In this document: positions 1 through 41,597 of the stretch, piece by piece
Numbering within the stretch: the first letter of the stretch is position 1
How the letters are laid out: every line of letters begins with the position of its first letter
Origin: a virus
Length of the DNA stretch: 41,597 nt
IMG/VR virus record: IMGVR_UViG_3300005264_000076
Location: 1-41,597 of that record
Direction: 5' to 3' (one strand)
Position numbers and translations under genes: made by a program
Notes under the pieces: generated by a model
Databases searched by the model: none
Told to the model about the DNA's origin: nothing
The model's input: only the letters and a program-made list of their open reading frames with translations

Positions 1-287
1 GCAAAAGGTGAGGTCGTATCATAATCGTAAATCATCATACCCGTATCAGTAATTGTAGCCGTACCTGTTGCGGAAGGTGTTAAAGTTAAAGGTGTTGATA
101 AATCAAATTGAGCAGCATCTTCATATAAATCTACCCAATAACCAAGAACAGTATGTCCTGCATCTGCTAGTGTGCCTTGTCTAGTTTTCCCTATTAAATA
201 ATAATCATCACTAACTCCCAAGGAACTCATTCCTGTAATGTAACAACCCCTACCTGCTGTAACTGGCTTTGTTCCAACATGCACCAT
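1..287 (-). CDS. Tail-region protein, C-terminus cut by window edge
   Basis: An open frame runs from an ATG at 287 to the left edge with no stop, so the C-terminus is missing. It begins MVHVGTKPVTAGRGCYITGM and is not a family I can name. The same frame stays open and protein-like upstream of 287 (AEGAIFYEITPN) and has another ATG at 356, which would overlap the preceding tail gene by 56 bases. Neither ATG has a clear Shine-Dalgarno sequence. It follows fibre-type genes on the same strand, so a tail or fibre role is inferred from context only. If the right edge is placed directly after position 1, this frame ends after eight more codons. Confidence 0.55.
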   Translation of the reverse strand, partial: MVHVGTKPVTAGRGCYITGMSSLGVSDDYYLIGKTRQGTLADAGHTVLGYWVDLYEDAAQFDLSTPLTLTPSATGTATITDTGMMIYDYDTTSPF

Positions 288-300
288 ATTAGGTGTTATT

Positions 301-1182
301 TCATAAAATATTGCACCTTCTGCAAGACAAGTCAAAGGTAACAACAGACGTACCATCACCAACTGGAAATACTGTTGAAAAGTTATCGAATCTCATTATT
401 CTTGTATTAGCTGCTGGAGTTAAACTCATATCAACTGACCAAGTTTCTGCTGTGCCTTTAACATCGAAAGTAGTATTAGTTGCTCTCACAATATCTCGCC
501 AATCATTACCATTATGCGTCTGTCCTGTAACTTGTGTTAAAGTTTCATAACCACCGCTATCATTTTTAATCACCAGTGGTGTTGACGTATCTGTTACAGC
601 TCTCTTAAGTATTACTGTTGCTGCTGCCCACTGGTCTGCCGCCGCTAATGGTATTTCTAAAGTACCCGTTGCACCTGCATCTACCGAAGTCCAACCCATG
701 TAAAAATCTGTCTCAAATAAAATCGTTGGTATACTTGTAGGTTGTGTAAAGTTTTGACCGTCACTAACCGCAACTCTTAATAGTATTTGATTATCTTGAG
801 TTGACGTAACACTCGGGCATATTGCTGTTGCAGAAGTAGAAACGTAATCTCCTCCCGCTACATCAATCGGATTAGTTAAATCTAAACCTCTTACAAGCAG
901 GATATTTGCCCAAGTATCGTCTGTACTTATATTTTCTATCGCCGTAGGTAACTCGCCATTAGCAGTGACTTTTTTATACCATACTTCAACTTCACAAGCA
1001 CCACCTGTTGATGACGTTGAAACCTGTGTCCAGCCTGAATCTACAGGCTCTATCTCGTTATTATCTTTTGTCATAATCGTTAGAATAAAAGTGTCGTCTA
1101 TTCTAGTGTCTGTCGTTGGTGTAAACTCTTGAATACCAACATCCGTATTATATATTGATTTTTCATCTATCATTAAACTCAT
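301..1182 (-). CDS. Phage tail/structural protein (beta-rich)
   Basis: This 293-residue protein is rich in Thr, Ser, Asp and Val, and has no signal peptide or membrane segment. It contains the segment SGWTQV followed by EVEVWYKKV near residues 48-71, then WAAATVILKR near residue 190. That pattern recurs in beta-sandwich tail proteins of phages, but I cannot name a family with certainty. The ATG at 1182 overlaps the stop of the holin-like gene (ATGA), so the two are translationally coupled. The last residues (SCRRCNIL) look unlike the rest, while the other frame over the same bases reads smoothly into the next gene, so the C-terminus may be displaced by a frameshift. Confidence 0.7.
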   Translation of the reverse strand: MSLMIDEKSIYNTDVGIQEFTPTTDTRIDDTFILTIMTKDNNEIEPVDSGWTQVSTSSTGGACEVEVWYKKVTANGELPTAIENISTDDTWANILLVRGLDLTNPIDVAGGDYVSTSATAICPSVTSTQDNQILLRVAVSDGQNFTQPTSIPTILFETDFYMGWTSVDAGATGTLEIPLAAADQWAAATVILKRAVTDTSTPLVIKNDSGGYETLTQVTGQTHNGNDWRDIVRATNTTFDVKGTAETWSVDMSLTPAANTRIMRFDNFSTVFPVGDGTSVVTFDLSCRRCNIL

Positions 1183-1496
1183 ATCTTAATAGCCTTCATA
1201 ATCGCACCAATTAATAACTCTCTAGAATCACTAACTAGAAATAACACTAAAGATGAAAATACTAACGAAAATTTGAATGGGTGACTACTCGCCCAAACCC
1301 CCATACTTGTTTTATTAATTCTATCAATTTCTTTTGCATACTTCTCATTATCTTTTTGAGAATCATCTTCTAGCCTATTCACTCGACCGTTGGTTTTTGT
1401 AGCTTGTACCAAAATATCTGATAGCTTTTGCTCGTTCCGATCTAACCTAGCGTGAACACCCCTTATCATACCTATCAATGTATCTTCTGTTGTCAC
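1179..1496 (-). CDS. Holin-like small membrane protein
   Basis: This 105-residue protein has a coiled-coil-like N-terminal half (about residues 10-62, rich in Glu, Lys, Arg and Asn) and one hydrophobic segment at about 74-89 followed by a short amphipathic tail. The layout resembles XhlA-type hemolysin/holin accessory proteins, which sit in the inner membrane and help release the endolysin. The start is a GTG preceded by AGGGGG. The end overlaps the next gene by four bases. The holin role is inferred from topology and from the M15 peptidase in the same operon; an alternative is a membrane-anchored tail accessory protein. Confidence 0.6.
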   Translation of the reverse strand: MTTEDTLIGMIRGVHARLDRNEQKLSDILVQATKTNGRVNRLEDDSQKDNEKYAKEIDRINKTSMGVWASSHPFKFSLVFSSLVLFLVSDSRELLIGAIMKAIKI

Positions 1497-1505
1497 TATA
1501 ACCCC

Positions 1506-2039
1506 CTATGGCCAGTTAGCAGGATTTTCACGATCATCCCAGCTATAACTATATATTTCTGATCCACCTGCACTAATTGTTTCGCCTGTACGAAAATCAA
1601 ACCTACGCAACCACCACTTCAAAGCTGCGGTTGGAGTTTCTTTGATCGCCTGCCCGATATAAAGATACCTTACTTCGGTAGAATCAAATACGCTTTTTCT
1701 ATAATAAACCCCACCGCTAATTGAATCCACATATTCTTTGTTTACCAACTGATTTAATTCCGTTGGCATTTCACTTGTTGGTGGTATTTCAAAATCCCAC
1801 TCACCTGCAATTTCTTCTACAGCTGTCTTATCTACTAGGTTGGCCAGCTCAATACCACCAATTTCACTCATACCTGAATTTGGATCCAAAGTATCTAATT
1901 CAGCAAGAAGTCTTTCCCACTTTTCAGCGGTATCATTGGCAATACGCTTTAAGCTATTCGCTAGAATGGCTACTGAACCAGGATCATTTGCATCTAATCC
2001 AAACTCAACTAGTAACGGTTCTAGTTTTTTTATGTCCAT
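1506..2039 (-). CDS. Tail protein, hypothetical
   Basis: This protein has 177 residues. Its N-terminal third looks helical (residues 1-50). The C-terminal part carries YLYIGQA, then WWLRRFDF, and finally SYSWDDRENPANWP. A similar YIG...W.I.R...WDDR arrangement is common at the C-terminus of phage tail and fibre accessory proteins; I recall the pattern but cannot assign a name. The ATG directly follows the stop of the tail-hub gene, so the two are coupled. Context says virion tail component; biochemical role unknown. Confidence 0.65.
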   Translation of the reverse strand: MDIKKLEPLLVEFGLDANDPGSVAILANSLKRIANDTAEKWERLLAELDTLDPNSGMSEIGGIELANLVDKTAVEEIAGEWDFEIPPTSEMPTELNQLVNKEYVDSISGGVYYRKSVFDSTEVRYLYIGQAIKETPTAALKWWLRRFDFRTGETISAGGSEIYSYSWDDRENPANWP

Positions 2040-3476
2040 TTATCTAACTTCTGCTCCATCTACGTTTTCCCACGCTCCACTAATAACCAGTGGTGCTGAA
2101 TCCGGTAGAACAATTTCATATTGTCTTGAAAAATATTTACCACCACGTCTATAAACAGCCTTCCGGATAGAATTTTCACCTATCGCACCTAGATCAACTT
2201 TTTTATATGGTCCGAATTGTGATTTATTATTATCTCTTTTTCTAACTAATAAATACGGTTTTTTGTATTTATCTTTATATTTACCCACACCTCTTTTAAT
2301 TCTAAGCACAAAACCTTTACTGCTTTTAAGTGTCATATCTGAACCGTAGTTTACATGTCCAGTTAATAGTCTTGTACGGATTGGTTCCTCATCATCTGTA
2401 TGATAATCAGACGATAATTGATAAATCTTTCCAGTAGACTTACTAGCCATAAGATGAAGGTTCCAATCTCTAGCGTGAGTATAGTTAGATGCAATAAAAT
2501 CTAAATAACGATCTCCATTCCATCTACCCCATTCATACCAAGCACCAACTGTTTCGTCATAAACGAAAGTTTTCTTAGCCGAAGGAAATGTAAGCATGAA
2601 GAAATTCCTGCCATCAATACTAATACTATCCACAGCAGCATCATTGGCATATTCAATATTCTGTAAAACCTTATCGTAGGCCATTGAGAGTGGTCTAAGT
2701 GCATTGCCTTCCATCATAACCAATCTTCGCCTCTTATCGAGAAAAACAAGCCTCCCATTGGATAAACTAACCGCATACGGTGAGAAAACTCCTGAATCAA
2801 TAGATGAAGATACCAATCTTCTAAATGGATCCGCACCTACAGGTTGAGTTTGCCATTGTTCAATTGAATCTTTACCTAATAAATAAATTGTTTTATTCGC
2901 TACCAAAAGACCTTCGATATTGTCGATCTTCATTTCAGCATCATACGATTGAGTTACTGACCACTCTAATGGATTGTTTGGTGTGGAATAATACCAACTA
3001 GAAGTATCTAAACTATTTGCAATTAAATATGCGTCAACAAAAGCAACATGAGTTACTTCTAGTGGACAAGCCTCATCGACTATATATTCCGTATCAAGCA
3101 GTCCATCTGTATAAACGATACGTCCACCATTTGCCATGAACATATAAGTCTTAGCACCAATTTTTGCCTCTGCAAAAGTTACCTTAGTTCCCCTGTTAAG
3201 CCCAGCACCAGTAACATCCGTTATTGCTGCACCCTCTCTTTTTACAAAGATCCTTTCAGCTGAAACAATAAATAACATCGACATTGCATTTGACCAAAAT
3301 AGACCATCAATTTGAGTGTCAGTTTCCACATCAAACAAAACCTCTAGTCCCGGTCGTGAGTGAATAGCCGCCATTTCATCAATGTAGCCATCCTGAATTG
3401 TGTCAAAACTCCCAGTTAAACTGGAAGAATCAACATTTTTATTCGGTTTCTCTAGTGATAAATGTTGTATTGTCAC
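2040..3476 (-). CDS. P22 gp10-like tail hub / packaged DNA stabilisation protein
   Basis: This 478-residue protein resembles the P22 gp10 family, whose members form the hub below the portal and adaptor and plug the filled head. Features supporting this are a beta-propeller-like run of repeats, the segment IEGLLVANKTIYLLGKDSIE followed by QW (about residues 188-209), the DPFRRL...GVFSPYAVS stretch after it, and a basic C-terminal domain (about 385-478). The start is a GTG with GAGG upstream; the preceding gene stops a few bases earlier. Its position after the adaptor and the long spike gene fits a P22-type tail machine. Family assignment is from remembered motifs. Confidence 0.75.
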   Translation of the reverse strand: MTIQHLSLEKPNKNVDSSSLTGSFDTIQDGYIDEMAAIHSRPGLEVLFDVETDTQIDGLFWSNAMSMLFIVSAERIFVKREGAAITDVTGAGLNRGTKVTFAEAKIGAKTYMFMANGGRIVYTDGLLDTEYIVDEACPLEVTHVAFVDAYLIANSLDTSSWYYSTPNNPLEWSVTQSYDAEMKIDNIEGLLVANKTIYLLGKDSIEQWQTQPVGADPFRRLVSSSIDSGVFSPYAVSLSNGRLVFLDKRRRLVMMEGNALRPLSMAYDKVLQNIEYANDAAVDSISIDGRNFFMLTFPSAKKTFVYDETVGAWYEWGRWNGDRYLDFIASNYTHARDWNLHLMASKSTGKIYQLSSDYHTDDEEPIRTRLLTGHVNYGSDMTLKSSKGFVLRIKRGVGKYKDKYKKPYLLVRKRDNNKSQFGPYKKVDLGAIGENSIRKAVYRRGGKYFSRQYEIVLPDSAPLVISGAWENVDGAEVR

Positions 3477-3482
3477 TACCCA

Positions 3483-6400
3483 TTACCTCAAGTTAAGTTC
3501 TGGATTGTGAACGAATACCCCGGCAGCAGTTATAGCTAATTGAACAATATCTTTTATTTCTGTCATTACTACATTTTCGTCATCAGTTGCAAGATCAAAA
3601 GCCTCACCATCATTTGTTGTCACATCAATAACATCGTTGATTCTTACCAGCCCAGTTGTTGAGGCTAATTGAATCTCTTTTTTATCTTCATCAACTGAAA
3701 TTTGATTAGGCACACATTCAAAGGTGGACTTAGAATGTATAACTTTTCTGTCCATTTCGTAAATGTACTTAACTTGATCGGCTGTAATAATTCCCCTACT
3801 TACTTTGACCATTGCCAATCCTTGTGGTGATGCATCAAGTACCCCGGATCCAAGTGTCATAACAGTATCAGTAATATCAGAATTTGAATCAGTATGCGTA
3901 TGTACAAGCACTCCATCGATATAATATTTAATGTCTGTTGGTGTTTTCGCAATGAGGAAATGGAACCATTTACCCTCTGGAATAATACCAGCCTTTGAAG
4001 TTACCAACCCACCAGCGTTAACTTTTAATGTACCGTTATTTGCTGCAATATAAAGTCCATTTGCAGGCTGATCAGTTGATTGCCCACCATTATCAATAAG
4101 CATTAACATTTGATCATCACTGGTATTTGTAACTTTAGCGAATCCATAAGCGATAGTATTTGCACCAGCAGCTCCAATTGTTGCATAACAATAAGCTGTA
4201 TCACTGAATGAAGTCATATATGCAATATCAGAATTTGGGAAAAATTCTCTAGTTACAGTTCCAACATAATTAAATGTCAAGAAATTTGGTGATTTATCGG
4301 TGGATGAAATTGCAGATAATATCAAATCCCATCGCTGTTTTGAGCTGGCACTTGAATTATAAAATTGTACTGTTAACGTATCGGTAGCCGCAATAAACTC
4401 ATGCGACACCCTTTTTCCTACGGGTGTATAGTGGCTCGGACTATTCCAAGATGCAGCACCAGTTAGTTTCATACAACTACCATTGGCTCCTGAATCACCG
4501 GTCGAGCTTGTCTCCATCAGGCTAAACTTATATTTAAGACCTGTAGTAACAGAAAACGACCTTGTAACCGTACTTGTGCCAGTACCGCTCTGTGTGATTC
4601 TATAGAATGGATCTACCCAAACACAATTAACATTTGACGTTTGACCACCCACAACCCAATCATCAACTACAGATCCACCACCTGTAATTACCGGAATTAA
4701 ATCCGGGCCAGCCTGAGTGTTACCATCTGTATCATCATTTCCACAAATTGCAGCTACAAGATTATCTCCAAATCTAACACCTGTATTAAAATATTTTGTA
4801 ATTTCAGTAAGCATTTCCTTATCTACTGCCATATCAGATATTTCATGAACAACGCTTAACCCATCTTCTGCTGGAATATATAATTTATCATCTAGCCCAA
4901 TAATATTTGTGTTAGGTGTCAAAATATAACCCATATCCGTATCGGAATTATCAAAATATCCAGTTCTCCATGCTGCTACTGAGCTATCGGAAATTGGTAA
5001 TGCACCAAAACTAATCTCAGTACCGTTACGAATTGCGAGAACATCACCAATCAATGTTGCTGCCTCGGCTGCTCCTATAACATCATGTGCTGTACCATCA
5101 TCTTTTAGTACAGTTGTAGCGGATCCGTTTGGAACCAGTATTGTAGGAATCTTACGACCAAAAGCATCCGTTGGAGCCCCACTTAATGCTTTCACAAATA
5201 AGTTGTTACAATATCCGTTTGCCAAAACCTGAGTAGTATTTAACGTTATCCAACCGGTACCATTAAAATCACTGATATTGCCACCAGCGACTTGATACGC
5301 TGTTTCTGTCCATCTATAAACCTTGTCTGCAATGAAATCAAACTTGTATAAATCTAAGTTCGCACCAGCTGCATATAAAGCACCATCGAGAAATACCATG
5401 TGTTCAAAGATAATTGTATTAACTTCAAGCTCCATTGAAGGGTTCCACTGAACATTGTCTTGATGTTGTAAGTCATAAATCTCAATATAAGTTCTAGTAC
5501 TAGCAGTATTAGCCACAATCGCTGCATCTTTTGGAAATTTACCACAAGTATTATACCAAGAGGTATCTTTCTTCTCTCTCCAATCAACTGTATCTAGTGC
5601 TGATAATGCCAAACATGCTGTTGTTACTGTAGATGATGTAGAAATATCACCTTCAATAGCGTCAACTGTACCAGTAATGGATCCAGCAGCAGCAGTTATT
5701 GCAGCGTCAACCTCTGCTTGTGTGTAATATACAGTATTATGATCGTGACTTGTATCAGATTTATCAGCCAATAGAGCGATAATTTCAGCCTCAGTATAGT
5801 ATCTGGAATCGTGAGTATGTCCACCTTCTTCATTTGCCATATAAGCATCAGCTGATCTAAGTCCTGCCATGTGAGAATGATCAACTATTACAACATGCCC
5901 CCACTCAATAGTAACTCTTGATTCACCGTTCCAATCCATATAGTAATTATCAAAACCGAATTGAAATACATAATCACTATTTAAATCGATATGAACACTA
6001 CCTGCTGCATATTTAGAAATTGCTGCACCGTAAGTATCGCCATTAAATTGTGTTGGTGATAAAACAGCAGCACCATCTTTAAGAACCCCAACCCTATATT
6101 GCCATCCGTTATCAGAATCCTCATCTAGTGCCGACCCAAACATAGCTATTTGAGTAATTTCTAACGCACGATTTTCACCCCTACGGATCAATTCGATATA
6201 TTTATTTAAGTTAAATTTGAAATTTACCAAACCACCAGCATCGGCATCACCGGGAATATTTGCGTGCCACCCACCAGATCCATCAGTGTTTTTCACAAGA
6301 TAAGTTGAGGGAACACTCGTATCAATATCGTAACACGTTGTGTTTGAAATTACAGCTCGATCCCATGAATTACCCTGTATTTGAACTCCATAAACACCTT

Positions 6401-7610
6401 TAAGTGCCATTGATACATGTTCCGGATCTGAATCATCATAAATATATCCAATAGCCACTGGATTGGTTACATAATTTTCGCCTGTAGTAGATGATGTATC
6501 CAAACAGTCTTTTACTGGCTGATTAATAATCACATTCCCAGCAGTATCATCTAAATAAATTACATCACCCTTTACATAGCCTGATTCTCCTGTGTCGAAG
6601 GTATCTAGTGAAACATTAACACTTTGATCAGTAACAACCGATTCGTTGGCCATACCGTAAAAAATAGCCCCCTCCGGTGTTGCTGCATTACAAAGTAGAA
6701 CCTTAGTGTTATCTGAGGGATCTAATCTAACTGGCATACCTGCGGTAATGTTTTCACCAGCAATATGAGATACAACTTTTCTAATAAAACTATCAACATA
6801 AGTTTTTACCGCTCGCTCCGTTGGTAAAGCTGTGTCGCTATTTCCCATAAGTGAACCATCAATCGATACTTCATTAATTTCAGTATTGAGATCCAAAGCA
6901 AAACTTCCAGCCTGAACTTTACCTGTAACATTAGCATCACCTTTAACTTCTAAGTCGTTTGTAATTTTTAAGTGGTCTAAATATCCTGCATCAATCCCTG
7001 TCCAATAACTAAGTTGTAGCGGTACTGCATCATCAATAACCTCAATCGATCCACCACCATAAAAAACTCTGTATTGTTCCGCACTAATATCACCCATGAA
7101 GGATGCAACTCTACCAGCAGCAATTGTAACTTCTGCTCCCGGCTCAAATCTACAAGTCACGTTCGCTGGAAATGTAATGTTGTCATTAAACGTATAAGCT
7201 CCTGCTTGAAATAAAAGAGTGTATTCCGTAGCTGGATCTAAATCATCTAACCCATTTTGAATTAATTCTGAGCTGGATCCAAAATCTGTAAGAGCATCTG
7301 TAGCTAAACCATCAGCAATTGACGATGCTGAATATCTAACACCTTCATAAGTAGCTTGAACTACATCAGCTGTATCTAAAACTTCAATGTAATAAGATCC
7401 ATCAGCATAAACTTTCGCCTGACCTTTAGCGTCCAATCTAATTGGCTGACTTAAAACCTGTGTTTGAGTATCATCTGCAAAAACATCCTTTGGCTCAGTT
7501 TTCCCACCGTTCGCCCAAAAATAAACCTTACCGTTAGATAATGGTTCGTTATCTATTGTAATCAGTCCTGACATTAAAAAATCAACCTGTTTAGCTATCA
7601 AATCTACCAT
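3483..7610 (-). CDS. Large tail spike/fibre with C-terminal lectin-like domain
   Basis: This 1375-residue virion protein is probably the main receptor-binding fibre or spike. Residues about 8-100 (SGLITIDNEPLSNGKVYFWA and onward) look like a particle-binding head domain. Residues 115-195 resemble the start of a pectate-lyase-like spike. A fibre linker at about 575-650 carries HTHDSRYYTEAEI and DHNTVYYTQAEV, typical of trimeric fibre shafts. Residues about 1110-1265 read as a LamG/concanavalin-like sandwich (EGKWFHFLIAK, KYYIDGVLVHTHTD), a fold that binds glycans. The RBS is AGGAGCG. It lies between adaptor and hub. No catalytic spike residues could be recognised. Confidence 0.75.
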   Translation of the reverse strand: MVDLIAKQVDFLMSGLITIDNEPLSNGKVYFWANGGKTEPKDVFADDTQTQVLSQPIRLDAKGQAKVYADGSYYIEVLDTADVVQATYEGVRYSASSIADGLATDALTDFGSSSELIQNGLDDLDPATEYTLLFQAGAYTFNDNITFPANVTCRFEPGAEVTIAAGRVASFMGDISAEQYRVFYGGGSIEVIDDAVPLQLSYWTGIDAGYLDHLKITNDLEVKGDANVTGKVQAGSFALDLNTEINEVSIDGSLMGNSDTALPTERAVKTYVDSFIRKVVSHIAGENITAGMPVRLDPSDNTKVLLCNAATPEGAIFYGMANESVVTDQSVNVSLDTFDTGESGYVKGDVIYLDDTAGNVIINQPVKDCLDTSSTTGENYVTNPVAIGYIYDDSDPEHVSMALKGVYGVQIQGNSWDRAVISNTTCYDIDTSVPSTYLVKNTDGSGGWHANIPGDADAGGLVNFKFNLNKYIELIRRGENRALEITQIAMFGSALDEDSDNGWQYRVGVLKDGAAVLSPTQFNGDTYGAAISKYAAGSVHIDLNSDYVFQFGFDNYYMDWNGESRVTIEWGHVVIVDHSHMAGLRSADAYMANEEGGHTHDSRYYTEAEIIALLADKSDTSHDHNTVYYTQAEVDAAITAAAGSITGTVDAIEGDISTSSTVTTACLALSALDTVDWREKKDTSWYNTCGKFPKDAAIVANTASTRTYIEIYDLQHQDNVQWNPSMELEVNTIIFEHMVFLDGALYAAGANLDLYKFDFIADKVYRWTETAYQVAGGNISDFNGTGWITLNTTQVLANGYCNNLFVKALSGAPTDAFGRKIPTILVPNGSATTVLKDDGTAHDVIGAAEAATLIGDVLAIRNGTEISFGALPISDSSVAAWRTGYFDNSDTDMGYILTPNTNIIGLDDKLYIPAEDGLSVVHEISDMAVDKEMLTEITKYFNTGVRFGDNLVAAICGNDDTDGNTQAGPDLIPVITGGGSVVDDWVVGGQTSNVNCVWVDPFYRITQSGTGTSTVTRSFSVTTGLKYKFSLMETSSTGDSGANGSCMKLTGAASWNSPSHYTPVGKRVSHEFIAATDTLTVQFYNSSASSKQRWDLILSAISSTDKSPNFLTFNYVGTVTREFFPNSDIAYMTSFSDTAYCYATIGAAGANTIAYGFAKVTNTSDDQMLMLIDNGGQSTDQPANGLYIAANNGTLKVNAGGLVTSKAGIIPEGKWFHFLIAKTPTDIKYYIDGVLVHTHTDSNSDITDTVMTLGSGVLDASPQGLAMVKVSRGIITADQVKYIYEMDRKVIHSKSTFECVPNQISVDEDKKEIQLASTTGLVRINDVIDVTTNDGEAFDLATDDENVVMTEIKDIVQLAITAAGVFVHNPELNLR

Positions 7611-7622
7611 TACTACACGCTC

Positions 7623-8642
7623 CTAATAACTTGATGAAATAAACCTGCTTGTTTCAAGCGGTTTATCTTGTTTTTTTGCGGTTTTCAATGCCTCTTTCGC
7701 CCTAGCGTTAAGTGCATAAACCTGCCGATCTTCTAAAGAATATTCAAAAGACAAATCCACTGCCAATAAATATTTCAAAGCTCGCATCCAATTATCAGGA
7801 AAATCAAAGCTATCAGTTTCACCCACACCATAATTCTCACTACGAATCACCGCCTCGTAACGTAATAATAACCCATCAGTCCCAACCTCATTAGGTATTG
7901 GTCTAATATGAGCTATATTTGTTGAACCGTTCGCCTCGACATAAATATATTCAGGTGATCCGGTTAGTTTAGAGCTGGAATCATTGATATAAACATCCTC
8001 TCTAACGATCGGTACAGTAAACTTACTACCAGCTTTTGTGAAATATGCTTTCACAAGTCCAGCCTCATCATCCGCTAAATTAAAATCACCTGCACATGAA
8101 TATCTCACATTATCACCATGTTCAGCTGTAGCCTCTAAACTACTATCTTCTATCCAATATTCACTTTGTAAAACACCTGTTACTGGACTAGTGTCCTCTA
8201 CTGCCTTCCAAACTAGTCCACCATCTGAAATTACAAGATCCTTTTCAGCCGGCCATGCTGGCTCAACCGCTCCGGAAACTCCAAATTGAGTATTAATATA
8301 ATAAAAACCATTCGCCACCGTTGGCCTAACAATTACATCTACTGGAATTTCGGTAGCTGTTACCCAATCAGTAGTATCTGGTGTTGTGTGAGTTTTTACA
8401 CATCGGTATGTTTTACCATCTGTACCAGTAATTACACTAGATGCTCTAAAAACTTTTGTTCGCCATTCTTTTTTGAAAATTCTTTGACCATCGACTTCAA
8501 GCTCATCAATGATATTATTTAACGCAATTCTAGCGTTTTCCATAGCCTCAGTATCAGGTAAATCCCCATCACTATAGCCATTCACCATTCTAAGTGAGGA
8601 TAGTATTAGTGTATTAACTTTTTCATCGTATTGTGTACCCAT
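7623..8642 (-). CDS. Head-to-tail adaptor (P22 gp4-like) with inserted modules
   Basis: This protein has 339 residues. The N-terminal part (ALNNIIDELEVDGQ, about 36-49) and the C-terminal helices (DNWMRALKYLLAVDLSFEYS and onward, about 284-330) resemble connector proteins that bind the portal, such as P22 gp4. Between them, residues about 70-160 hold two small beta modules: one with TYRCVKTHT...DWV, like carbohydrate-binding inserts, and one with FGVSGAVEPAWP...DGGLVWKAV, a module I recognise from many phage decoration and fibre proteins. The RBS is GGGGG. Order portal, capsid, adaptor, hub supports the role. Family usual length is about 165 residues, so the extra length is the insert. Confidence 0.7.
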   Translation of the reverse strand: MGTQYDEKVNTLILSSLRMVNGYSDGDLPDTEAMENARIALNNIIDELEVDGQRIFKKEWRTKVFRASSVITGTDGKTYRCVKTHTTPDTTDWVTATEIPVDVIVRPTVANGFYYINTQFGVSGAVEPAWPAEKDLVISDGGLVWKAVEDTSPVTGVLQSEYWIEDSSLEATAEHGDNVRYSCAGDFNLADDEAGLVKAYFTKAGSKFTVPIVREDVYINDSSSKLTGSPEYIYVEANGSTNIAHIRPIPNEVGTDGLLLRYEAVIRSENYGVGETDSFDFPDNWMRALKYLLAVDLSFEYSLEDRQVYALNARAKEALKTAKKQDKPLETSRFISSSY

Positions 8643-8654
8643 ATCTGCCCCCTA

Positions 8655-9080
8655 TTATATTGTAATAAAATGCTCGTGTTTGTAAACCATACCTGGCCTA
8701 TTTTGAGCAATATGAATAAAACCTTTTGTTTTGTACCAAATCACCTGCCTATATGGGCAATGATTAACTATCCACCAAAACATCATTTCAATAAGTTTTA
8801 TCTCTTCCGGATATAGATCCATGCCAGCAAATGATTCATGATCGGATCCATTCACTCCACCTACCGCTTTATTCAATTTATCTGGTCGACCTGCTGAGGT
8901 AACATTTAATTTACCAAACTTATCCCTTGCAGGTTGAGCGATAGATTCGCAAAGTAACTTGAACATATCCTTTTCATTTTGAAATGGATGCCCCTGTTCT
9001 TTTAATTCCTCAATTATTTCAGGATGATCTTTTGAAACTAAACTTTCCCAATATGAAAAGTTAACTGTGCAATCTCCCAT
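8655..9080 (-). CDS. Peptidase M15A-type endolysin
   Basis: This 141-residue protein matches the M15A peptidase pattern: QPARDKFG, VTSAGRP, LNKAVGG, then SDHESFAGMDL and finally GFIHIA. The zinc ligands read as His81, Asp88 and His123, with the His-to-Asp spacing of seven that the family shows. M15 enzymes cleave peptide bridges in peptidoglycan, so this is the likely endolysin, or less likely a virion-associated lysin. It has no signal peptide, so a holin is expected. The ATG overlaps the stop of the preceding small gene (TAATG). It sits between the capsid and adaptor genes rather than in a separate lysis cassette. Confidence 0.8.
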   Translation of the reverse strand: MGDCTVNFSYWESLVSKDHPEIIEELKEQGHPFQNEKDMFKLLCESIAQPARDKFGKLNVTSAGRPDKLNKAVGGVNGSDHESFAGMDLYPEEIKLIEMMFWWIVNHCPYRQVIWYKTKGFIHIAQNRPGMVYKHEHFITI

Positions 9081-9418
9081 TAGAATTTAAGACCTAACTT
9101 AAAAGAATCGCCAATTACTGCCGCTGATAAATTATCATGCTTTAAGCTAACCCCAATTTTTTTAGTTTTCGGATCGTAACTAACACCAACGTTACCAATT
9201 TTTTTAGCCTCAGTATCTAGTTTTTTAGCAATACTAACCTTAACCCAATCCTCGACACCTTTAACATCTAATCCCTTTGTAATTCTTTTGTTTATTAATT
9301 TAATAGCTTTGTCGTCCCAATTGAACGGAGTGAGTTTTACTAATCCTTGTAATATAAAATAATATGCTGGCCAATACTGAATTGCACCTTTAATTAAACT
9401 TGCGATTTTCTTAATCAT
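9080..9418 (-). CDS. Hypothetical protein coupled to endolysin
   Basis: This 112-residue basic protein has a moderately hydrophobic, aromatic N-terminus (IKGAIQYWPAYYFILQGLVK) that could associate with membrane, followed by a soluble lysine-rich part. A strong RBS (AAGGAGAAAAACC) precedes the ATG. The stop overlaps the start of the M15 peptidase, so the two are co-translated. A role as lysis partner is possible because of this coupling, but no clear transmembrane helix is visible and no family was recognised. Confidence 0.6.
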   Translation of the reverse strand: MIKKIASLIKGAIQYWPAYYFILQGLVKLTPFNWDDKAIKLINKRITKGLDVKGVEDWVKVSIAKKLDTEAKKIGNVGVSYDPKTKKIGVSLKHDNLSAAVIGDSFKLGLKF

Positions 9419-9438
9419 GGTTTTTCTCCTTTTTAAGA

Positions 9439-9469
9439 TGATGCCGGCCAGTGGATAAAGCCGGCATCA
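9439..9469 (-). terminator. GC-rich stem-loop after decoration gene
   Basis: Two 10-base arms (TGATGCCGGC and its complement) pair around an 11-base loop, giving a strong hairpin in an AT-rich genome. On the minus strand it lies after the decoration gene and just before the RBS of the next gene. No run of T follows, so it is more likely an mRNA-stabilising or attenuating structure than a full terminator. Confidence 0.55.
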
Positions 9470-9501
9470 GAGCTTGTTAACTAATTATGATCAGTTAGGT
9501 T

Positions 9502-9924
9502 TTATCCTAAATTCATAACCTTGTGATACTCAGCCTCAATTAACAATTTTGCAGTTGCAGCACCGTTAGCCATTGTAAGATCAATTGTTCCAGCGTCAGC
9601 GTAATAAACACCAACACTACCAGCATCAGCAGCTAAAGTTTTGCTAACTAATCCAGCAGCAGCGTTTAAGTTAACACTACCTTTGAAAGCATCATCATCC
9701 GCAACATTACCAATTTTAGCGGTACAGGTTGCCCCTTCGGCTGTAATTAGTCTAGTGCGTACCATTGTTACCATAACCCCAGCAGGGATTTTGATAACAG
9801 GAACTACATCAGATGCACTAACATTGGTTAAAGAAAAATCAATAACTTCCTGTGCAACTCCGACACGTCCCTCAATTACTTCATGTCCAGTTTTACCCTC
9901 GATAAATTCTGTTCTTGTACTCAT
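9502..9924 (-). CDS. Head decoration / minor capsid protein
   Basis: This 140-residue protein has a small-residue-rich, beta-type composition: KIPAGVMVTMVRTRLITAEG, then NLNAAAG, VGVYYADAGTIDLTM and a C-terminal strand. The pattern is typical of the small proteins encoded directly after many phage major capsid genes that decorate the head. It is next to the capsid gene with its own RBS (GGAAGGACA). A strong stem-loop follows. The exact family is not certain. Confidence 0.65.
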   Translation of the reverse strand: MSTRTEFIEGKTGHEVIEGRVGVAQEVIDFSLTNVSASDVVPVIKIPAGVMVTMVRTRLITAEGATCTAKIGNVADDDAFKGSVNLNAAAGLVSKTLAADAGSVGVYYADAGTIDLTMANGAATAKLLIEAEYHKVMNLG

Positions 9925-9944
9925 TGTTCTATGTCCTTCCTAGC

Positions 9945-10994
9945 TTATGCTACTTTTGTTCTTGCAACTCGAATTTGCAATGAACCATAATCTTTACCGT
10001 TAAATTGTGGTTTAGCTGCTTTAAGCATCATTTGGTAAGAATAACCAAATGCTCTACCGTAATCACCAGTATCATGATTCATTTGTGGAGTAATACCCAT
10101 TGCTAAACAGATTGCTTTAGCTCCGAAGAAAGAAACATATCCACCAGGAACATTTCCACCAGCTCCCCATGTATCAGTTACATAAGATCTTTCACTCTCA
10201 TAAACAATAACTCCATCAGCTGTTACGAATTCTGCACCAGCGAAAAGCGGATTGTCCATATTTCTAGGTAATGCATCTTTCCATGCCTCGCCCATATCTT
10301 CTTTCAAGTCAGCAAGAATATCAGGGTGACATACTGCAACGTAAAACTTTTTACCTTTAACAGTTAATGGCTCAATAATATATCTATCCCCACCAGATCT
10401 AGTTTTTGCAATAATATTTGCTTTTGATAGCAATTTTGCAGTCAACTTATCTGTAGCTGTAAGCGTTGCGTCTGTTGTTGCTACACCTTGATAGATAATT
10501 GTTGTTGGATCATTTTCAAGTGCTGCGAACAATAATTTATCTAGTTTTTCTACACCCCAACCAGCAAGCTGATCTTTCATTGAATCCTCAATATGGAACA
10601 TAACTTTTTTACGTCCTAGTGGTGACACGTCTTTTACAGCGTGTGCATACTCTTCAAGCTCAATTGAGAACTTGTATGCTTTCATTTCTTCTTCATTACC
10701 TTCAAGAGATTTTTGAGAAGATCCAGTGATACCAGCACCAGTTAATGCCATTACCATTGAGAAACTAATTGTATCCCCTTGAACTTTAGTAAGATCTCTC
10801 TTAATAAAGATAGGCATTTTTGAACTAGATTCAATTACTGATCCAGTTGCCTGTTTAATATGTCCAGTTTTTCCAATTGTTGGAAAACTCCAAAACCTAG
10901 AGAAAAAAGAATCGGCTAGCGTTTCCTTAAAAGTTTTCTCTAAATATATTTGTTTTTTCAAATCGCTATTGGTTGAAAAATCGTTTGCACCCAT
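9945..10994 (-). CDS. Major capsid protein (N4 gp56 / DUF4043 type)
   Basis: This 349-residue protein matches the N4-type capsid family (Phage_capsid_3, formerly DUF4043): an N-terminal arm, IFIKRDLTKVQGDTISFSM (about 62-80), LTGAGITGSSQKSLEGNEEE, a long spine helix region, and the C-terminal YGRAFGYSYQMM...GSLQIRVARTKVA. It assembles the head on the scaffold encoded immediately upstream. The RBS is AAGGAG six bases before ATG. Its place directly after scaffold and before decoration gene supports the call. N4-type capsid combined with P22-type portal and tail genes is a mosaic seen in several podovirus groups. Confidence 0.85.
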   Translation of the reverse strand: MGANDFSTNSDLKKQIYLEKTFKETLADSFFSRFWSFPTIGKTGHIKQATGSVIESSSKMPIFIKRDLTKVQGDTISFSMVMALTGAGITGSSQKSLEGNEEEMKAYKFSIELEEYAHAVKDVSPLGRKKVMFHIEDSMKDQLAGWGVEKLDKLLFAALENDPTTIIYQGVATTDATLTATDKLTAKLLSKANIIAKTRSGGDRYIIEPLTVKGKKFYVAVCHPDILADLKEDMGEAWKDALPRNMDNPLFAGAEFVTADGVIVYESERSYVTDTWGAGGNVPGGYVSFFGAKAICLAMGITPQMNHDTGDYGRAFGYSYQMMLKAAKPQFNGKDYGSLQIRVARTKVA

Positions 10995-10998
10995 GTTA

Positions 10999-11985
10999 CT
11001 ACTCCTTAATATTTTCCATCATTTTATCCAGCTGATCAGATGATGAATATAACATCTGAGCTGCGGTAAATGATTGTTTGTTGTTACCGGAATTACCGGC
11101 ATTAGAAGAAACCCCAGCAGGATCATCAAGCATTTTGTTGATTTTTTTCCTTACCTTACCCGGATTCTCCCTTATTTGTTTCTTCATTTTAGCGTTTGCT
11201 TTCTTAAGTGCCTTCATTTCTTTAGATAACTCTACTCTTTTATGTAGGTTAAATAGCGTTCCAGCATCAAAGTTATACGCATCTTTTCTTAGCTGTGCTG
11301 CTGCCAACACACCCCTTTCACCCGGCATATCCATCTTTATAAGCTCGGCCATATCACCAATACTATCGTCAAAATCTTCAACACTTTCTTCCAGGAACTT
11401 CCTAGTTTGTGATCTTCTGATTTCTCCATCAATATTCGCAACACGATCTTTCGCCTTGTCGACTTCCTTACGCTCTGTTGGTGTCAGATCATCATACTCA
11501 TCATCAGTAATATCAGCCTTAGTAGCTAAATCACTTCGCTCTTTGGTTAAAGAATTGATCTGAGATTCCAGATCCTTATTCTTACCTCGCTCGTCACCTA
11601 GATTCTTACCTTGTTTACCAATAATTTTCTGTTTCTCGAAAACTTGCCGATCTTTCTTTTCGATTTCAGCTAACGCTTTTTCATTTTCAATGCCCATGTC
11701 GAGATATTTTTTCTTATCGAAAACAAACTCGCTATCGTCATTGTTATCATTGTCGTCATCTTCATCTTCATCTTCATCTTCATCATCAGAATCAGAATCA
11801 TCTTCGTCATCGTTAGAATCAGAATCGTCCTCGTCAGAATCATCAGAACCGTCTTGATCATCCTTTTCCTCGTTATCATTATCATCATCGTTTTCCTCAT
11901 CGGGATTCAGATCATCAAACGTGAAAAATTCTTTTTCCTCACCATCATCACTATTTTGTCCATCTACTTGGCTTTGCTTGCCCAT
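10999..11985 (-). CDS. Scaffolding protein with long acidic tract
   Basis: This 328-residue protein has an extreme Asp/Glu/Ser/Asn-rich region (about residues 25-85), then a long helical, charged coiled-coil region (about 95-280), and a short tail ending DQLDKMMENIKE. Acidic N-termini and coiled coils directly before the capsid gene are typical of phage scaffold proteins, which fill the procapsid and leave before packaging. The DNA of the acidic tract contains short hexamer repeats (CATCTT on the plus strand). Start context CGAAAGGAAAG. It begins a separate transcription unit behind stem-loops and a candidate promoter. Confidence 0.75.
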   Translation of the reverse strand: MGKQSQVDGQNSDDGEEKEFFTFDDLNPDEENDDDNDNEEKDDQDGSDDSDEDDSDSNDDEDDSDSDDEDEDEDEDDDNDNNDDSEFVFDKKKYLDMGIENEKALAEIEKKDRQVFEKQKIIGKQGKNLGDERGKNKDLESQINSLTKERSDLATKADITDDEYDDLTPTERKEVDKAKDRVANIDGEIRRSQTRKFLEESVEDFDDSIGDMAELIKMDMPGERGVLAAAQLRKDAYNFDAGTLFNLHKRVELSKEMKALKKANAKMKKQIRENPGKVRKKINKMLDDPAGVSSNAGNSGNNKQSFTAAQMLYSSSDQLDKMMENIKE

Positions 11986-12063
11986 TCCACTTTCCTTTCG
12001 GGTAGCTTTCGCTAGTATTCCCTGTTGATTTTACCCAGAGCAATTAAGCTGTATTCTAGGCAT

Positions 12064-12096
12064 AAAAAAAGGGCAAACAGAATTAACTGCTTGCCC
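12064..12096 (-). terminator. Rho-independent terminator or attenuator before scaffold gene
   Basis: The stem is GGGCAA-x-CAG paired with CTG-x-TTGCCC (12071-12096). On the minus strand it is followed directly by seven T. It lies about 80 bases upstream of the scaffold start and downstream of a candidate minus-strand promoter, so it may act as an attenuator in the leader of the scaffold-capsid transcript as well as stopping portal-operon transcripts. Confidence 0.75.
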
Positions 12097-12130
12097 TATG
12101 GTTGTTCCATTCGGATTACCTATTAAAATT

Positions 12131-12157
12131 ATTATCACAAATTATTTGAAAAGTCAA
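12131..12157 (-). promoter_or_regulatory. Candidate promoter for scaffold-capsid genes
   Basis: On the minus strand, TTGACT (12157-12152) is separated by 15 bases from GATAAT (12136-12131), which carries an extended -10 TG one base upstream. The spacer is short for sigma70, but the extended -10 could compensate. It sits between stem-loops in the portal-scaffold gap, where a separate promoter for the strongly expressed capsid genes would be useful. Confidence 0.45.
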
Positions 12158-12163
12158 AATTGT

Positions 12164-12200
12164 GGTGCTTGAAACGTAAAACCCAAAACGATCAAGCACC
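12164..12200 (-). other. Stem-loop in portal-scaffold gap
   Basis: Perfect 9-base arms GGTGCTTGA and TCAAGCACC surround a 19-base loop. No long T run follows on either strand. It is the middle of three hairpins in the 316-base gap between portal and scaffold. Function unknown; possibilities are a protein-binding site or mRNA structure. Confidence 0.5.
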
Positions 12201-12234
12201 TGTGAACTAGGCAACACATCAAAACCTATTTCAC

Positions 12235-12287
12235 AAAAATAATGTAATAACAGCTGGGAACACGAAAAAATCCAGTGCTATTACATT
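12235..12287 (-). terminator. Hairpin terminator after portal gene
   Basis: Arms AATGTAATA...CAGCTGG and CCAGTGCTATTACATT (12241-12257 and 12272-12287) pair over about 15 positions with small mismatches. On the minus strand ATTTTTG follows. It begins 15 bases after the portal stop codon, fitting a terminator for the terminase-portal transcript, though the T run is short. Confidence 0.55.
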
Positions 12288-12301
12288 ACTATTCTATCAC
12301 A

Positions 12302-14368
12302 CTAACCCTGTTTAGTTTGCCCTCTACTTTGTGCAGCGATCTGCGTTTTAGCAATTTCAGTTTGGTTTTTATCCCGTTGAGCTTTAGCCTCAGCCTCAGC
12401 TTGTTGCTGCATGATCTGCATGATCTCTTTTTTCTCAGTAACAGGTAGATCAGAAAGTTTAACGAATACTTGTGGCGGTACTGGAACACCAGCTTGTGCA
12501 AGAAACGTAAATTTCTTGAAGTCGCCCATTCTTTTAGTAGGACTGTTGTCACCATGAGTTACTGCAATATCATATTTAGATAAATCTGCATCTCTCCAAA
12601 TTTTACCAATTTCTTCCGGTGAATATTTCGGTAATTGACTTTCTTCGCCAGTTTCAACGGATCCTAGGATTCTGTTAACTCTTGCCTCGTCATAGACCTC
12701 CCGGAACATCTCAATCAATAGTTTACCTAGCATTTCGTCTGCAAGTGCCATAGCGTCAAATAAATACTCGTTACCAACCAAAGCAGCTGTTTGTCTATCC
12801 TCATAGAGTACTGACGAGCTTGCATCACTACCCATACCTAACATTTCATTGTTAATTGAACTGATTTCGTTCAAGTCTTGTGATGATTGCTGTTCAAGTA
12901 ATGTAAGCTCACTAGGAAACCTAATACCTTCCTCTTTAACCGGTCTTTTATCAATGTTCTGCACTTTAATTGCAAAACCCGGTTTACTCCTGTCATTCAA
13001 AAATTTACTCTCTTCGATTGCATCAAAAGTATCATCGTCATAATAAAATCCTGTTGCAGCTGTTTTATTAGCAATATCACTCATTGTTGATCTACGTTTA
13101 TTTATTTCACGTTGTGGATCCAGAAGATCACGAACCTTACCTTTAATTTTCCCTTTACGTTTAGTTGCGTAAACTGGAATTGAAGTAAATGAACTGTACC
13201 CGGTACGCTTACATGATAGTAATAGTGGCCCAACAATTTTGCTTTCCCAAATATCACATGCCATTCGTTCAATCTTGTCAAACCCCGGTATGCTTAAAAT
13301 TTGTGCAATTTGTTTTTTACTTAAATCATAAATCGAAGGTCTACCTTCCTGGCCATCAAGATAAAAATTTTCTTCCAAATTTACCAATGCCTTACGCTTT
13401 TCATATTTCTTATGCTGAACAGAAATTAATCTAAGCTGACCTTTATCTCGATCAATAAGCTCTCCATAATTTTCGCCCGGTGCTAACACATTATATTTCA
13501 TTTCAGCCTCGTCATAGATCGATCCATCATCAATCTCTTTAGCTTTATCAGGTGCGATCATTTTCAGCTGTCCACGACTGATCCATCTATAGGCTGCACG
13601 ATATTCACAATCGCTAAGGTCTTTTTTCTCATGCTGACCATAAATAATACTGTCCCAAGGAAACCGTTCAATTTTAATATCACCATCGATATTTTTTGTC
13701 CGATCAATATAAACATTATAATTGCCTCTACCTGTAATACACATATCCTCAAATATCTCTGCTTTAGCAAATCTAACTTTATTTTGTGCAAAAACGTTAA
13801 TCGCCAATGCATTTAATATATCCGCAACAACTTCATCACCATCTTCCGTCGGTGAATATTTCAGCTGTGTCATGTTTCGTCTAGCATATCCACTAAGTCC
13901 ATCAATTTTCGGTGCAATTTTATTTATCGTTAGTGCTGGTCGATCTGTTTCTTTAAGTGACGCTAATACTGATTCTTCCCACTGCTTATCACCAAAATAA
14001 AAATCCTCGGCAATTTCACCGGCTGTTAAATAATCATCGTCATAAGCTCTAGCTGCATTAAATAATTCCAAGGCCTCCGCATAGTTAGCCTCTTCATCTT
14101 TTTTCTTACCTTCATGCTGCTTTTCATCAACGACAATCTCAAGCTCGCCAATCTCATGAACATGACCATCTTCTGCTGGCATGACCTGTAAAACCACTTT
14201 CCCTGTACCTTGTACCTGTCCAGTACCATCCATCATTTCTTTTTGTGTTCTAGCTACTGCATGTTTGTGTCCATCATCACTACTAGTTAATCCGATATTA
14301 TCATTAATCATAAAAATAATATGATCATGTCCGTTTTCAGATTTTATTGCTTGTTTTAATCCTGCCAT
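12302..14368 (-). CDS. Portal protein, P22-type
   Basis: This 688-residue protein forms the ring through which DNA is packaged. The portal core starts near residue 95: DDDYLTAGEIAEDFYFGDKQ, then RPALTINKIAPKIDGLSGYA, FEDMCITGRGNYNV and ERFPWDSIIYG, all characteristic of the P22 portal family. The C-terminal region is Gln/Ala/Lys-rich and helical (about 640-688), like the barrel or tail of long portals. The first 90 residues are an unusual extension with three GHxH motifs (GHDH, GHKH, GHVH). The RBS is AGGAGGG. It lies between terminase and scaffold genes. Confidence 0.85.
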   Translation of the reverse strand: MAGLKQAIKSENGHDHIIFMINDNIGLTSSDDGHKHAVARTQKEMMDGTGQVQGTGKVVLQVMPAEDGHVHEIGELEIVVDEKQHEGKKKDEEANYAEALELFNAARAYDDDYLTAGEIAEDFYFGDKQWEESVLASLKETDRPALTINKIAPKIDGLSGYARRNMTQLKYSPTEDGDEVVADILNALAINVFAQNKVRFAKAEIFEDMCITGRGNYNVYIDRTKNIDGDIKIERFPWDSIIYGQHEKKDLSDCEYRAAYRWISRGQLKMIAPDKAKEIDDGSIYDEAEMKYNVLAPGENYGELIDRDKGQLRLISVQHKKYEKRKALVNLEENFYLDGQEGRPSIYDLSKKQIAQILSIPGFDKIERMACDIWESKIVGPLLLSCKRTGYSSFTSIPVYATKRKGKIKGKVRDLLDPQREINKRRSTMSDIANKTAATGFYYDDDTFDAIEESKFLNDRSKPGFAIKVQNIDKRPVKEEGIRFPSELTLLEQQSSQDLNEISSINNEMLGMGSDASSSVLYEDRQTAALVGNEYLFDAMALADEMLGKLLIEMFREVYDEARVNRILGSVETGEESQLPKYSPEEIGKIWRDADLSKYDIAVTHGDNSPTKRMGDFKKFTFLAQAGVPVPPQVFVKLSDLPVTEKKEIMQIMQQQAEAEAKAQRDKNQTEIAKTQIAAQSRGQTKQG

Positions 14369-14383
14369 AAAAATACCCTCCTG

Positions 14384-14518
14384 TTAGTACGTTACCACTG
14401 CGGTGAGCATAGCGGCTGATAACCAATATATCGTTTTGCGTATGTCTCCATTAAATAAATATACCACACTCGCTAAAATGTCCAACACGATCAAAATTGT
14501 TGGAAAAAGTTTAACCAC
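14384..14518 (-). CDS. Small two-helix membrane protein, GTG start
   Basis: This 44-residue gene begins with GTG at 14518 and ends at 14384. A strong RBS (AGGAAGGA) lies five bases upstream, inside the end of the previous gene. The protein has two hydrophobic stretches: FPTILIVLDILASVVYLF and TIYWLSAAMLTAVVTY, joined by NGDIRK. Similar tiny membrane proteins often sit just before phage portal genes; the function is unknown, with a holin-like role possible. An ATG two bases earlier is in another frame and stops after nine codons. The gene fills what would otherwise be an unexplained 150-base gap. Confidence 0.65.
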   Translation of the reverse strand: MVKLFPTILIVLDILASVVYLFNGDIRKTIYWLSAAMLTAVVTY

Positions 14519-14519
14519 A

Positions 14520-14741
14520 TTAATCCTTCCTAGTAACTTTCACCCACAATTCCATTGCTGTTATTAACCACGCATCAAAAAACTCTTTATCAAGTTTATT
14601 GGTTTTAAGGTTCTGTAAAGCACAATTAATTAATGCTCTCGCTCCCTTTGGGGTTCTCATATAACTAGGCATTGCAACAAGTGTTGCTTGTACTCTCTTT
14701 TCGACAGCTGTTTGTTTAAGTGCGATTATCTTACACATCAT
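14520..14741 (-). CDS. Hypothetical protein after TerL
   Basis: This 73-residue, basic, apparently helical protein (EKRVQATLVAMPSYM, FFDAWLITAMELWVKV) has no recognised family. Its start overlaps the TerL stop (TAATGATG), and either of two adjacent ATGs could serve. It is in a tight operon with TerL and the small membrane protein. No signal peptide or metal motif is visible. Confidence 0.6.
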   Translation of the reverse strand: MMCKIIALKQTAVEKRVQATLVAMPSYMRTPKGARALINCALQNLKTNKLDKEFFDAWLITAMELWVKVTRKD

Positions 14742-16366
14742 TACCTTGCCATCCAGCCGGGACTATTATTCCCTTTAATCAAATCTCTAGCTTTCATACG
14801 CTGGACTTTTTTGCGATTAAGTAATGATGAATATGATTTGAAACACGTTAGTGCCAGTGCATCTGCCCTATTAGGACTTTTATAACCTAATTTACTTATC
14901 ATTTCCTTACGATACTCTGCATCTTTTTTACTAAGGACCTTGATCTTACCACTACCGGCCTCATCATCATATTTAAGTAAACTCAATTCACCTTCAAGTT
15001 CATCATCATCCGGTGGTATTGCTATGTCTCCATCCTCAAATAAACATCTGATTCGCCAATATAACTCGTCCCGGATCATTACAAACCTATCACTGTTAGC
15101 TGCTGCTTTCCGAACGTTTACACCCTTAATCCGATACCCCATATTCTTGATCCTATGGTACGCACCGTTACCTATACCGTTCATGTCGATGCTCATTTCA
15201 TCAACATCTTCACCCTTCATTACGTCCATATCATGCTCTCTCATTACCCAGCTGGCTACTGCATCCGTATCACTACTAGTATTTTTCTTAAAGCTCAGTA
15301 TCTTCCCACCTTTACGTTTACATAACATACTGTCGTCACCACCACCGCCTACATCAATGCCAAATAAATACGGATCATCTTCTGCCGGCTGAAAAAAATC
15401 ATACCTATCTTTCGCCGCCTGGATCCATGACCATGGTATTAATGCACCCTCCTCTTCAAGTGGCGGTAGCCCTAATACACTCACCCTATATTTATTGCTA
15501 TCTACACCATATTTTTTCTTCATATAATCGATCGTGTCTTTTTTTACCAACGTACTGTTTTCAGCGTTGATCTGCATTGTTACCCACTTATCTTTCATCT
15601 TACCCTGCGTCTCTATCGCCCAGCCAGTATTCTTGTTCGGGTTGAATATCGCAAATATTACGTTTACCGCAAATGTTAATGTCGATTCGATTGGTTCAAA
15701 TATATGGTCCGGTACACCTGATGCCTCATCAATTAAAAACAACATGTTCCTGTCATGCTGACCTTGTACCGCCGCCTTCTGTGTCTCAACATCACTGTTC
15801 TTCGGGAACGTCATAATAAACATTACCCACTTCTCACCCTTCTCAACTTTCGGTACATGTTTACAATATATCTTGTCCGTCTGTTTCTCAATTAAATCAT
15901 TCAACAGACAATCATCACCATATACTTGTACAGCGTGACCTATCCATTTACTTATTTCTGACCATAAATTCTTCTTAATTTGATCATACTTCGGCCCCAT
16001 AATTACTACCCTCGCCCTATCAAAACAAACGAAAAACCATAACGCTACCATACTACATATAGCAGTCTTGCCTACACCTTTACCCGACTGAATACTCGCC
16101 CCAACTTTCGACGCTAACCTATCTATCTCTTCCGGAACAGCTTTCCCAGCCTCTTCCAACCATCCCTTATACTGCTTAGCCCTTACTAATTCACAAAACC
16201 TTAAATATATCTCCCTCTGTAATGGATCCAGTTCACATTTACATTCACATATATTTATTCCCACCGCCTCAACTAAAAATAACTCAGGATTCTCTATCCA
16301 TTCACCCCTCTTTCGGCTGAAATTGTTGTAGATCTCATTCTTGTCCTGTGCTGCAACTTTACCCAC
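14741..16366 (-). CDS. terL: Terminase large subunit
   Basis: This 541-residue DNA-packaging motor has both expected domains. The ATPase carries Walker A SGKGVGKT (94-101), Walker B MLFLIDEASG with Asp213 and Glu214, and the coupling motif FNPNKNTG (241-248). The RuvC-like nuclease carries GIDVGGGGDD (Asp338), MSIDMNG (Asp394) and SPNRADALA (Asp502). It cuts and pumps concatemeric DNA into the procapsid through the portal. A 62-residue gene lies between it and TerS, with 8-base overlap at this start. Length is normal. I cannot tell headful from cos or terminal-repeat packaging from sequence alone. Confidence 0.92.
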   Translation of the reverse strand: MGKVAAQDKNEIYNNFSRKRGEWIENPELFLVEAVGINICECKCELDPLQREIYLRFCELVRAKQYKGWLEEAGKAVPEEIDRLASKVGASIQSGKGVGKTAICSMVALWFFVCFDRARVVIMGPKYDQIKKNLWSEISKWIGHAVQVYGDDCLLNDLIEKQTDKIYCKHVPKVEKGEKWVMFIMTFPKNSDVETQKAAVQGQHDRNMLFLIDEASGVPDHIFEPIESTLTFAVNVIFAIFNPNKNTGWAIETQGKMKDKWVTMQINAENSTLVKKDTIDYMKKKYGVDSNKYRVSVLGLPPLEEEGALIPWSWIQAAKDRYDFFQPAEDDPYLFGIDVGGGGDDSMLCKRKGGKILSFKKNTSSDTDAVASWVMREHDMDVMKGEDVDEMSIDMNGIGNGAYHRIKNMGYRIKGVNVRKAAANSDRFVMIRDELYWRIRCLFEDGDIAIPPDDDELEGELSLLKYDDEAGSGKIKVLSKKDAEYRKEMISKLGYKSPNRADALALTCFKSYSSLLNRKKVQRMKARDLIKGNNSPGWMAR

Positions 16367-16547
16367 TTATCTTCTCCGTTTCCTCAAAAGGTAACCGGCT
16401 GATAAATATCGTAGGTTCCCCATCAACTACCACTAACTCAAAACTGATCTTTAACCGCCCATACTTAATGTCCTTAAACCTAGCCTTTTGCAGTAACCAA
16501 TTCTTCGCCGGTATTCTTACGTCCTCATCTATTAAACTCATATCCAC
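16359..16547 (-). CDS. Small hypothetical protein between TerS and TerL
   Basis: This is a 62-residue protein with beta-type composition (RLKISFELVVVDGEPTIFIS). It touches TerS at its start and overlaps TerL at its end, so it belongs to the terminase operon. A second ATG two codons in is an alternative start. No family recognised. Compact packing with no spare bases argues that it is real. Confidence 0.55.
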   Translation of the reverse strand: MDMSLIDEDVRIPAKNWLLQKARFKDIKYGRLKISFELVVVDGEPTIFISRLPFEETEKISG

Positions 16548-17305
16548 TAAACCTCCTCAATTATTAACTCATCTTCATTATTTTCTACATTTCTACATTT
16601 AGCCTCATGCCCGAATATATCATCGATTGGATCGCCCTCCGTTAAATCCGTTAAATCCGGTAATGGTGCGGTTTTAGGAGGAAAAACGTCTGTAATATCA
16701 GTATTTTTTTCAGAGTGGTGATCCGATTTACACGATCGGCGACTTTCAGATTCCAAGATCGACCCCCCCCCATCTTTTTCATTATCAGGTGGAGTAGGTT
16801 TGATCGCTATCAACTTGCCTTCCAATAATTGTTGTTTCCGGTCGTTGTCAGATTGGCGAGAGATCAAAGACCACATCCGGTTCTCAGTGATGTTGGTAGC
16901 CTTTCCAGTTTCCGTACGCTCTTGATCGTAACTAGTCTTGTTTAATTGAGTTATTACCTTGATCAGATCCGATATATCCCTAGGTGATAATCTTTTCACC
17001 TCTGCTTTATTGCTCAACTTATCAAGGATCACATCAAGTAGTTTACTATTAACATCAAGTGATTTGGATTGTATTAATGCCTGTAGATCCGCTCTATGAC
17101 TGCGAAAATCGGTGATCTGAATTTGTAGCTCTGACACCACCTCTAATAAATTAGTTAGTCTTTGACGTCCCAAACCTGTTATCTGGCTGACTTGAGATGA
17201 TGGCACACCGTTATTTAGCAATGTAATTGCATGAGATTCTTTGGCTGTTAACTTCGTGGTTTTACCTGCTTTGTTTTGCTTGCGAGTATTTGTCTTTTTA
17301 TTCAT
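16547..17305 (-). CDS. terS: Terminase small subunit-like, HTH protein
   Basis: This 252-residue protein has an N-terminal helix-turn-helix (ESHAITLLNNGVPSSQVSQI, then GLGRQRLTNLLE; about 24-55), a helical middle (55-140) that could oligomerise, and a disordered acidic C-terminus. This fits small terminases, which recognise the packaging site and recruit TerL. It is the first gene of the late operon and lies two genes before portal. The coding DNA holds a run of nine G (16763-16771, minus strand) in the GGGS linker near residue 180, where slippage would replace the C-terminal tail. Confidence 0.7.
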   Translation of the reverse strand: MNKKTNTRKQNKAGKTTKLTAKESHAITLLNNGVPSSQVSQITGLGRQRLTNLLEVVSELQIQITDFRSHRADLQALIQSKSLDVNSKLLDVILDKLSNKAEVKRLSPRDISDLIKVITQLNKTSYDQERTETGKATNITENRMWSLISRQSDNDRKQQLLEGKLIAIKPTPPDNEKDGGGSILESESRRSCKSDHHSEKNTDITDVFPPKTAPLPDLTDLTEGDPIDDIFGHEAKCRNVENNEDELIIEEV

Positions 17306-17387
17306 AGCTAAAAACTACCATAAAGAGCCGAAAAAAACTAACAATGTCACACGTTCACTCAAAGCGAACAACTGGCTACCGTTTTGG

Positions 17388-17400
17388 CAATTGTCACAAC
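17388..17400 (+). promoter_or_regulatory. Operator-like motif CAATTGTCACAAC, copy 1
   Basis: This 13-base sequence is identical to one in the 22298-22326 promoter. It includes CAATTG with TTGTCACAAC. A similar AATGTCACAC lies 45 bases to the left. Position between divergent operons suggests a binding site for a regulator, by inference. Confidence 0.4.
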
Positions 17401-17476
17401 GTCACCCAATAAACCTAAAAATGCCAATTCTCCCCAAAACAGTGACTGTCAGTGGCTTAACGCAATTTCGTAATAT

Positions 17477-17505
17477 TTAACAATCTAGATATGACACCTT
17501 AAAAT
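17477..17505 (+). promoter_or_regulatory. Early sigma70-type promoter
   Basis: TTAACA (17477-17482), a 17-base spacer and TAAAAT (17500-17505) match the sigma70 consensus at five of six positions in each box. It faces the early genes and would start transcripts near 17512, giving a leader of about 180 bases that includes the (TAA)n tract. Confidence 0.65.
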
Positions 17506-17579
17506 GTTTAGAAAACTTGCAATCAGTGCATATATGAATTACTCTGATTTAGCCTTACTGTAGCCACAGAAAAAAAAGG

Positions 17580-17634
<55 letters not shown>

Positions 17635-17694
17635 AAAAAAGGTTAGAAAGGTTCCAAAAAGTATTACAAAAAAAACACACATGGAGGAAACACA

Positions 17695-17877
17695 ATGGAA
17701 AACTACATAGTCAATATCAAACTAGATGAATTTTATGGATCGAAAAAAGAAATACAAACAGCACTACGAAGTGTTGCAGATCGCTTGGACGATCACGCTG
17801 GACTGGCTGATTTGGGTATCTATGATACCAATGGTAACTATCGTGGCGGAGCGTCACTCGTAACGGAGGCAGAGTGA
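17695..17877 (+). CDS. Small early protein, hypothetical
   Basis: This 60-residue protein (MENYIVNIKLDEFYGSKKEI...) is preceded by a good RBS (TGGAGGAAACACA). It is the first gene of the early operon and overlaps the next gene (TGATG). Sequence pattern suggests a small alpha/beta fold, with no recognised family and no membrane segment. First position in the early operon suggests a host take-over or regulatory role, but this is only position-based. Confidence 0.7.
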   Translation: MENYIVNIKLDEFYGSKKEIQTALRSVADRLDDHAGLADLGIYDTNGNYRGGASLVTEAE

Positions 17878-18161
17878 TGACTCAACCAACAAAAATCAGG
17901 CTCAAAGAAATTAAAAAAAATATCAGCAAAATGGATGAGATCCATAAATACATGCTGTTAGGTCGGCTGCAGGACGACTGTAAGTATTGTATCGAGAATG
18001 CCAGCACCAACCACCTTTGGGCTGGTGCCGGTAAGGTCGAAGAGCAAATCGAGTATATGTTCACAATTTACAAAAGCTTCGGGCTTTTTGATAAACCGAA
18101 ATGGATCAAAAAAAGAACAATAAAAAAATACAATAGAGAACTATTGAAAATTAGGAGCTAA
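17877..18161 (+). CDS. Stand-alone LPD11-like protein
   Basis: This protein is 94 residues from the ATG at 17877; a GTG three bases earlier is possible, but GGAGG is better spaced for the ATG. The core LLGRLQDDCKYCI, NHLWAG, EQIEYMFTIYKSF and KPKWI matches, from memory, the LPD11 domain (large polyvalent protein-associated domain 11) of mobile-element proteins. Here the domain makes up the whole protein. Its biochemical function is not established. The stop of the previous gene overlaps this start. Confidence 0.65.
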   Translation: MTQPTKIRLKEIKKNISKMDEIHKYMLLGRLQDDCKYCIENASTNHLWAGAGKVEEQIEYMFTIYKSFGLFDKPKWIKKRTIKKYNRELLKIRS

Positions 18162-18166
18162 GAAAA

Positions 18167-18655
18167 ATGACACAATCAAAAATAAAAAAATTAAAATTGC
18201 AATGCGAACCAATTAAAAAAATTACAAACTATCAGGCACTAAGGGCTACACAGGAGCAGTTAATAAACAAGTTTCCTATAGCTTTCACATTTGCACGAAC
18301 CAAAGAAGAAGCACTCAAAGACTTACAAAAAAAAATACCCCTAACAGATCCGGCGGATGAATATTGTTCTATTGGATGCGGTGGAATTATCAGATCGTCT
18401 GATGTTGCTGAATGGAATCACCTGACAGAAACCTGCGATCAGGAGCTAACGGAGTTTCTATCTGATCCAGAAAATTTCACCGAGGCTCTAAAATGCGAAC
18501 TGTCTAACCATGAATATCAGTTTGCAGAAGATCCAGAACCGGCATTGTCAGCTCTAGGGCTAGACCTTAACACAATGAACGCAGACGACAAAAAAATGGT
18601 TGTGCGAGTGTGTCAGGACTACATGCAAGACTGTATTAAAAATGATTGGTTCTAG
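18167..18655 (+). CDS. Conserved phage hypothetical protein
   Basis: This 162-residue protein has an order I recognise from unnamed phage families that travel with LPD11-like genes: NKFPIAFTFARTKEEAL, then IGCGGIIRSSD, then ALKCELSNHEYQF followed by ALSALGLD. It has several Cys residues but no clear zinc pattern. The RBS region is AGGAGCTAAGAAAA. Function unknown. Confidence 0.65.
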   Translation: MTQSKIKKLKLQCEPIKKITNYQALRATQEQLINKFPIAFTFARTKEEALKDLQKKIPLTDPADEYCSIGCGGIIRSSDVAEWNHLTETCDQELTEFLSDPENFTEALKCELSNHEYQFAEDPEPALSALGLDLNTMNADDKKMVVRVCQDYMQDCIKNDWF

Positions 18656-18656
18656 T

Positions 18657-18896
18657 ATGAAAACTACAGCAATTATTGTTATCGGATGCCTTGCGATCAC
18701 TTCCAGCGTGCTAATGCTGGAGGGGATCAATAACACTTATCAACCGGAAAAATTGGAGCTGGTAAAATCTGAATATCACTACTTATTAGACTTAGTAAAA
18801 GCAGACGCAGACTATCACGATAGCGAAGGCGACACGATCAAAGCAGATGAAATTTATAAAATCCACCGGAAAATAAAAAAGGAGTTAACAAAATGA
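18657..18896 (+). CDS. Small single-pass membrane protein
   Basis: This is a 79-residue protein starting at the ATG at 18657, two bases after the previous stop; a longer in-frame start at 18600 lies inside the upstream gene and is less likely. Residues 4-22 (TAIIVIGCLAITSSVLMLE) form a membrane anchor or signal; the rest is soluble, charged and helical, ending KIKKELTK. It overlaps the next gene by four bases. Role unknown. Confidence 0.6.
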   Translation: MKTTAIIVIGCLAITSSVLMLEGINNTYQPEKLELVKSEYHYLLDLVKADADYHDSEGDTIKADEIYKIHRKIKKELTK

Positions 18897-19231
18897 AAAA
18901 ATACACACGATCAGATTATAATCACATCTCAATCACTGGATCGCTCACAGATCAGTCGCAAAAACATATAGGAAATGTTGAAGAAAACGGCAGAACTAAA
19001 ACCTCATTTATTATCAGAGTAGAACGACCGCAGGAGCTAAAATCAGCTCAACCATATTATGACTATATTAATTGTGTGGCATGGGCTGGGCTGGCTGATT
19101 TTATATTCGACCAACGCAGGGGATCAATAGTAAAAGTAGACGGAATGTTAACGCTACATAGCCACCTAATTGATGGTGAAAAAAAATGGATCACCGAAAT
19201 CGTAGCGGATAATATCGAGCTGATCAGATGA
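18893..19231 (+). CDS. SSB-like OB-fold protein 1
   Basis: This 112-residue protein shows a single-stranded-DNA-binding-protein layout: SITGSLT near the N-terminus, TSFIIRVERP, YINCVAWAGLADFIFD (about 59-74), then IVKVDGMLTLHS and KKWITEIVADNIELIR. This is the bacterial SSB OB fold without the long C-terminal tail. It probably coats ssDNA during replication or recombination. It starts inside the previous stop (ATGA). A second OB-fold gene follows two genes later. Confidence 0.7.
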   Translation: MKKYTRSDYNHISITGSLTDQSQKHIGNVEENGRTKTSFIIRVERPQELKSAQPYYDYINCVAWAGLADFIFDQRRGSIVKVDGMLTLHSHLIDGEKKWITEIVADNIELIR

Positions 19232-19280
19232 AAATTAAACTCAAAAATTGATCCGACCAATACAGAAAGTGAGAAATAAA

Positions 19281-19439
19281 ATGGCAGTCATGGAATTAGT
19301 AAACGGTAAAATGATAGGCGATGTATTTTACCAAAGCGGATTGAGTATTTTATTAGATTATGAGGAAGACAAGATCGGGACGTATGAGAGAAACTCACAA
19401 GGCGAAATTGACGCAAAATATATAGAGCTTGGAGAATAA
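19281..19439 (+). CDS. Small hypothetical protein
   Basis: This protein is 52 residues from the ATG at 19281, with GTGAG upstream; an earlier in-frame ATG at 19248 has no RBS. Contains MAVMELVNGKMIGDVFYQSG and an acidic C-terminal half. Family unknown. It is closely packed with the DUF6876-like gene (four bases apart). Confidence 0.5.
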   Translation: MAVMELVNGKMIGDVFYQSGLSILLDYEEDKIGTYERNSQGEIDAKYIELGE

Positions 19440-19442
19440 AAA

Positions 19443-19811
19443 ATGACAAAAGAACACGCAGAAAAAAAACAACAGATTGAGAAAATTTTAGCACACGCAA
19501 CGGGGAGCGAAACGTTGCACCGTTACACGCTAAGCTATGGTGTAACAGATGGGATTAAAGCTCTTTGCGAGGTCGCAGGCTGTTACTGGCTAATAGATTT
19601 GATAATAAGTCATCAGGTGAAGGCTAGCGTCAAAGCTGAAAGCTTTCAAACTTGGGAGCTAACAGTGGCGAACGATAGAGGGGTGGCACAGGCTACGGAT
19701 GGGAATAATCGGATCATAGCAACGCAAAAAATACCCTATACCGACTTCCCACTAGATAAGATCAAATTATATTTGATCAACAAAACAATCTTACTACCGA
19801 GCGAGTATTAG
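19443..19811 (+). CDS. DUF6876-like protein
   Basis: This 122-residue protein has the order I associate with DUF6876: HRYTLSYGVTDGIKALCEVA, CYWLIDLIISHQV, FQTWELTV, then IPYTDFPLDKIKLYLINKTI and the terminal LPSEY. The family is found in phages and some bacteria and has no established function. Start has a modest upstream GGAGAATAAAA. It lies in the early operon between OB-fold genes. Confidence 0.7.
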   Translation: MTKEHAEKKQQIEKILAHATGSETLHRYTLSYGVTDGIKALCEVAGCYWLIDLIISHQVKASVKAESFQTWELTVANDRGVAQATDGNNRIIATQKIPYTDFPLDKIKLYLINKTILLPSEY

Positions 19812-19824
19812 AAAGGGCGAGAAA

Positions 19825-20133
19825 ATGGAACAGATAAAAATAAACGGTGTAATCGATGATGTTGCTAAGATCCACGAGGTAAACGACAGGATCAAAACAG
19901 TTGGAGGACTACGTATCGAGACACAACAAGAAAACAGCAAGGGCGAAATTACAACGCTTAGAACAATGTTATCAATGGTGCAATGGGGTGCTGGTGCTGA
20001 CCTATTACAATTTGTAGCAGGTGATAAGGTAACCGTAACCGGTACGGTAGGTTGGAAAACAACAATAATCGAGGGGGAGCAACGACTCCTTACCACAATT
20101 TTAGTAACCGAAATAACGGAGGGCTGGGAATAA
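19825..20133 (+). CDS. OB-fold protein 2 (SSB-like)
   Basis: This 102-residue protein has a second OB-fold-like sequence: INGVIDDVAKI, RTMLSMVQWG, GDKVTVTGTVGW and RLLTTILVTEIT. The VTVTG strand followed by a basic loop and a final VTEI strand parallels SSB and PriB-like proteins. It may bind ssDNA together with the gene at 18893-19231. RBS is AGGGCGAGAAA. The stop overlaps the next gene (TAATG). Confidence 0.55.
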   Translation: MEQIKINGVIDDVAKIHEVNDRIKTVGGLRIETQQENSKGEITTLRTMLSMVQWGAGADLLQFVAGDKVTVTGTVGWKTTIIEGEQRLLTTILVTEITEGWE

Positions 20134-20273
20134 TGCAAAAATATATAATCACAATCGAGGACATGGAAATTACAGCTGAATCGGACGAACTGGCTATGTA
20201 TAAAGCTAAACAACGTATGAAAGATGGCAACTATCAATTATGGATCGCAGACATTGAAGAAGGGGGTGAATAA
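20133..20273 (+). CDS. Small acidic hypothetical protein
   Basis: This is a 46-residue protein with ATG at 20133 inside the previous stop codon, and a clear GGAGGG upstream. An earlier in-frame start at 20052 lies within the OB-fold gene and is not needed. The sequence MQKYIITIEDMEITAESDEL and onward resembles the short beta-alpha-beta early proteins of phages; no function recognised. The stop overlaps the next start. Confidence 0.55.
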   Translation: MQKYIITIEDMEITAESDELAMYKAKQRMKDGNYQLWIADIEEGGE

Positions 20274-20587
20274 TGACCGAAAAATGGTTTTTTACATTTA
20301 TGACCAAACAAACATTATTAAAAAATAAAATAATAATTTTTGAAGGTGATATTTGTGAAACCAGAAACGAAATGGTGAAAAATTTTGGTGCAAAATGGGC
20401 TTTCCAATACGAAATTGAAAAGTTGGGCAACGTTTTAGAATCTTATCAACACATATCAGAAATTCAAATATGCCACGCTTGTGACACGAAAGGGGGAGAA
20501 AACATACACGATATTCATGATGTTATTCGTGAAGATAAAAATAAATGGATCTGTAGAGATTGTGAAACAAAAAAAGAAAGTGAGTAA
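20273..20587 (+). CDS. Hypothetical protein with zinc-ribbon-like Cys pairs
   Basis: This 104-residue protein has two Cys pairs in its C-terminal half: CHAC (about residue 66) and CRDC (about 96), which could bind one zinc ion. The N-terminal half is hydrophobic and basic (FFTFMTKQTLLKNKIIIFEG). The start lies in the TAATG overlap with the previous gene, with GGGGG upstream. No family recognised; nucleic-acid or protein binding is plausible. Confidence 0.6.
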   Translation: MTEKWFFTFMTKQTLLKNKIIIFEGDICETRNEMVKNFGAKWAFQYEIEKLGNVLESYQHISEIQICHACDTKGGENIHDIHDVIREDKNKWICRDCETKKESE

Positions 20588-20592
20588 AAAAA

Positions 20593-20973
20593 ATGGCAAA
20601 AATTAAAATAAACGCAGAAAGAGAAATCAACAAAGTAGCGGACTTTATCGTAAAAAATTGCTGGTTTAACAGAGGCTTTTTGAATGATAAAGGTGGAATT
20701 AAAATCTATGCGGCAGATAAATATGTAAGTATGGAAAACGCAGGGCTTGAGATTAACAGGACGTCAGCTGGAACAATTAATATTTCACAAAAAAACTATA
20801 CCGGTGAACCGTTCACAATTGAGAACGTGCTGGAACTACTGCTAGAAATCAAAACGGTTTTTGTTGCAGAAATGAAAAAACCCCGTCCGGATCTGATCGA
20901 GATAAAACAATCAGAAATTAAATCATTACAAAATGATATTAAAAAAATTAAGGAGCTAGGCAATGCGAAATAG
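20593..20973 (+). CDS. Hypothetical early protein
   Basis: This is a 126-residue protein. The N-terminal part has beta character (IKIYAADKYVSM, TINISQKNY), and the last 40 residues form a Lys/Glu-rich helix. No catalytic motif or membrane segment. Overlaps the next gene by 11 bases. It has no recognised family. Confidence 0.6.
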   Translation: MAKIKINAEREINKVADFIVKNCWFNRGFLNDKGGIKIYAADKYVSMENAGLEINRTSAGTINISQKNYTGEPFTIENVLELLLEIKTVFVAEMKKPRPDLIEIKQSEIKSLQNDIKKIKELGNAK

Positions 20974-21253
20974 AATAGATATAGCGGTTAACAATGCACG
21001 ATTAGAAAGTTTTAGCGTCTGTTCGCTAAGTAATAAAAAAATACCAGATATAGGTGCAACACTAGGGCTATATGCAGGTGAGAAAAAAATATCTGAATTC
21101 AGAATAACAACGAACAGTTGGGACGATAACAAATTTATTGCACCAATCAAACTCCATGAATCAATTGTTAAAATTGCAATAGAACTGGAAGTTATAGCGA
21201 CACAATTATGTAATAGCGAAATGGCACAATTGCCAGCACCGAAAGAAGGTTAA
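20963..21253 (+). CDS. Hypothetical early protein
   Basis: This is a 96-residue protein (MRNRIDIAVNNARLESFSVC...). The start overlaps the preceding gene, with AAGGAGC about ten bases upstream, which is a good RBS. The sequence suggests a mixed fold with a central HESIVKIAIELEVIA helix. Nothing recognised. Confidence 0.6.
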   Translation: MRNRIDIAVNNARLESFSVCSLSNKKIPDIGATLGLYAGEKKISEFRITTNSWDDNKFIAPIKLHESIVKIAIELEVIATQLCNSEMAQLPAPKEG

Positions 21254-21255
21254 AA

Positions 21256-21450
21256 ATGACAAAAACTAATCTAATATACAAAATTTATGAGTTGATCGAG
21301 ACAGAAGAGGGCAATCAGGATAAGTTTTCCGAGAAAATTATCAATAAATATAAAAAAACCACCACGTCCAATAAGGCGATTATAGATGATATTTTTATTG
21401 ATCTGTGTGGTTATTCACTAGAAACACTTATAAACGGTGAGGAGGACTAG
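21256..21450 (+). CDS. Small hypothetical protein
   Basis: This is a 64-residue, mainly helical, charged protein (LIYKIYELIETEEGNQDKFS). The ATG follows the preceding stop by two bases, with GAAGG upstream. No family recognised. It is followed immediately by the zinc-finger peptide gene. Confidence 0.5.
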   Translation: MTKTNLIYKIYELIETEEGNQDKFSEKIINKYKKTTTSNKAIIDDIFIDLCGYSLETLINGEED

Positions 21451-21453
21451 ATT

Positions 21454-21567
21454 ATGGGAGACTTCGCAGATATGGCTTTAAGCGGTGATTTTTGTCAGGT
21501 ATGTGGTGAGTTTTTGGGTGATGGCTGGGGATTCCCTGTCACCTGTGATGATTGTAAGGAGGATTAA
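21454..21567 (+). CDS. 37-residue zinc-finger peptide
   Basis: This is a short gene with a strong RBS (GAGGAGG, nine bases before ATG). The product carries FCQVCGEFLGDGWGFPVTCD followed by DC, that is a Cys-x2-Cys...Cys-x2-Cys zinc knuckle with a Gly/aromatic loop. Such tiny zinc proteins are common in phage early operons; their roles are mostly unknown. It fills the gap between neighbours exactly, and its end contains the GGAGG RBS of the next gene. Confidence 0.65.
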   Translation: MGDFADMALSGDFCQVCGEFLGDGWGFPVTCDDCKED

Positions 21568-21570
21568 ACT

Positions 21571-21948
21571 ATGAAAGTAAAAGGTAAAATAATAAAAATA
21601 AACCACCTATCAAGAGGTAGGGTGGAGTTACTTATTCAACCAGATAAAGGGACGGTTGTCAGCGTTCGCACTAGTAAACAAACCGAAGGATTAGCGGAGG
21701 TTATTAAAGAGCTTATAAACGTGGGTAAATATGTAGTAGCTGTTTATCTTAACGATACATTCGTTAATCTAATTCAAGACCTGCAAATTGTCGAGTTCAA
21801 GGCTTGTTCAAGTGAATCGGGATGTATTATAGGGGTTCAGCAGGATGAATCGCTTGGTACCGTTTATGCATTTGAAAACGAGGCTCTAGGGGAGTTAGAA
21901 TTAGAGTTTAAGTTTTGTCCGAGTTGTGGAGCAAAATTAAATGTCTAA
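21571..21948 (+). CDS. Hypothetical protein with C-terminal zinc ribbon
   Basis: This is a 125-residue protein. The N-terminal half is beta-rich (KGKIIKINHLSRGRVELLIQ). The C-terminal half has Cys residues at KACSSESGC and a CPSCGAKL knuckle near the end, which together may bind zinc. RBS is AAGGAGG. It overlaps the next gene by eight bases. No family recognised. Confidence 0.6.
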   Translation: MKVKGKIIKINHLSRGRVELLIQPDKGTVVSVRTSKQTEGLAEVIKELINVGKYVVAVYLNDTFVNLIQDLQIVEFKACSSESGCIIGVQQDESLGTVYAFENEALGELELEFKFCPSCGAKLNV

Positions 21949-22288
21949 AAAAAAACGTAACTATGCAACCAAAACCGAAATCAAAACTAGAAAGAGATAT
22001 ATATCTCAATTGGTAGCTGAAAAGGAATACCGAAAAGATAAAACTAAGATCCTTGTCGATAACAATCTAGTAGCTATCTTAGAAAGTGGGCGGTTTGGTA
22101 AAAACAAAATCGATTCATCAAGAGAGGTCGCTAGGATCCTAAAGGGGGACAAACTTATTAGATTAAACATGTCACAACTGAAACAAATAATCCCCGAAAT
22201 CGATAACAAGGTAATCAAACAGCTGTTAAGTATTATCGTTGAATCAGACGTGACAAGGATTGTATCAAAATCAGCATGGATTAAATAA
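21941..22288 (+). CDS. Basic hypothetical protein
   Basis: This is a 115-residue, strongly basic protein, beginning MSKKKRNYATKTEIKTRKRY. It has helical segments (REVARILKGDKLIRLNMSQL) and could bind nucleic acid. It is the last gene of the first early operon block; a promoter follows 10 bases after its stop. No named family recognised. Confidence 0.55.
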   Translation: MSKKKRNYATKTEIKTRKRYISQLVAEKEYRKDKTKILVDNNLVAILESGRFGKNKIDSSREVARILKGDKLIRLNMSQLKQIIPEIDNKVIKQLLSIIVESDVTRIVSKSAWIK

Positions 22289-22297
22289 CTTATCGTT

Positions 22298-22326
22298 TCG
22301 ACAATTGTCACAACAGTGTGTATACT
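22298..22326 (+). promoter_or_regulatory. Sigma70-type promoter for replication genes
   Basis: TCGACA (22298-22303), a 17-base spacer and TATACT (22321-22326) match the sigma70 consensus at five of six positions in each box. It lies in the only gap before the nuclease gene and would start transcripts near 22333, about 45 bases before the ATG. Confidence 0.7.
22300..22314 (+). promoter_or_regulatory. Palindromic operator-like site, copy 2 of shared motif
   Basis: The 10-base perfect palindrome GACAATTGTC (22300-22309) overlaps the -35 box and spacer of the promoter. CAATTGTCACAAC (22302-22314) is identical to a 13-base sequence in the divergent control region. Its location over the -35 element is where a repressor would block RNA polymerase. 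Confidence 0.5.
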
Positions 22327-22379
22327 ATGACTAGTGCGGTTAGTAATAATCGACACCAAAAAGAGAAGGAGAAGTGGAT

Positions 22380-23330
22380 ATGGCAAAAGGTGCTTATGTA
22401 TCAAAAAAGACCCATCAAGTAACATTATATGACGACCGTTATTATAATGTTGGTGGCAAGAAAACCGAATGGACGGATGAAATAACGGGTGAAAAACACG
22501 TTGAAATTGAGGGGGGTAAATATTTCCCATCAGTAACAACAGTATTATCTCTCAAGGCTCCAAATTCAGCACTCAAGCAGTGGATGTTAGGGCTGGGATT
22601 AAACTATCCTGCTGTGATGGAAGATTTAGCCGAAAAGGGTACGAAAGTACATGATCTGTGTGAACGGATCCTAAAAGGTGAAGTTGTTCGATATGAAAAA
22701 GGTATGGAACATGATGGAGTGTGGAAAAAAGTTTGTAGGTTCCATGATTTTTGTCTCAAAATGAATCCTGAACCAGTTTTTATTGAAGGCACAATTTATT
22801 CAATGAAAAATGAATATGCCGGAACACTCGATAATATTTGCTGGATTAATACTCATGAAAATAAAAAAAGAGTTAAGTTAAATGATAAGGGGAAAGCTCT
22901 ATCACCAAAACAACTAGATCCAGATGAAAATGGTAATGATGTTTGGATTGAAGATCCAAAAAACGAACGTGTACTTGCAATTATTGATATTAAATCAGGT
23001 AAGACAATGGGGCTTAACTATGAATATCAGTTAGCTAGTTACTGGTCAGCGGTAGCGGAAATGCTCGTAGACAAGGAAATTGATATACCAGCAGTGCCAA
23101 CAGTGGGTTACATCTTATTGTTGGGTGTAGAGACAACGAAGGGTTGGAGATTGTGTCAGGTAAAAGAGCCAAAGGCTAAAATGGACATCTTCAAATCAAT
23201 ATTATCTATTTGGCATGCAGAAAATGAATCTTATGCCGATAAGAAAAAACAGTTTCCATCAGTTATTGATTGGCAACCGAAAGGAGCAAATCCGGATCAG
23301 GTAGAGCCGGCAGAAGAAGAAAAGAAATAA
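22380..23330 (+). CDS. RecB/Cas4-type PD-(D/E)XK exonuclease
   Basis: This protein is 316 residues from the ATG at 22380, which has AAGGAG eight bases upstream; a GTG at 22374 is too close to that RBS. The nuclease core shows KVHDLCERIL (His91), FIEGTIYS (Glu136), YAGTLDNI (Asp151), IIDIKSGK (Asp203, Lys205) and YQLASYW (Gln217), the order of the RecB/Cas4-like family. Likely role is DNA end processing in recombination or host DNA breakdown. The acidic tail ends PAEEEKK. It pairs with the SSB-like protein encoded 50 bases downstream. Confidence 0.8.
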   Translation: MAKGAYVSKKTHQVTLYDDRYYNVGGKKTEWTDEITGEKHVEIEGGKYFPSVTTVLSLKAPNSALKQWMLGLGLNYPAVMEDLAEKGTKVHDLCERILKGEVVRYEKGMEHDGVWKKVCRFHDFCLKMNPEPVFIEGTIYSMKNEYAGTLDNICWINTHENKKRVKLNDKGKALSPKQLDPDENGNDVWIEDPKNERVLAIIDIKSGKTMGLNYEYQLASYWSAVAEMLVDKEIDIPAVPTVGYILLLGVETTKGWRLCQVKEPKAKMDIFKSILSIWHAENESYADKKKQFPSVIDWQPKGANPDQVEPAEEEKK

Positions 23331-23382
23331 ACCAGAAAACGCTAAGAGTTAATATAACCAAAAGCAAGAAAGGGAAATAAAA

Positions 23383-23886
23383 ATGGCAATACCATTAAGA
23401 AAAGGAAAAGAAGGAAGTTTTGAACAGGCACCGGCAGGAACTTATAATGCTTTATGCATTGGAGTTGCAGACTTAGGGATGCAAGAAACTAAGTACGGTA
23501 TTAAACATGAACTGTTATTAGTTTTTGAAATTGATGAGGAAACCAAAGACGGTAAGCGGTTTCAAATTACCAAAAAAGTCACTAATGTAATGGGAGATAG
23601 GTCAAACCTTGTTACTATCATCAAAGGTCTTGGAATGGATCCAGTTGAAGGGTTTGATATTGAAGAGGTTGCAGGTAAACCTTGTATGGCTGCTATCGTT
23701 CACAATCAGGTGGGTGATAAAACATACGTTAATATCGATAGTGTTTCGGCACTACCTAAAGGAATGGAGCCACTAACTCAGGAAACTGAAATGGAAGGTG
23801 TTCAAAAATTGGTAGATCATTTTGTTAACAAACAGGTTGTTAATAATGAAGTTACTGAAAAAGATATTAAAGATGCTCCGTTCTAA
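23383..23886 (+). CDS. Phage ssDNA-binding-like protein
   Basis: This 167-residue protein has PAGTYNALCIGVADLGMQET, then YGIKHELLLVFEIDEETKDG, which I recognise from a conserved phage family next to RecB-type nucleases and thought to bind ssDNA. The C-terminus ends KDIKDAPF, like the acidic DxPF tip by which SSBs recruit partner proteins. RBS is AAAGGG. A terminator follows the gene. Function is inferred from context and the tip. Confidence 0.65.
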   Translation: MAIPLRKGKEGSFEQAPAGTYNALCIGVADLGMQETKYGIKHELLLVFEIDEETKDGKRFQITKKVTNVMGDRSNLVTIIKGLGMDPVEGFDIEEVAGKPCMAAIVHNQVGDKTYVNIDSVSALPKGMEPLTQETEMEGVQKLVDHFVNKQVVNNEVTEKDIKDAPF

Positions 23887-23902
23887 ACAGAGTTAAATTA
23901 AG

Positions 23903-23934
23903 GGGTAGCCTCCATACTGGGCTACCCTTTTTTT
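23903..23934 (+). terminator. Rho-independent terminator
   Basis: GGGTAGCC (23903-23910) pairs with GGCTACCC (23920-23927) around a nine-base loop, followed by seven T. It lies 17 bases after the stop of the SSB-like gene and ends that transcription unit on the plus strand. Confidence 0.9.
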
Positions 23935-23949
23935 AGGGGAAACCAAATT

Positions 23950-24096
23950 ATGTTAAATTACATAAAAATCAAAAAAAAGAATAAATTGAACAAAAAACGT
24001 ATTAGAAATTTTATAAAAAACAAACCTATTAATTTACTAATTATGGGTGGATCTTTACGAAAGGTGAAACATGACTTTATCAGCCGACCAAATTAG
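23950..24096 (+). CDS. Possible small basic peptide
   Basis: This is a 48-codon frame beginning MLNYIKIKKKNKLNKK, very rich in Lys, Asn and Ile. GGGGA lies about 11 bases upstream of the ATG, but it overlaps the terminator tail, and the frame ends 26 bases into the next gene. AT-rich composition could create this frame by chance. A weak TTGAAC...TTATAA promoter-like pair (23986-24016) lies inside it, which would fit a leader rather than a gene. Confidence 0.25.
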   Translation: MLNYIKIKKKNKLNKKRIRNFIKNKPINLLIMGGSLRKVKHDFISRPN

Positions 24097-24406
24097 ACAT
24101 TTTTTTGCAATCATAGGTACTAAACAAGGTAGGCGGATATTCCGTATTATCTCTACTGAAAAGAGTGGTGCTTATATGAGCGAGATCCAAAATAGATCTA
24201 AGTTCAAAACTTGGAAAACTAATTTTTGGGTACAAAAATTAGTGGAAACTGGAATTGTTAAAAAAACAAAAATCACCGAAGATAATGGATTCACTCCGTT
24301 AGTTTACAATATTAATTTAGAAAATTTACAAATAATCAAAGACCATTGGAGAGACAACTATGCAAATATCAATCGACAAGTTAAACCATCACTTAAAATT
24401 CGCTAA
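24071..24406 (+). CDS. Winged-helix DNA-binding protein
   Basis: This 111-residue protein shows a winged helix-turn-helix pattern: GRRIFRIISTEKSGAYMSEI, then a recognition-helix-like NFWVQKLVETGIVKKTKIT and a beta wing (TPLVYNINLENLQ). MarR- and ArsR-type regulators share this plan. Position after a terminator at the start of the helicase block makes it a candidate regulator of the shared operator sites. The RBS is CGAAAGGTG. Target sites are not shown by the sequence. Confidence 0.6.
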   Translation: MTLSADQIRHFFAIIGTKQGRRIFRIISTEKSGAYMSEIQNRSKFKTWKTNFWVQKLVETGIVKKTKITEDNGFTPLVYNINLENLQIIKDHWRDNYANINRQVKPSLKIR

Positions 24407-24507
24407 GTTTCAGGTACAAAATAAAAAGGGTAGGGCTAAATTCGCTTGGCAAATTAAAGTGGCTGACTATCAAGAATCATTAAAAATACTTAAAGGAGTA
24501 CAAGCTC

Positions 24508-26232
<1,725 letters not shown>

Positions 26233-26240
26233 TAAAAAAT

Positions 26241-26506
26241 AGTAGATTACATAAATCGATCAATCAACATGGTGCTTCGGCCGCTGACCATCGAACAAAT
26301 TTGCTCTTTTTGCAATCTAGCAAAAAAATAAAATCGAGTAGATTGTAAAAAAGGCAAATTATAACCATGGGTCGGGGCTTGGTATACCATGTGGATGGAC
26401 GAAAAAGGTGGGTAGATTGTAAAAAAGTGAAAAAATGACTTAGCTCTACTAGGTTTTCATAAATGTTTGTGGATACACCTTTATTGGTCAAAAATGTAAT
26501 CTACTG
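26241..26506. repeat. Iteron-like cluster, candidate replication origin
   Basis: The 371-base gap between the helicase and primase-helicase genes has no supported gene. It contains five copies of a 14-base element with core TAGATT: plus strand at 26242, 26338 and 26412, minus strand at 26307-26320 and 26491-26504. Two are GTAGATTGTAAAAA exactly, and the outer two form perfect 12-base inverted repeats (AGTAGATTACAT). Two small GC-rich patches and palindromes CCATGG and GGTATACC lie between. Iterons beside the replication initiator gene are typical of origins, so an origin is inferred. Confidence 0.6.
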
Positions 26507-26538
26507 ATAAATAAGTTGCTAAAAGTATAATTTTAGGA

Positions 26539-26567
26539 TTGACGCTGGTATTTTTAATCAGTAAACT
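26539..26567 (+). promoter_or_regulatory. Promoter before primase-helicase gene
   Basis: TTGACG (26539-26544), a 17-base spacer and TAAACT (26562-26567) resemble a sigma70 promoter (five and four of six matches). The gene starts 37 bases after the -10 box with AAGGAG as RBS. It lies just to the right of the iterons. Confidence 0.6.
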
Positions 26568-26603
26568 TAAATAATATCAAAGGTATTTTAAGGAGAAAAA
26601 CAC

Positions 26604-29555
26604 ATGGATTTGAAGGATCAGATAGTCGATAGTTTAACACCAAATTTTATAGAAAATTTATACTCAGAAGTGAGCAAAAAAAAGCGAGGAATTAATGGTG
26701 AATTTATGGGCTCTTGTCCATCATCAAATCATGAAGATAAATCAGCATCATTTTCATTCAATGTTAACAAAAAAGGTGTGTATAAATGTCATGTTTGTGG
26801 AGATTCAGTTTCAGGTGATATTTTTAATTATGTTCAGGAGTTTAAGGGGTGTGATTCTTTTGAAGATGCTTTAAGTTTTTTGGCTGATAAATTATCTATT
26901 AATAAAGATGATGAAAAAAAAGCTAAAACAAAAAGTAAAAAAGATGAAAAAGAAGAGTGGGAGCCGGAAAAAGAAGATCGTGCAATTCCAGTACAAACTA
27001 TTATGGCTGCTGTTGCTATATTAAGAAGTGAAGAGAATTCTGAGGCATTTAAAGCATTAATTGATATAGGAATTACTGAGGAAATTATCACTAAATATTT
27101 TATTGGATATAAAAATGGTAGATATTGGTTCCCAGTAAAAAATAATAAAGGTGAATTTGTTAACGTCAGACGATATATGATGGATGCTAAATCTAAAAGG
27201 GTTCCAAAAATGATGTCGTATCCAGTTGATGCTGATGGTTATGGTTATGGTGAATCAAGAATGTTTCCTTTAAGGTCGTTAAAATCTGATGAAGTTTATA
27301 TTTTTGAAGGTGAAAAGGATATGTTTATTGCATTATCTAAAGGACTTAATGCAATTACAAGTGGTGGGGTTACTAGTTGGAAAAAAGATTGGGGAGCATT
27401 ATTCCTTAACAAAAGTGTTGTTATTTGTATGGATGCTGATAAAGAGGGTATTGAAGGTGCTAAAAAAAGAGTGGCTGATATATTCCCATTTTGCAAACAG
27501 CTGAAAGTTATTAATCTTCCTTTTGAGAATATAACTAAGGACTGTAATGATTTTGCTGATTACTTAGAATTATATAGTTTTTCTGATTTTGTTAAGTTAG
27601 TAGCTGAAACACCAGTATATAAAGAAGTTACTACCGAAGATGTTACCGAATACAAGGTTAATATAAATGAGGCATCTAAACCTGTTTACGCTAACAAACG
27701 ATGTTTTTCTAAGGGTACGATCGTTACAGCTAAAGACGATACTATGTGGACTGTTCCAGCTGAATTAGAATTGTCTTGCGACTTCAACGATCACCGCACT
27801 CCAGGATGTAAGACTTGTATATTAAAAGATTTAGGCTCATTACCATTACAAAAAAGGATAGAAAAAACGGATCCTCTTTTATTAGAATTATTCAAAGTAA
27901 GCTCAACTGTTAAAACTGGTAGTTTAAAGAGACACTTTGGTGTAAAAGCGAAATGTGGAGCCTTTAAGACTAAACTAATATCAGCGTATAAGGTTGAATC
28001 ACTTGAATTACAGGTGGATCTCTCATACAACAAAACAAGTGTTGAACCTCAATGTAAAAATTATGGATATTATGTTTGGGAAAATAAGTTTGATAGAATG
28101 TTCCCGAATAAAACCTATAATATAAAATCATTATCTACAGCGGATCCAAAAACACAAAACTCAGTTCATCAAATTTATTTAGCAGAATTAGCCGAAACAA
28201 ATATCGATACCTTTAAGGTAACTAAAGAAACAGCTGAAAATTTGAAAAGATTCCAACCGAAAGAAGGTCAATCTATAGAGGATAAAATTGGTGATATATA
28301 TGATGAGTTTTCTAATCGTGCTGGACTTTATGGTAGGCAGGATATGTTTTTACTTATGGATCTAGTATTTCATTCAGCATTAAGTTTTAGTTTTCAGAAT
28401 AAAATTTTGAGAAAAGGTTGGGTTGAGGCTGCAATTGTAGGTGATTCAGGTACAGCCAAGTCAGCAATGGCAAACTTTTTATGTGATACCTATAGGGTTG
28501 GTGATTTTGTTGGTGGTGAAAATTTATCTTTTGCCGGACTAGTTGGTGGATTAACTCAGATGGGAACCAACTGGAATATCCATTGGGGTAGAATACCGCT
28601 TAATGATAGACGAATGTGTGTGATTGATGAAACGTCAGGTATGTTAGTTGAACAGATCGCAAGATTATCAGAAATTAGATCTAGCGGTATTGCTAAGATT
28701 GAAAAAATAAAAACTGAACAAACAATGGCTAGGACTAGGTTGCTATGGCTATCTAACCCAAGGAAAAAGGGTTTTGGTGTTACCACCTTCGATAAGGGTG
28801 TGAAAGCTATACCGGATGTTTTTGGACAGCCAGAAGATGTAAGAAGATTAGATTTAGCATTGTGTGTGGCTAGTGAAGAGGTATCAGCTACGATGGCTAA
28901 TTCTTCACCAAAAGCTGTTGATGATTATTATGGTGAAATGAATCACGATCTAGTTATGTTTATTTGGTCCAGAACACCTGAGCAAATTATTGTACCGGAT
29001 GATGTGCAAAGTCATATCCGTAAATGGGTTATTAGTATTGATGGTATTTATTCCGATACAATCCCATTAATTGAAACATCAGTATTTAGAGAAAAACTAG
29101 TAAGAATGTCTGTAGCACTTGCTGGTAGATTATTCTCAGTTGATTTTAAGGGTAGAATTATCGTTAAAAAAGAGCATGTTGATTATATTATGAAATATTT
29201 GAAACGCATCTATTCAAACGAACGGTTTCAATATGAGCAATATTCAAGAGAAAAATTGAGAGCCCATAACCTACTGAACACAGATCGTATTTGTGAAATT
29301 TTCGACCTTGATGATGAGTTTGTTATTGCGGATCTATCAAGAGGTACGATTAATAAAGGTGCAATTGATGAATGTTTTCGTGATGGTGTATTGAGTTTAA
29401 CTACCAAAGCAAAGGTTATAAATGAGCTAAGAAGGTTAAATGCAATCGATGATAGGACTAATTATTATATTATTCAGCCGGGATTTAGAGCTTTTTTGAA
29501 CAAAAAACTTAAAAAAATTCAAGATAATGGTGGTATTGGAGATATGCCAGTATGA
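26604..29555 (+). CDS. Primase-helicase: CHC2 zinc finger, TOPRIM, MCM-like AAA+
   Basis: This is a 983-residue fusion. Residues 30-90 form a CHC2 zinc finger (Cys38, His43, Cys62, Cys65). TOPRIM primase motifs follow: IFEGEKD (about 232) and CMDADKEG (about 274). A Cys-containing middle region (CDFNDHRTPGCKTC, about 393-406) leads to an AAA+ core with Walker A GDSGTAKS (about 613), Walker B CVIDETSG (about 672), sensor-1 LLWLSNPR (about 713) and VRRLDLAL (about 746). The AAA+ motifs parallel MCM (GDPGTAKS, CIDE, SRFDL). It would make primers and unwind DNA at the adjoining origin. The start overlaps nothing; the end overlaps the next gene by four bases. Confidence 0.8.
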   Translation: MDLKDQIVDSLTPNFIENLYSEVSKKKRGINGEFMGSCPSSNHEDKSASFSFNVNKKGVYKCHVCGDSVSGDIFNYVQEFKGCDSFEDALSFLADKLSINKDDEKKAKTKSKKDEKEEWEPEKEDRAIPVQTIMAAVAILRSEENSEAFKALIDIGITEEIITKYFIGYKNGRYWFPVKNNKGEFVNVRRYMMDAKSKRVPKMMSYPVDADGYGYGESRMFPLRSLKSDEVYIFEGEKDMFIALSKGLNAITSGGVTSWKKDWGALFLNKSVVICMDADKEGIEGAKKRVADIFPFCKQLKVINLPFENITKDCNDFADYLELYSFSDFVKLVAETPVYKEVTTEDVTEYKVNINEASKPVYANKRCFSKGTIVTAKDDTMWTVPAELELSCDFNDHRTPGCKTCILKDLGSLPLQKRIEKTDPLLLELFKVSSTVKTGSLKRHFGVKAKCGAFKTKLISAYKVESLELQVDLSYNKTSVEPQCKNYGYYVWENKFDRMFPNKTYNIKSLSTADPKTQNSVHQIYLAELAETNIDTFKVTKETAENLKRFQPKEGQSIEDKIGDIYDEFSNRAGLYGRQDMFLLMDLVFHSALSFSFQNKILRKGWVEAAIVGDSGTAKSAMANFLCDTYRVGDFVGGENLSFAGLVGGLTQMGTNWNIHWGRIPLNDRRMCVIDETSGMLVEQIARLSEIRSSGIAKIEKIKTEQTMARTRLLWLSNPRKKGFGVTTFDKGVKAIPDVFGQPEDVRRLDLALCVASEEVSATMANSSPKAVDDYYGEMNHDLVMFIWSRTPEQIIVPDDVQSHIRKWVISIDGIYSDTIPLIETSVFREKLVRMSVALAGRLFSVDFKGRIIVKKEHVDYIMKYLKRIYSNERFQYEQYSREKLRAHNLLNTDRICEIFDLDDEFVIADLSRGTINKGAIDECFRDGVLSLTTKAKVINELRRLNAIDDRTNYYIIQPGFRAFLNKKLKKIQDNGGIGDMPV

Positions 29556-29809
29556 ACCAAGAATTATTTAATCTTTTAGGGAAAGATACAACACAAGAAT
29601 TATTATGGGTTATTGGCACAAAACCAAACCAATCGGCAAAAGAGATAGCTAAAATAGTTGTTACTGATCCACAAAGTGCCAGCAGTAAGTTGGTTAAAAT
29701 GACCAAGCATAATCTTGTGACTAGAGATAAATCAACTGGTGTTTATAGATATAAACTATGTGATCCGTTTATTAGTAGCTTAACGGAAGTGGGTAACTTA
29801 CATGCTTGA
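29552..29809 (+). CDS. Small winged-helix protein
   Basis: This 85-residue protein reads as a winged helix: ELLWVIGTKPNQSAKEIAKI, PQSASSKLVKMTKHNLVTRD and a wing KSTGVYRYKLCD. It overlaps the primase-helicase stop (ATGA) and the next gene by eight bases, so it is co-expressed with replication proteins. It may be a regulator or an origin-binding accessory; the sequence does not settle which. Confidence 0.6.
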   Translation: MNQELFNLLGKDTTQELLWVIGTKPNQSAKEIAKIVVTDPQSASSKLVKMTKHNLVTRDKSTGVYRYKLCDPFISSLTEVGNLHA

Positions 29810-30170
29810 TAAATTTAAGCATTATGAAAAGCTAAGATTTATTGAATGTGAACAAAAACTTTTCAAGTTAAAACTTTGGCTAAGAGATGAAAAAACAGCT
29901 GATCATTACCAACGTATCGAGGCTATTTATCGAGTGTATTTATTAAAAAAAAGACTTAAAAGAATATGTAGGTATGGTGCAAAATCGCCTGAAACAACAT
30001 ATATGGTGGCACTTAAATTGGTTGAAAAACTTGAGCAGTACGCAAAAAAATTGAGAGGGGTAGATTGTATGACGAAATTAAATGAAGTTGATCAGGTAGT
30101 GTTTCAAAGTCTCGACGAAACTTTGGCGAAATTAAGACAAGTGAAGGAGGTGTTTAAGAGTGGCAAATAG
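29802..30170 (+). CDS. Hypothetical helical protein with internal start signal
   Basis: This is a 122-residue, basic and helical protein with no recognised family. Near residue 89 there is an internal in-frame ATG at 30069 preceded by GAGAGGGG, which would give a 33-residue C-terminal product (MTKLNEVDQVVFQSL...). The same stretch holds GTAGATTGTA, identical to the core of the iteron elements. Overlaps its neighbours on both sides. Confidence 0.55.
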   Translation: MLDKFKHYEKLRFIECEQKLFKLKLWLRDEKTADHYQRIEAIYRVYLLKKRLKRICRYGAKSPETTYMVALKLVEKLEQYAKKLRGVDCMTKLNEVDQVVFQSLDETLAKLRQVKEVFKSGK

Positions 30171-30459
30171 TGCGGAACAGTTAGGATATACAGATTCAGA
30201 CGTAAGAGATCGTGATGTTAGTAAAGATTTTATCTTACTACAAATTTCAATGAACACTGAATCGAAAGCGGTAATGGCATCGTTCCATCCAGATATTGAA
30301 AAAAGACTTGCAGCAGCAATAAAAGAGGGTGACGAAGGTAAGGATGCGGCTGAAAGAGTTTTATCAATGATAGACCTTTTATCAAAAACCTTAGTAGCGT
30401 CCCTAATCACGACAACTGAGAAAACAATTCCGGATCCAGCAGCAAATGTCGGAAACTAA
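30160..30459 (+). CDS. Hypothetical protein, GTG start
   Basis: This is a 99-residue protein with a GTG start and one of the best RBS in the window (AAGGAGGTG, eight bases upstream). Contains SKDFILLQISMNTESKAVMA and a helical Ala-rich part, EGKDAAERVLSMIDLLSKTL. The family is unknown. The start context TAAGAGTGGCAAATA recurs at the start of the gene at 31325. It overlaps the VRR-NUC gene by 14 bases. Confidence 0.6.
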   Translation: MANSAEQLGYTDSDVRDRDVSKDFILLQISMNTESKAVMASFHPDIEKRLAAAIKEGDEGKDAAERVLSMIDLLSKTLVASLITTTEKTIPDPAANVGN

Positions 30460-30742
30460 GATTGTTAAAAAAATAAAGGATTATGTTAATTCTTTAGCAG
30501 GATTTTGGGTTTGGAAAACTCATGGTGATGGATATTCCACTCCTGGAATAGCGGATTTGATAGGAATTACACCAAACGGCAGATTTATCGCCATAGAGGT
30601 GAAAAAGCCTGAAACGAAGAACAATCTATCTATTGCTCAAAAGTATTTCTTACGAGCGATTGAAAACAAGGGTGGAATTAGTATGATGGCATATTCAGTT
30701 GAATGTGTTCAAAAAAAGTTGAAAATGGAGAAGATAATATGA
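30446..30742 (+). CDS. VRR-NUC nuclease
   Basis: This 98-residue protein matches the VRR-NUC form of PD-(D/E)XK nucleases: GIADLIGI (Asp37), FIAIEVKKPE (Glu51, Lys53) and SIAQKYFLRAI (Gln65), then GG near the C-terminus. Phage VRR-NUC proteins are thought to resolve branched DNA such as Holliday junctions before packaging. It lies in the replication operon; its stop overlaps the next start (ATGA). Confidence 0.85.
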   Translation: MSETKIVKKIKDYVNSLAGFWVWKTHGDGYSTPGIADLIGITPNGRFIAIEVKKPETKNNLSIAQKYFLRAIENKGGISMMAYSVECVQKKLKMEKII

Positions 30743-31335
30743 AAAACAAACTTAATATAGATATGGCAACTGAATCAATTGGTAGGTCAAAATTGTCGGA
30801 AGATGAAAAAGGTAGAGTTTTGTCAAAACTACTTTTTATAAAAGCACTTAGAGAAGAAATGATTAAGCCAGTTGGCATGAACTTTGGTTTAGACATAGAA
30901 AGCGATAAGAAAGGTTCCCTGACGATTACAATAGCTTATGAAGATGGTCGTGAAATTAAGTGGTCTGATAAGAATAAGAAGTCAATGAAACCAAAAAGGG
31001 TTAAAACATTGTCCAATAAAGAATTAACTAAAAGGTTATATGATGGTGTTGAGGCAATGGGTAAAGACTTTCTCTGCCTTAACAGTAAGGTTGACGCTAG
31101 TATTGATACTATTGCTAAGGCGGTTGAAGAGTTTGATCGGTGGTTCTCTACAGCAACCACTGACGCAAGTGAATTAGATAGTAGAGTGGATTCAATGAAG
31201 GCTGAAATGGCTGATCTTAAAAAGACTGTGGCACTTGCGGTTAAAAACGGTAAAGGACATTACAGTAAACTTACTAACAGACTTGATAAGATCGAGAATG
31301 CAATTAACATAAAAGGAACTAAGAGTGGCAAATAA
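30739..31335 (+). CDS. Coiled-coil hypothetical protein
   Basis: This protein is 198 residues from the ATG at 30739, which has GGAGAAG upstream and overlaps the VRR-NUC stop; an earlier in-frame ATG at 30703 lies deeper in that gene. N-terminal half has LTITIAYEDGREIKW; C-terminal half (about 105-190) is a coiled coil (DSRVDSMKAEMADLKKTVAL). No named family. It may be structural or a replication accessory. Confidence 0.6.
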   Translation: MKNKLNIDMATESIGRSKLSEDEKGRVLSKLLFIKALREEMIKPVGMNFGLDIESDKKGSLTITIAYEDGREIKWSDKNKKSMKPKRVKTLSNKELTKRLYDGVEAMGKDFLCLNSKVDASIDTIAKAVEEFDRWFSTATTDASELDSRVDSMKAEMADLKKTVALAVKNGKGHYSKLTNRLDKIENAINIKGTKSGK

Positions 31336-31798
31336 CGAAAACGTAACAGTAATTAGTGCCGGTACTGGATCTCTACCAAGCTCAGAGATAATTAATTCAG
31401 ACGCTCCTATGGTTCTAAATGAATTATTTACTGCAACGCAAGAAGTATCTACACCGCCACCAATTGAAAAGGATTCAATAACAAAAATTCAAAGAGCATT
31501 GCTTAATCATGTTATGGATAAAAAAACCAAAATAGTGATTGAGGCCTTTGAATCAATTAGTAAGGCTGTACATAATATTAAGACATTACCACCAGCAAAA
31601 TCTTTGAGAACCAAAGAGATTTTGGCAGCTGACGAAAAGGGTAAGGAAAACCTTAGACGTACAATTAAAAAGACTATCACTAAACTGGATGATTTTTTTG
31701 AAGTATTGGCAAAAGGCTATAGAGATTCTAATTCAGAAGGTTATGATCCGTTAGGTAATGCCGCTAAAACGAACAAACCTAGTTATCAAACAACATAA
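31325..31798 (+). CDS. Hypothetical protein, last early gene
   Basis: This is a 157-residue protein with a GTG start inside the previous gene; RBS AAAGGAAC. N-terminal 60 residues are Ser/Thr/Pro-rich and probably disordered; the rest is helical and basic (ENLRRTIKKTITKLDDFFEV). No family recognised. Two terminators follow the stop. Confidence 0.6.
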   Translation: MANNENVTVISAGTGSLPSSEIINSDAPMVLNELFTATQEVSTPPPIEKDSITKIQRALLNHVMDKKTKIVIEAFESISKAVHNIKTLPPAKSLRTKEILAADEKGKENLRRTIKKTITKLDDFFEVLAKGYRDSNSEGYDPLGNAAKTNKPSYQTT

Positions 31799-31805
31799 TT
31801 AAAGC

Positions 31806-31843
31806 GGTCTGATAATGAGAAGGGGTTATCAGACCTAGTTTTT
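31806..31843 (+). terminator. Terminator of early operon
   Basis: GGTCTGATAA and TTATCAGACC are perfect 10-base arms around a 10-base loop, followed by TAG and five T. It lies 8 bases after the last early gene and faces the converging late operon. Confidence 0.85.
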
Positions 31844-31852
31844 AATATACAT

Positions 31853-31880
31853 AAAGGTTGGCAAGTTTGTCAGCCTTTTT
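31853..31880. terminator. Second terminator between convergent operons
   Basis: AAAGGTTGGCA pairs with TGTCAGCCTTT (with G-U pairs in the plus-strand RNA) around a four-base loop, with five T on the plus strand at its end. It lies two bases from the stop of the minus-strand giant gene, so it may act in both directions. Confidence 0.7.
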
Positions 31881-31882
31881 GT

Positions 31883-34800
31883 TTATCTACCGTAAGGTCC
31901 TACCCTTCTTTTTTTGAGTGGTGCAAGACTATAATCAGAATAAAATGGTCGCCTAAGATCGCCAGTTTTCAACGTTTGCGGTATACCTACTCTAGCTTTT
32001 CTAACTGCACCAGCTGATAGACCAGTAAAGGCTATAACCGCAGCCTCAGCCATTCTGTCCTTAGCTCCACCATTTAAAATAGTTTCAACAGGTGAGAATA
32101 CATTTACACCAAATTCTGTACCAAAACCAGCATTAGGTTTATAACCTTTTTTTGATAAGTAAGTCCTATTTGCTCCAGCAAGAGCTGCATCACCCACTGT
32201 ATTTATTACAGGTAATCCACCAATAATACCGCCAAATGTGGTTCTGAGTACCCCTATAGGTTCCTGTATTAATTTATCAAGGTCAAAACCATTTCTAACT
32301 AAATGTAAGTGAACCCCAGCAACAGTAAAGATACCCATTAACGCTGCAATTTTCTTTTTAGCAGATTTTCGACCAGCTTTAATTTTAGCTTTTTCAGATC
32401 CCCTTGTTGATTTATATCCATCAGCATAGGCCTTAAAAGTTTCTTCAAAAATTACATTAGCATTTTGGTTAGGCTGGTTTAGGAATGTTGTAAAAGTTCT
32501 AGCAATACCAACTTCGGTAAAATGTTTCGGTAAATCAATTATCCTAGACATCGGCTGAGTTTTACGAATAAGTTCATCAGCCTCTTTTACCGCTGCTTTT
32601 CTACTGTGATTTGATAGTGCCTCGTTATATTTAGCTATCCATAAGATTGAGGTTGTCACCGCATCCATAACCCTAATACCTTCCATACCAAAAGCCTTAA
32701 CCATATAAACAAGTTCACTTGTCATTTCACCAAGGTATCTAACCTTATCCATTTTAGTTTCACCAGCACCATGCCTAAGAGTTTCAAGCATCCCGGAAGA
32801 TTGAAGTAAGTTTTTCAGTGGAGTTCTTTCAAGTGCATCTTGAACATCACGCTCAATACTGTTTGGTCGCATACGCATCATCGTTGACATTTTATAAACA
32901 AATTCTGTTGATTTAATTGGATTAGAAAAAACCTCGTCTAAAGCCTTAGCTATATACATTTTTTTCCTAATTTGAGCTGCCCCCATGTGGAAAGATACCG
33001 GCTGAGTTAATATAACCCTAGCATTGTATCCAAGAACACCGGTGATATAGTTACGTCTGAAAAAATCAGCCATTTTATCAGGAGTAGATGTAGATCTTCT
33101 AGCTGTACCATGAGCCAGTCTTTCAACCCAAGCATGTACCTCTCTAGTAAGAACCGTACTAACACCATCCATGGCACTTTTTATTTCAGGATGATTAAGA
33201 AAAGCTCTCACATCCCGAATAGGTTTTGCCATTGCTAATAAATGCTCAACCATAACCATGTTTTTAGCTACCGTACCAAAATAATCCATTCTCCTAAATG
33301 GTGCATTGGATCCAGTTCTACTTTTGGTCATATTTTTATTAATGCCACGATTAGTATTTCTACTAAGAATTTCACTAATAAATGCTGTTTCAGCATTATC
33401 AGTTTTAATATCCATAATAGGGAAATATCTAAATTCTTTTGGTAAATCTACACCATATTCTTCTCTGAACCATCTAGTTAGCCTAGGCCACTGAACATTA
33501 TCAAAATAATCGATTTGAGCATCTACAGCAGCTTTATGCTTTGCTGATAAACTTTTAATAATTTTCTCCATAGCCTTTTCATCAACACCTGTACCTTCAA
33601 GGTGATTAATTCCTGCTTGATTTTGAGAGTGAGCATAAACATGCATACCTTGATTAATCGTATAGGTTGCTTGCTGTCCTTTACCAGTTTTAAGTGTTAT
33701 GAGCTTGTCATACATTGCAGCTGGAATATCAACATCCTTATGAATTTCCTCAAAGATCTTTCCATGCCTTTCACCACCCCTAAAAGCAGTCTGTACACCA
33801 CCTTCTAATTGGTTATATATATTTTGTGTCATAGCACTATGTTTTTTGAACCCATCAAAAAATCCTATAATTCGCTCACCTCTAAGTGAGTGAGCGAAAT
33901 ATTTTTTAATAGATTCCATATTGCGATCTCTATTATAAATATGTTTTGGTCTAACAGATTCATATTGATAATCAACAGCTTTAGCTGAACCAAACACTTC
34001 CTTAATTTCTCCTACAGCTCGCTCAACTTCAACTTCTAGCTTTTTTAATCGAGCCATCTCTTTTTCAGCACCAACCATATGCCCCTTTTCTCGAAGTGAA
34101 TTTATGTTACCTAAAACCTTTTCAAGTTCATGGCTATTCATTTGATCAAAAGTTTTTCTCACTGCACTAGCTGCACGTTTGAGAAATTCAGGTGTAAAAT
34201 TTTTAACATCTTTAACGTTATCAACTAATCGGCTGTGTTCTTTATAAATACCACCAACATCCACACCATCAGTAGTAATTGATTTTAGATATTCTCTTAA
34301 CTTTTCGTTACTATCCGCATCCTGTCCACGACTAGGAGTTCTCTGTAACTTTCGTAATCTCTTAAATTCAGATCGAACACGTTTAATAACTTTTTTACGC
34401 AACCTACTTAATCTACGTTTTTCTAAAACCCTATCGATTTGATCAATAGCTTTTCTATATTGCTTAACAGAAACCGTTTCATTTTTAAGAAGAGTATCAA
34501 CTGTATTATGAACCTCAGCATCAATACCAACTCTTTTAGCATAATGATAAATGTTATTACGCATAATTTGAGTGTTGATTTTTGACTTCTTAGCCACTTC
34601 AACCTCTAACATTAATCTAGCCTTAGTTGCCTCTGGTGATGCCCCTCTCATTCGAGCCCTAACCCCTCTGAGATTATCCTGTAATTCTTTTAACCCATCA
34701 GTCTTTAATATCCCATCATCAATTATCTTATCAACTTGATACCTTATCTGAGCATCGATAGATTCAAGCTCCCATTTACCATATAATTTCGGATCAATTT

Positions 34801-36691
34801 TTTTCATTACATCAGCCATAGATTTAGCAGTTACAATACGACCATCAACTTCTAGTGGTAGATCCGGATCCGTTTGAGATAATTCAAAAACATCATATTT
34901 ATCAAAATCACTAGCAAACTTTTCTTTACCTATAGCCTCAGCATCTTTTAATAACTCAGCCACCTCAAACCCATCTTCTGATTTGATCTGATCCAGTACT
35001 TTTTGCTTAATGTCGTTGCGTCCTAAATAACTTTCACCCTGTACCCTCATTTCCTCAGTGAAGATGTTTAGGTCGTTAAAATCTTCTCGTTTCACCATTT
35101 CTGCAAATTCTTTAACAGCTGTATCAAGTGGTAGATCGCTTTTTGTAACCTTGTTAGTGAAATATTGTTTACCAATAGTATCAACTAAATCTTGATAATC
35201 AGCTTTATTTTCAGGAGCAATATATAGTTTCATACCTTTTTTACCTTTAGGTCGAAGGTATTTTTTGAACTGGCCTAGAGTACTCTCAGCTTGTTTCTCA
35301 TTGATATCTTTGCGAATAGCAGCAGCTCGTTTAGTTGCTGATACTGGTTTAACCACAGTTGGTTTCTTTGGTTTACCTCGCAGTGGTGTTTTGTATTTCT
35401 CAGCCTTTTTCTTAATAACATCTTTAATAATTTTTTCAGATGGTTTAGCTGCTGCTTTTGGCACAAAAGTTTCACCCTTTGATAATTTCATTGCCTGTTT
35501 AACTAAAAACACTTTTTCTTTGTTTGATAGTCTGGCTAATTCATCATAAAGCTCTTTGTGAGCTTTTTTATATCTCTGACCATTCCAAAAATCTAAGAAC
35601 CCTACAGGATCCTTTTCAACCATTTCTTGAATATTCTTATATTCAGGAACCTCTTGTGTCCCACCAGCTTTATTTGTTTTACCAGCTTTACTAGAGCTAG
35701 ATCCAGCACTACTTTTAGATCCACCACTCGCAGGTGCAGCTTTTGGTTTATATTTATTTACTAATTTATTAATACCAAGTTTAGCAAATACCGCAGCTGT
35801 TTCAAAAATAACCGCTGCCGCTGCATTTTTGGCAAGATCCGAAGTTACAAATCTTTTAAGTTTTTCATCACCAGCACCTTCCTCAAGAAGTGCATCAATA
35901 GCTGAACTTGTTTGTAATGTTGCAAATAGTTTTGCACTTCCTGGCAAAATTTCCCTAGATAAGTTTGCTAACTTACTTGATTTAACTATGCCAGCTGAAC
36001 CAGCCGCAGCTTTATCAATAGCTCCAAGCACACCAGCAACTTTCAAACCTTTATTAATTAATGTAAATTCAGTAGCAATTGCAGCCACTTCCCCAGCTAT
36101 ACCCTCAAACTTTGCTGAACCTTCATATTCTCCTGGTAAATAATCCATGAATTGTTCACGTTCATCTTCCGGAACTCTTGTAACCTTTTCAACAAATCGC
36201 TTAATAAACATCGTACCTTCACGACTATAAAAGTCTTTTTTCTGTTGTTCATCCATATTAAAAATATCTTCTGGAAAACTTTTCCCAAAATCTTTAACAT
36301 TTTGTGTAAATGCTGATACCTCTTCTTTTACCGTACCAGCTACTTTTGAAACGTCATTTTGTACTGGACCAGGCAAAGCGTCAAATGCAGCCTGTCCTGC
36401 CATATCAACACCTCTGGCCATTTCACTACCTATTTGATTAAGCTCCGGCTGAGTAACATGAGATGCATCAACTTGACCTTGTTCTGGCATTGACCATTCA
36501 GGTTCAGGTTGTTGATTAAATTGCATTGCAGGTGCATTAATTGTTATACCATCATCTACATCCTCAAATTTAGGTAGAGCAGCACCATCATCTACATCCT
36601 CAAATTTAGGTAAAGGACTACTATCCCCTATATCTTCAAACGAAGGTAGAGCAGCACTATCATCTATATCCTCAAATTTAGGTAATAACAT
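31883..36691 (-). CDS. Giant internal virion / ejection protein
   Basis: This 1602-residue protein starts with four 12-residue repeats of the form LPKFEDVDDGAA (3-50). Low-complexity Lys/Ser/Gly linkers and long coiled coils follow (about 640-960). The C-terminal third holds segments typical of large phage virion proteins and polyvalent proteins: WVERLAHGTARRST, NYITGVLGYNARVILTQPVS and FTTFLNQPNQN. A hydrophobic stretch (IAALMGIFTVAGVHLHLV) lies near residue 1455. It probably is carried in the head and injected with DNA. No transglycosylase motif was found. Next to two smaller ejection-type genes; last gene of the late operon. Confidence 0.7.
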   Translation of the reverse strand: MLLPKFEDIDDSAALPSFEDIGDSSPLPKFEDVDDGAALPKFEDVDDGITINAPAMQFNQQPEPEWSMPEQGQVDASHVTQPELNQIGSEMARGVDMAGQAAFDALPGPVQNDVSKVAGTVKEEVSAFTQNVKDFGKSFPEDIFNMDEQQKKDFYSREGTMFIKRFVEKVTRVPEDEREQFMDYLPGEYEGSAKFEGIAGEVAAIATEFTLINKGLKVAGVLGAIDKAAAGSAGIVKSSKLANLSREILPGSAKLFATLQTSSAIDALLEEGAGDEKLKRFVTSDLAKNAAAAVIFETAAVFAKLGINKLVNKYKPKAAPASGGSKSSAGSSSSKAGKTNKAGGTQEVPEYKNIQEMVEKDPVGFLDFWNGQRYKKAHKELYDELARLSNKEKVFLVKQAMKLSKGETFVPKAAAKPSEKIIKDVIKKKAEKYKTPLRGKPKKPTVVKPVSATKRAAAIRKDINEKQAESTLGQFKKYLRPKGKKGMKLYIAPENKADYQDLVDTIGKQYFTNKVTKSDLPLDTAVKEFAEMVKREDFNDLNIFTEEMRVQGESYLGRNDIKQKVLDQIKSEDGFEVAELLKDAEAIGKEKFASDFDKYDVFELSQTDPDLPLEVDGRIVTAKSMADVMKKIDPKLYGKWELESIDAQIRYQVDKIIDDGILKTDGLKELQDNLRGVRARMRGASPEATKARLMLEVEVAKKSKINTQIMRNNIYHYAKRVGIDAEVHNTVDTLLKNETVSVKQYRKAIDQIDRVLEKRRLSRLRKKVIKRVRSEFKRLRKLQRTPSRGQDADSNEKLREYLKSITTDGVDVGGIYKEHSRLVDNVKDVKNFTPEFLKRAASAVRKTFDQMNSHELEKVLGNINSLREKGHMVGAEKEMARLKKLEVEVERAVGEIKEVFGSAKAVDYQYESVRPKHIYNRDRNMESIKKYFAHSLRGERIIGFFDGFKKHSAMTQNIYNQLEGGVQTAFRGGERHGKIFEEIHKDVDIPAAMYDKLITLKTGKGQQATYTINQGMHVYAHSQNQAGINHLEGTGVDEKAMEKIIKSLSAKHKAAVDAQIDYFDNVQWPRLTRWFREEYGVDLPKEFRYFPIMDIKTDNAETAFISEILSRNTNRGINKNMTKSRTGSNAPFRRMDYFGTVAKNMVMVEHLLAMAKPIRDVRAFLNHPEIKSAMDGVSTVLTREVHAWVERLAHGTARRSTSTPDKMADFFRRNYITGVLGYNARVILTQPVSFHMGAAQIRKKMYIAKALDEVFSNPIKSTEFVYKMSTMMRMRPNSIERDVQDALERTPLKNLLQSSGMLETLRHGAGETKMDKVRYLGEMTSELVYMVKAFGMEGIRVMDAVTTSILWIAKYNEALSNHSRKAAVKEADELIRKTQPMSRIIDLPKHFTEVGIARTFTTFLNQPNQNANVIFEETFKAYADGYKSTRGSEKAKIKAGRKSAKKKIAALMGIFTVAGVHLHLVRNGFDLDKLIQEPIGVLRTTFGGIIGGLPVINTVGDAALAGANRTYLSKKGYKPNAGFGTEFGVNVFSPVETILNGGAKDRMAEAAVIAFTGLSAGAVRKARVGIPQTLKTGDLRRPFYSDYSLAPLKKRRVGPYGR
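36542..36685 (-). repeat. Four tandem 36-bp repeats at start of giant virion gene
   Basis: Four in-frame copies encode LPKFEDIDDSAA, LPSFEDIGDSSP, LPKFEDVDDGAA and LPKFEDVDDGIT. The third and fourth are nearly identical at DNA level. The acidic FED repeats may be binding or packaging signals. Confidence 0.9.
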
Positions 36692-36692
36692 C

Positions 36693-37703
36693 CTAGTTTA
36701 TCTTTATGCCTAATTTTTTAGCCTCTTCAATGGTAACAGCTTTAATTTCACCAGCTGAACTTTTAACCTTAACCCGACTACCATCAGCACTCACCCCACT
36801 CACCTGCGTCCATGATTCAGTTGATTCATCAGTATCCGCACCACGATCAGCTAATACTGTTGGCCAAATACCTTTTGATTCATTAGGTGATTCAAGTTTA
36901 AGAGTTTCCTCATCGCTTAATTCTCTCCATAACTTTTCTTGACGGTTGTCAAAAATCTTAGTATTAGCCCAACCCGGCCTATTATTGACCAGCTCTGATT
37001 TTAATGGTGGTCGATATTGACCTAAAGCTCTCCTCACTTGCTTTAATGTTGTTGCACTAGCACCGGGAAATTGAGCCTCAATATCTTCCATAAATCCACC
37101 CAGCTTAGTATATTCATCATATCTTTCTTGCCAATCCTCTTTAGTCCATTCATCACTTTTGGAATTAACCTTAAAATCCTCACCAGCATTTTGAATTTGT
37201 GCTAGATATTTCTTAGCTGCTGCCTCAGCCTTCGGATCAATGGCAGATTTTTTCCTAGTAGTAGTAGTGGTAGTTTTTTTCGGTTCATATCCTGTATTAG
37301 TAACAGTACCAGTAACTTTATCTAATTTAAGAATGTCATCATGACCAGCAAACAAACTATATTTAAGTTTATCAGCACCAATCTGAACATTCTTAATTGC
37401 ACCACTTTCTGCTATTTTTGCCATGCGATCTTTATATTGTGGATTTTGTTCCTGAAACCCACGCAGTCTGTCGTTAACTTGTTTCAAGTCTCCTGCCGCC
37501 GCATGTCCTTCAAGCTCTTTCCATAAAGAACCCATATCGTATTGAAACTTCTGCTCGTCTTGTTGTTGCTGACGATATTCATTATCAGCTGCATTTTTCT
37601 GTTTCATATAATTTAATTGTTCAGTTTGATACAGGGTACTCATTGCAGCCTTGTTAGCGTTTATAGCCTTATCTGTCATGCTTTGGTACGGTTGATAGTC
37701 CAT
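36693..37703 (-). CDS. Internal virion / ejection-type protein
   Basis: This is a 336-residue protein. The N-terminal 60 residues are Gln-rich and helical (LNYMKQKNAADNEYRQQQQD), a middle segment is Thr/Lys-rich (KKTTTTTTRKK), and the C-terminus has small beta elements. Soluble, no catalytic motif. It sits between the giant virion protein and an ejection-type protein and starts inside the stop of the latter (TAATG), which fits the three-gene ejection modules of P22- and T7-like phages. Family name not known to me. Confidence 0.6.
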   Translation of the reverse strand: MDYQPYQSMTDKAINANKAAMSTLYQTEQLNYMKQKNAADNEYRQQQQDEQKFQYDMGSLWKELEGHAAAGDLKQVNDRLRGFQEQNPQYKDRMAKIAESGAIKNVQIGADKLKYSLFAGHDDILKLDKVTGTVTNTGYEPKKTTTTTTRKKSAIDPKAEAAAKKYLAQIQNAGEDFKVNSKSDEWTKEDWQERYDEYTKLGGFMEDIEAQFPGASATTLKQVRRALGQYRPPLKSELVNNRPGWANTKIFDNRQEKLWRELSDEETLKLESPNESKGIWPTVLADRGADTDESTESWTQVSGVSADGSRVKVKSSAGEIKAVTIEEAKKLGIKIN

Positions 37704-38491
37704 TAGTTATACACCCCCCTCATGTTGTTCATATCTTCTTGATAATTACCATACATTGATCCCGGTGCTGCTATTCGTGGCCCACCTACTGGCATTGGTT
37801 GATAGGTTGGTTGAGCTGGGTTCATATAGTTGTTCATAATCGACTGTTGAGCTTGTGCCCCCGGTAAAGCCATCATATCCCCTATACCACCTTGAATTGT
37901 ATTACCTAACTGAGAAGAGAAATTACCCCAAGCATTAGCTGCTTGCTCTTGACCTTGACCTTTAGCGTTACCTATTGCAGAACTGTATCCGGATATTGCC
38001 TGTCCAGCTGTCATATCAATACTAGCTTGTTGATTCGTAGCATTGTACCCAGTATTAATTATCGGAGTAAGTCTATCTAAATGAGCCTGAGATTCCATTG
38101 CACCAAGCTGCAACATTCCCGGCTGATAATAACCTTCAATTGACGTTCCTGATCGGCTCTTACCTGTAGATGCTAATTGAGCCCCAATGTTTTTCTTGAA
38201 CTCAGACAACTGATATTTATACATTGGTGATTCTTCAAAGTTATATTCTCCACCCGGTCTGATCGCATCCATATATAAATCCAAAGCCTCATTACCAGCT
38301 GAACTATATGGATCGTATCGCTCACTAGCTTTTGAAGTCCATTCTTTAACATCTTCTTTAGCTCTCTCGTATCCACCTATCCTACTATTAGCTGCTTTTT
38401 TAGCACCTTTTGCTTTTGTTTTTGCTCCCTCACTGTCAGCAATACCCTTAACAATAGCTCCACCTATGATTGTAACCGGATCTAGTCCCAT
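37703..38491 (-). CDS. DNA-ejection-type virion protein
   Basis: This 262-residue protein begins MGLDPVTIIGGAIVKGIADS, a hydrophobic, Gly/Ala-rich N-terminus typical of phage ejection proteins. Then comes a helical Lys/Ala part, a YDPYSSAGNEALDLY motif common in such proteins, and a Gln/Gly/Ala-rich, Pro-rich C-terminus. P22 gp7- and T7 gp14-type proteins share this make-up and form part of the channel across the cell envelope. The RBS is not strong; it is three bases after the GNAT-like gene. Confidence 0.65.
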   Translation of the reverse strand: MGLDPVTIIGGAIVKGIADSEGAKTKAKGAKKAANSRIGGYERAKEDVKEWTSKASERYDPYSSAGNEALDLYMDAIRPGGEYNFEESPMYKYQLSEFKKNIGAQLASTGKSRSGTSIEGYYQPGMLQLGAMESQAHLDRLTPIINTGYNATNQQASIDMTAGQAISGYSSAIGNAKGQGQEQAANAWGNFSSQLGNTIQGGIGDMMALPGAQAQQSIMNNYMNPAQPTYQPMPVGGPRIAAPGSMYGNYQEDMNNMRGVYN

Positions 38492-38493
38492 GC

Positions 38494-38967
38494 TTATACC
38501 ACCCTTACCATAGTTTTTTCGGTTACATCGTAACCTTGTTTTATTAAATATTTTTCAATTGTGTTTTTCGGATTAACTGAAAAGCAAATTGAATGTACAT
38601 TCTTTTCTGTTGCCCAATCTTCCATCGCATGAAAAAGCTCCATCATTATTTTGTACCGTTCAATGTGTCTAGCTTTTGGATCGCTGTGCCACATCCCCTC
38701 AAATGCTCTTAGTCTATCAGGAGCTAAAAACATAGGTACTGCCATCATTATACCAAGACCTTTGATATTATCATCTTCATCTTCCGCAACTACTACAAAC
38801 CCATTCTCTGATCTGATCTGTTCGACAATCATTTGTCTAGTTACCTCAATATCAATAGCGTTACATTTATTCATTTCAACAAATTCTTCGGCATACTCTT
38901 CAACGAATGGCATTAATAAATCAATTGATTCAGTATTATTTACTGGACATACTTCTATCTGTGTCAC
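38494..38967 (-). CDS. GNAT acetyltransferase-like virion-module protein
   Basis: This 157-residue protein has a GNAT layout: an N-terminal VTRQMIVEQIRSENGFVVVA segment, a beta strand IKGLGIMMAVPMF, then helix ERYKIMMELFHAMEDWATEK and FSVNPKNTIEKYLIKQGYDV. The classic acetyl-CoA loop (Q/RxxGxG/A) is not obvious, so activity may be lost. T7 gp13 and similar podovirus proteins beside ejection genes have this fold-like sequence. GTG start overlapping the stop of the fibre gene (TAGTG). Confidence 0.65.
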   Translation of the reverse strand: MTQIEVCPVNNTESIDLLMPFVEEYAEEFVEMNKCNAIDIEVTRQMIVEQIRSENGFVVVAEDEDDNIKGLGIMMAVPMFLAPDRLRAFEGMWHSDPKARHIERYKIMMELFHAMEDWATEKNVHSICFSVNPKNTIEKYLIKQGYDVTEKTMVRVV

Positions 38968-39572
38968 TAATCAACCTCTCCTATCAATATAGCCAACTGT
39001 GCCAAAAGTATTCCAGCACTACCATCAACTAGAGTAGCACCTACAAGGATATAATCCCAAATTTCTTGTGGTGTTGTTCCTGTTATTTCGGAAATTTTAC
39101 CATCAAGATTAGTGTCTATAACCGCCTCAATCGCAGCAACATCAGTCTCAAGTGTAGATAAATCAGCATTTTCCAAACTATTTAACTTAACCCTGTCAGT
39201 AGGTGTAAACCCACCAGTACTACCACCACCACCAACATTAACCCCTACTGCCTCTACTGGTGTTTTATATGCAATCTGTGTAGAAAAAGAGCCAATCGTT
39301 GGTACAAAAGGATCTCCTCCACCTTGAACAAGCAAAAGACCTTCGACAACCGTAGTACCAGCTGCCTCTTGTGGTCGTATCTGCCAACCGTTTTCTAGGT
39401 AAATGTATAATGCTACTGGTGCAACCCCACCCAACTGACTAAATGCAGGTGGGTATTTAAGGTTATCTGTAAGTGCAACCCAATCTACCCACCTGCTCCA
39501 TAATTCAGAGGCAGATACGGTAAACGAATCTAACGTTATTATTTTAGTTGTTGCGTCAAAGGCTATTGCCAT
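38967..39572 (-). CDS. Tail fibre-type structural protein
   Basis: This 201-residue protein begins MAIAFDATTKIITLDSFTVS, then ELWSRWVDWVALTDNLKYPP and FSQLGGVAPVALYIYLENGW. I recognise this opening from tail fibre or decoration proteins of many podoviruses. A Gly-rich linker (GVNVGGGGSTGG) leads to a short coiled coil and a C-terminal EIWDYILVGATLV segment like fibre tails. RBS is AAGGAG. It follows another fibre gene. Confidence 0.75.
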   Translation of the reverse strand: MAIAFDATTKIITLDSFTVSASELWSRWVDWVALTDNLKYPPAFSQLGGVAPVALYIYLENGWQIRPQEAAGTTVVEGLLLVQGGGDPFVPTIGSFSTQIAYKTPVEAVGVNVGGGGSTGGFTPTDRVKLNSLENADLSTLETDVAAIEAVIDTNLDGKISEITGTTPQEIWDYILVGATLVDGSAGILLAQLAILIGEVD

Positions 39573-39582
39573 TGGTTACTCC

Positions 39583-40935
39583 TTAGATATATCCCCTGTC
39601 AGTTTCAGCTACCAGTGCAAGAGCAATTACCTTCGACCTATTAAGTATACCTGTCGCAACCGCAAATTTAGAACCATTAGGATTGATACCAACTAGCGTA
39701 ACAGGTTTATCTGTTCCAGCAGTACCACCCAACGTATCGTTATCATAGTCAAAATCAAAAGAAATACTAGCACTTGTAATTTCCCCAGTAATATCAACAC
39801 CGCTAGCATCTTTAACAGTGATAGCTCCTGCCTCACCATAGTCATCACCAGTACCTGGACCAGTAGTAAACATCAGTCTATAGCTAGATGCTCCACCTAT
39901 CATAATTGAATTAAAACCTAGCGTACCAGCAGCTACATAAGGATTTTCTCTTGCCACGTTACCAGTATCTCTGAACACAATACTATTACTATATTCAGCT
40001 GGAACGTTATCTACATAAACACCTTGATAACAGTTGAGCGTTGAACCATCCCAATATAAAAGCTCGTCCGCAGTCTTACCGTTTACTGTACCTGTACCTT
40101 CATCAATATCCGCATCTTGTCTAAGTAGATATTGAATTTTAGTATAAATCTGTTGAAGTGTTGCGTTGTTACCATCAATAATTTTATCAAAATCATAAGT
40201 AGAACCGCCAACGTCTCTAGTGGCACCTCCATAAGTAACATCAATGCCTGAGTATGGAGCATTCGTCATATTACTATCTGTTTCAATAATATTATCATCT
40301 GCCTCATTAGATAAAAGAAGATTAGCAATATACGGTCCAGCAATAGTTTTACCAGCATCAGGTAACACTGAGCTTTTATATTTCATTGCGTATTCTCTAA
40401 CATATCCTTTGAAGAATGTTCTATGGTCGAATGTTGTAGTTGAAGGGTCAGCAACTGCATTACCGTAAACCTGAATCATCTCGTTACACTGATCTTCATA
40501 AGTGTAGTCGATAGGTGAACCATCAACTTCTTTAACGTAGTAAAGTTGAGCCCCTGAATTAACAGTACCTAGACCTGACGAACCTACATATACTCTACCT
40601 AAGACACCTGCCGCATTATACTCCTCACAACCACCATCACGCATATACGTTCTAGCTGTATCGTTCAAAAACTTCCAACCGTTAGCATTACCCCCAGCAT
40701 CAACACCCATTTGATATTGTCCAGAAATAGCATCAATACAGTTCATTGGAAAGGGTGAATCTTGATATGTTGCAGTTGCCCAAAGGTCAACAAACTTAGA
40801 ATATAGAGCCTGCCAATTTACCCCATCTTTTGCCACTAAGTTTCCTGCTACCGCTAAATCTATCGTCCTGTTTGGCTCATTGATTATAAGTTCCGTACCC
40901 ACATTCAACTGTGCTCTCGTTGTTATTTTTACCAT
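39583..40935 (-). CDS. Tail fibre / virion protein
   Basis: This 450-residue protein begins MVKITTRAQLNVGTELIINE, then KDGVNWQALYSKFVDLWATA and SPFPMNCIDAISGQYQMGVD. This pattern accompanies the preceding fibre type in several phages. The C-terminal third is beta-rich and Gly/Asp-rich. No enzymatic motif or membrane segment. Likely a particle-bound fibre component with adhesive or trimerising roles, by analogy. Confidence 0.75.
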   Translation of the reverse strand: MVKITTRAQLNVGTELIINEPNRTIDLAVAGNLVAKDGVNWQALYSKFVDLWATATYQDSPFPMNCIDAISGQYQMGVDAGGNANGWKFLNDTARTYMRDGGCEEYNAAGVLGRVYVGSSGLGTVNSGAQLYYVKEVDGSPIDYTYEDQCNEMIQVYGNAVADPSTTTFDHRTFFKGYVREYAMKYKSSVLPDAGKTIAGPYIANLLLSNEADDNIIETDSNMTNAPYSGIDVTYGGATRDVGGSTYDFDKIIDGNNATLQQIYTKIQYLLRQDADIDEGTGTVNGKTADELLYWDGSTLNCYQGVYVDNVPAEYSNSIVFRDTGNVARENPYVAAGTLGFNSIMIGGASSYRLMFTTGPGTGDDYGEAGAITVKDASGVDITGEITSASISFDFDYDNDTLGGTAGTDKPVTLVGINPNGSKFAVATGILNRSKVIALALVAETDRGYI

Positions 40936-40946
40936 CCTATACCCCT

Positions 40947-41597
40947 TTATTTATAATTTCTGTCAACCAGCTGTTTTACTGGTAAACTTGTACTTGTAGT
41001 ACCACAAGCATAGTTGTAAATATACCTAGTTATATAACCAGGCTTTATAACTCCAATATCAATATTATGAGCACCTGCGTACTCATAAAGAAACGTAGTG
41101 CCAACCGTTTGGTCGACGCTATCTAAAACGGTGTCCGTACCTGCTGCAAGGATTACAACATCTGTACCTGCGACCAAATCAGTTATCGTAAGACCTAGTG
41201 TTGGTGCAATGATATTAACATCCGCACCTGCCGATATAAACTTACCAACTAAATGAGTACCGCCACCAGCTATAATTATATTAACCGTTCCTGTAGTTGC
41301 TGAAATATAAACATCCTTACCTGCACTATCGCCGTTATTGTTAGTAAAAATAACATGGTCTAAAGTAATGTCTCCAACTCCATTAATTCGCATACCATAC
41401 CCTGTACAATTCTTAATCGCTGTATCTGAAATTGTAGGATTATCTGCTATATCTAAAATAACACCATAATCTTCAACCGCCCCATTAACTGTGCAATTAT
41501 CCATACCACTTCCGTTATCTAAAGTAACAGCCCTGCTGTTTACAAAAGAGATATTCTCATAAACTTCACCGCTATTTAAGTTACATTCACTACCAAC
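40947..41597 (-). CDS. Beta-helix tail protein, N-terminus cut by window edge
   Basis: The reading frame is open from the right edge to 40947. The ATG at 41504 is internal: the 31 codons before it read VGSECNLNSGEVYENISFVN and continue the same repeat pattern. The sequence has short parallel beta-helix rungs (GVILDIADNPTISDTAIKNC, TGYGMRINGVGDITLDHVIF), then ATTGTVNIIIAGG and a C-terminal domain ending VKQLVDRNYK. Pectate-lyase-like beta helices are the fold of many spikes. The 5' end of the gene and any catalytic part lie outside the window. Confidence 0.75.
   Translation of the reverse strand, partial: VGSECNLNSGEVYENISFVNSRAVTLDNGSGMDNCTVNGAVEDYGVILDIADNPTISDTAIKNCTGYGMRINGVGDITLDHVIFTNNNGDSAGKDVYISATTGTVNIIIAGGGTHLVGKFISAGADVNIIAPTLGLTITDLVAGTDVVILAAGTDTVLDSVDQTVGTTFLYEYAGAHNIDIGVIKPGYITRYIYNYACGTTSTSLPVKQLVDRNYK

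Follow-up and report, generated by a model that had tools for sequence, protein, structure and literature searches.

A candidate replication origin of repeated elements in a nested dyad beside a phage primase-MCM helicase gene

The non-coding gap between the SNF2 helicase and primase-helicase genes of the viral genome IMGVR_UViG_3300005264_000076 is best explained as a probable replication origin of the iteron-and-dyad type, to which either the MCM-primase itself or a neighbouring helix-turn-helix (HTH) protein would bind. On the sequence features described here, we place the probability of this reading at roughly 0.55. The IMG/VR record was analysed in full, and its 41,597 bases are referred to as the window. 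A replication origin had been proposed for the gap in a first-pass annotation, and the proposal has gained support from the adjacent gene, whose product fuses DnaG and MCM parts and probably ends in a winged helix, from a strong dyad next to an AT-rich flank, and from the iterons or dyads that distant relatives carry in the corresponding gap. It gained none from GC skew, and the origin remains a candidate. Also counted against it are the absence of the elements from the relatives that were fetched, the 20 of 30 matching gaps that lack a dyad, a bias of the fold towards the plus strand and marginal k-mer counts.

The gap, its repeated elements and the nested dyad

The late genes of the window, among them those for a P22-like portal, a major head protein and a terminase, run leftward. 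The early genes occupy 17.7 to 31.8 kb in the rightward orientation; among them are those for a single-strand DNA-binding protein, an exonuclease, a DUF669-like protein (phrog_862, whose Youna2 counterpart carries the DUF669 annotation), the SNF2 helicase (24508-26232) and the primase-helicase. The leftward late operon leaves the record at both ends (1-362 and 40947-41597), and the genes found there could be a single gene split by linearisation; however, no terminal repeat is present and the reading frames do not connect. A strongly foldable gap was also found among the late genes, at 11986-12301 between a late gene and the portal gene (z -4.8 and -5.8), and carries a terminator-like hairpin and additional hairpins.

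At 371 nt, the gap considered here is the largest inside the early operon. Gaps of 184 and 120 nt are also present, and its earlier description as the only large gap in the operon is fair; its position directly before the primase-helicase gene, which starts at 26604, was given correctly. The features of the gap and of the relevant genes are listed in Table 1.

Table 1. Features of the candidate origin and of associated genes in the window
Feature	Position	Strand	Basis or remark
Single-strand DNA-binding protein, replication operon	18893-19231	+	Pfam SSB 6.8e-9
Winged-helix-like early protein, 5' of SNF2 gene; weak alternative candidate binder of elements	24071-24406	+	Sub-threshold HTH match, E 0.015
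Candidate replication origin, non-coding gap between SNF2 helicase and primase-helicase genes	26233-26603		ORF table, gap table
Nested dyad/foldable element: 12-bp outer stem, long hairpin 26263-26396, second arm 26398-26489	26241-26505	+	RNA fold, pair probabilities
Element 1, AGTAGATTACAT	26241-26252	+	Pairs with element 5
147-nt imperfect dyad, centre ~26329	26256-26402		Self-reverse-complement alignment; 6/300 shuffles
Element 2, CTAGATTGCAAAAAG	26306-26320	-	Pairs with element 3
Element 3, AGTAGATTGTAAAAAA	26337-26352	+	Pairs with element 2
Element 4, GGTAGATTGTAAAAAA	26411-26426	+	Direct copy of element 3, weakly paired
AT-rich flank, candidate DNA-unwinding element	26480-26599		76.7% AT versus genome 63.1%
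Element 5, AGTAGATTACAT	26494-26505	-	Pairs with element 1
Promoter-like site TTGACG-17-TAAACT, just 5' of primase-helicase ribosome-binding site	26539-26567	+	Consensus scan, 9/12, near chance rate
Primase-helicase: CHC2 zinc finger, Toprim, MCM N-terminal and AAA+, probable C-terminal winged helix	26604-29555	+	Pfam, PDB sequence matches, predicted model, fold match
MarR-family HTH protein directly 3' of primase-helicase; alternative candidate binder of elements	29552-29809	+	Pfam MarR E 1.8e-6

When the gap was searched blindly for a motif of width 14 with five sites on both strands, exactly the five elements in Table 1 were returned, with the consensus AGTAGATTGCAAAA and a score that was reached in 1 of 120 shuffles; the score of a four-site version was reached in none of 120. 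All five of the TAGATT-based 14-base copies noticed earlier were thus recovered without prior knowledge of them, and the outer pair, elements 1 and 5, are indeed perfect 12-nt inverted repeats. Word counts are weak. The five occurrences of TAGATT in the gap are marginal, with some 6-mer equalling that count in 6 of 150 shuffles, and across the genome GTAGATTRYA with up to one mismatch occurs about as often as expected (15 sites versus 14.3). The signal therefore lies in the local clustering of extended copies. Elsewhere in the genome, none of the elements was found except for a 10-base core, GTAGATTGTA, of which a single exact copy lies at 30060-30069 within an early gene.

The label "iteron cluster" used in the first-pass annotation overlooks that four of the five elements are the paired arms of one larger structure, 26241-26505. 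Elements 1 and 5 form its outermost stem, which consists of 12 perfect pairs around 241 nt with pair probabilities near 1, and elements 2 and 3 form the apical stem, at the tip of a long hairpin within the outer one. Further complementary sequence, outside the elements themselves, lies between them and makes 26256-26402 an imperfect dyad of 147 nt. Folded as RNA, 26241-26505 gave z scores of -8.0 on the plus strand and -5.9 on the minus strand (0/100 shuffles for each), and these were the lowest on both strands among 189 windows sampled over the genome. The whole gap folded as single-stranded DNA gave a z score of -4.5 (0/100 shuffles).

Several clustered copies beyond chance, as found here, are one mark of an iteron-type origin. 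Another is an adjacent AT-rich region where unwinding could begin, and the flank at 26480-26599 is a candidate for this, its AT content being equalled or exceeded in 0.9% of 120-nt windows. GC skew had been suggested as a check, and neither per gene nor at four-fold sites does it switch at the gap; the four-fold values on the two sides are alike (0.236 and 0.232). Matches to the DnaA box in the gap are one-mismatch sites only, and such sites are common elsewhere too (141 in the genome).

The primase-helicase and candidate binding proteins

The product of the gene downstream of the gap has 983 residues and, according to Pfam, begins with a DnaG-type zinc finger (CHC2) followed by Toprim_2. Residues 345-885 match a complete MCM, with both its N-terminal and AAA+ domains (Pfam MCM 1.8e-8), and all matches to PDB structures in a sequence search were MCM proteins. 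The predicted model, with a mean pLDDT of 88, agrees with this assignment, superposing over 348-882 on the archaeal MCM 6mii (VIA; Z 30.9, rmsd 5.0, 456 residues). The best PHROG of the protein, which covers the helicase half, is labelled "unknown function". The last ~100 residues are variable among relatives. They are modelled with the winged-helix order of elements (pLDDT 80), and their best Foldseek matches, all weak at E 0.06 or worse, are to winged-helix DNA-binding proteins; the C-terminal domain is read here as a probable winged helix. The lack of strong Foldseek matches was not taken to indicate a new fold.

The presence of other potential DNA-binding proteins in the operon raises an unlikely alternative, namely that the elements are an array of operators for a phage transcription factor, either the MarR-like or the winged-helix-like protein in Table 1, that controls a primase-helicase promoter. 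Operators are usually inverted sites, the MarR-family gene lies directly 3' of the primase-helicase gene, and the promoter-like site is downstream of all five elements. However, the elements span 265 nt, with most of them far upstream of that site, and the match of the site to the promoter consensus is near the chance rate. An operator array would also leave the long dyad between the elements, and the AT-rich flank, unexplained.

If the gap is a replication origin, a sequence-specific initiator would bind the 14-base sites, which comprise two inverted pairs nested in a long dyad and one direct copy. The initiator would most likely be the winged-helix tail of the DnaG-MCM fusion encoded immediately downstream, with possible assistance from one of the operon's small HTH proteins. 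The DNA could be bent or opened as the initiator assembles on the inverted sites; the AT-rich flank would melt, the MCM ring would be loaded, and the Toprim primase joined to it would make the first primers.

Archaea and eukaryotes replicate their DNA with MCM as the helicase, which normally depends on separate loaders. We advance only tentatively, as rather improbable, the stronger proposal that the one-chain primase-MCM uses the winged helix at its own tail to recognise the iteron dyad and needs no ORC/Cdc6-type loader to be loaded as a pair of MCM rings that face each other. Were this true, the gap and its counterparts in relatives would be one-protein MCM origins. A phage MCM fused to a bacterial-type primase, together with a compact candidate origin, could make it possible to reconstitute a minimal MCM origin in vitro and in a laboratory bacterium, and the cultured Microbacterium and Bacillus relatives allow the origin idea to be tested. 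A literature search of open papers found no origin for the DnaG-MCM phage group.

Comparison with known replication systems

The alpha protein of satellite phage P4 combines a Toprim-type primase, a hexameric superfamily 3 helicase and a C-terminal winged helix that recognises the iterons of the origin (ori1) in one protein, and P4 replication also requires the distant crr site. The window protein likewise has an N-terminal Toprim primase, preceded by the CHC2 zinc finger, but its helicase is an MCM rather than a member of superfamily 3. The candidate counterpart of the alpha winged helix is the domain modelled above with the same order of elements, with the pLDDT and weak fold matches given there. 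No second cluster of elements that could correspond to crr was found in the window.

The self-loading helicases SaPI Rep and SCCmec Cch2 have iterons in a neighbouring intergenic origin, which are thought or have been shown to be bound through the C-terminal domain (PMC7581432). Together with the lambda origin, these helicases of staphylococcal islands are the nearest precedents that have been tested. As in the window, a mobile-element AAA+ replication helicase gene thus lies beside intergenic short repeats. The arrangement differs in that their origin is downstream of the helicase gene, whereas the candidate gap is upstream, and their helicases are of the DUF927 or D5 type whereas the helicase here is a complete MCM in one chain with a DnaG-type primase.

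The lambda origin has inverted-repeat iterons beside an AT-rich stretch within the replication gene region (PMC5043065). Inverted repeats and an AT-rich stretch are also joined in the gap, again in a replication gene region. The lambda iterons are inside gene O and are bound by a separate initiator that recruits the host DnaB. The candidate origin, by contrast, lies in non-coding DNA, and its helicase is encoded by the phage.

Bacteriophage-encoded MCM helicases are known (McGeoch and Bell 2005 and Samuels 2009, as cited in PMC5862659). What they have in common with the window protein is a phage MCM-family helicase that occurs together with a primase, either as a fusion or as a separate partner. 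The mobile-element MCMs of PMC5862659 are paired with archaeo-eukaryotic primases, whereas that of the window is joined to a DnaG-type primase.

Matching gaps in relatives

Among phage records, relatives at ~30% identity were found in Youna2, BSP7-type Bacillus phages, Krampusvirus-type Microbacterium phages and Wollypog. A scan of viral contigs yielded 246 matches, 80 of which were kept; the nearest relative among these, L028, has 42% identity overall, rising to 51% in the helicase domain. Scans for close relatives that used the whole primase-helicase or the terminase as a single protein returned none, and a scan of 84,980 genomes returned one distant match. No plain DNA similarity to 24508-29809 was detected in phage records, and a two-element DNA pattern had no match in 2.9 million viral contigs. 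The elements of the window are absent from every relative fetched, all of them at 42% identity or less, L028 included. Searching relatives for the elements had been put forward as a check on the origin, with loss of the elements under a kept gene order as the refuting result. The outcome is mixed: the letters were not recovered, but L028 has a different dyad in its matching gap.

Dyads of 135-225 nt are present in the gaps before the HTH-primase gene in BSP7, L011 and L028, and one of ~300 nt in the matching gap of Youna2. Other relatives have repeats at this place. The gaps of L008 (Sparcetus) and L013 contain nine copies each of CCACAATC and CACACAAT, respectively (0/100 shuffles for both); these are CACAAT-type repeats on both strands, and they converge. 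In L034, a GCAGAAATTTGC repeat occurs together with a dyad. When gaps within 1.3 kb upstream of the primase-helicase family gene (n=30) were compared with other gaps (n=99), a significant long dyad was found in 10 of the 30 and in 4 of the 99 (p 6e-5). The boundaries of eight upstream gaps had been set by hand, and with these removed the figures are 5/22 versus 4/99 (p 0.01). With one coding and two terminator-like cases removed instead, they are 7/30 versus 4/99 (p 0.003). As the remaining 20 of the 30 upstream gaps have no significant long dyad, the pattern is common and not universal.

The Sparcetus gap could be aligned with that of Pharpay, and all but one of the seven CACAAT copies are unchanged between the two (36/42 bases). 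Outside the repeats the two are 47% identical, and between the copies 42 of 97 bases agree. This suggests that repeats 5' of the primase-helicase family gene are selected as sequence, as protein-binding sites are, with the footprint coming from Krampusvirus-type phages that have another repeat and applying to them rather than to the window's own elements. The architecture is partly conserved among relatives, while the letters of the elements are not.

The relatives also bear on a more doubtful alternative than the operator array, in which the plus-strand transcript of 26241-26505 folds into a closed branched RNA. Such a molecule could be a non-coding RNA, could belong to an RNA-primed origin, or could serve the processing or attenuation of the operon mRNA. 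RNA-based prophage origins exist as a precedent (PMC7157519). The plus-strand bias of the fold keeps this explanation alive: the z score is lower on that strand, and the structure there has 10 G-U pairs versus one C-A mismatch (sign test p 0.012, a value biased by the choice of the structure by energy). Yet both strands fold exceptionally well, which a DNA dyad would predict. No consistent strand preference was seen in the relatives, the structure has no match in Rfam, and a covariance model of it found nothing comparable in 38 relatives. Moreover, a single sequence recurs in the two separate nested stems and again, almost unpaired, in the additional copy that is element 4, which favours sites for a protein over a pure RNA fold. 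Least credible, and very improbable, is a remnant or small mobile element with the perfect 12-nt outer repeats as the ends of a short MITE-like insertion, since although the end sequence is also copied internally, no target-site duplication is visible in the flanks, no second copy occurs in the genome and no similar DNA was found in phage records.

Some candidates from the relatives were set aside. The L103 dyad is a coding artefact, and those of L035 (4988-5153) and L057 (4759-4858), where nested CCCCTCCCG hairpins are accompanied by T-runs 5' of the primase gene, look like bidirectional terminators. An ACAATC core common to the window and actinophages was rejected, as it ranks under acidic-codon repeats in an unbiased test; there are only two exact copies in the window (p 0.035). 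In relatives such as L068, L088 and L012, the gene 5' of the primase gene often has a long run of Asp/Glu codons, which resembles the acidic tails of single-strand DNA-binding proteins. Convergent CACAAT repeats before the primase gene were seen in the Krampusvirus-type phages L008 (5600-5760), L109, L110 and L111, where they are conserved while the sequence around them has diverged. The strongest dyad among all loci is in L079, where a nearly perfect 150-nt hairpin (5397-5548) lies immediately 5' of the primase gene.

Follow-up and report, generated by a model that had tools for sequence, protein, structure and literature searches.

A phage protein family predicted to join a DnaG-like TOPRIM primase to a divergent MCM-type helicase

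In T7 gp4 and Twinkle, the motor is a RecA-fold helicase of superfamily 4 (SF4) that moves 5'-3'. To our knowledge, MCM helicases occur in the bacterial world mainly with archaeo-eukaryotic primases (AEPs) or alone; examples of the AEP-MCM arrangement are BcMCM of a Bacillus cereus prophage and the PrimQH-MCM proteins. AEP-MCM fusions and MCM proteins of bacterial mobile elements are already known (PMC5862659), and SCCmec Cch is an MCM-like helicase of staphylococcal cassette elements without a fused primase (PMC7581432). The pairing of a TOPRIM primase with an MCM appears undescribed: no TOPRIM-MCM fusion was described in the literature searched, and an earlier mention in Kazlauskas 2016 or Samuels 2009 is possible.

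The window analysed here, the whole of an uncultured viral contig of 41,597 bases, encodes such a pairing in a single reading frame that starts with ATG and has a Shine-Dalgarno-like AAGGAG upstream. The domains of the protein and the features around its gene are listed in Table 1. The Pfam search of this reading frame matched MCM (PF00493) at residues 597-724 (1.8e-8; 34.2 bits, cut-off 23.3). Among the NCBIfam models, dnaG (TIGR01391) scored 79.6 bits, below its equivalog cut-off of 283.6, and a weak MCM match was also obtained. With the family profile, the region of residues 130-231 matched the DnaG structures 1dd9, 1eqn and 3b39 and the T7 gp4 structure 1nui. Judged by its sequence, the primase half is a DnaG-like core and not a DnaG ortholog.

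Table 1. Coordinates of the fusion gene, its predicted domains and neighbouring features in the window
Feature	Position	Strand	Details
RecB/Cas4-like phage exonuclease	22374..23330	+	phrog_298 6e-25
NGO0469-family phage replication initiation protein	23383..23886	+	NF046043 1.1e-30, 106 bits, cut-off 75
Possible single-strand DNA binding protein	18893..19231	+	phrog_44 1.9e-8
SNF2/UvsW-type helicase	24508..26232	+	PF00176 1.4e-20; conserved upstream neighbour
AT-rich gap	26233..26603	.	about 372 bp, upstream of the fusion gene
TAGATTRYA copies in the gap	26243, 26311, 26339, 26413, 26495	+, -, +, +, -	putative operator or origin sites
Primase-MCM fusion protein	26604..29555	+	983 aa; stop-free frame, three Pfam domains above cut-off, AlphaFold2
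CHC2 zinc-binding domain, DnaG type	26661..26918	+	aa 20-105; C38, H43, C62, C65; Zn_ribbon_DnaG (PF01807) 7e-11, above cut-off in the Pfam search
RNA polymerase domain, N-terminal part	26991..27296	+	aa 130-231; conserved N187, R189, Y191, K202
TOPRIM catalytic domain	27297..27554	+	aa 232-317; Toprim_2 (PF13155) 2.2e-6; E237, D277, D279
MCM N-terminal domain, OB fold and four-cysteine insert	27648..28214	+	aa 349-537; crossed by Foldseek and hhalign alignments to MCM
MCM AAA+ core	28224..28883	+	aa 541-760; PF00493, PDB matches to MCM2-7 and archaeal MCM
Parts of the AAA+ core			Walker A 613-620; h2i hairpin 646-662; Walker B 672-676; pre-sensor-1 hairpin 696-708; sensor 1 N718; arginine finger R748
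AAA+ lid / sensor-2 helices	28932..29213	+	aa 777-870; AlphaFold2 helices, hhalign to archaeal MCM sensor-2 region
C-terminal winged-helix-like domain	29232..29528	+	aa 877-975; AlphaFold2 secondary structure, hhalign to archaeal MCM C-terminus

The preliminary description of this DNA had read the protein, from short motifs, as a fusion in which a TOPRIM primase is joined to an MCM-type AAA+ motor and not to a RecA-fold helicase. The motifs were confirmed at residues 613-620 (GDSGTAKS), 673-679 (VIDETSG), 715-719 (WLSNP) and 747-751 (RRLDL), and sequence, profile and fold comparisons agreed with that reading. In a single-sequence search of the PDB, nearly all matches were MCM chains, the best being yeast MCM2 (8e-7), and the one exception was a DnaG primase matched by the primase half. 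A family alignment of 70 members was built, on which the profile and the residue counts given below are based; searched against the PDB, the profile matched DnaG structures with its N-terminal half and MCM structures with the motor. The AlphaFold2 model of the whole protein had a mean pLDDT of 88.1, a second model of residues 346-983 only had a pLDDT of 89.0 and a pTM of 0.85, and the h2i and pre-sensor-1 hairpins were visible in the model of the fusion protein. For both the whole protein and residues 346-983, the best 50 Foldseek matches in the PDB were all MCM chains (best E 9e-22 and 7.6e-23, respectively), with alignments spanning about 550-685 columns; the TM-scores by query were moderate (0.45-0.6), because the domain arrangement differs from that of the MCM structures. 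Alignment by hhalign to six archaeal and archaeal-virus MCMs gave a probability of 99.1%, and its 540 columns cover the OB domain, the AAA+ core and the C-terminal winged helix. When a small target set was searched, the family HMM retrieved the same archaeal MCMs at E values from 2e-22 to 5e-11. A fold search of BFVD returned mostly matches to the primase half and no named TOPRIM-MCM protein. In these comparisons, MCM was nearest to the motor, and no phage helicase known from primase fusions came closer. Since sequence, fold and profile all match MCM, the motor half is read as a genuine, divergent MCM with a predicted OB-fold N-tier, an AAA+ core with its hairpins and a winged helix, and not as an SF4 or SF3 phage helicase.

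The residues expected of both activities were highly conserved. E237, D277 and D279 of the TOPRIM domain and, in the motor, K619 (Walker A), E676 (Walker B), N718 (sensor 1) and R748 (arginine finger) were present in 70 of the 70 family members; the zinc-finger ligands were C38 in 68/70, H43 in 65/70, C62 in 69/70 and C65 in 44/70. Within the sensor-2 region of the same alignment, K831 was invariant and R834 was either R or K. Most members carry GDTRTGKS as Walker A, compared to GDPGTAKS in MCM. On these residues, the primase and motor halves both look active. All four cysteines of the MCM N-domain (C392, C402, C405 and C451; window 27777-27956) were found in 69 of 70 members, with the spacing C-x9-C-x2-C-x45-C, unlike the C-x2-C..C-x2-C zinc ribbon of archaeal MCMs. 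An OB-domain zinc ribbon of the latter pattern is present in many MCM subunits, not in all. The unusual spacing was treated as a variant of an MCM sub-feature, because the domain that holds the cysteines is present; the four cysteines are candidate ligands of a metal centre, either zinc or iron-sulphur.

We propose, with a probability of roughly 80%, that the gene encodes the phage's self-contained replicative primase and 3'-5' MCM-type helicase; we infer the fork activity and the 3'-5' polarity by analogy. The DnaG-type primase (CHC2 plus TOPRIM) occupies the place of the N-terminal A domain of cellular MCMs. Following established MCM biology, the protein would form a homohexamer that encircles the leading-strand template and moves 3'-5' with its N-tier first, and it would replace host DnaB at the fork. 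The lagging-strand template would be excluded at the N-tier, where the six primase domains could lay primers on the lagging strand directly. In T7 gp4, the same outcome is achieved by a helicase that travels 5'-3' along the lagging-strand template. The polymerase partner would usually be phage-encoded, either PolA or DnaE; the window phage, with no polymerase found in its record, probably relies on that of its host.

Six-frame searches of the whole records yielded PolA in 14 and DnaE in 27 of 49 records, and 41 of the 49 carried a PolA or DnaE of their own, located downstream of the fusion gene wherever it fell within the loci examined. Neither the window record nor that of its nearest relative (L010) gave a match to PolA, DnaE or PolB, and the records without their own polymerase are these and few others. 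The earlier statement that no polymerase was seen is thus correct for the window and does not carry over to most of its relatives. DnaB_C was matched neither in the window record nor in any other of the 50 records searched in six frames, six of which belong to named phages whose genomes were deposited as complete; this absence is weak by itself for the IMG/VR records, because most may be fragments. The earlier remark that a separate DnaB was missing therefore extends from the window to all 50 records. In the 55 relatives whose upstream DNA was long enough, a same-strand SNF2/UvsW-like helicase was encoded upstream in 52, a RecA-like ATPase in 38, an exonuclease in 37 and a DUF669/NGO0469 protein in 14, with DnaE (29) or PolA (10) downstream.

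The MCM half might instead serve only initiation or restart, by melting an origin or loading another helicase, while host DnaB unwinds the fork. This alternative, which we regard as unlikely, would suit the recombination or initiation setting formed by the NGO0469-family initiator and the SNF2, exonuclease and RecA-like genes; it would also suit the window record, which has no recognised polymerase and so must borrow parts of the host replisome. However, most relatives have a polymerase of their own, which suggests an independent fork, the built-in primase has its catalytic residues intact, and the Pfam, PHROG and NCBIfam matches of the window's early genes included no recognisable DnaB loader. 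The absence of any loader, as first described, is nevertheless uncertain, because the NGO0469-family initiation protein is encoded nearby and is, by its sequence, a candidate initiator or loader.

It is far less probable that the protein is an ordinary phage primase-helicase of the T7 gp4, DnaB or SF3 type that resembles MCM by short motifs only. Phage annotators have labelled relatives 'DNA primase/helicase', and phage primases and T7 gp4 are indeed matched by the primase half. Sequence and predicted fold already contradict this reading, however: DnaB_C is lacking in the 50 records, all motor matches by sequence and fold are to MCM, and the MCM match reaches past the AAA+ motifs to include the OB and winged-helix domains. 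A chimeric assembly or a frameshift artefact, conceivable for a single metagenome contig, has a negligible probability and is refuted by the genomes of the isolates Youna2, BSP7 and Krampus, which encode the same architecture, and by the long stop-free frame that holds the MCM match in 49 of 49 records.

The fusion protein belongs to a large family. In tblastn searches, 51 phage records (about 50 sequenced phages) encoded relatives, including phages of Microbacterium, Bacillus, Arthrobacter, Paenibacillus, Weizmannia and others. These relatives are mostly labelled 'DNA primase' or 'primase/helicase'; other labels are 'DNA primase small subunit' and even DNA polymerase. An MCM match was obtained in 49 of 49 records at E<=0.001 and exceeded the Pfam cut-off in 42 of them (six-frame search). 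An alignment-guided scan of IMG/VR detected at least 306 stretches encoding relatives, so the fusion is widespread, contrary to the earlier supposition that it was uncommon. A single-sequence pattern search of IMG/VR found no close relatives, megablast against phages gave no match, and the nearest relative, in L010, is 42-44% identical to the window protein. The bacterial genome contig collection contained one relative, in a MAG; at the sensitivity of that scan, the family is essentially viral. The portal of the window phage was nearest to bacteriophage portals. Because the isolates have bacterial hosts, this is not just a case of an archaeal virus carrying the helicase of its host.

The early genes of the window are bordered on both sides by oppositely oriented genes, with structural matches on one side; the early module therefore looks complete, although the record as a whole could be a fragment. 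Several other features of the neighbourhood were recorded. The SNF2-type helicase gene contains an in-frame run of AAT-type triplets (window 25284-25327), whose roughly 14 asparagines lie between the two halves of the helicase; it is possibly a phase-variable or assembly-prone repeat. A VRR-NUC nuclease that may be a Holliday junction resolvase is also encoded in the early cluster (30446-30742). The position directly after the fusion gene is taken by a small MarR-like gene in the window, compared to an XPD/DinG-like helicase (Helicase_C_2, DEAD_2) in the nearest relative (L010:12906-14474). On the minus strand, 31883-36691 encodes a protein of 1602 aa that starts with four near-identical acidic repeats of the LPKFEDxxD type; it had no PHROG match and weak Pfam matches only, and is probably a large virion protein.

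The preliminary description had also placed the gene beside an iteron origin, and for this we found no support. Of the 7 TAGATTRYA copies in the record, 5 lie in the AT-rich gap, with irregular spacing and in both orientations, and in a general repeat test the shuffled gap sequence yielded equally large repeat families. The corresponding upstream region of the nearest relative contained no direct repeats, and GC skew reaches its minimum at 17567, away from the gap.

A related MCM half was found behind a different primase. In Bacillus phage vB_BboS-125 (L009:10936-14016) and plasmid p3 of B. velezensis (L091:7989-11081), PriS- and PriL-like domains of the archaeo-eukaryotic type (DNA_primase_S and DNA_primase_lrg) and MCM are joined in one protein. 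The window motor matched phrog_18685 (1.2e-55), the family of the vB_BboS-125 type; this PHROG, annotated 'unknown function', fits the AEP-MCM version over its full length. A tblastn search with the MCM half of vB_BboS-125 also retrieved archaeal and archaeal-virus MCMs. Without the long-branch row SV21 and with other rows sampled, a tree of MCM halves placed the TOPRIM-MCM proteins in one clade (SH-aLRT 96), to which the AEP-MCM proteins, represented by two members only, were sister. The first tree, which had nested AEP-MCM inside TOPRIM-MCM, was dropped, as it included the very long branch SV21 and the two groups were sisters once this was left out.

Taken together, we consider it reasonably probable that this phage clade carries a chimeric fork machine with a leading- and lagging-strand geometry inverted relative to DnaB-type replisomes, built on an MCM that has exchanged TOPRIM and AEP primases. 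If so, a bacterial-type primase would ride on an archaeo-eukaryotic-type 3'-5' helicase, the geometry would be the reverse of that in the DnaB-type replisomes of bacteria and bacteriophages, and the motor would have swapped unrelated primases during evolution. The occurrence of a DnaG-type primase with an MCM across a widespread clade shows that replication parts from two lineages can be combined within a single polypeptide. With its members in phages of Bacillus subtilis and Microbacterium foliorum, the family provides single-protein models for the coupling of a primase to a 3'-5' helicase, and the 'DNA primase' labels on dozens of phage genes should be changed to primase-MCM helicase.

Compared to known systems, the fusion shares with T7 gp4 and Twinkle a CHC2 and TOPRIM primase N-terminal to a ring helicase in one polypeptide (1nui, 1q57, 6n7i), whereas their motor is of the SF4 RecA-fold type and the motor here is an AAA+ MCM. 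With the MCMs of archaea and archaeal viruses (Haloferax tailed virus 1, Halorubrum virus Humcor1) it shares the OB domain, AAA+ core and winged helix; those proteins lack a fused primase, differ in their N-terminal domain and carry the C-x2-C..C-x2-C zinc ribbon. SCCmec Cch, compared by description, is alike as an MCM-like helicase of a bacterial mobile element and differs in having no fused primase. The AEP-MCM proteins, compared here through vB_BboS-125 and the B. velezensis plasmid, have an N-terminal primase and an MCM half that is homologous to the one here (vB_BboS-125 shares about 27% identity with other members over 600 aa), and vB_BboS-125 also encodes an SNF2-type helicase upstream and PolA nearby; their primase is archaeo-eukaryotic and unrelated to the CHC2/TOPRIM primase of the window protein.
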